From Acidimicrobiia bacterium (GTDB lineage Bacteria; Actinomycetota; Acidimicrobiia; Acidimicrobiales; CAIXPF01): 39,058 bases of DNA. The stretch is from positions 1 to 39,058 of the forward strand of contig WHTX01000007.1 of assembly GCA_009377505.1 (NCBI GenBank). Direction: 5' to 3'. Numbering within the stretch: position 1 is the first letter of the stretch; each line of letters starts with the position of its first letter. The position numbers and the translations under genes were made by a program. The notes under the pieces are model-generated. The model was not told the origin of the DNA, did not search any database, and saw only the letters and a list, made by a program, of their open reading frames with translations. Below are positions 1-39,058 of the stretch, piece after piece.

Positions 1-888
1 CTCGGCGCAGGGCTCGAAGACGACCACCTCGCTGCCGTGGCTGCGGACCGTGGCCAGCTCCTTGGCGAGCACGCTGCGGTGCCAGCCGCGGCGCACGGCC
101 GGGCCGCTCCACGAGGCGCGGGCGGCGTCGCTCGACATCGGGGCCACGACGACCACGAGGTCGAGGCCGAGGCCGGCGGCGAGGTCGGCGTTGGTGGTGG
201 ACCAGACGCCGCCGTCGACGAACTCGTCGCCGCCGACGCGCACGGGGGCGTACCAGCCGGGCACGGCGGCCGAGGCGGCGACCGCCTCGCCCACGTCGCC
301 GATCGGTAGGGCGTCCCGCCCGAACACGACCCGGCGCCCGTCGCCCGCCCGCACCGCGGTGACCCACAGCGGGGCGGCCGGCCAGTCCGCGTCGTGCACG
401 GCGCTGAGCCGGCGGCGCATGTCGTCATGGGTGCGCCGGCCGCGGGGCAGCGCCCCGGCGAGGGCGACGCCGGGCCGGGCCGGCCAGCGCAACAGGCCCC
501 GGGCGGCGAGGAGGGGGAAAGCCGGGACCTGGGAGGCAGCCACGTCGGGAACGGGGGGGACGGGCCCATGGTCGGCCACCGCGGCCTCGGCGCGGGCGTT
601 GAGGCGCTGGCCCGATTCGGACAGGGGACGGCCCTGGTAGAGCGCGAGCTGGTCGTCAGCGGAGAGCCCGCCCCGCAGCAGCGACGCCACCCCCGCCCCG
701 GCCGAGGTGCCGATGAGGAGGTCGGCCCGGCGAGCGTCCCAGCCGGTCACGGTCTCGAGGGCGGCGAGCGCGCCCACGTGGTAGGCCCAGCCCGGGACGC
801 CCCCGGCGCCGAGTACCACGCCGACGGAGCCGGGCGCGTCCGCCGGCGCCGCCTCCCGGCGCGGCGCGTCGGGCTGCTGGTGCGACAT
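1..888 (-). CDS. Patatin-like phospholipase family protein (3' end runs off the window)
   Basis: Reverse-strand translation from ATG at 888 reads ...GSVGVVLGAGGVPGWAYHVGALAAL...LLIGTSAGAGVASLLRGGLS...EFVDGGVWSTTNADLA: glycine-rich oxyanion motif, GxSxG nucleophile elbow and DGG dyad typical of patatins. Confidence 0.85.
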   Translation of the reverse strand, partial: MSHQQPDAPRREAAPADAPGSVGVVLGAGGVPGWAYHVGALAALETVTGWDARRADLLIGTSAGAGVASLLRGGLSADDQLALYQGRPLSESGQRLNARAEAAVADHGPVPPVPDVAASQVPAFPLLAARGLLRWPARPGVALAGALPRGRRTHDDMRRRLSAVHDADWPAAPLWVTAVRAGDGRRVVFGRDALPIGDVGEAVAASAAVPGWYAPVRVGGDEFVDGGVWSTTNADLAAGLGLDLVVVVAPMSSDAARASWSGPAVRRGWHRSVLAKELATVRSHGSEVVVFEPCAE

Positions 889-932
889 GGCCCGATGCTC
901 CCACGGGGCCGACGACTCGGGGTAGTCGGCGG

Positions 933-1355
933 GTGCCGCGTAGCGTCAGCCACGCCGTGCCCGAGACCCCCCGCCTCCCCCGCGCGCTGGCCCGCTGGCG
1001 CCTCGCGCTGCCCCTCGGCCTCCTCGCCCTCTCTGCCGCGTCCTGTGGCGGGGACGACGCCCCCGAGCTGGGCTCGCCGCCGGCCGGGGACGTCACGATC
1101 ACCGCCGATGCCGCCACGTTCACCCCGGACGAGGTCGAGCTGCCCTCCGGGCGTGAGGTCGTGGTGGTGCTCGAGATCCAGGACGGCGGCCTCGCCCACA
1201 ACATCCACTTCCCCGACGTCAGCGGGGACCCCAAGACCCGCCTCGAGAAGGGGCCGCGGTACCAGACGCTCACCGTCGCCTTCGACGAGCCCGGCGAGTA
1301 CCGCTACGTCTGCGACCTGCACCCCACCATGCGGGGCGTGGCCGTCGCCACCTGA
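933..1355 (+). CDS. Cupredoxin-like (plastocyanin/azurin-type) lipoprotein
   Basis: Signal peptide with lipobox-like LSAASC; C-terminal beta domain with HNIHF...CDLHPTMRG, matching the His/Cys/His/Met copper ligand pattern. Confidence 0.8.
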   Translation: MPRSVSHAVPETPRLPRALARWRLALPLGLLALSAASCGGDDAPELGSPPAGDVTITADAATFTPDEVELPSGREVVVVLEIQDGGLAHNIHFPDVSGDPKTRLEKGPRYQTLTVAFDEPGEYRYVCDLHPTMRGVAVAT

Positions 1356-1392
1356 GCGGGCGATGGGGTGGGCAGTGGTGGTGGCGCGGCCT

Positions 1393-4300
1393 TCAGCGTC
1401 GCAGCCGCAGGACCAGGCCCTTGTAGCTGTCCTCGAAGCCGGCCTCCCGTAGCACGGCCGCCTGGGGAGAGGCGCCGACCTGCTCCCCGTCGACCTTGGT
1501 GACCTGGACCTGTCGCGCCCGGCCCCGCTCGAGGAGCGCCCGCAGGGCGGCCGGCCAACCGGGGTGCTCGGCGGCGGCGGGGAAGGTCAGCAGGCTGCGC
1601 CCGCCCCGTTCGAGGTAGGCCACGGCGTCCCCGGCGACGAGCACCACGTGGGCGCCGGTGGCCCGGGCCGGGCGCCCCGCGCTCTGCGGCCAGGGCAGCG
1701 AGGCGCCGTAGGGCTGGGCGGGGTCGGTCGCGGCCAACAGCAGCGGCGCCGCGTCGTCGGCGGCGTCCCGGGCCCGGCGGAGCCGGTCGACGGCGCCGGC
1801 GAGGGCGAACTGGGCGGCCCCGAGCCCGTCCACGAAATAGCCGCGGCGCACCTGGCCGCGCTCCTCGAGCGCCTTGAGCACGGGGTAGACGCCGGCGAAG
1901 CCCCCCTCCGCGCCTTCGCCCAGGGCAGCTTCGCGGGTCAGCACGCCGTAGCGCTCCAGCAGCTGGAGCGCCCGGGCGTGGGCGACCTCGGTGGCGGAGG
2001 GGACGGGCTCGAGCAGGGGGGCGACGAGCGACCAGCGCCCCGCGCCGGCCGGTGGGCCGAGGCGGGCCAGGCGGCCCGGCCGGGGACGGCGCGCCTTGCT
2101 GCCCTTGGCCGGCGACCTCGCCGTGGCGCCCCGGGTGAAGGCGCGCAGCGGGGCGAGGGAGTCGTTGGTGACGTAGCCCGCCCACACCAGGTCCCACAGG
2201 GCGACGAGCACGCTCTGGTCGTCGTAGGGGGCCCCGGCGCGGCTCACCGCGGCCACCAGGTCGGCCCAGAAGGAGGCGCCCCGGTGGTCGAGGTGCTCGA
2301 GGAGGGCTGCGTGGGCCGGCCCGTCCGGCGGGCCATCGAGCGGGCGGGGCACGAGCAGGGCGGCGTGGTCCCGGAAGGCGAGGCGCACCCGGCCGTCGGT
2401 CGAGCCGATGGCCCCGGCGCCCACCCACACCACGTCCCCTGCGGTGCAGAGCACGTCGAGGTCGGCGGGGCGGAGGTCGCCGACGCGGGCGGCGAGCACG
2501 TCGGCCTCGAGCACCGAGGCGGGGACGGGCGCGCCCTGCAGCACGCCGAGGACTTCCACGAGGCCGTCGAGGCCCTTGGCCGTGCCCCCCACCCCCTGCC
2601 AGGCGGGCAGGAAGCGGGCGAGGGCGCGCTGGCTGACGGGCTCGACCTCGCGGCGCAGCACGGCGAGCGAGCGGCGCCGTAGCTGGCGCAGCACGTCGAC
2701 GTCGCACCACTCGCGCTCGCTCCCGCCGGGCCGGAACTCGCCCCGCACCACCCGACCCTGGGTCTCGAGCGCCTCGAGGGCGGCTCGCACCCCCTCGGCG
2801 GCGAGGCCGAAGCGGGCGCCGCACTGGGCGGCGAGGAAGGGCCCGTGGGTCCGGCCGAAGCGGGCCACGAGCTCGACGAGGGGGTCGGCCACGTGCGTTG
2901 TGAAGGCGGCGGGCAGGCCCAGGGGCAGGGCGACGCCGAGGGCGTCCCGCAGGCGGCCGGCGTCTTCCGCCGCCACCAGGTGCACGTCGCCCACGAGGGG
3001 CACCTCGATGACCCGCCGGTCGGCGACGAGGGCGGCGACCCATGCCGTGACCTCGTCGGGCTCGGCCCGGCAGCGGGCGTCGACCTCGTGGCGGGTGAGG
3101 GGCCCGAGGCGGCGCAGCACGTCCCACAGGTCCTCGCCGTGGCGGGCCTGGCGCCGCTCGACGAGGCACTGCAGCTCGAGCTCGAGGTCGTGGAGGGCGC
3201 CGGCGTCGAGCAGGTCCCGCAGCTCCTCGGCGCCCATCAGGTCGCGCAGCAGGTCGCGGTCGAGGGCGAGGGCGGCGGCCCGGCGCTCGGCCAGGGGGGC
3301 GTCGCCCTCGTACATGTAGACGGCTACCCAGTCGAAGAGCAGCGAGGCGGCGAAGGGCGAGGCCTTGGCCGTGTCGACGGCCACGACCCGCACCCGGCGC
3401 GAGCGCAGGTCGGTCAGCACCTGGCGCAGGGCGGGCAGGTCGAAGACATCGTTGAGGCACTCCCGTGTCGTCTCCAGCAGCAACGGGAAGGCCGGGTACT
3501 TGGCCGCGGTGCGCAGCAGGTCGGCCGCCCGTTGGCGCTGCTGCCACAGCGGCGTGCGCTGGTCGGGCCGGCGACGGGGCAGCAGGAGCGCCCGGGCCGC
3601 GCACTCCCGGAAGCGGGAGGCGAAGAGCGCCGTGCCCGGCAGCTCGGACACCACCAGCTCGGCGACCTCGTCGGGGTCGATGGCCAACAGCTCGAGGGGG
3701 AGGCGGTCGACGGACTCGGGCAGGCGCAGCACGATGCCGTCGTCGGACCACATGAGCTCGACGTCGACGCCCCAGGCCTCGTGCAGGAGGTGGCGCAGCG
3801 CCATGCCCCAAGGGGCGTGGACCTGGGCGCCGAAGGGGGAGAGCACGCACACCCGCCAGTCGCCGATCTCGTCGCGGAAGCGCTCGACCACGATCGTGCG
3901 GTCGTCGGGCACGACGCCGGTGGCCTCGGCCTGCTCGTCGAGGTAGCGCAGCAGGTTGGCCGCCGCCCAGCCGTCGAGGGCGTTGCGGTCGCGCAGCCGG
4001 GCCACCGCCTCGGCCTCGGGCAGGGCCCGCACCTCCCGCACGAAGGCGCCCATGGCCTGGCCGAGCTCGAGGGGCCGGCCCGGCCCGTCGCCGTGCCAGA
4101 AGGGCATCTTGCCGGGCTGGCCGGGGGCGGGGGTGACGACGACCCGCTCGAAGGTGATCTCCTCGATTCGCCACGTCGACGCCCCGAGCAGGAACGTCTC
4201 GCCGGGGCGGGACTCGTAGACCATCTCCTCGTCGAGCTCGCCGACCCGGGTGCCGTCGGGCAGGAACACCCCGAAGAGGCCCCGGTCGGGGATGGTGCCC

Positions 4301-5906
4301 GGGTTCGTGACGGCCAGTCGTTGGGCGCCGGGGCGGGCCTTGGCCACGTCGCCCACCCGGTCCCAGACGACCCGGGGCCGCAGCTCGGCGAACTCGTCCG
4401 ACGGGTAGCGCCCGGAGAGCATGTCGAGCACGCCGGCGAGCTGTTCGTCGGACAGCTCGGCGAAGTTGGCCGCGCCCCGGACGACGTCGGTGAGCTCGGC
4501 CACGGGCACGTCCTCGACCGAGACCATGGCCACGATGTGCTGGGCGAGCACGTCGAGGGGGTTGCGGGGGTAGCGGGTCGCCTCGATCTCGCCGCGCTGC
4601 ATGCGGTCGACCACCACCGCGGCCTCGAGCAGGTCGGCCCGGTGCTTGGGGAACAGCTTGCCCCGGCTCGGCTCGCCGACCTGGTGGCCGGCCCGCCCGA
4701 CCCGCTGCAGGCCCCGGGAGACGGCGCCGGGCGACTCGACCTGCACGACGAGGTCGACGGCGCCCATGTCGATGCCCAGCTCGAGGGAGGAGGTGGCCAC
4801 GAGGCCCCGCAGGCGGCCCGTCTTGAGGTCGTCCTCTATGAGCAGGCGCCGCTCCCGCGACAGCGAGCCGTGGTGAGCCTTGACCAGCTCGTGAGCCTCG
4901 TCGGCGGACGAGGTGCCGTCGTTCTCGCCGCCTCGGCTCTCGCCCCCCGCAGCGATCTCGTTGAGGCGGGATGCCAGGCGCTCGGCGCCCCGGCGGGCGT
5001 TGACGAAGATGATCGTCGAGCGGTGGGCCTCGACGAGCTCGACGAGGCGGGGGTGCATGGCCGGCCAGATCGAGCGACGGGCCGGGCGCCCGGTGGCCTC
5101 GTCTGACGCGGGCTCGTCGGTGGCCGCACCGAGGGCGCCGAGGTCCTCGACGGGGACGACCACCTCCAGCTCGAGCTGCTTGGACACGCCGGCGTCCACG
5201 ACGGTGACGGGCCGGGGGCGCGCCCGGCCCCGGCCGCCGGGCGGCGCCGACGGCACGTCCATGCCGCCCAGGTAGCGGGCGATCTCGTCGAGGGGGCGCT
5301 GGGTGGCCGAGAGCCCGATGCGCTGGGGCGGGCGGTCGGCCAGGCGAGCCAGCCGCTCGAGGGAGATGGCCAGGTGGGCGCCCCGCTTGGTGGCGGCGAG
5401 GGCGTGGATCTCGTCGACGATGACGGCCTCGACGTTGCGCAGCGTCTCCCGGGCTCTCGACGTCAACATGAGGTAGAGGGACTCGGGCGTGGTGATGAGG
5501 ATGTCCGGCGGGTGGCGTAGCAGCGTGCGGCGCAGGTCGGCCGGGGTGTCTCCCGTGCGCACGCCGACGGTGGGCACGTGGATGGCGCTGCCCAGGCGCT
5601 CGGCGTGGCGGGCCATGCCGGCCAGGGGCGCCCGCAGGTTCCTGTCCACGTCGACGGCGAGCGCCCGGAGGGGGGAGAGGTAGACCACGCGGGTGCGCCG
5701 TCCGCGCTCGGGGACCGGGGAGGTGGCCAGGCGGTCGATGCCCCAGAGGAAGGCGGTCAGCGTCTTGCCCGAGCCGGTGGGGGCGAGGATCAAGGTGTGC
5801 TGGCCAGCGGCGATGGCCGGCCAGCCCTGGCTCTGGGCCCTGGTGGGCGCGGCGAAGGTGGCGTCGAACCAGGCCCGGGTGGCTCGGAGAAGAGGTCGAG
5901 TGCCAC
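1393..5906 (-). CDS. lhr: Lhr-like large ATP-dependent helicase (DEAD/DEAH), N-terminus split by a frameshift near 5885
   Basis: ILAPTGSGKTLTAFLWGIDRL (Walker A), VIVDEIHALAATKRGAHLA (DEIH), SSLELGIDMGAVDLV, QRVGRAGHQVG; about 1500 aa. GTG at 5906 encodes VALDLFSE, then ATRAWFDATFAAPTRAQSQGWPAIAAGQHT in another frame. Confidence 0.93.
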
Positions 5907-6073
5907 GGTGGTCCGAAGGTACTCAGGTGGTGTGACGCTTCACTGGGGGCGGGCCTGCCGTGGGGCCGGCACGCTGGGCGCCGGGCCGGCGGAGCCGCAC
6001 GTTGACGTCCGTCACACCGGGGCGGATGCTCGCTTTCACGGGGCCGAGGGGCCCTGCCGTGGGGGAGGTGGCC

Positions 6074-7234
6074 ATGCCCGCAGTGACGGTTTCCATCGAC
6101 GACGTGCTGCGCACCGCCGTGGAGTCGGGCGACGCCTTCGGGGTGGTCGCCACGGCCGCCGACGAGGACGGCCCCGTCTACGAGGGCGCATTCGGCCTGC
6201 GGTCCGCCGACAGCGACGACCCGATGCGGCCCGACTCGATGCTCCGCATCGCCTCGATGACGAAGATGGTCACCACCACCGCCGCGCTGCAGCAGGTGGA
6301 GCGCGGCGCCTTCGGCCTCGACGACCCCGTCGACACGATCCTGCCCGCCTTCGCCGACCTCGGGGTCCTCGACGGTTGGGAGGGCGGCACGCCGCGCCTC
6401 CGCCCGCCCGCATCCCGGGCCACGGTCCGCCAGCTCATGAGCCACACGTCGGGCCTGTCGTACTGGTTCTGGAACGAGGGCACGGCCCGCTACCAGGAGG
6501 CCACGGGGCTGCCCGACATCTTGAGCGGCCTCGACGCCGCCTTCGTCAGCCCCCTCGCCTGCGACCCCGGCACGCGCTTCGAGTACGGCATCAACACCGA
6601 CTGGCTGGGCAAGGCCGTCGAGGCGGCCAGCGGGCAGTCCCTCGACGCCTACCTCGCCGAGCACGTCACCGGCCCGCTCGGGATGCTCGACACGACGGTG
6701 CGGATGGACGCCGAGCAGCGTGCCCGTTCCGTGCCCGTCCACGTGCGGGGCGAGGACGGCGGTTTCGAGGTCACCGAGCTGGACTGGGCCCAGGAGCCCG
6801 AGTTCTGGGGCGGTGGGCACGCCCTCTACTCGACGGCCCTCGACTACCTGCGCTTCCAGCGGATGCTGCTCGGCGGGGGCGCCCTCGAGGGCGAGCGCGT
6901 GCTCGGCCAGGAGCTGGTGGACGAGGCGTTCCGCAACCAGATCGGCGAGCTCTTCTTCGAGCCCGTCACCACAGTGCGGCCCGACCTGAGCCTCGACGTG
7001 GACCTCGGGCCGGGCCAGAAGTTCGGCCTCGGGCTGCTGCTCAACACGCTGGAGCAGCCGGGCATGCGGGCGGCGGGGAGCGGCGCCTGGGCCGGCATCT
7101 TCAACTCCCACTTCTGGGTGGACCGGGCGAACGGGCTGACCGGGGCGATCTACCTGCAGCTCCTGCCCTTCTTCGACCCCCGGTCCACCCAGCTCTACGG
7201 CGATTTCGAGAAGGCGGTGTACGCCTCGCGGTGA
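6074..7234 (+). CDS. Serine hydrolase, class C beta-lactamase/esterase family
   Basis: SMTK (SxxK) motif in MLRIASMTKMVTTTAALQQVE; FEYGINTDWLGKAVEAASGQSLDAYLAEHVTGPLGM is characteristic of the family. Confidence 0.85.
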   Translation: MPAVTVSIDDVLRTAVESGDAFGVVATAADEDGPVYEGAFGLRSADSDDPMRPDSMLRIASMTKMVTTTAALQQVERGAFGLDDPVDTILPAFADLGVLDGWEGGTPRLRPPASRATVRQLMSHTSGLSYWFWNEGTARYQEATGLPDILSGLDAAFVSPLACDPGTRFEYGINTDWLGKAVEAASGQSLDAYLAEHVTGPLGMLDTTVRMDAEQRARSVPVHVRGEDGGFEVTELDWAQEPEFWGGGHALYSTALDYLRFQRMLLGGGALEGERVLGQELVDEAFRNQIGELFFEPVTTVRPDLSLDVDLGPGQKFGLGLLLNTLEQPGMRAAGSGAWAGIFNSHFWVDRANGLTGAIYLQLLPFFDPRSTQLYGDFEKAVYASR

Positions 7235-7323
7235 CCCACGCCCGCCCCCCTGGCCGGCGGGTGGGCCGAGCACCACCGCGCCCCGGTACGCTCCGCTGCA
7301 GCCAACCGGGGGGACGACGAAGG

Positions 7324-8577
7324 ATGACATTGGGGACGGCGCGCGCCGGAGGCGAGGTGGCTCGCCCGGAGCGGCCGGGCATGTTCGCCGCGCTCTCCGT
7401 GCCGAGCTACCCGTCCATCCTCCTGGCCGGCTGGTTCTGGGGGATCTGCCGCTGGGGGGTGAGCTTCCTCGGCGCCTACCTGGCCAACTCCATGACGGGC
7501 TCTGCCCGGTTGGTGCAGCTCACCGGGGTGGCGATGTGGGCGCCGCTGCTCATGGGCGGGGTGCTCGGGGGCGTCATCTCGGACCGCTTCGACCGGCGCC
7601 GCACGGTCATCGCCCAGTTCGTCGTCCTCGTCCCCCTGGCCGCGGCCATGGGCGTCGCCGGGCTGGCCGACCGCATCGAGCTGTGGATGGTCTACGTCTT
7701 CCTCGTGGCCGTGGGCATCGGCTGGGTCGCCGACATGACCAGCCGCCGGGCGATCATCTACGACCTGGTCGGGCCGTCCCGGCTCGACAACGCCATGGCC
7801 CTCGAGTCGCTGAGCTCGTCGACCGGGCTGGTCCTCGGGGCCCTCGTCGGGGGGTCGGCCATCGAGGCGGTGGGGACCGGGGCCGCCTACCTGTGCATCG
7901 CCGGGCTGGGGCTGGTGGCGCTCGTGCTGTTCGCCCGCGTGCCCCGCGTCCCGAGGACCACGGCGGCGCGGGCCGAGTCGGGGCTCGTGGCCATGCGGGC
8001 CGGGTTCCGCCTGCTCCGCACGGAGCGGGCGCTCGTCAGCGTGCTCGGAGTCACCGCGGTGGTGAACTTCTTCTTCTTCGCTTTCACCCCCCTCGTCCAG
8101 GTCGTCGCCACCGACCTCGGGGTCGGCGCCTTCCTGACCGGCGTCCTCGCGTCCATGGTGGGCTTCGGCATGATGGCCGGGTCGTCTTTCGTGGCCCGCA
8201 ACCAGCCCCACCGCCGGGGGCGCGTCTACGTGACGGGATCGGCGATGGCGCTGGTCCTGCTCGTCCCCTTCGCCCTGTCGCCCTGGTTCGTGACCGCGGC
8301 ATTGAGCCTCGTCGTGGCGGCCACGGGCATGGGCCTCTTCGGCTCGACGCAGAGCACCTTGGTGATGACCGCCGTCGCCCCCGAGCTGCGAGGCCGGGCA
8401 CTCGGCCTGCTCAGCACGGCCATCGGCGTGCTGCCCATCGGCATGATCACCCTCGGCGAGCTGGCCGAGGCGGTGGGCGCCCGAGCCGCCATCGTCACCT
8501 CGGCGGTGACGGGCGGGCTGGCCCTCGTGTGCTGGCTGCTCTACCGGCCCGACGTGGCCCGCATGACCACGGACTGA
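7324..8577 (+). CDS. MFS transporter
   Basis: 417 aa with repeated hydrophobic helices; GGVLGGVISDRFDRRRTVIAQ matches the MFS loop 2-3 motif. Confidence 0.88.
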   Translation: MTLGTARAGGEVARPERPGMFAALSVPSYPSILLAGWFWGICRWGVSFLGAYLANSMTGSARLVQLTGVAMWAPLLMGGVLGGVISDRFDRRRTVIAQFVVLVPLAAAMGVAGLADRIELWMVYVFLVAVGIGWVADMTSRRAIIYDLVGPSRLDNAMALESLSSSTGLVLGALVGGSAIEAVGTGAAYLCIAGLGLVALVLFARVPRVPRTTAARAESGLVAMRAGFRLLRTERALVSVLGVTAVVNFFFFAFTPLVQVVATDLGVGAFLTGVLASMVGFGMMAGSSFVARNQPHRRGRVYVTGSAMALVLLVPFALSPWFVTAALSLVVAATGMGLFGSTQSTLVMTAVAPELRGRALGLLSTAIGVLPIGMITLGELAEAVGARAAIVTSAVTGGLALVCWLLYRPDVARMTTD

Positions 8578-9880
8578 CGCTGCGGCGCGGGCTGCACCGT
8601 TCAGGAGCCAGGGGACGCGCCGGGACCGGTCGGACCGGGGCGGCGGCGACCGTGTCTCCCGTGGGGCTGGCGAGCGCCCGTTCGAGGCCGGTGAACAGGT
8701 CGAGGACGTCGGTCGCCTCGAACACCCGGTAGCGCTGGCGGCCGATGTTCCGCTGCCGGAGGATCCCGGCATCGGCGAGGGCCGTGACGGCGTCGGCGGT
8801 GCGGGCCTTGGAGCGGCCGATGAGGCGGCTGGCGGACTCGACGCTCACGACCGGTGCTCCCGGCAGGGCGCGCACGAGGAGGTCCGAGCCGGAGTTGGCT
8901 CGGACCCGGCCGAGTTGGTGGCGCCAGCGGCTCGTCATGACGTCGATCTCGTTGGCGTAGCGCTCGGCGTCGAGGCAGGCACGCTGGGTCGCGGTGGCGA
9001 AGACCCGAAGCCACTCGGCAGCGGCAGCCGAGCGCTCGGGGCTGTCGGCCGGGGTGAGGTGGCGGAACCCCGTGAGCCCGGTGATGTAGGTGCGGGACCA
9101 CGTGGCGAGGACGAGGCTGATCGGCGGGACGAACTTCGGCGCGAGCCCGCGGCGGCGGAGCACTACGTGGATGAGCGCGCGGCCGGTCCTGCCGTTGCCG
9201 TCGGCGAAGGGGTGGATCGTCTCGAACTGGGCGTGGGCCAGGGCGGCCTGGACGAGCGGTGAGTGGTCGTCGCCGTTGACGTAGGTGAGCAGGTCATCCA
9301 GCAGAGCGGGGACGCGATCCGGAGGCGGTGGGACGAAGGCGGCGCGGCAAGGGTCGTAGGAGTTGCCGCCGATCCAGTTCTGCTCGGTGCGGGCCCGGCC
9401 GCCCAGCTGCAGTGTGGCCGACCGGTCCATCAGTGTCTGGTGGATGGCGAGCAGGTCGTAGAGGTCGAAGTCGTCCGGCGTCGACGCCCGCTCGACAGCC
9501 AACTGCATGGCAGCGATGTTGCCGAGCACCTCGACGGCGACCTGGTCGCCGGTGTCACCGCCCCGGGCGAGCGCGACCTCGGCTCCGATCAGGCGACGGG
9601 TACCGGCCGCGAGCCCCTCGATCATCGAGGACCCGACGGACTCGGCACGCAGGAGGAACCGGGCGAGGCCCTCGAGGCTGACGTGCGAGGTGCCGGCGTC
9701 GTTCAGTTGGTGGACGGCGTATTCTGCGTCGGCGATATCAGCCGCGATGTCGGCGGGTATGGCGAGCCCCCAGCCGAGGAGCGGGTCCGGCACGTATGCG
9801 TCGTAGTCACAACCCTGCCGCTCCCGGCGGCTCATGCCGTCGAACCGGGCGGTCCAGTGGTACCGCAACTGCGTCGCCAT
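8495..9880 (-). CDS. Class II Fic-domain protein (predicted AMP-transferase) with C-terminal winged-helix region
   Basis: HPFADGNGRTGR Fic motif; N-terminal SSMIEG fits the inhibitory (S/T)xxxE(G/N) motif; C-terminal SVESASRLIGRSKARTADAVTALADAGILRQRNIGRQRYRVFEATDVLDLF looks like a wHTH. 3' end overlaps the convergent MFS gene by 83 bp. Confidence 0.92.
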   Translation of the reverse strand: MATQLRYHWTARFDGMSRRERQGCDYDAYVPDPLLGWGLAIPADIAADIADAEYAVHQLNDAGTSHVSLEGLARFLLRAESVGSSMIEGLAAGTRRLIGAEVALARGGDTGDQVAVEVLGNIAAMQLAVERASTPDDFDLYDLLAIHQTLMDRSATLQLGGRARTEQNWIGGNSYDPCRAAFVPPPPDRVPALLDDLLTYVNGDDHSPLVQAALAHAQFETIHPFADGNGRTGRALIHVVLRRRGLAPKFVPPISLVLATWSRTYITGLTGFRHLTPADSPERSAAAAEWLRVFATATQRACLDAERYANEIDVMTSRWRHQLGRVRANSGSDLLVRALPGAPVVSVESASRLIGRSKARTADAVTALADAGILRQRNIGRQRYRVFEATDVLDLFTGLERALASPTGDTVAAAPVRPVPARPLAPERCSPRRSVSPWSCGPRRAGRAASTRGPARPSPPR

Positions 9881-10064
9881 CCATCTCCTACGTTCCGGTT
9901 CTCCAACAACCGTAACTTAGACGGGTTGAACCCCAGGATCTTCATGGCTCCGCTTCAGCTGGGACCGGGTGCTCTCACGGCCACGGCGATGGTCGCTTCA
10001 GCCGGCCGCGCCCCGCTGCTGCTGAAGGGCCGTAGGTCGCCACGCGTTGATGGTCAGCGCCGCG

Positions 10065-11150
10065 TCAGGCGGCTGAGCCGGCGGTGACCGGCTCGGCGAG
10101 GGCGACCGCCTGGCCCAGCAGCTGGCGCACGAGGGGCGCGACCTCGGTCCCGTACAGCTCGATGCCGCGCATCAGCTTCTCGTGGGGCAGTGTGCCGAGG
10201 CTGTACTTGAGGTCGAAGCGGGCCAGGCCCAGGTCACTCGCCACCTCGGCGATCTTCGCCGCCACCGTCTCGGGCGAGCCGACGAAGAGCGCCCCGTCCG
10301 GCCCAGCGCCCCGCTCGAACTGCGCTCGGGTCATCGGGCTCCAGCCCCGCTCCCGCCCGATCCGGTCCTGCATCGCCGCGTAGTGGGGCCACATCTCGTC
10401 ACGGGCCTGCTGGTCCGTCTCGGCCACGTAGCCGGGAGCGTGCACCCCGACCGGCTGCGGGCTCTGCCCGAGGTGGTCGAGCGCCCGGTGGTAGAGGTCC
10501 ACGAGGGGGGCGAACGAGCGCGGCTCCCCGCCGATGATGGCCAGCATCAGCGGTAGGCCGTGGCGCGCCGCCCGGATGACCGACTCGGGGCTGCCGCCCA
10601 CTCCCACCCATGTCCGCAGCGATCCCGACGCCGTCGGCGGGTAGACGGCCTGGTCCTCGAGGGCGGCCCGTGTCCGGCCCGACCAGGTGACAGGCCCTTC
10701 CTTGCGCAGCTCGGCGAACAGCGCCAGCTTCTCTTCGAACAGCTCCTCGTACTGGCCGAGCTCGAGGCCGAAGAGGGGGAAGGACTCGGTGAAAGACCCC
10801 CTCCCGAGGATCACCTCGGCCCGGCCGTTCGAGACGGCGTCGAGCGTGGCGAAGCGCTGGTAGACCCGCACCGGGTCGTCCGAGCTGAGGACGGTCACCG
10901 CCGAGCCGAGGCGGATGTCGTCGGTCCGTCCGGCGATGGCGGCGAGGACGACCTCGGGCGCGGACACGGCGAAGTCCTCGCGGTGGTGCTCGCCGACCCC
11001 GAAGAAGTCGAGGCCGACCTCGTCAGCCAGCACGGCCTCGGCGACGACGTTGCGCAATACCTGCGGCTGGGGCAGCAGTTGCCCGTCGGCGTCGTAGGTG
11101 ACGTCCCCGAACGTGTCCAGGCCCAACTCCAGTTCCTGTTCCACCGTCAC
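10065..11150 (-). CDS. LLM class (luciferase-like) flavin-dependent oxidoreductase
   Basis: ELGLDTFGDVTYDADGQL...AVLADEVGLDFFGVGEHHREDFAVSAPEVVLAAIAGRTDDIRLGSAVTVLSSDDPVRVYQRFATLDAVSNGRAEVILGRGSF. GTG start at 11150 chosen; the frame stays open upstream. Confidence 0.88.
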   Translation of the reverse strand: MTVEQELELGLDTFGDVTYDADGQLLPQPQVLRNVVAEAVLADEVGLDFFGVGEHHREDFAVSAPEVVLAAIAGRTDDIRLGSAVTVLSSDDPVRVYQRFATLDAVSNGRAEVILGRGSFTESFPLFGLELGQYEELFEEKLALFAELRKEGPVTWSGRTRAALEDQAVYPPTASGSLRTWVGVGGSPESVIRAARHGLPLMLAIIGGEPRSFAPLVDLYHRALDHLGQSPQPVGVHAPGYVAETDQQARDEMWPHYAAMQDRIGRERGWSPMTRAQFERGAGPDGALFVGSPETVAAKIAEVASDLGLARFDLKYSLGTLPHEKLMRGIELYGTEVAPLVRQLLGQAVALAEPVTAGSAA

Positions 11151-11610
11151 TCCCTGTCGTCGGCGGTATCTGATCGAAGCCAACCTGGATGATGCATCAA
11201 CTATTCCGGCTCGCACTTCACTCAGCGCGGCGAGCGCGGCGGCCGGGTCGGCGAGGGAGCTGGGCAGGGTCGGGCCGCTGGGCTCGAACTGCGCGAGGTC
11301 GTGGTCGATGCCGTGGAGGAGCTGGAAGAGCTCGTCGCCCGTCCACTCGCGGCCCCCGGCGACACCCGACCTTGACGGGGACCAGGACGCCAGGCCGGTT
11401 GCTTGATTCCTCGAGTCCGACAGCAGCCGTATCGGCAGCCTTCAGCGGCGGTCGCACCCCTCGCCGACCTGGTCCTCGACTCCGCACGGCTTTGGTAGCG
11501 GTCCCCGCGAACAAGGACCTCGTTGTTGCGTAGGTCCTCGACGGCGAAGCTCATCGGGATAGCCCCTTGCACGCTGCTCGTCACCACCAGCTGAACGTGA
11601 TCGGTAGACT

Positions 11611-11820
11611 TCAACGGCTCGTCAAGCACGGTGACCTCACGGAAACCCGGGCGCATCGAGCTCCTCGGATGACAGCGACGAGCGACAGAATGCCGACTGC
11701 CGCTCCAATTATCGGCTGTTGACTCGTGATACCAATAGTCAGAAACACACCAAACATCATCATCACACTGAATAAGACAGCTCTGTACCACCAGGAGACA
11801 TATCGGGTGTCGTTAGCCAT
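11611..11820 (-). pseudogene. Small two-helix membrane protein, probably frameshifted near 11640-11660; candidate immunity/PH-like protein remnant
   Basis: MANDTRYVSWWYRAVLFSVMMMFGVFLTIGITSQQPIIGAAVGILSLVAVIRGARCARVSV, then coding-like REVTVLDEPLKSTDHVQLVVTSSVQGAIPMSFAVEDLRNNEVLVRGDRYQS in another frame (overlapping ORF 11222..11791). Confidence 0.4.
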
Positions 11821-11868
11821 CAGCAAAATCCTCCGGCGAGGTCGCCCGCCAGTAGGCCAGGGCGTTCC

Positions 11869-12237
11869 TCAGTACCCCAGGGCCGCCCTGAGGCGTCTCG
11901 CCTCGGACTTCGCGTCGACGAACACCACCGTCGAGTTGGGACCGGGAAGGACCACCCGGGTGAGGAAGCCACCCAGCATCGGTGCAGCGCTAATGCCGTC
12001 CCGCGCTCCGCACCAGATCAGCCGCTTCGGGGCTGATCGGATCCGGTTTGCTTCGAACAACGCCACACGGTTGGCGCCGACGGCCAAGAGACGCGGGTAG
12101 GCGGGCCAGAGCCCTGGAATGAAACGGAACAGGGTCGGCCCACCGTTGCAGGCAACGGACATGGCGTCGGGTCCCGGGTCGAAGCCGAGGCGCGTCGCCT
12201 CAGCGAAGATGCCTCGCTCGAGGCCGTCCCGCTTCAC
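11869..12237 (-). CDS. Small hypothetical protein, candidate immunity/PH-like partner of the upstream RHS tip
   Basis: GTG at 12237 overlaps the stop of the upstream RHS-tip ORF as GTGA; VKRDGLERGIFAEATRLGFDPGPDAMSVACNGG...LLAVGANRVALFEANRIRSAPKRLIWCGARDGISAAPMLGGFLTRVVLPGPNSTVVFVDAKSEARRLRAALGY. Confidence 0.5.
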   Translation of the reverse strand: MKRDGLERGIFAEATRLGFDPGPDAMSVACNGGPTLFRFIPGLWPAYPRLLAVGANRVALFEANRIRSAPKRLIWCGARDGISAAPMLGGFLTRVVLPGPNSTVVFVDAKSEARRLRAALGY

Positions 12238-12722
12238 GGAAGCCCAGCCATCAAGTCCAAGATGCTGTTCACGGGACCCGGGAGCACACCGGTGAAGAAC
12301 CGGCCGAGGTTCGCTCCGAGGGTCTGGTCGTCCTCGCAGTCCACGCTGCGATTCACGCCAGACGCGAACTGGCCGAGTCCCTTCCCGGTACGGGCAGCCC
12401 CCGTGGACAACTGGTACCCGCTGAACAGCAGAGGCGGGAGACCGAAGGGGCCAGCCACGCCCGTTCCCACGACACCGGCCGCGAACCACGGAATGCCCGT
12501 CCCGATCTCCCACCCGCCGTAGCCCACGTTGAACAACCCAGCGGCAGAGGTGCCCCAGTCGACCGAGCCGAGATCCGTGTCGGCCACGTCGGCGAGCAGC
12601 GCTCGGCCGCTCTCATCCCAGGCGTTCACCAAGCCGTCGACGAAGTCGCCGGGCGACGGCAGACGCGGGAACCCGATCAGGCCGGTCGGGTCGGTGTAGT
12701 TGAGCGGGCCGTCGTCGCCGTC
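12234..12722 (-). pseudogene. Orphan RHS C-terminal tip (second displaced toxin cassette)
   Basis: Begins with the RHS core boundary GPLNYTDPTGL, then a Gly-rich hydrophobic domain ending VNSILDLMAGLP; no RHS repeats upstream in frame. Confidence 0.7.
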
Positions 12723-12884
12723 ACAGGCGCGTGCACCGCCGCCACTGTGACATCGGTCGCTCGTCCGCCAGGACTCTTGGCGAAATCGGCCAAGCCCTCG
12801 TCCCAGTCCCTTGGGCCCGACCAGTCCATGCCGGTCGGGTCCATCCGGTTGAGTGGATGGCCGCGCGCGTAAGGCGTATGGCGA
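12700..12884 (-). pseudogene. Orphan RHS C-terminal tip (first displaced cassette, truncated)
   Basis: In a frame not listed in the ORF track: RHTPYARGHPLNRMDPTGMDWSGPRDWDEGLADFAKSPGGRATDVTVAAVHAPVTATTA; RHS boundary motif plus a segment resembling VDVTVAAINAPVTITAVTLN of the intact tip. Confidence 0.65.
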
Positions 12885-12894
12885 GCGAGTCACG

Positions 12895-13245
12895 CTATCG
12901 ATGGGGTTTCGGGGTCGAGAAGGCTACTGAGAAAAGCCCAGCATGGCGGTGCCCATATCGAGTCATCTGTGGCCACTTCGTCGAGTTCGTCGAGTTCGTC
13001 GGAGCCTGATGAGCTGAATTACCCCCCAACGCAGCAGCACCGAATCCGAGCACGACAAGAAGTCTGGCCAAGCCGAGATCCTGTCTGTCTACTTCCGGCG
13101 CTGGGTCGCATGGTACAAACGCACAGATGCCCATTTCTCGGACAAACAAAGCAGCGAATCCGCCAAGCAGGACCGTTGCCAGCGCGAATGCTGCCGCGGC
13201 AGTCGCCTTCTTCGCCTGCATGCCACACTGACCCTTCGTTAGCAT
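12895..13245 (-). CDS. Small membrane protein, candidate immunity protein for the RHS tip
   Basis: Starts overlapping (ATG 13245) or just after (ATG 13221) the toxin stop at 13239; MQAKKATAAAAFALATVLLGGFAALFVREMGICAFVP...LGLARLLVVLGFGAAALGG: two hydrophobic segments. Confidence 0.5.
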   Translation of the reverse strand: MLTKGQCGMQAKKATAAAAFALATVLLGGFAALFVREMGICAFVPCDPAPEVDRQDLGLARLLVVLGFGAAALGGNSAHQAPTNSTNSTKWPQMTRYGHRHAGLFSVAFSTPKPHR

Positions 13246-15065
13246 GGATGATGATTCCCATCTGTGTGACCGCAATGAGCGTAGCCTCCGTCCTCGAGAC
13301 CAGCCTGCATCTCGAACAGGTTCGCGCACATCGGATCGCCGGCAATTAGATAGGAGGCGGCGCTACTCGTATAGTACGAGGCTGCGAATGAAATAGGGTT
13401 GCCACCGAACAGCGCCCATTGTCGCGTGTGCTTGACCTCGTGTCTCATGAGTTCAGGGCCGATAGCCCCCTTGCCGCGATTGGTGTTAAGTACGTTACCA
13501 ATAACGATGATCTGTTCGCCCGAAGCGAGGGAACCTAGTGGACCGCCATAGCACACAACAGTGAGGCTCTTTGCTGCGTCACAGTCTCCGCCAAAGGCGG
13601 AGTTCAATGTGACCGCAGTTATCGTCACGGGAGCATTGATTGCTGCGACGGTGACATCGACAGCCTTGTCAACTAGACAGCGAGGTCCCCAACACAGCCC
13701 GGACGGATCGGAACGGTTGATCGGGTTGCCGCCGGTGTACGCGTAGGGGGCGCGAGTGACGTTCTCGATGGGGTCGCGGGTGAGGAAGGTGGCGGTGGTG
13801 GGGTCGTAGCTGCGCGCTCGGAGGTACTGGAGGCCGGTTTCGGGGTCGGTGTACTGGCCGGCGTAGCCGAGGGGGCTGGTGTTGCCGGTGCTGGAGTCGA
13901 GGGCGCCGTAGGGGGTGTAGGTGGCGGCGCCGGCGAGGTTGCCCGCCGTGTCGGTGAGGGCTCGGGTGGAGCCGAGTTGGTCGTGGTGGTAGTACGCGAC
14001 GTCGCCGGTGGCGAGGTCGACGTGTTCGAGGGGGAGGCCGTCGGCGCCGTAGAGGTAGGCACGTTCGCCGTCGCTGAGGAGCATGGGGAGGGCTTCGGCG
14101 TGGGACCAGGTCCACTGTCTGGTGCCGGAGCTGGTGGCCTTGGCGACGCGGAGACCGTCGCCGTTGTGCGCGTAGGTGGCTGTCGGGGCGCCGCCGATGG
14201 TGACGGCGGTGAGGCGGTCGGCCTGGTCGTAGGCGTAGCTGGTGGCCGGCCCGGCCGCCGGGGTGGCGCTGGTCCGGTTGCCGTGGGCGTCGTGAGTGTA
14301 GGTGGTGGCGCGCCGGCCGGGGGGTTGGCGCAGTCGCCGGTGGGGGGAGCGGGCGCCGCCCAGCAGAGCTGGCCCGACGGGTCGTGGGAGAGGGCCGTGC
14401 CGGCCAGGACGGCCAGGTTGTCGGCGGGGTCGTGCCCGTAGAGGTCAGCACCCGCGGGTGGGGCGTCACAGGACCCGGTGCCACTCAGCGCGGCCCAGCA
14501 GAGCTGGTCGAGCGCTGTGTAACCGTAAGCGTGGGAGGCGCCGGGGAGCCCGGCGACGGCCTCGCTGGTGACCTGGCCGGCGGCGTCGCGGCCCCACGTC
14601 AGGGAAGCGAGCGTCGTCGAGCCCTGCTCGACGGTGGTGGCGGTGGGCCGGCCAGCGTGGTCGAGGGCGTAGCTGTCGACGTTCACGCCGGAGGGGAACG
14701 TGAGCTGCGTGATCGCACCGTTGGCGTCGCGGGCGTAGCTGAAGGCCCGGCCCGCCCAGTCCGTGACCGTTTCCGCCCGTCCCGCGTCGTCGTAGCCACG
14801 CGTGGCCGAGCCGAGGCCGGGGTAGTCCACCGTGGTGAGCAGGCCACGCCGGTCGTAGCCGTAGCCGACGATGGCACCGGCCCCGTCCGTCACGGAGACG
14901 AGCCGGCCCACGCTGTCGTAGGCGTAGCTCGTGGTGCCGCCGCCGTCGGTCATTGCTGCCCGCCGACCGTCGGCCGTATAGGCGAAGGCGACGTCGGCGG
15001 TCACGCCACCACTGTAGGTGTTCGTCTGGAGAGGTTGGCCCTGCCGGCGCCACGCCGACGCGTCG
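13239..15065 (-). pseudogene. 5'-truncated, frameshifted RHS-repeat protein with HExxH-containing C-terminal tip
   Basis: YD repeats: YAYDSVGRLVSVTDGAGAIVGYGYDRRGLLTTVDYPG...GLQYLRARSYDPTTATFLTRDPIENVTRAPYAYTGGNPINRSDPSGL, then GPELMRHEVKHTRQWALFGG...NLFEMQAGLEDGGY. Frame changes at 14307-14314. No N-terminal region before the divergent thioesterase gene. Confidence 0.88.
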
Positions 15066-15082
15066 TCGGCCAGACTGGGCCG

Positions 15083-15526
15083 GTGGCAGCCTTCGAGCAC
15101 GCAGAGCAGGTCGACGCGGCCGGGCCCGGCGCACAGCCCCACATCTCGGGCATGTACGCCGCCGACCACGTGTCGGCCCACCTCGGCATCGAGCTCGTGG
15201 CGGCCATGGAGGGCACCGCCACGATGAGGCTCGTCGTGGGCGAGTCGATGGTGAACGGCCACGGCCTGTGCCACGGCGGGATGCTGTTCACGCTCGCCGA
15301 CTCGGCCTGCGCCTACGCCGCCAACAGCTGGGGCGAGGACGCCCTCTCCACCGGCGCCTCCATCGAGTTCCTCCAGCCCGCCGGCCTGGGCGAGGTGCTG
15401 ACAGCCACGGCGCAGGAGACGGCCCGCTCGGGCCGGCGCGCCGTCCTCGACGTCATGGTCACCGCCGGCGACGGCCGGACGGTCGCCACCTTCCGGGGCG
15501 TCACCACCCAGCTACGCCGGGCCTGA
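15083..15526 (+). CDS. PaaI-family hotdog-fold thioesterase
   Basis: VVGESMVNGHGLCHGGMLFTLADSACAYAANS...GASIEFLQPAGLGEVLTATAQE; PaaI-type HGG motif. Confidence 0.88.
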   Translation: MAAFEHAEQVDAAGPGAQPHISGMYAADHVSAHLGIELVAAMEGTATMRLVVGESMVNGHGLCHGGMLFTLADSACAYAANSWGEDALSTGASIEFLQPAGLGEVLTATAQETARSGRRAVLDVMVTAGDGRTVATFRGVTTQLRRA

Positions 15527-15549
15527 CCACCCAGCTACGACGGGCCTGA
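15504..15549. repeat. Tandem duplication of a 23-nt unit, CCACCCAGCTACG(C/A)CGGGCCTGA-type
   Basis: 15504-15526 and 15527-15549 are identical except one base; the first copy carries the thioesterase stop, the second carries the stop of the convergent acetamidase gene. Confidence 0.9.
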
Positions 15550-16479
15550 CCGACCGAGCGCCGCCCACGGCAGCCGGGCGTGCGCGCCCTTGACCCGGTT
15601 GACCACCTGGGTGGCCCCCACGTCGGCGCACAGCGAGCACAGGGCGTAGGCCTCCTCGCCCCGGCGGCCGAAGCGGCTGACCAGGTGCGTGACCAGCGCC
15701 TCGACTGCAGCCTCCACCGCCAGGTCGAGGTCCTCGTCGAGGCCGAGGGCCACGAGGTGGCTCGGCGTCTCCGCCCAGGGCAACGCCGGCAGCGCATCGT
15801 AACGATGGGTGGACAGGCGCACCCGCGCCCGCTCCATGGACGTCTCGATGGCCGTCTGGTTGACTTCGCCGTCGCCCTGCAGCGCGTGGGCGTCCCCCAC
15901 GTAGAAACCGGCCCCGGGGCGGAACACCGGCAGGAAAAGCGACGTCCCCACGACGAGGTCGCGCAGGTCGAGGTTCCCGCCGAAGGGCCCCGGGGGCACC
16001 GACGAGTGCGGCCCGTCACCCGGCGGGGCCACGCCCATGATGCCGGGGAAGGGCCGCAGCGCCAGCCGGACGCCGCCGAGCTCGGTGGCCATGGCCGCCC
16101 GGTCGAGGCGGAAGTGGTGCAGTGCCCCGGCGGGGAAGCGCCCGGCCAGCACGCCCCGGCCGAGCGGGTGGGGCAGGGCCAGGTTGAAGCCCCACTCGCC
16201 GGGGACGAGCTCGAGCACCTCGGCCCGCAGCACGTCGCCCGGCGCCGCGCCGCGCACCTCCACCGGGCCGGTGATCGTGTGCGGCCCGAGCGGGTAGCCG
16301 TCCCGCAGCGCCACCACGTCGTCGAGGGACATCGTCGGCTCCACCGCTCCGGCCCAGTGGCTCAGCGTCTCGAACTCCACCTCGTCGCCGTCCTCCACGA
16401 CCAGCACGGCGGGGTGGGCGGCGTCGATCACGCCGACGCGGGTGGTGGCGGCGTTGGCGGGCAGGTGGTGGCGGGCCAT
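15535..16479 (-). CDS. Acetamidase/formamidase family protein
   Basis: HPAVLVVEDGDEVEFETL...GPVEVRGAAPGDVLRAEVLELVPGEWGFNLALPHPLG...FGGNLDLRDLVVGTSLFLPVFRPGAGFYVGDAHALQGDGEVNQTAIETSM. Confidence 0.92.
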   Translation of the reverse strand: MARHHLPANAATTRVGVIDAAHPAVLVVEDGDEVEFETLSHWAGAVEPTMSLDDVVALRDGYPLGPHTITGPVEVRGAAPGDVLRAEVLELVPGEWGFNLALPHPLGRGVLAGRFPAGALHHFRLDRAAMATELGGVRLALRPFPGIMGVAPPGDGPHSSVPPGPFGGNLDLRDLVVGTSLFLPVFRPGAGFYVGDAHALQGDGEVNQTAIETSMERARVRLSTHRYDALPALPWAETPSHLVALGLDEDLDLAVEAAVEALVTHLVSRFGRRGEEAYALCSLCADVGATQVVNRVKGAHARLPWAALGRSGPS

Positions 16480-16496
16480 CGGCGAGGGCGCCGGGG

Positions 16497-17318
16497 CTAC
16501 CAGAGGGCCATCGGGCGGAAGGGGCTCCCGGTGGCGCCCACGATGCGCAAGGGCAGCCCCACGAAGAGGAACTCGTGGACGCCGAGGGCGGCCAACTCCT
16601 CGAGGGCCAGGTTCTCCACGATGTGGATGGCGTTGTCCACGAGGAGCAGCGCGTGCACCGAGTCCCCGGGGGAGGGGATGGCCTCGAAGGCGGGCGTGTC
16701 CGAGCCGACGGTGTGCACGCCCCGCTCGATCAGCCAGCGCGCCGCCCCGTCGCCCGGCCCCGGCCAGCCCGCCCCGGCGTTGTTGAAGCGCTCCGGTTCA
16801 CCCCAGTACCGCGCCCAGCCGGTCCGCACGAGCACCACGTCGCCCGAGACGACCTCGGTGCCCTGGGCCTCGGCCACGGCGGCCAGCTCCTCGGCGCCGA
16901 TGGGCTCGGCCGCCGCCAGGGTGGCCACCCCCCGCTGCCTGGCGACGTCGAGCAACACGCCTCGCCGCCACATGGCCCCGAGCTCGCCGGCGTCGAGGCT
17001 CGACAACCCCGCCGCCGTCTCGATCTCCGCCGCCGGGCAGCCCCCGTGCACGAGCCCGTCGCGGGAGAAGTGGCCGATGGCGTCGATGTGGGTGGCGGCG
17101 TGAGCCGACGTGACGAGCAGTTCGTTGGCGAAGCTGGACAGCCCCGCTCGCGGCCGGGGGTGGGGGTCGCCGTGACGGCGGTGGAGGCTGATCGTGTACG
17201 GCGCGTGGGGGCCGTAGACGGGCATGCCCGGCGTCATGGCGTGGGACAGGTCGGCGCTGCGGCCCTCGCGCACGAGCCCGGCGAAGAGCGCCCGAGGGTC
17301 CCCGCCGAGGTCAAGCAC
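16497..17318 (-). CDS. Cyclase family protein (kynurenine formamidase-like)
   Basis: ADLSHAMTPGMPVYGPHAPYTISLHR...SAHAATHIDAIGHFSRDG...VLVRTGWARYWGEPERFNNAGAGWPGPG...VHTVGSDTPAFEAIPSP; HxTHID-like metal motif. Confidence 0.87.
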   Translation of the reverse strand: MLDLGGDPRALFAGLVREGRSADLSHAMTPGMPVYGPHAPYTISLHRRHGDPHPRPRAGLSSFANELLVTSAHAATHIDAIGHFSRDGLVHGGCPAAEIETAAGLSSLDAGELGAMWRRGVLLDVARQRGVATLAAAEPIGAEELAAVAEAQGTEVVSGDVVLVRTGWARYWGEPERFNNAGAGWPGPGDGAARWLIERGVHTVGSDTPAFEAIPSPGDSVHALLLVDNAIHIVENLALEELAALGVHEFLFVGLPLRIVGATGSPFRPMALW

Positions 17319-17347
17319 GGGCGCGCCGGGCCCGCCGAGGCGCCGGC

Positions 17348-17662
17348 TCAGCCGCCATTGGGGTCGGCCTCCCCGGTGAGGGAGGCCACCAGCTTCTTCA
17401 CGGCGCTGGTGGCTTCGGGCCCCGCGGCGTTGCCGTACATGAGCCGGGCGAACTGGCCGCCGAGGTAGGGGTGGAAGCCCAGGTCGTAGAGGGTGCGGAA
17501 GTCGCCCTCCTCGATGGCCCGGCGCTCCTCGGGGCGCAGCGGGTAGCGGTCGAGCACGGCGGCCCGGTCCCGCTCCCACAAGGCCCGCAGCTCGGCGTCC
17601 CACTTCAAGTCCTGCACCAGGTCGTGGGAGACGAGGGTGGGGTCGAAGGCCTCGAGGCCCAT
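17348..17662 (-). CDS. Extradiol ring-cleavage dioxygenase small subunit (LigA-like)
   Basis: 105 aa, ...LVQDLKWDAELRALWERDRAAVLDRYPLRPEERRAIEEGDFRTLYDLGFHPYLGGQFARLMYGN; start overlaps the upstream LigB-like stop as ATGA. Confidence 0.82.
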   Translation of the reverse strand: MGLEAFDPTLVSHDLVQDLKWDAELRALWERDRAAVLDRYPLRPEERRAIEEGDFRTLYDLGFHPYLGGQFARLMYGNAAGPEATSAVKKLVASLTGEADPNGG

Positions 17663-18540
17663 CAGCGAGACCCCCTCTCGTCGCCCACGGCGTCGCCCAT
17701 GTCCCAGCGCACGGCGCCCACCCCGCACTTGAAGTTGTCATAGGCGGTGTAGCCGAGCACCTCGCAGCGGCGCTCCCCGATGGCCCCGAGCACGACGAAC
17801 CAGGCGTACAGCTCGGCGGTGCCCCCGGCGCCCGAGCGCTCCATCCGCTCCGGCGTCACGTCCGCCAGGAGCTTCTCGTGGTCGCCCCGTTCGAGCAGGC
17901 CGAGGAACCAGTGGTCGAAGTCCTCGTCGATGTAGAAGTACCGGGCCCCGCCGGGCTCGTGGGACAGCCCGCCCGAGCCGAAGAGCCCCACCCGCATCCC
18001 CGCCGGCAGGTCCTCCCGGATGATGTCGCCCAGCGCCCGTCCCACCTTGTAGCAGCGGTGCTGGTCGGGGATGGGCGGCACCGTGCAGTTCTGCAGCACC
18101 GGCACCACGGCCACCCCGTTCACGTCGAGGTCGCACAGCACGGTGGGCACGGACAGGTTGTCGTCGAAGCGGAGGTTCTCCTGCCGCCCGAAGAACTTGA
18201 CGCCTCGGCGGCCCATTCCCCGTAGCACCGCCTCGGCCACGTCGGTCCGGCCCGCCAGGGTGTAGGGGCGGCAGCCGATCCAGGGCTGGAACCAGTCGTA
18301 GGGCCCGTGGTGCTCGGCCGCCATGCCCAGGAGGAAGTCGGGGTACTCGAGGACCTTGGAGTTGGCCAGGTGGTCGTTGGCGAAGAGCACGAGCACGTCG
18401 AGCTCGGCGGCGGCGACCTCCTCGGCGATCCTGGCGTACATCGTGCGCATCGCGTCCTTGGACTCCTCCGGTGCGCTGTCGTACAAGCCGACCAGCCCGG
18501 GCGCGTGGCTCGCGGCCACCGCGCAGACGATCTCAGCCAT
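17662..18540 (-). CDS. Class III extradiol ring-cleavage dioxygenase catalytic subunit (LigB-like)
   Basis: MAEIVCAVAASHAPGL...LDVLVLFANDHLAN...VPVLQNCTVPPIPDQHRCYKVGRALGDIIRED...VGLFGSGGLSHEPGG; conserved SHAPG and GSGGLSH. Confidence 0.9.
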   Translation of the reverse strand: MAEIVCAVAASHAPGLVGLYDSAPEESKDAMRTMYARIAEEVAAAELDVLVLFANDHLANSKVLEYPDFLLGMAAEHHGPYDWFQPWIGCRPYTLAGRTDVAEAVLRGMGRRGVKFFGRQENLRFDDNLSVPTVLCDLDVNGVAVVPVLQNCTVPPIPDQHRCYKVGRALGDIIREDLPAGMRVGLFGSGGLSHEPGGARYFYIDEDFDHWFLGLLERGDHEKLLADVTPERMERSGAGGTAELYAWFVVLGAIGERRCEVLGYTAYDNFKCGVGAVRWDMGDAVGDERGSR

Positions 18541-18659
18541 GGGCCCTCCTCGGTTCCCCCTCCGCCCATGATCCCCCAACCAGCGGCTGAGGCCAACAGG
18601 GCTGCCCCTTCAGCGCCAGGGGCGTACGGTGACGCGAGCCGGCACACCCGGGGGGAACC

Positions 18660-19502
18660 ATGTCCGTACAGGCTGAGACCGACCTCGACCTCGACAGGGC
18701 GCGCCAGTTCGTGGAGGTGGCGAAGCTCCGGCGCAACGTCCGCTCCTTCGAGCCAGGCCGCCGCATCGCCCCGGAGGGGCTGCAGCTCATCTGCGAGGCG
18801 GGGCGCTGGGGCCCGAGCGGCGCCAACAGCCAGCCGTGGGAGTTCGTGGTGGTCGACGACCCCGAGCACCTGGCCCCGGTGGCCAAGCTCTTCGCCGAGC
18901 AGGCCGATCGCCTGAACCGGTACTGCAAGGGCTTCCCCCACGTGCACAAGAAGCACTGGGTGCACGAGGCCTCGGCCATCATCCTGCTCTTCGCCGATCC
19001 CCGCTGGTCCGAGGCCTACCCCAAGGCGCTGGAGCCGGCTGACGACGGCGACTACGTCGACAACCGCACGAACATCTTCCTCGTGTCGGTGGGCGCGGCG
19101 GCCCAGAACATGCACCTGGCGGCGGCGGCACTGGGCCTGTCGACCGCCTGGCTGTCGGGGGGAGGCGAGCCGACCACGGCCGCCGCGCTGCGTGGGCTGC
19201 TCGGCGTGCCCGAGCCCCTCGTGCCCTACGCCACCATCCCCATCGGCTGGCCGCACCGGCGCTCGGAGGACCGCTGGCGGCGGCCGCTCGAGGACGTCGT
19301 CCACAGCAACCGCCTCGACGTCTCCCGGGTGCGGAGTGCGGCCGACATCGAGCAGTACGTCCGCAAAGAGCGGGCCGACTCGATCTACCGGGACGCGACC
19401 ACCCGCGAGCGCCTGGTCGGTGGTGGCGCTGCTGGGGGCGGCGTTGGGGGCGGCGGGCCGCTCGGCGGGGGCGGGCAGGATGACACGGGCGGCCAGCCAT
19501 GA
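18660..19502 (+). CDS. Nitroreductase family protein with Gly-rich C-terminal tail
   Basis: KLRRNVRSFEPGRRIAPEGLQLICEAGRWGPSGANSQPWEFVVVDDPEHLAPVAKLF...VGAAAQNMHLAAAALGLSTAWLS; flavin nitroreductase motifs. Confidence 0.9.
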   Translation: MSVQAETDLDLDRARQFVEVAKLRRNVRSFEPGRRIAPEGLQLICEAGRWGPSGANSQPWEFVVVDDPEHLAPVAKLFAEQADRLNRYCKGFPHVHKKHWVHEASAIILLFADPRWSEAYPKALEPADDGDYVDNRTNIFLVSVGAAAQNMHLAAAALGLSTAWLSGGGEPTTAAALRGLLGVPEPLVPYATIPIGWPHRRSEDRWRRPLEDVVHSNRLDVSRVRSAADIEQYVRKERADSIYRDATTRERLVGGGAAGGGVGGGGPLGGGGQDDTGGQP

Positions 19503-20359
19503 GCGGCGACCGAGACGTCACGGTCTGTCTGACCTTCGACTTCGACGCCATCTCCATCTGGGTCGGGCCGAGGCACTCGAGGTCGCCGAACCTCATCGCC
19601 CGGGGCGAGTTCGGCGAGGTGGGGGCGAACCGCCTGGTCGACCTGCTGGACGAGCACGGCGTCCCCTCCACCTGGTTCATCCCCGGTCACACCATCGACA
19701 CCTTTCCCGAGGTGTGCGCCCGGGTGGCGGGTGCCGGCCACGAGGTCGGCTACCACGGCTACTGCCACGAGGCGCCCTCTTCCAAGGCGGACGAGGCCGA
19801 CGAGCGGGCGCTGCTCACCAAGGCCATGGGCCGCATCGAGGGCCTGACCGGGCGGCCGCCCGTCGGCCACCGCCTGCCCGGCGGCAACCTGGGGGAGCGC
19901 TGGGCCCGGCTCCTTCTCGAGTACGGCTTCTCCTACGACTCCTCCATGGCGCCCAACGACTTCGCCCCGACGTACTGCCGGCTCGGGGACGTGGTGCGCA
20001 CCGACGCGGCCTACGAGTTCGGGGCCGAGGTGGACCTCGTCGAGCTGCCCTTCGACTGGAGCCTCGACGACTGGCCCTACTTCTCCCCTGAGCCTCACCA
20101 CGACGGCCTGCGCTCGCCGAACGAGGTGTTCGACATCTGGGCCTCCGACTTCGAGTTCGTGTACCGCAAGCTGGGCACCGGCGTGTTCGTGCTGACCATG
20201 CACCCCCAGTGCATCGGGCGGGGCAGCCGGCTGTTGATGCTGGAGCGGCTCATCGCGCACATGAAGGCCCACGAGGGGGTGCGCTTCCGCACCATGGCCG
20301 AGGTGGCCGCCGAGTTCCGCGCCACCCGTCCCCTGGTTACGGCCACGGCCACCGGCTGA
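19499..20359 (+). CDS. Polysaccharide deacetylase (NodB-type) family protein
   Basis: VCLTFDFDAISIW...GVPSTWFIPGHTIDTFPEVCARVAGAGHEVGYHGYCHEAPSSKADE...GHRLPGGNLGERW; ATGA overlap with the nitroreductase stop. Confidence 0.87.
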   Translation: MSGDRDVTVCLTFDFDAISIWVGPRHSRSPNLIARGEFGEVGANRLVDLLDEHGVPSTWFIPGHTIDTFPEVCARVAGAGHEVGYHGYCHEAPSSKADEADERALLTKAMGRIEGLTGRPPVGHRLPGGNLGERWARLLLEYGFSYDSSMAPNDFAPTYCRLGDVVRTDAAYEFGAEVDLVELPFDWSLDDWPYFSPEPHHDGLRSPNEVFDIWASDFEFVYRKLGTGVFVLTMHPQCIGRGSRLLMLERLIAHMKAHEGVRFRTMAEVAAEFRATRPLVTATATG

Positions 20360-20416
20360 GGGCGCGGCCCGGGCGGGATCGTCAAGGTGGGGGCGTGGCT
20401 GCCGATCGTCGTCCTC

Positions 20417-21380
20417 ATGCCCTCGCCGCGTCGCCGACGCACCGCCCGCCTGACCGCCATCGTCCTCGCCGCTGCCGCTTCCGGCCTCGCCGGCGGCGTG
20501 CTCGCCGCCGCCCCCGCCTCCGCCGAGCCGGCGCCTGGCGGCAGCGTGGTCCATGCCTGCGGAGCGGGAGTGGGGGGAGGGGTCAGCGGTGCCGCATGTG
20601 GCAGCGAGCCGACCAAACATCACCGTGGTCCCTGAACCGGTGACCGCCGGCGACCTGCTCACGGTCAGGTTCGAGTGCGATGGCCACGAGACAAGCGCAG
20701 CGGCAACCGTCTCCGCCCCCGAGCTCCCCGCCACGCTGGACCTGACTCGGACAGGCGGCCCCGGCGCCCACACCGCCAGCGGGCAGGTCCCGCACGACTG
20801 GGCTGGGGGAACCGGCAGCGTCACGGTGACCTGTGACTATGACGGGTACGAGCTCACCGACACCGCCGACTTCGGCCTGGTCGCCGCACCTCCGACCACC
20901 ACGACGGCCGCACCCACCACCACGACGGCTCCGACGACCACGACGGCGGCCTTGCCGGCGTCGCCGCCGCCGTCTGCCGGCACGCTCGACGTGTCCGTCG
21001 TGTCGCTCCAGCCGGAGGGGACGACGGAGCTGGTGGCCACCGGCTACCAGCCGGGCACGGACGTGCGCTTCGTGATCTACTCCGAGCCGGTGCTCCTGGG
21101 CTCGGCCGTTGTCGGGCCCGACGGCGTGGCCCGCCTCCTCGCCACCCTGCCCGCCGGTCTCCCCCTCGGCGAGCACACCGTCGTCTCCCTGGGCCTGGCA
21201 CCGGAGGGCACCGAGCGGGTGCTGAGCCAGTCGGTCACGGTGGCCGACGCGGCCCCCGCCCCCGCCACCTTGGCCCGCACCGGCAGCGCGTCGGCCCAGC
21301 TCACGCTGCTGGGGACGCTGCTGGTGGCCGCGGGCGTCCTGGTCCTCGCCGCGCACCGTCGACGCTTCGCCCCGTCCTGA
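20417..21380 (+). CDS. Secreted sortase-anchored-type protein (LARTG variant), signal peptide and mature part in different frames
   Basis: Signal peptide MPSPRRRRTARLTAIVLAAAASGLAGGVLAAAPASAEP (ORF 20387..20635); mature part NITVVPEPVTAGDLLTVRFECDG...Thr-rich linker...LARTGSASAQLTLLGTLLVAAGVLVLAAHRRR (ORF 20553..21380). Frames join near AAA at 20615-20617. Confidence 0.75.
20895..20950. repeat. Low-complexity Thr-rich linker repeat
   Basis: PPTTTTAAPTTTTAPTTTTAAL encoded by reiterated ACCACCACGACGGC-type units. Confidence 0.8.
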
Positions 21381-21551
21381 CCGGCCGCCGTCGGGGCACG
21401 AGCAGTCCGGGCGCCCTGGCGCCCGCCGGGCGGCGGCATCCAACGCACCCAGAGCTGACCGGGGAGGCCGCGGCCGGGCCTCCGGGTGCGTCTCATGCCG
21501 CTGGCCGGGCTCGAGCGCACCCGGGCTCGTTGAACCGGGGATCGCCCGGCA

Positions 21552-21605
21552 CCTGCGGTCGAGCCGCCTGCGGTCGGGGCGCCTGCGGTCGAGCCGCCTG
21601 CGGCG
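21552..21605. repeat. 15-bp tandem repeat, about 3.5 copies
   Basis: cctgcggtcgagccg / cctgcggtcggggcg / cctgcggtcgagccg / cctgcggcg. Confidence 0.85.
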
Positions 21606-21714
21606 TTCGGGCGGCGAGAGGCCCCTGTGGGGCGAGCTCGATGCCGCGGTCGGCCGGGCCTGAGCGCGCCCAGACCCAGACCGCCCGGCCCGAGCGACCG
21701 GGCCGGGCGCACCG

Positions 21715-22611
21715 TTACAGCTTGCTGAGCACCTCGTCGGCGAAGCGGCGCACGGCCGTCTCGGGGTCGCCCATCCGCAGGGCGTGGGCGTTGACCAGCA
21801 GGCGCGACACGCCGGCGTCCTCGTACGCCCGGGCGCCGTCGAGTCCCTCGCGGCCGTGGTTCCAGTAGGCGGTGAGCTCGAGGGAGGCCGGGTCGCGGCC
21901 CTGCCGTTCGCACTCGGCGCGGAGCTTGCCCATCAGCTCGGCGAAGTGCTCGAGGTCGCGGTGGATGACGTACCAGCCGTCGCCCCGGGCCACGACGCGG
22001 CGGATGGCGGCGGCCGAGGTGCCGCCGACGACGACGGGCACGCCCGGTCGCCCCCCGCCATCGGGCCCGCTGGCCTGCTGCGCCGGGGTGGGCTGCATCT
22101 TCCAGCCGTGCCAGTCGACGAAGCGGCCTCGCAGCTCGACCGTCTCGCCCGTCCACGCCGCCCGCATGGCGTCGATGTACTCGTCTGCCCGGGCGCCCCG
22201 GTCCTCGAAGGGGACGCCGAGGGCGTCGAACTCCTCCTTCAGCCAGCCCACGCCCAGGCCGAGCATGAGCCGTCCCCCGGAGAGGTGGTCGATGGAGGAG
22301 GCCTGCTTGGCCAGGTACAGCGGGTTGACCTGGGTGAGGATGTTCACCCCGGTGCCGAGCCGGAGCCGTTCGGTGGTAGCCGCGGCCCAGGAGAGGGCGA
22401 TGAGGGGGTCGACGAAGCGGTCCGAGCCCGAGACGGTCAGCTTCCCCTTGGGGTTGTAGGGGTACACCGAGTCGTAGTCGTCGGGGATGATGACGTGCTC
22501 GAACGTCCACACCGACTCGTAGCCGAGCTCCTCGAGCAGGCGGGAGAATCGGCCGAGGAACCCGGGAGCGAGGTAGCCGCCGGTGTTGACGGGGACGACG
22601 CCGACCTTCAC
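21715..22611 (-). CDS. LLM class F420-dependent oxidoreductase
   Basis: MKVGVVPVNTGGYLAPGFLGRFSRLLEELGYESVWTFEHVIIPDDYDSVYPYNPKGKL...RLRLGTGVNILTQVNPLYLAKQASSIDHLSGGRLMLGLGVGWLKEEFDALG. Confidence 0.9.
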   Translation of the reverse strand: MKVGVVPVNTGGYLAPGFLGRFSRLLEELGYESVWTFEHVIIPDDYDSVYPYNPKGKLTVSGSDRFVDPLIALSWAAATTERLRLGTGVNILTQVNPLYLAKQASSIDHLSGGRLMLGLGVGWLKEEFDALGVPFEDRGARADEYIDAMRAAWTGETVELRGRFVDWHGWKMQPTPAQQASGPDGGGRPGVPVVVGGTSAAAIRRVVARGDGWYVIHRDLEHFAELMGKLRAECERQGRDPASLELTAYWNHGREGLDGARAYEDAGVSRLLVNAHALRMGDPETAVRRFADEVLSKL

Positions 22612-23018
22612 GACGTGACCAGCCCGAAGGCCCGAGCGGCGTAGAGCGAGTCGGCGTACTCGTCGAGGCGGGTGATCTTGCCGTCCTGGCAGGTGTAGAC
22701 CCAGGCGTACTCGTTGCGGTAGTCGCCGCCCTTGCGGATCTTTCCCGTGACCCGCTGGAGCGCGACGGCCGTGTCGCCGTCGGCGATGATCTTGTGGAGG
22801 GTGCGCTCGATGGTGTCCACGTCGAGGACCTTGCCGATGGCGCCGCCGGCGAGGGCGGCCACCGCCGCGTCGCGGCCCTCGAAGGGGCCGATGCCCATGC
22901 TCGGCGGCGGGTACCAGCTGGCGTCCTCGCTGAGCAGGGCCGTCATGGCGCCGGCGTCGTTGGCGGCCCGGGCCTCGAGGAACCGCTGGACGAGTTGGCG
23001 GGTGGCTTCGGTGTCCAT
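22608..23018 (-). CDS. SnoaL-like / NTF2-family protein
   Basis: MDTEATRQLVQRFLEARAANDAGAMTALLSEDASWYPPPSMGIGPFEGRDAAVAAL...; stop overlaps the LLM start as GTGA. Confidence 0.82.
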   Translation of the reverse strand: MDTEATRQLVQRFLEARAANDAGAMTALLSEDASWYPPPSMGIGPFEGRDAAVAALAGGAIGKVLDVDTIERTLHKIIADGDTAVALQRVTGKIRKGGDYRNEYAWVYTCQDGKITRLDEYADSLYAARAFGLVTS

Positions 23019-23040
23019 GGCCTCGTTGTAGCCCACATCT

Positions 23041-23445
23041 GTGGCAGCGTGGCGGGGTGCGCGGAGCCCGGTGTCCGTGAGCAGCGGTGGGGCCGAGCCC
23101 GGCCTGCTCGTCGACCTGGGCCTACTGGTGTCGGCCGAGGGAGCCGACGGGGCGCTGTGGAGCCTGCCCCACGGCGGTGACCTCGATGCCAACCTGGTCC
23201 GGCTGAGCGCCGGCGCCGAGATCGGCGAGCACCGCAACGACGAGGTCGACGTGCTGCTCTCGGTGCTGGCGGGGAGCGGCACGCTGGTCGTGGACGGCGT
23301 CGTCCACGACCTCACCGCCGGCCACCTGGCGCTCGTCGCTCGGGGAGGCCGGCGGGCGGTGCGGGCGGCGGCCGAGGGCATCGTCTACCTCAGCATCCAC
23401 CGCAGCCGTAGCGGCCTCTCGATCGGGCCGCGGCGAGCCCGGTAG
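23041..23445 (+). CDS. Cupin-domain protein
   Basis: LVRLSAGAEIGEHRNDEVDVLLSVLAGSGTLVVDGVVHDLTAGHLALVARGGRRAVRA; cupin-like motif pair. Confidence 0.65.
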   Translation: MAAWRGARSPVSVSSGGAEPGLLVDLGLLVSAEGADGALWSLPHGGDLDANLVRLSAGAEIGEHRNDEVDVLLSVLAGSGTLVVDGVVHDLTAGHLALVARGGRRAVRAAAEGIVYLSIHRSRSGLSIGPRRAR

Positions 23446-23578
23446 CGTTGCGGCGCCCCCGAGCGCCCATTCGCCGCCTCGAAGCGGGCACGCCTCGCCG
23501 GGCTCGACCGGGAAGGGGCCGGCTGTCGGGGGGTCGGCGGTGCTGGGCGGGGTGCCCGGGCCGGGTGCACCGGCTGGT

Positions 23579-23617
23579 GCGAAGGATCCTGCACGGTGGC
23601 GGTGGACGATCCTTCGC
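23579..23617. terminator. Inverted repeat GCGAAGGATC-N19-GATCCTTCGC between convergent genes; possible bidirectional terminator
   Basis: Perfect 10-bp stem (23579-23588 / 23608-23617); no T-tract seen. Confidence 0.4.
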
Positions 23618-23811
23618 GCCCCGAGGTGGCGACATCCGTGACGGCCAGCGTTCTGGCGGTCGCTCAGCGCAGACCGGCGGGGCGGCGCCGATTCGACGTC
23701 GATTCGACGCGCATGATCGACCAGGCGACGGACAGGGCTGTGACCTGCGATTTCGCCCCCGCCCAGCTGGCCCGCCGATTCGCCCGGCGACTTCGGTGGA
23801 GGGACGGCGAA

Positions 23812-24756
23812 TCAACCGCCGACCCCGGCGGCCAGCGTCGCCGGGTCGACGTTGCCACCGCACACGATCACGCCCACGGCCTCCCCGCCCGCCGGCCACC
23901 ACGCGCCGCTGAGCAGCGCCGCCAGCGCCGTGGCGCCCCCCGGCTCCGCCGCCACCCGGCAGTGCTCCCACAGCCAGTGCTGCGCGGCCACGATCGACGC
24001 GTCGGTCACCTTCACCGCCTCGTCCACCCAGCGCGACGATGCCTCCCAGGCCAATTCGCCGACCTGGCGGGCCCCCAGCGAATCGGCCGCGACCCCGGCA
24101 ACCTCCACCGCCACTGGGCCCCCAGCCGCACGCGCCGCCGCCAGGCAGGCGCTGAGCTCGGGCTCGACGGACACCACTCGCGCCCGCCCCCGGTACCAGG
24201 AGGCGACACCCCCGATGAGCCCGCCCCCGCCCACGGCCACGAGCACGGCGCCGAGCCCGGGAGCCTGCTCGGCCAGCTCCAGGCCGACGGTGCCCTGCCC
24301 GGCCACGACGGCGGGCTCGTCGTAGGGATGGATGCGCAGGGCGCCCGTCTCGGCCACGAAGCGGTCGCACGCCAGTTGGGCATCGGCGTAGGCCTCGCCC
24401 ACCACCCGCACCTCGGCGCCATACGCGGCGATACGGGCACGCTTGGTGGGCGAGGTCATCTCCGGCACGAACACGGTGGCGGTGTGGCCGAAGCGCCGGG
24501 CGGCCCAGGCCACGGCCTGGCCATGGTTCCCGCCCGACGCCGCCGCAACTCCCGCCGCAGGAACCGAGCCACTGAGCAGGGCGTTCGTCGTGCCCCGGGG
24601 CTTGAACGAGCCCGTCACCTGGGCCAGCTCCAGCTTGAGGGTGACGGGTGGCCCGCTGAGGCCCAGCTCGTCCGCCGCCACCTCGAGCACCGGGGTTCGC
24701 CGCACGTGGGGCGCGATGCGCCCCAGCGCAGCGGTGATCTCCTCGGGCCCGATCAC
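23812..24756 (-). CDS. PLP-dependent serine/threonine dehydratase family protein
   Basis: VIGPEEITAALGRIAPHVRRTPVLE...KLELAQVTGSFKPRGTTNALL (SFKxRG PLP lysine), AAASGGNHGQAVAWAARRFG, AVGGGGLIGGVASWYRG. Confidence 0.9.
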   Translation of the reverse strand: MIGPEEITAALGRIAPHVRRTPVLEVAADELGLSGPPVTLKLELAQVTGSFKPRGTTNALLSGSVPAAGVAAASGGNHGQAVAWAARRFGHTATVFVPEMTSPTKRARIAAYGAEVRVVGEAYADAQLACDRFVAETGALRIHPYDEPAVVAGQGTVGLELAEQAPGLGAVLVAVGGGGLIGGVASWYRGRARVVSVEPELSACLAAARAAGGPVAVEVAGVAADSLGARQVGELAWEASSRWVDEAVKVTDASIVAAQHWLWEHCRVAAEPGGATALAALLSGAWWPAGGEAVGVIVCGGNVDPATLAAGVGG

Positions 24757-24834
24757 GGCGGCCGAGCCTAGGTGCCGCCGCCCCCCACCAGCGTCAGCCG
24801 GCGCCCCCGCGCCGGCCGCTCTAGGGTCCCGCGC

Positions 24835-25827
24835 ATGCAGCACGTGCAGCTGGGCCGCACCGGCCTGCAGGTCTCGAAGCTCTGCCTCGGCACCATGACC
24901 TTCGGGCTTCAGTGCGACGAGGAGAGGAGCCGGGCCATCCTCGACCGCGCCGCGGAGGGCGGCATCACCTTCCTCGACACGGCCGACGCCTACCCCATCG
25001 GCGGGCAGGGGGCGGAGCGGGGGCGGACCGAGGAGATCCTCGGCCGCTGGCTGGCCGGCCGGCGCGACGACTACGTGCTGGCGACGAAGTGCGGCGTGCC
25101 CATGAGCCGGCGGCGCTGGGACAGGGGCGGGTCTCGCAAGCACATCCTCGACGCCGTGGACGGCTCCCTGCGCCGCCTCCAGACCGACTACATCGACCTC
25201 TACCAGCTCCATCTCGACGACCTGCACACCCCGCTCGACGAGACGATCGCCGCGTTCGACCACCTCGTGCAGGTGGGCAAGGTCCGCTACGTGGGCTGCT
25301 CGAACTACAGCGCGTGGCGGCTGGCCCGCGCCCTCGGCCGGGCGGAGGTCCTCGGCGCCGCCCGCTACGACTGCGTGCAGCCCCGCTACAACCTCCTCCA
25401 CCGCGCCGCCGAGCGTGACCTGTTCGAGCTGTGCGAGGCCGAGGGCGTCGGCGTCATCCCCTACAACCCGATCGCCGGCGGCATGCTCAGCGGCAAGCAC
25501 CGCCGCGGCGACGCCCCCACCGAGGGCACTCGCTTCACTTTGGGCACGGCGGCCGGGCGCTACCAGGACCGCTACTGGCACGATTCGACCTTCGACACCG
25601 TGGAGCGGCTGGGCGCGCTGGCCGAGGGCGCAGCCATGAGCCTCGTCACCTTGGCCGCGGCCTGGTGCCTGGCCCAGCCCGCCGTCACCGCCCCCATCGT
25701 CGGGGCCTCCAAGCCCGAGCAGCTCGTCGACGCCCTCGTCGCGGCTGACACCGCGCTCGCCCCCGACCTGCAAGCCGAGGTCGACGAGCTGACCCGTCCC
25801 TACCGCCTCGTCGAACAGCAGCGCTAG
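24835..25827 (+). CDS. Aldo/keto reductase
   Basis: MQHVQLGRTGLQVSKLCLGTMTFGLQ...ITFLDTADAYPIGG...YIDLYQLHLDDLHTPLDETIAAFDHLVQVGKVRYVGCSNYSAW. Confidence 0.93.
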   Translation: MQHVQLGRTGLQVSKLCLGTMTFGLQCDEERSRAILDRAAEGGITFLDTADAYPIGGQGAERGRTEEILGRWLAGRRDDYVLATKCGVPMSRRRWDRGGSRKHILDAVDGSLRRLQTDYIDLYQLHLDDLHTPLDETIAAFDHLVQVGKVRYVGCSNYSAWRLARALGRAEVLGAARYDCVQPRYNLLHRAAERDLFELCEAEGVGVIPYNPIAGGMLSGKHRRGDAPTEGTRFTLGTAAGRYQDRYWHDSTFDTVERLGALAEGAAMSLVTLAAAWCLAQPAVTAPIVGASKPEQLVDALVAADTALAPDLQAEVDELTRPYRLVEQQR

Positions 25828-25839
25828 CCGGCGACGCGG

Positions 25840-26223
25840 TCAGCGGCCCGTCTCGCAGGTGGGGAGGTCCGGTCCCAGCACCGCTCCCGGGACTTCCACG
25901 ATCCCGAGCTCGACATAGAGCCGTGACGTCGGGTCGACGACGGGTGGGTAGCAGGCCGGCCCCCGGCCAGCTGCACAGGTCGGCACCTCAGGTCCCAGGT
26001 CTGAGCCGATCGAGCTCGCCACCAGGGCGACCTGGCCCGCCACTTCCTCCACGCCGATCTCGGTGTACAGGCGTGACACGGGGTCGACGACCGGGGCACG
26101 GCACTCGTCCACCACGCCCGCGGAGGGTGCTGCGCCCGCCGTAGCACGATCGAGCACCCCCGAGGTCAGCATCGTCGCACCGATCGCCACGGCCACAGCT
26201 CGCTTCACCACCTGGCTGGTCAT
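25840..26223 (-). CDS. Small secreted protein with two Cys-containing internal repeats
   Basis: Signal-like N-terminus VVKRAVAVAIGATMLTSG; repeats CRAPVVDPVSRLYTEIGVEEVAGQVALVASSIGSDLGPEVPTC and CYPPVVDPTSRLYVELGIVEVPGAVLGPDLPTC. Confidence 0.7.
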   Translation of the reverse strand: MTSQVVKRAVAVAIGATMLTSGVLDRATAGAAPSAGVVDECRAPVVDPVSRLYTEIGVEEVAGQVALVASSIGSDLGPEVPTCAAGRGPACYPPVVDPTSRLYVELGIVEVPGAVLGPDLPTCETGR

Positions 26224-26285
26224 GTCCACCCTCGAATCTGGTCGGTCCCCTGTTGGTTTCCGGCGGCCACCGTGGGCCAGGGCCC

Positions 26286-26314
26286 TTGACATGCGGTTGA
26301 CCTCTGCTTGCAAG
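26286..26314 (+). promoter_or_regulatory. Candidate SARP-type operator: three direct repeats at 11-bp spacing
   Basis: TTGACAT (26286), TTGACCT (26297), TTGCAAG (26308), about 64-92 bp upstream of the SARP ATG at 26378. Confidence 0.45.
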
Positions 26315-26377
26315 GTGACGGAGGCGCAGGCGCCTCGGACGTGGGCGGGCCTGCAAGGGCGTCAGTCGGGAGGGGCG

Positions 26378-29284
26378 ATGAGGTCGAGCAGCGCTACCGG
26401 CCCTGCCGTCTGCGTCCTCGGCCCCGTCTCGCTGCTCGTCGACGGTCGGCCGATCCCCATCGGTGGCCCAATGCCCCGGCGCCTGCTCGCTGCCTTGCTG
26501 GTGAACCGCGACGCCATGGTCAGCGCCGACCGGCTTTTGGAGGTGCTGTGGGGCGACGAGCCCCCCGACAGTGCGCTGTCCTCCCTGCACAGCTACCTCT
26601 CGCGCCTGCGTCGGCTGCTCCCCCCGTCCGCCCGCCTCGAGACTCTGGCGCCCGGTTACCGGCTCGTGGTCGAGCCCGGCACGGTGGACGTCGACCGGCT
26701 CGAGGCGGCGCTCACCGCCAGCCTGGGCCGCTTGGCGTACGAACCCCAGGCCGCACTCGTCGGGCTGGACGAAGCCCTGGCCATGTGGCTGGGCGACGCG
26801 TTCGCCGAGTTCTGCGACGAGTGGTGGGCGCGAGGCGAGGCGAGCCGGCTGGAGGAGCTACGACTTCACGCCCGCGAAGCTCGGGCCGAGGCCATGTTGG
26901 CGCTGGGGCAGCACGAGGCGGCGGTCGGCGAGGCCCGCGCCCTCACCGCCGACCATCCCGGCCGGGAGCGGGCGTGGCGCACCCTGGTGCTCGGGCTGCA
27001 CCGTGCCGGCCGCCAGGGCGAAGCGCTCCGCTGCGCCGGCGAGTACCGCGCCTGGCTACGGGAATCCTCCGGCCTCGACCCCTCGCCCGATTTCGTCGCC
27101 CTGGAGAACGACGTGGCCGTCGACGCCGCCCAGCTCCGTGCGGCGTCACCGGCCGAGCCCGCGGCGGTCGTGTCCTCACCCGGCCGACTGCCGGCGCCGC
27201 CCACGGACTTCATCGGCCGGGTGGCAGAGGTCGGCGCCGTCGCCGCTCTCGTGCAGGCCAGACGGGTCACCACCCTGACCGGCCCCGGTGGGGTCGGCAA
27301 GACGCGTCTTGCCGTCGAGGTCGCCGGGCGGGTGGAGGCCGACTACGCCGCCGGGGCGCGCTGGGTGGACCTCGGCTCGCTCAACGACCCGGGCGCGGTG
27401 CCCTTCGCCGCCGCCGCAGCGCTCGGGGTCACCCTGCAGGGCGGTCGCAGCCCGACGGAGAGCGTCGTCGACGCGCTCAGGGGGTGGGACCTGCTCCTGG
27501 TGCTCGACAACTGCGAGCACGTCATCGACACGTGCGTCGAGCTGGTCGGCTCGGTGCTGGTGGCCTGCCCGACCGTGGCGGTGCTGGCGACCAGCCGGGA
27601 GCCGCTGGGCCTGGCGGGGGAGGTGGTGCACAACGTTCCCTCCCTCGGCGCCGAGGGCGACGCCATGGACCTCTTCGTCGAGCGCGCCCGCAGCACGGAC
27701 GACGCCTTCGTGGTCGACGACGCCGCGGTCGTGGTCGAGCTGTGCCGACGCCTCGACGGGATCCCCCTCGCCATCGAGCTCGCCGCGGCACGGGTGCGGT
27801 CGATGTCGGTCAGCGAGATGCTCGACATGCTCCACGACCGGTTCCGCCTGCTGCGGGGTGGCCGCCGGGGCGGGGTGGAGCGGCACCAGACGTTGCGTTC
27901 GGCGGTGGAGTGGTCCTACCAGCTCCTGACCCCGGAGCGGCGCCTGCTGTTCGAGCGGCTCTCGGTCTTCAGCGGCGCGTTCGACCGGGACGCGGCCGCG
28001 GCCATCTGCGGGACGGCCCCCCTCGACCCCCTCGATGTCACCGAGCTGCTGACCGTGCTGGTGGACCGGTCGATGGTGGCGCCGACCCGCTCCGGGAGGA
28101 CGACGAGGTTCGGCCTCCTCGAGACGTTGCGCCAGTTCGGCGAGGACGAGCTGAACCGTCGCGGCGAGCTCGCCGAGCTGCGGGCCCGCCACCTCACCTA
28201 CTTCGCGACCGCGGCGACGAGAGCCGACGAGAACTTCAAGGGCTCCTCGCACGCCGAGGGACGGGCCTTCTTCGAGGACGATTGGGACAACCTGCGCTCG
28301 GCGCTCCAGTGGGCGCTCACCGACGCCGACGCCGGCGCCGCCTGCCAGTTGGTCGCCGCGGCCGCCCGGTTCGCGCAATGGGAGATGCGCCACGAACTGG
28401 GGGACTGGGCCCGGCAGGTCCTGGGCCAGGTCGAGGCCAGCCAGGTCACCCCGGCCGTGCTCGCGGCGGCGGCCCGGGCCGCGATCGCGGACGGCCGCCA
28501 CGACGAGGCGCTGCGCCTCGCGCGGCGGGGTGTGGCCGTGGCCGAGGAACGACAGGACCCCGCCCTGGGCTACTGCTGGAACATGGTCTACGCCGCGCAC
28601 TGGTACTCGGGCCGCAGCGCGGCCGCCGTAGAAGCCCTGGAGCGCAGCATCGACGCGTGCGTCGCTGGCGGCGACCTCCACGGGGAGTCGTCGAGCCACG
28701 TCGCGCTGACCATCTGCTGGGAGACGCTGAGAGAGCCCGAACGCGCCGTGGCGTCCGCGGCGCAGGCCGCCCGGTCGGCGCGTGCCGCCGGCAACCCCGT
28801 CCTCGTCGGGCAGGCCTGTTGGGCGGCCGGCTTCGCCGCCTACGCCGGCGGGGACCTCGAGGAGGCCGAGCGCTGCTTCCGCGCCGCGCTGCGCGCCGGG
28901 GAGGCGGCGGGCGCGACCTTCGCCGTCGACCTCGCCCACGTGGCGCTGGCCGGCCGCATCGGCCGGGCCCGCGGTGAGGTGGGCCTGCCGCTGTTCCGTG
29001 ACGCCTTGACCACCGTCTACGAGTCCCGTGACTGGCAGCACATCTGGGCCGTCCTCGAGTGCTGCGCCTGCACGCTCGAGCCCCCCACCTGGTCACATGT
29101 CGTCGCGCCAATCCTCGGCCACCTCGACGCCACCGGCCGGGGCCACTCGGGCTACGTCGAGGCCCGCCCGGGGGCCACCGCCCGCCTGGGCGACACCCCC
29201 GAGGTGCGCGCCGCCCGAGCGGCGGGAGCGGCCATGAGCCGTGAGGAGCTGGTCGCCTTCGTCCTCGAGCGGATCGGCGGCTGA
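26378..29284 (+). CDS. SARP/AfsR-type regulator: OmpR-like DNA-binding domain + BTAD + NTPase + TPR-like C-terminus
   Basis: [71 protein letters not shown] (SARP N-terminus), [19 protein letters not shown] (P-loop), [13 protein letters not shown]-terminal Ala/Glu-rich helical repeats. Confidence 0.93.
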
Positions 29285-29396
29285 CCGCCGGACTCTCGGC
29301 GCGTCGGGCGCCGCTGGGCGGCTGGCGCGCCGAGATGTGCCGAATGAAGGCGGGGGACGCCGGCGGGGTCCGCCGGGCTACGGTCAGCAGGTCAGC

Positions 29397-29446
29397 CCCA
29401 GCAGGCCAGGCCGCCCAGCAGGCCAGGCCGCCCAGCAGGCGAGCCG
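29397..29446. repeat. 17-bp tandem repeat (cccagcaggccaggccg), about 3 copies, upstream of mscR-like gene
   Basis: 29397-29413, 29414-29430 identical; 29431-29446 degenerate third copy. Confidence 0.85.
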
Positions 29447-29471
29447 AAGCAGACAGGACGGAGACGCGCAG

Positions 29472-30560
29472 ATGCCCCAGACGGTGCGAGGCGTGGTGGC
29501 GACCAACGCCAAGGAGCCGGTCTCGATCCTCCCGGTCGTCGTGCCCGACCCCGGCCCCGGCGAGGCCCTCGTCAGGGTCCAGGCCTGCGGGGTGTGCCAC
29601 ACCGACCTGCACTACCGCGAGGGCGGCATCAACGACGAGTTCCCCTTCCTCCTCGGCCACGAGGCCGCCGGCCTCGTCGAGGCCGTCGGTGACGGCGTGC
29701 GGGACCTCTTCCCCGGCGACTTCGTGGTCCTCAACTGGCGGGCGGTGTGCGGCACGTGCCGGTCCTGTCGGCGGGGGCGCCCCTGGCATTGCTTCTCCAC
29801 CTTCAACGCCAGCCAGAGGATGAGCCTCGAGGACGGCACGCCGCTCAGCCCCGCCCTCGGCATCGGCGCCTTCGCCGAGAAGACCCTCGTCGCCGCCGGG
29901 CAGGCCACCAAGGTCGACCCGAGCGCCCGGCCCGAGGCGGTAGGCCTGCTCGGCTGTGGGGTGATGGCGGGCCTCGGCGCCTCGATGCTGACCGGCAACG
30001 TGCAGCGGGGAGACTCGGTGGCCGTCTTCGGCTGCGGCGGGGTGGGCGACGCCGCCATCGCCGGGGCCAAGCTGGCCGGGGCGACCACGATCGTCGCCGT
30101 CGACCTCGAGGACCGCAAGCTCGCACTGGCCCGAGAGTTCGGCGCCACCCACACGGTGAACGCCGCCCGGGTCGACGCCGTCGAAGCGGTGAGGGAGGCG
30201 ACGGGAGGGTTCGGGGCCGATGTCTGCGTCGAGGCGGTCGGCAACCCCAAGGTGCTGGAGCAGGCCTTCTTCGCTCGTGACCTCGCCGGGACGGTCGTGC
30301 AGGTAGGGGTGCCCACCCCGGACATGAAGCTGCCTGATCTGCCCATGATCGAGTTCTTCGGCCGGGGAGGGGCGCTCAAGCCCTCGTGGTACGGCGATTG
30401 CCTCCCCAGCCGGGACTTCCCGTACCTCGTGGACCTCTACCTCCAGGGACGGCTCGACCTCGACCGCTTCGTCTCCGAGACCATCTCGCTCGACGAGGTG
30501 GAGGAGGCGTTCCACAAGATGGAGCGGGGCGAGGTGCTCCGCTCGGTCGTCGTCCTGTAG
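29472..30560 (+). CDS. mscR: S-(hydroxymethyl)mycothiol dehydrogenase-like Zn alcohol dehydrogenase
   Basis: [14 protein letters not shown]...[41 protein letters not shown]...[35 protein letters not shown]...[12 protein letters not shown]...[18 protein letters not shown]; matches the mycobacterial enzyme as I remember it. Confidence 0.85.
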
Positions 30561-31237
30561 AGGGGGCTCTCGCCCCGGCGCGGGTGGCGTCGCCGCGCTC
30601 TCACCAGGCGCAGCACCCGGGGGACCAGGCCGATAGCGCCCAGGAGCGCGGCGGCGACCGCCACCGTGACCGCGCCCCGGTCACCCGCCACCCCGTCGAC
30701 GAGCTGGCCGAGGCCGCCGAGCCACAGCGCGCCGAGCAGGGCCGCGCAGAAGGCGATGGGGAGAAAGCTCCGCAGGCTGGAACAACCGAGCGCGGCGGTG
30801 GTGGCCGTGGCCAGGCGCCCGGCCGGGGCGAGGGCGGCGACGAGGACGGTGACGACCCCTGCAGAGGCGGTGGCGGGCTCGCCGGCCGTTTCCGCGACCT
30901 GGTCGGCCGGCCTGGCGTCGTCGTCCGGTTCGGCGACCCCGTCGGCAAACCTCTCGTCGTCGTCGGCAAGCCTCTGGGCGCGCCGGGCCGCTCGCCGCCA
31001 GGCCAGGCGGCGGACGAGGCTGAACACGCCGAGCTGGCCGCAGAAGGAGCCGGCAGCCGTCGAGCCCATCACCGCCGAGGACGACAGTGGCCCCGTGGTG
31101 CCGGCAGCCAGGCTCACCACGACGACCTCGCCGGGCAGCACGGGGATGGCGGCGTCGGCGAAGGCGGCGGCGAAGACGGCAGCGCATTGGGACCACAGCA
31201 CGCCGTCCAGCCTGACGGGCACCTCGGGCATGCACAT
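30437..31237 (-). CDS. DedA/VTT-like small membrane protein; C-terminal about 40 codons are antisense to mscR
   Basis: [52 protein letters not shown]...[44 protein letters not shown]; the overlap with the convergent gene is 124 bp. Confidence 0.6.
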
Positions 31238-31336
31238 CAGGGCCCGACCCTGAACGTCCCCCGACCCTGACCCCGAGGTCCCGCACTAACCTCAGCGGCG
31301 CGAGGGCACCAGGCCGTGCCGACGCGAGGGGGAGCC

Positions 31337-31909
31337 ATGACCGTCCGATTCCTCGACCCGAGAGCCGATCCCGGTGCCCCGGTCGAGCCCTACCTGCTCG
31401 GCATCGACGTCACTGCCGGCCCGATCGACATCGGCATGCTGGCCAACGGCTTCCCCGACTCGGTCGCCTTCCTCGACCAGCTCGCAGCCTCCCTCGCCGA
31501 GGTCCTGCCCGAGGCTCGCTTCCGCCACTACGACAAGGGCGACGCCTCGATCGTCGTGCCCGACGAGCTGTTGGCCGAGGTCACCGGCGCCTGCCAGGCC
31601 GTGGTGGCCGCCTACGGCCATTGAGGCAGCTGCACCACCGGCACCGTGCGTGACGGCGTGAAGCTGGCCCGCCAGGGCATCCCGGCCGTGGCCCTCGTGA
31701 CCTCGGAGTTCTGGGCCCAGGGCGATTTCGTCGCCCGGTCCGTGGGCATGCCCGACGTCCCCCGGGTGATGCTGCCCCACCCGGTGGCGGCGACGGGCGT
31801 CGAGAACATTCGGCGGGTGGCCGACAGCATCCGCGACGCCGTCTTGGCCGGGCTGGCCCGCCGGCGGCCGTCGCGCACCGGCGAGGGGGAGGGACCAGAT
31901 GGGGCGTGA
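31337..31909 (+). CDS. UGSC-family (seleno)protein with in-frame TGA (31622-31624) as predicted selenocysteine
   Basis: MTVRFLDPRADPGAPVEPYLLGIDVTAGPIDIGMLANGFPDSVAFLDQL...VTGACQAVVAAYGH-[TGA]-GSCTTGTVRDGVKLARQGIPAVALVTSEFWAQGDFVARSVGMPDVPRVMLPHPVAATG...GPDGA stop; same frame across the TGA, 191 codons. Confidence 0.85.
31625..31669 (+). promoter_or_regulatory. Candidate bacterial SECIS-like stem-loop immediately 3' of the TGA
   Basis: Hand fold: GGCAGCT (31625-31631) with AGCTG(G)CC (31662-31669), upper CAC/GTG and CCG/CGG pairs, 13-nt loop GCACCGTGCGTGA (31641-31653). Confidence 0.45.
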
Positions 31910-32975
31910 GCTGCTGGAAGCGGTGGACGAGGCCGAGGCGCTGGAGGCCTTGCACGCCCTGGCCTGCACCGACGGGCTCCCCGTGGTGGTGCCCACGCCC
32001 GAGCGGGTCGAGCGCTTCGTCGCCGCCTCGGGCCTCGACGGCGACCTCGTGCTCGGCGACATGGGCCCGGGCCTCGGCGCGGCGACCGTCGATCTCGTGG
32101 CCGCGGCGGCGGTGATGGCGGGCTGCCTCCCCGACCACATGCCCGTGGTCACGGCCGCCGTGCAGGCCGTCTGCCAGCCCGAGTTCGACCTCACCGAGAT
32201 GCAGGCCACCACGCACTGCACGGCGCCCCTCGTCATCGTCAACGGCCCGGTGCGCCAGGCCTGCGGCTTCCGCTCCGGCTTCGGCGCGCTCGGGCCTGGC
32301 TTCCGGGCCAACGCCGCCGTCGGCCGGGCCCTGCGCCTGGCCATGATCAACATCGGTGGCGGGCGGGCCGGTGAGTCGGACATGGCCCTCCTCGGCCACC
32401 CGGGCAAGTTCAGCTATTGCCTGGCCGAGGACGAGGAGGCATCGCCCTTCACGCCCCTGCACGTGCACCGGGGCTTCGCCCCCGAGGAGTCCGTCGTCAC
32501 GGTCGTCGGCGCCGAGGCCCCCCACTCCGTCATCTGCATCACCGACGCCGACGACCCCGACTCGCCCCTCCGTCTGCTGCGCTCCATCGCCGCCGGCATC
32601 GCCAACATGGGCGCCAACAACGCCCACATCGGCGGGCGGGGCATGGTGACCGTCGTGGTCAACCCCGACCACGCCGCCGTGCTGGAGCGCGGCGGCTACG
32701 ACCGGGCCAAGCTGGCCGAGGCGCTCTGCGAGCTGGCCGTCAACCGCCGCAGCCAGCTGGCCGAGCTGAGCCCGGCCATCGGGGCGGCGGGCAGCCCGGA
32801 CGACCTGGTGCGCTCGGTACGCCACCCCGAGGACCTGCTGGTCGTGCACGCCGGGGGCGGTGGCCTCTACTCGATGGTGATGCCGTCGTGGTGCGCCGGC
32901 CCCCACGCCAACCGGGCGGTCAGCCAGCGCGTCGACCTCAACCCCGCCTGCGCCATCCCCGGCCTCGGCCTCTGA
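31899..32975 (+). CDS. Conserved hypothetical protein, 11-nt overlap with and probable partner of the UGSC protein
   Basis: 358 aa; GCLPDHMPVVTAAVQAVC...TTHCTAPLVIVNGPVRQACGFRSGFGALGPGFRANAAVGRALRLAMINIGGGRAGESDMALLGHPGKFSYCLAEDEEASPF...NNAHIGGRGMVTVVVNPDHAAVL; several Cys residues. Confidence 0.8.
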   Translation: MGRELLEAVDEAEALEALHALACTDGLPVVVPTPERVERFVAASGLDGDLVLGDMGPGLGAATVDLVAAAAVMAGCLPDHMPVVTAAVQAVCQPEFDLTEMQATTHCTAPLVIVNGPVRQACGFRSGFGALGPGFRANAAVGRALRLAMINIGGGRAGESDMALLGHPGKFSYCLAEDEEASPFTPLHVHRGFAPEESVVTVVGAEAPHSVICITDADDPDSPLRLLRSIAAGIANMGANNAHIGGRGMVTVVVNPDHAAVLERGGYDRAKLAEALCELAVNRRSQLAELSPAIGAAGSPDDLVRSVRHPEDLLVVHAGGGGLYSMVMPSWCAGPHANRAVSQRVDLNPACAIPGLGL

Positions 32976-32997
32976 GACCGGCCGAGCCGCTCGATCC

Positions 32998-35900
32998 TCA
33001 CCAGGCGTCGACGTGGGGCCGCTTCTTGGCCGTGCGGGGCGGCGGCGGGCGCATCGAGCGGAGCAGGCTGGCCACCCAGAAGCGCGAGTCGGCCGGGTCG
33101 ATCGTGTCGTCGACGGCGAAGCCCGAGGCGTGGTTGAGCGCCTTGCCGCTCTCGTACGCCTTGGCCACCAGCGCCTCGTAGGCCTCGCGGCGCTCCTCCG
33201 CGTCCGAGATGGCCTCCAGCTCGGCCCGGAAGCCCAGCTTCACCGAGCCCTCGAGGCCCATGGGGCCGAACTCGCCCGTCGGCCAGGCCACGGTGAAGGT
33301 CGCCTCCCGGAAGGAGCCGCCGGCCATGGCGATGCCGCCGAGCCCGTAGGCCTTGCGCAGCACGATCGTGAAGTAGGGCACGGACAGGTTGGCGCTGACC
33401 AGGAACATGCGGTTGGCGTGGCGGACGAGCGCCGTCCTCTCGACCTCGGGCCCGACCATGATCCCCGGCGTGTCGCACAGGTGGAGGATGGGCACGTCGA
33501 ACGCGTCGCAGAGCTGCATGAAGCGGGCGCCCTTGTCGGCGCCGTCCGAGTCGATGGCGCCGCCGAGGTGCTTGGGGTTGTTGGCGATGACCCCGAGGGG
33601 GCGTCCCTCCACACGGACGAGCGAGGTGACCATCCCCGCACCGAAGCCCCGCCGCAGCTCGAGCACCGAGCCCACGTCGGCCAGCGTCTCGATGACCTGG
33701 CGCACGTCGTACACGCGCAGGCGGTTCTCGGGGATGATCGGCCGCATCCGCCGCTGGTCGTGGGCCTCGAAGCCGGTGACGGCCCCCTGGAAGTAGGAGA
33801 GGTACCTCTTGGCCACCGCCACGGCCTCGGCCTCGTCCCCGACGGCGATGTCGACCACGCCGTTCGGCACCTGCACCGACATCGGCCCGATCTCCTCCGG
33901 CGTGAACACGCCCAGGCCGCCCCCCTCGACCATGGCTGGGCCCCCCATGCCGATGTTCGAGCCCTCCGTGGCGATGATGACGTCGCAGCAGGCGAGCAGG
34001 GAGGCATTGCCGGCGAAGCAGCGGCCCGAGGTGATGCCGACCATCGGCACCAGCCCGCTGAGCGTGGCGAAGTGGGCGAACGTGCGCGAGCCGAAGTCGC
34101 CGCCGTCGGTGTCGCCCGGCCGCCCGCCTCCGCCCTCGGCGAAGAGCACGAGGGGCATCCGGCCGGCTCGGGCGACGTCGATGAGCTTGTCGGTCTTGGC
34201 GTGGTTGCGGATGCCCTGGGTGCCGGCGAAGACCGTGTAGTCGTAGGCCATCACTGCGCAGCGGTTCACCGGGTCCCCGAACTGGTCGCCGTTGATGCTG
34301 CCGACGCCGGTGACCATGCCATCGGCCGGGCTCTTCTCGATGAGCTCCTCGGTGGAGCGGCGGCGGCGCTGGGCGGCGAGCGCGAGGGGCCCGTACTCGA
34401 GGAACGTGCCCGGGTCACAGAGGTCCTCGACGTTCTCCCGCGTCGTGCGCTGCCCCGTCGCCCGCCGGCGGGCGACGGCCGCGGGCCGGGCGGCGTCGAG
34501 CGTTCGAGCCTGGCGGTCGAGGACCTCGGCGAGATCGGCGCGGATGGCGTCGAGGTCGACCTCGACCTCGGGGCCGGCGCCGGCGCCGGCCACATCGCCC
34601 TCCTCCAGCACGAGAAGGGGAGCCGCGGCGAAGACCGTGTCCCCGCTGGCGACGAGCACGTCGAGCACGGTCCCGCCGACCTCGGCTCGCACCTCGTGCT
34701 CCATCTTCATGGACTCCATGACGAGCACCAGCTCGCCAGGGCGGATGACGTCCCCGGCGGTGACCCCGAGGGCGACGACCGTCCCCTGCATCGGCGCGGC
34801 GACGATCGTGCCCTCGGCAGTAGGGGCTGGTGAGCCGTCCGTCGCCGGTGTCGGTGTCGGTGAAGCGGTGGGAGGGGCCTGGCGGCCGTAGGCGAGGACC
34901 GCCAGGGGGTCGGCGCTGTCGACCCGGGCGCCGGCCAGCCCGAGCGTGCCGGCCGTGCCGGCGGGGCCTCGGCCAGGCGCTGTGCTGGTGGGGCCGCCAG
35001 GGGTGGCGGCGAAGAAGCGCTGCGGGTGGTCGGCAGACGGCAGTGCCGCGCTGCTGAGCTGGGCGAGGTGCTCGTCCACGAAGCTGGTCGTGAGACGGCC
35101 CGCGGCGAAGTCCTCGTGGGCGACGAGGCCCTGGAGGAAGGCGATGTTCGTCTCCACGCCCTCGATGCGGCACTCGCTGAGCGCACGGTAGGCCTTGGCC
35201 GCCGCCTCGGCGAAGGTGCCTGCGGGCCGGTGGACGACGACCTTGGCCAGCAGCGAGTCGAAGGCCGGGTTGGTGCGGTAGCCGGCGTAGCCGTAGCCGT
35301 CGACCCTGATGCCGGGGCCGGAGGGCAACTCGTAGGCGCCGAGCGTGCCCCCGCTGGGCACCACGGTCCCGTCCGGGCGCAGGGCCTCGGTGTTGACACG
35401 CACCTGGATGGCGAACCCCTGCGCCGGCGGACCGGCTCCCTCGTCGAGGCCGAGGTCGGCGAGGGTGGCCCCGCCGGCCAGGCGGAGCTGCGCCTCGACG
35501 AGGTCGAACCCGGTGACCTCCTCGGTGACGGTGTGCTCTACCTGCAACCGGGGATTGGCCTCGATGAAGGCGAACGCCGGGCGGGCGTCGTGGCGGGCGT
35601 CGACGAGGAACTCGAACGTGCCCACCCCGTCGAAGCGCACGGCACGGGCCAGGCGCAGCGCCGCGGCCACGACCGCCTCGCGCGCGGCCCGGTGCAAGCC
35701 GGGGGCGGGCGCCACCTCGACCAGCTTCTGGTGGCGGCGCTGGACGCTGCAGTCACGTTCGCCCAGGTGGGCCACCGCGCCCGAGCCGTCCCCGAGCACC
35801 TGCACCTCGACGTGGCGAGCGGCCGCCATGAGCTGCTCCACGTAGACAGAGCCGTCGCCGAACGCCGCCGTCGCCTCCGACGTGCAGCGGGCGTGGGCCT

Positions 35901-36440
35901 CCTCCACCTCGTCGGGGTGGCGGACGACCCGCATCCCCCGCCCGCCGCCGCCGGCCACGGCCTTGATGACCATGGCGCCGCCGGTCCCGAGGGAGCCCAG
36001 GAACGCCCGGGCCTCGCCGACGCCCACCGGGCCGGCCGAGCCCGCCAGCACGGGGACGTCGGCGGCCCGGGCCGCGTCGCGGGCGCGGGCCTTGTCACCG
36101 AAGAGGGCCAGCACCTCGGGCCGCGGCCCCACGAAGGTGACCCCGCCGCTGCGCAGGCCTCGGCGAAGGCGGCGTTCTCGCTGAGGAAGCCGTAGCCGGG
36201 GTGGAGCGCGTCAGCGCCGACGTCCGCCGCCACAGCCAGGAGCTGGGCGCCGTCGAGGTAGGCGGCGGCACCTCGCCCGGGGAGCGGTCGGGCGAGGTCG
36301 GCGGCACGCGTGTGCAGGGACGTGGCGTCGTCGGCCGAGTGGACGGCGACGGCGCGCACGCCGAGCTCGGCGCACGCCCGGCTCACCCTGATGGCGATCT
36401 CGCCCCGATTGGCGATCAACAGCGTCGATGGCAGTGCCAC
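32998..36440 (-). CDS. Single-chain biotin-dependent acyl-CoA carboxylase (biotin carboxylase + BCCP + carboxyltransferase), frameshifted at 36141-36144
   Basis: N-terminal STLLIANRGEIAIRVSRACAELG...GADALHPGYGFLSENAAFAEACAAAG in one frame; VTFVGPRPEVLALFGDKARARDAA...VIKAVAGGGGRGMRVV...FIEANPRLQVEHTVTEEVTG...VMESMKMEHEV...carboxyltransferase DTPGIMVGPEVERTALVRHANRMF in the next. Span is one base short of a codon multiple. Confidence 0.92.
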
Positions 36441-36794
36441 GTGTCTCCCCTCGAGCCGACCTCGCGGCGGCCGCCGGACACTCTCGCGCGGCGCGCCGGG
36501 CCCGCCCCGGTCGCGGGGCTGTGGGTCTGCTCGTTCGTTCGAGGCGGTGGGGCCGGGATGGCGCGCCCGTCGAAGGGGGTGGGTTCCCGGGACGCCGGTC
36601 CTGGGCATTGCTCCGGTGGTGAAATGCCCAGTGGGGGACGGCGCGCCTGGCGGGACGCGGGGGCGTGCAGGCCGCGGTCCGGCGCGTTTCGGGCTGCCCT
36701 CCGAGTCAGCCCGCGTCGCAGGTGGCAGCGGAGTACGCAGGTCTCCGCCTCCTCGGCCGCCCCCGCCCTCGTCACGAGGCGGCCGCAGGCGGCG

Positions 36795-36959
36795 AGTGTC
36801 CTGGAAGGTTGGTCCGTTGAGGAATTCGGCGAGGGCTGGGCGTCGCTTCGCAAGGACGAGGACGCAGGCAGGGTGGGGTGTCCCCTGGCGAGGACGAGGA
36901 CGCCGCGAGCGGCGTTCAGACCTGGCGAATTACCGACATGATCAGCCTTCCAGGACACT
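36795..36959. mobile_element. MITE-like 165-bp element with 14-bp perfect terminal inverted repeats
   Basis: AGTGTCCTGGAAGG (36795-36808) and CCTTCCAGGACACT (36946-36959), with weaker inverted similarity further in, and near-identical internal repeats gcaaggacgaggacgc / gcgaggacgaggacgc. Confidence 0.5.
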
Positions 36960-37069
36960 AGCTAGGGGACGGCCCCCGGCGAGCCCGGCCACGCCTGGCG
37001 GCACCACCTGACCAGCGCGGCCGCCCCGCCATTTCGTCACGGGAGCAACGGCCATGGACAGCGTGAGGC

Positions 37070-37093
37070 CCCGTGCCTCGTGCGAGGCACGGG
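37070..37093. terminator. Perfect 11-bp hairpin CCCGTGCCTCG-TG-CGAGGCACGGG
   Basis: Seen directly; lies 73 nt downstream of the minus-strand PPOX stop. No T-tract. Confidence 0.5.
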
Positions 37094-37165
37094 ACCGTCG
37101 AGGCAGAGACACCACTCAACGTGCGACGCTGTAGTCCCAGGCAGGCCATTAGCTCGGGAGCAGAC

Positions 37166-37564
37166 CTAGGCCCGGCCGAGCGCGGTGTCCACGCTGATCT
37201 CGATGGTGGCCCGGTCGGGGCGCTCCTTGGGCTGGCGGTAGCGGGCCGCGTACCGGCGGATGCCCTCGGCGTTGCGGGCCGGGTCGGTCGTCACGGTGGC
37301 CGTCCCCTCCAGGGTCAGCCAGCGCCCGCCGTCGACCTGGCACACCACGGCACGGCTGCCCGGGCACGTCAGGACGTTGCGCACCTTCCTCGAAGCGGTG
37401 AAGGTGATGACCCGGACGAGGCCCGAGGCGGCGTCGAAGCTGAAGCCGACCGGGGCGACGTGAGGCGACCCGTCCGGCCGCAAGGTCGTCAGCGTTGCCA
37501 GGTGCCGATCGGCGAGGAAGGCGAGCACCTCGGGCGGGAGGTCGGCGGGGTCGAAGCGGGCCAT
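37166..37564 (-). CDS. PPOX-class F420-dependent (pyridoxamine 5'-phosphate oxidase-fold) protein
   Basis: FLADRHLATLTTLRPDGSPHVAPVGFSFDAASGLVRVITFTASRKVRNVLTCPGSRAVVCQVDGGRWLTLEGTATV. Confidence 0.9.
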   Translation of the reverse strand: MARFDPADLPPEVLAFLADRHLATLTTLRPDGSPHVAPVGFSFDAASGLVRVITFTASRKVRNVLTCPGSRAVVCQVDGGRWLTLEGTATVTTDPARNAEGIRRYAARYRQPKERPDRATIEISVDTALGRA

Positions 37565-37589
37565 GGCCCGTTGCTAGCAGCCGCGCCAG

Positions 37590-39058
37590 CTACTCGGCGG
37601 CGAGGGCGTCGACCACGTCGACCCGTGCCGCCCGGCGCGCCGGCAACGCCGCCGCCGCCACCCCGGCCAGCCCGGTGGCCAGGACCACGCCGGCGAGCTG
37701 CAGCAGGGGCACCTCGAGCTGCCGGTAGCCGCCCTGGCCCACGGCTCCCAGGGTGGCCCAGGCCAAGCCCACCCCCACCACCACGCCGGCCACGGACCCG
37801 ACCAGCGACACGGCCACCGCCTCCCAGCGCACCAGCGCCCGCACCTGGCGCCCGCTCGCCCCCACCGCTCGCAGCAGGGCCAGCTCGCGCCGCCGCTCGA
37901 CGGTGCCGAGGGCGAGCGTGTTGGCCACGCCGACGATGGCGATGGCGATGGCGATGGCCAGGGCCACGAGGGCCAGCGCGAGCTCGAGCGCCCGGTCGAC
38001 CCGCGCCTCCTGCTCCGCCTGGTACTCGCCGGGGTCGAGCAGGCGAGCTGAGGGGTAGCGGGCGACCACGTCGGTCAGCTCGGTCCGCAACCGCGAGCGG
38101 TCGGCACCGGCGTCGAGGCCCACGAACACCTGGGCGTCGGCCGGGTCGGCCTGGCGTCGGGCGAGGGCCTCCACGCCGAGGAGCAGGTCGCCGGTCAGGT
38201 CGGCGTTGCGGTACAGGGCGACGACGTGGAAGCGCTCGGGGCCCGTGGTCGGGAAGGCGACGGTCACCGGGTCGCCCAGCTCCCAGCCCTCCTCGCTCGC
38301 CCGCTCGACGTTCACGGCGAGGCCGTCGCCCCCGAGGTCGGCCACCGAGCCGCTGGCCAGGCCGACGTCGAAGATCGGGGCCAGGGAGGCGGCGTCCACG
38401 GCCGGCACCGCCTGCGCACGGCCTGCCACCTCGACCTGGGCGACGCGGACCCCGGAGGCCACGGCCACCCCGGGCACGGCGCCGAGGTCGCGGGCCAGCT
38501 CGGGGGGCAGGCCCCCCGCGCCCCCGCCGAGGGAGCCCGCGGGGCCGTCGACGACGACGAAGTCTCCCCGGAAGGTGCCCGAGACGGCGTTCGACACGCC
38601 GTTGCGCACCGACGCCGCCATGACCAGCAGGGTGCTGGCCACGCCGACGCCGACGACGAGACTGCCCGCCGTCGCCGCCACCCGCCGCGGTTCTCGGCCC
38701 AGCCCGCGGCGGGCCAGAGCCGCGGCCGGCCCCCGCCCCGACCTGCCCCCGACCACGAGCCCCGCGGCCGCCACGGCGGCCACGACGGCGAACCCCAGCC
38801 CCTCGGCGAACCGGTCGGCCAGAGAGGCCAGCCCGATCCCCGCCGCCACCGCGGCCATGGCCACGCCCAGGGCCACCAGCGCCACCCCGGTGGACGGGTG
38901 GCCGGCGAGGCGCAGGGCCGGCGCCACCAGGGCCGGTCCGGCGAGGCCGATGCCGACCACCCCCAGGGCCCCGCCCACGACCAGCGCCGCCGCCCCGCCC
39001 TGCGCGGCTCCCGTGCCCGCCAGCACGGCGCCCGCGGCGACGAGCCCGACGAGACCGG
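37590..39058 (-). CDS. FtsX/MacB-type ABC transporter permease (5' end beyond window)
   Basis: IVGVANTLALGTVERRRELALLRAVGASGRQVRALVRWEAVAVSLVGSVAGVVVGVGLAW...ALPARRAARVDVVDALAAE; FtsX domain C-terminus. Confidence 0.9.
   Translation of the reverse strand, partial: GLVGLVAAGAVLAGTGAAQGGAAALVVGGALGVVGIGLAGPALVAPALRLAGHPSTGVALVALGVAMAAVAAGIGLASLADRFAEGLGFAVVAAVAAAGLVVGGRSGRGPAAALARRGLGREPRRVAATAGSLVVGVGVASTLLVMAASVRNGVSNAVSGTFRGDFVVVDGPAGSLGGGAGGLPPELARDLGAVPGVAVASGVRVAQVEVAGRAQAVPAVDAASLAPIFDVGLASGSVADLGGDGLAVNVERASEEGWELGDPVTVAFPTTGPERFHVVALYRNADLTGDLLLGVEALARRQADPADAQVFVGLDAGADRSRLRTELTDVVARYPSARLLDPGEYQAEQEARVDRALELALALVALAIAIAIAIVGVANTLALGTVERRRELALLRAVGASGRQVRALVRWEAVAVSLVGSVAGVVVGVGLAWATLGAVGQGGYRQLEVPLLQLAGVVLATGLAGVAAAALPARRAARVDVVDALAAE

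Follow-up and report, generated by a model that had tools for sequence, protein, structure and literature searches.

The locus raised the question of whether a TGA codon separating two adjacent open reading frames in the 39,058-nucleotide stretch of Acidimicrobiia bacterium DNA analysed here (contig WHTX01000007.1, hereafter the window) ends translation or encodes selenocysteine (Sec), and, if the latter, what the resulting protein might do. A sequence-only reading of the window had listed ORFs at 31316-31624 and 31646-31909 and proposed that they are two halves of one UGSC-family gene with Sec at the U position of the motif. Re-reading of the sequence gave the same two ORFs. The codons around the site are GCC TAC GGC CAT TGA GGC AGC TGC ACC ACC GGC ACC GTG CGT GAC GGC GTG AAG, and past the TGA the same frame stays open for 94 codons, up to the TGA at 31907-31909. 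The start codon is likely ATG 31337 rather than GTG 31316, since a ribosome-binding-like sequence, AGGGGGAG, is located shortly upstream of the ATG. The features of the locus are collected in Table 1.

Table 1. Positions of the candidate selenoprotein gene, its elements and its neighbours in the window
Feature	Position	Strand	Description	Evidence
Predicted UGSC-family selenoprotein gene	31337..31909	+	190 residues + stop, TGA read as Sec	PF24696, alignment A1, purifying selection before and after the TGA
In-frame TGA as putative selenocysteine codon	31622..31624	+	residue 96, U of UGSC	TGA/Cys column across relatives
Candidate SECIS hairpin core	31638..31656	+	CCG.CAC[CGUGC]GUG.CGG, GU in apical loop	synonymous constraint, bSECIS rules
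Partner gene	31899..32975	+	358 aa, unassigned to any known family; 11-nt overlap with the end of the UGSC gene	
S-(hydroxymethyl)mycothiol dehydrogenase	29241..30560	+		TIGR03451, 638 bits vs cut-off 512.9

The read-through protein matched the Pfam UGSC model PF24696 with 140.1 bits, against a cut-off of 25, and an E-value of about 1e-40 (9e-41). The alignment extends over residues 31-173 of the protein and positions 28-170 of the 172 in the model. As this match crosses the TGA, the truncated ORF call resolves into one gene, and the proposed membership of the UGSC family was upheld. The NCBIfam equivalog NF041046 (UGSC_fam) gave 107 bits (E 8e-31), below its cut-off of 125; since the protein scored above the Pfam cut-off but under that of the equivalog, it was assigned to a divergent branch of UGSC. 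It shares with the family defined by PF24696/NF041046, known from marine metagenomes, the U-G-S-C motif (TGA-GGC-AGC-TGC in the window gene), the length, the domain and the occurrence of Sec with Cys homologues, but differs from it in belonging to a YGHUGSCTTGTVRDG branch with a SECIS geometry of its own.

For comparison with its homologues, the read-through protein was placed in an alignment of 44 UGSC members (A1). PF24696 matches were present in 29 of 396 genomes from the phylum, and nearly all full-length copies found there contain one in-frame TGA, located at the U position of U-G-[SAG]-C. When 84,980 species genomes were scanned, 16 subfamily relatives were obtained. Fifteen of these are close and originate from Actinomycetota/Acidimicrobiia, Myxococcota and marine Gammaproteobacteria, with HTCC2080 among them; the remaining one, 36 % identical, comes from a Rokuibacteriota MAG. 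TGA occupies the U codon in all 16 aligned subfamily members and in nearly all of the whole set of about 45 phylum and 16 subfamily relatives, which bears out the proposed position of Sec. Four copies (L019, L036, L039 and L040) have Cys in place of Sec, also as anticipated from the sequence alone. Five UGSC copies, each with a TGA, are encoded in the source genome: the window gene and four others on contigs C30 (L054), C137 (L052), C147 (L053) and C460 (L055) of G000. Genomes of the same family have 4-5 copies apiece.

Homologues of the partner gene, of approximately 350 aa, adjoin nearly every UGSC gene examined, either upstream or downstream, and lie downstream in 15/15 close subfamily relatives. 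The two genes are fused into one ORF in L044, and another copy from the source genome (L053, G000:C147, 2-1940) consists of one UGSC gene followed by two tandem partner genes. It is highly probable that UGSC and its partner constitute an obligate pair. No significant family was assigned in a Pfam and NCBIfam scan of 40 partner members, and a PDB sequence search with the partner retrieved no relative. The residue Cys76, situated in VMAGC, is kept in all 40 sequences of alignment A2 and is replaced in L137. As to the partner fold, weak matches to the Toblerone fold and to fumarase (TM ~0.2) were the only ones obtained and were discarded. In the GOS study (2008, PMC2398784), UGSC is described as fused to a domain named 'Unknown_1', and the partner, which in the genomes analysed here is adjacent to UGSC or fused with it, is presumably this domain.

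The relationship of UGSC to the glycine reductase subunit GrdB was analysed with a GrdB-side profile prepared from 13 actinobacterial grdB and 4 short GRDB-like genes, all read through the TGA that follows PF07355. The UGSC profile aligned with the last ~90 residues of GrdB and the Sec columns of both coincided. Comparison with GrdB alone gave P 58.8 and E 9.4e-5, and the addition of the short GRDB-like sequences raised this to P 90.6, E 1.3e-6 and a score of 52. Since these E-values refer to a single comparison, more weight was given to the controls, in which column-shuffled profiles scored no more than 19.2, reversed profiles no more than 18.9 and twelve unrelated families no more than 26. 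No hhalign match was obtained between UGSC and the portion of GrdB covered by PF07355, because the Pfam model ends just before Sec, and the match emerged once the TGA had been read through. The PF07355 domain had no match in UGSC members either, and the homology is limited to the segment past the end of that model.

UGSC and the GrdB group (GrdB with PF07355 and the short GRDB-like proteins) have in common a beta strand, a helix with Sec at its beginning, the alignment of the Sec columns, and a G-I-P strand followed by a motif of HP/YP type; the N-terminal ~340 residues of GrdB are missing in UGSC. The UxxCxxC motif described for GrdB (PMC13188914) is also present in most UGSC proteins (UGSCTSC, UGSCSSC), whereas the second Cys of UGSCTSC is Gly in the window branch. 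A PDB search for a GrdB-like chain, intended for direct fold comparison, found none. From the profile comparisons, UGSC is probably related by distant homology to the C-terminal, Sec-bearing domain of GrdB and to the short GRDB-like proteins. The partner was also considered as a relative of GrdE (PF09338), the partner of GrdB in glycine reductase, and this was rejected in view of the lack of an hhalign signal and of a Pfam match. Because the UGSC partner is not homologous to GrdE, the reaction catalysed may differ from that of glycine reductase.

Some further observations concern GrdB and its relatives. All 13 actinobacterial grdB genes (L105-L117) have a TGA directly past the end of the PF07355 match, and searches with this model miss the catalytic segment of GrdB because the model ends before Sec. 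The GrdE-type proteins (PF09338) encoded beside these genes, e.g. L109:2520-3800 (-), have no Cys common to all of them, an observation of possible relevance to pyruvoyl processing as expected from clostridial GrdE. The source genome contains a GRDB-like match of 41 bits at G000:C6:1879-2250 (-). The short GRDB-like relatives L121-L124 carry a motif of U-x-x-C or U-x-C type at the TGA, and for this reason the C6 locus probably encodes a further selenoprotein.

In the AlphaFold2 model of the UGSC protein (pLDDT 88, pTM 0.81), residue 96 is situated between the strand 88-94 and the helix 97-112. The nearest solved folds were those of flavodoxin/flavodiiron proteins and azoreductase, with modest similarity (TM ~0.45); no sequence relatives of UGSC were found in the PDB. 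The fold is thus predicted to be flavodoxin-like and not thioredoxin-like, as had been published: the GOS paper (2008, PMC2398784) called a Trx-like fold likely on the basis of the UxxC motif. An ordinary thioredoxin-like thiol/selenol oxidoreductase, functioning as a reductase or in peroxide detoxification, would suit this motif and the published assignment as well as the Sec/Cys exchange, which is typical of redox selenoproteins. Such a function is nevertheless rather unlikely, since the model resembles other folds and none of the 50 structure matches listed for it is a thioredoxin, the profile homology goes to GrdB, and a constant large partner is atypical of thioredoxins.

The source genome is a MAG of 494 contigs with 92 % completeness and 5.5 % estimated contamination. 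The selA and selB genes were found side by side on contig C178, and tRNA-Sec on contig C494 (66.7 bits against a gathering score of 47; anticodon tca according to ARAGORN), whereas no selD over the cut-off was found in this fragmented assembly. Of the Sec genes to which the sequence-only reading had pointed, selA, selB and tRNA-Sec were therefore recovered and selD was not; the simplest reading is that selD falls into an assembly gap. The missing selD, the location of the machinery on short contigs and the estimated contamination would also agree with an organism unable to make Sec, which truly lacks selD and whose selA, selB and tRNA-Sec lie on contaminating contigs. This is very improbable in view of the presence of selD in 5/5 and of tRNA-Sec over the cut-off in 4/5 of the same-family genomes searched, and of five separate TGA-bearing UGSC genes in the source genome. 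Both tRNA-Sec and selD are present in the cultured HTCC2080 (L134, genome G437). In the genome comparison, TGA-type UGSC goes together with selA and selD. Three UGSC carriers lack selA: G102 and G150, whose copies are devoid of the TGA, and G036, a MAG of 94 % completeness which has selD. The selD genes of the same-family genomes (G396-G400) contain an in-frame TGA of their own, and because of it they probably encode a Sec-containing SelD.

The RNA following the window TGA was inspected for a SECIS element. The bSECIS model (PMC13188914) places the element 16-37 nt after the UGA, with a G within the first two loop positions. The loop CGUGC of the window hairpin begins at +21 after the UGA, and the hairpin agrees with the loop-size, loop-G and spacing rules of this model. 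In amino-acid-identical comparisons of the 16 subfamily members, the codons U+5..U+10, which form the hairpin, were 95 % identical versus 49 % gene-wide; this segment ranked first of 103 windows for codon identity and the constraint holds across three phyla. Evidence for the element is comparative rather than energetic, since the folding energy of the window copy taken alone did not exceed that of shuffled sequence. In most family members the hairpin has the form GUCGUGCA[GUN]UGCACGAC, begins 12 nt after the UGA and presents its GU loop at +20; the Cys copies lack this hairpin. The covarying pairs of the hairpin are C-G/G-C in 7 sequences, U-A/G-C in 3 and G-C/A-U in 2, and the score for these 12 doubly changed cells was reached by 0/500 shuffles. 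This family consensus hairpin was rejected for the window copy, in which pairs 16:32 and 19:29 break, and the window subfamily uses another pairing. The presence of a SECIS downstream of the window UGA is supported by these comparisons.

At the protein level, the part past the TGA shows 65 % aa identity to L075, with pN 0.27 and pS 0.51, and is under purifying selection as judged from this comparison; the part before the TGA is less conserved (43 % aa identity, pN 0.37, pS 0.58). Taken together, the segment 31337-31909 is almost certainly one genuine gene for a UGSC-family selenoprotein with Sec inserted at the TGA. The opposite view, that the TGA is a real stop in a truncated gene, a pseudogene or between two short genes, agrees with the two ORFs yielded by standard calling but is scarcely credible against the same TGA in 16/16 aligned subfamily members and dozens of relatives, the purifying selection and RNA-level constraint past it, and the Sec machinery in the genome.

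The neighbourhood of the pair was also inspected. A family III CoA-transferase gene directly adjoins the pair in L087, L088 and L101, in genomes with totals of 6, 15 and 8 such genes, respectively; the rough chance expectation is 0.2 over ~17 low-copy loci, and the adjacency in these low-copy genomes is suggestive. CoA-transferase genes are also adjacent in L096 and on contig C137 of the source genome, where copies are abundant, and nearby in L103. The arrangement on C137 means little on its own because the source genome has ~61 genes of this kind, and CoA-transferase neighbours were not retained as a strong clue, the low-copy genomes alone carrying weight. Zinc alcohol dehydrogenases are encoded near UGSC in the window, on contig C147 of the source genome (L053) and in L132, and the S-(hydroxymethyl)mycothiol dehydrogenase of the window is a possible functional neighbour of the pair. 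Acyl-CoA dehydrogenases follow UGSC in L136. On the other side of the pair the window contains a single ORF of 1044 aa at 32998-36132 (-), in which motifs of biotin carboxylase, biotin carrier and carboxyltransferase were recognized by eye and which looks like a one-chain acyl-CoA carboxylase.

The explanation favoured for the whole, with somewhat better than even confidence, is a UGSC selenoprotein and its partner forming a two-gene unit with GrdB-like selenolate chemistry. The two proteins most likely make up a two-subunit enzyme, in which a GrdB-like selenolate would act on a small metabolite. In the UGSC subunit, an alpha/beta domain of flavodoxin type would expose the selenolate at the N-terminal end of a helix, while the partner would bind the substrate or complete the active site. 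The selenolate would then attack an activated carbon or heteroatom of the metabolite, probably a carboxylate or an acyl-CoA-linked compound, and the Se-adduct, or a selenylsulfide with the neighbouring Cys (UxxC), would be resolved by reduction, in line with the GrdB branch of this chemistry. By analogy with GrdB, a reaction of this kind with an acyl or CoA-linked substrate can be put forward only tentatively. Equally provisional is the broader proposal of a new class of two-subunit selenoenzymes, related to the Sec domain of GrdB, which might act on an activated metabolite, possibly linked to CoA, by cleavage or reduction; the several paralogues per genome would be tuned to different substrates in free-living Actinomycetota and marine Gammaproteobacteria.

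The UGSC family itself is already known, and the additions made here are the partner gene and the link to GrdB, neither of which was found stated in the literature searched. These two, together with the SECIS and the five paralogues, were also absent from the sequence-only reading. The halves of UGSC genes and their pairing with the partner are easily missed because ORF calling splits such genes. The resemblance to GrdB provides a testable idea of function for the family. With a constant partner, a sequence link to GrdB and HTCC2080 as a cultured carrier of the UGSC gene, the partner, tRNA-Sec and selD, the function of UGSC becomes open to concrete experiments.
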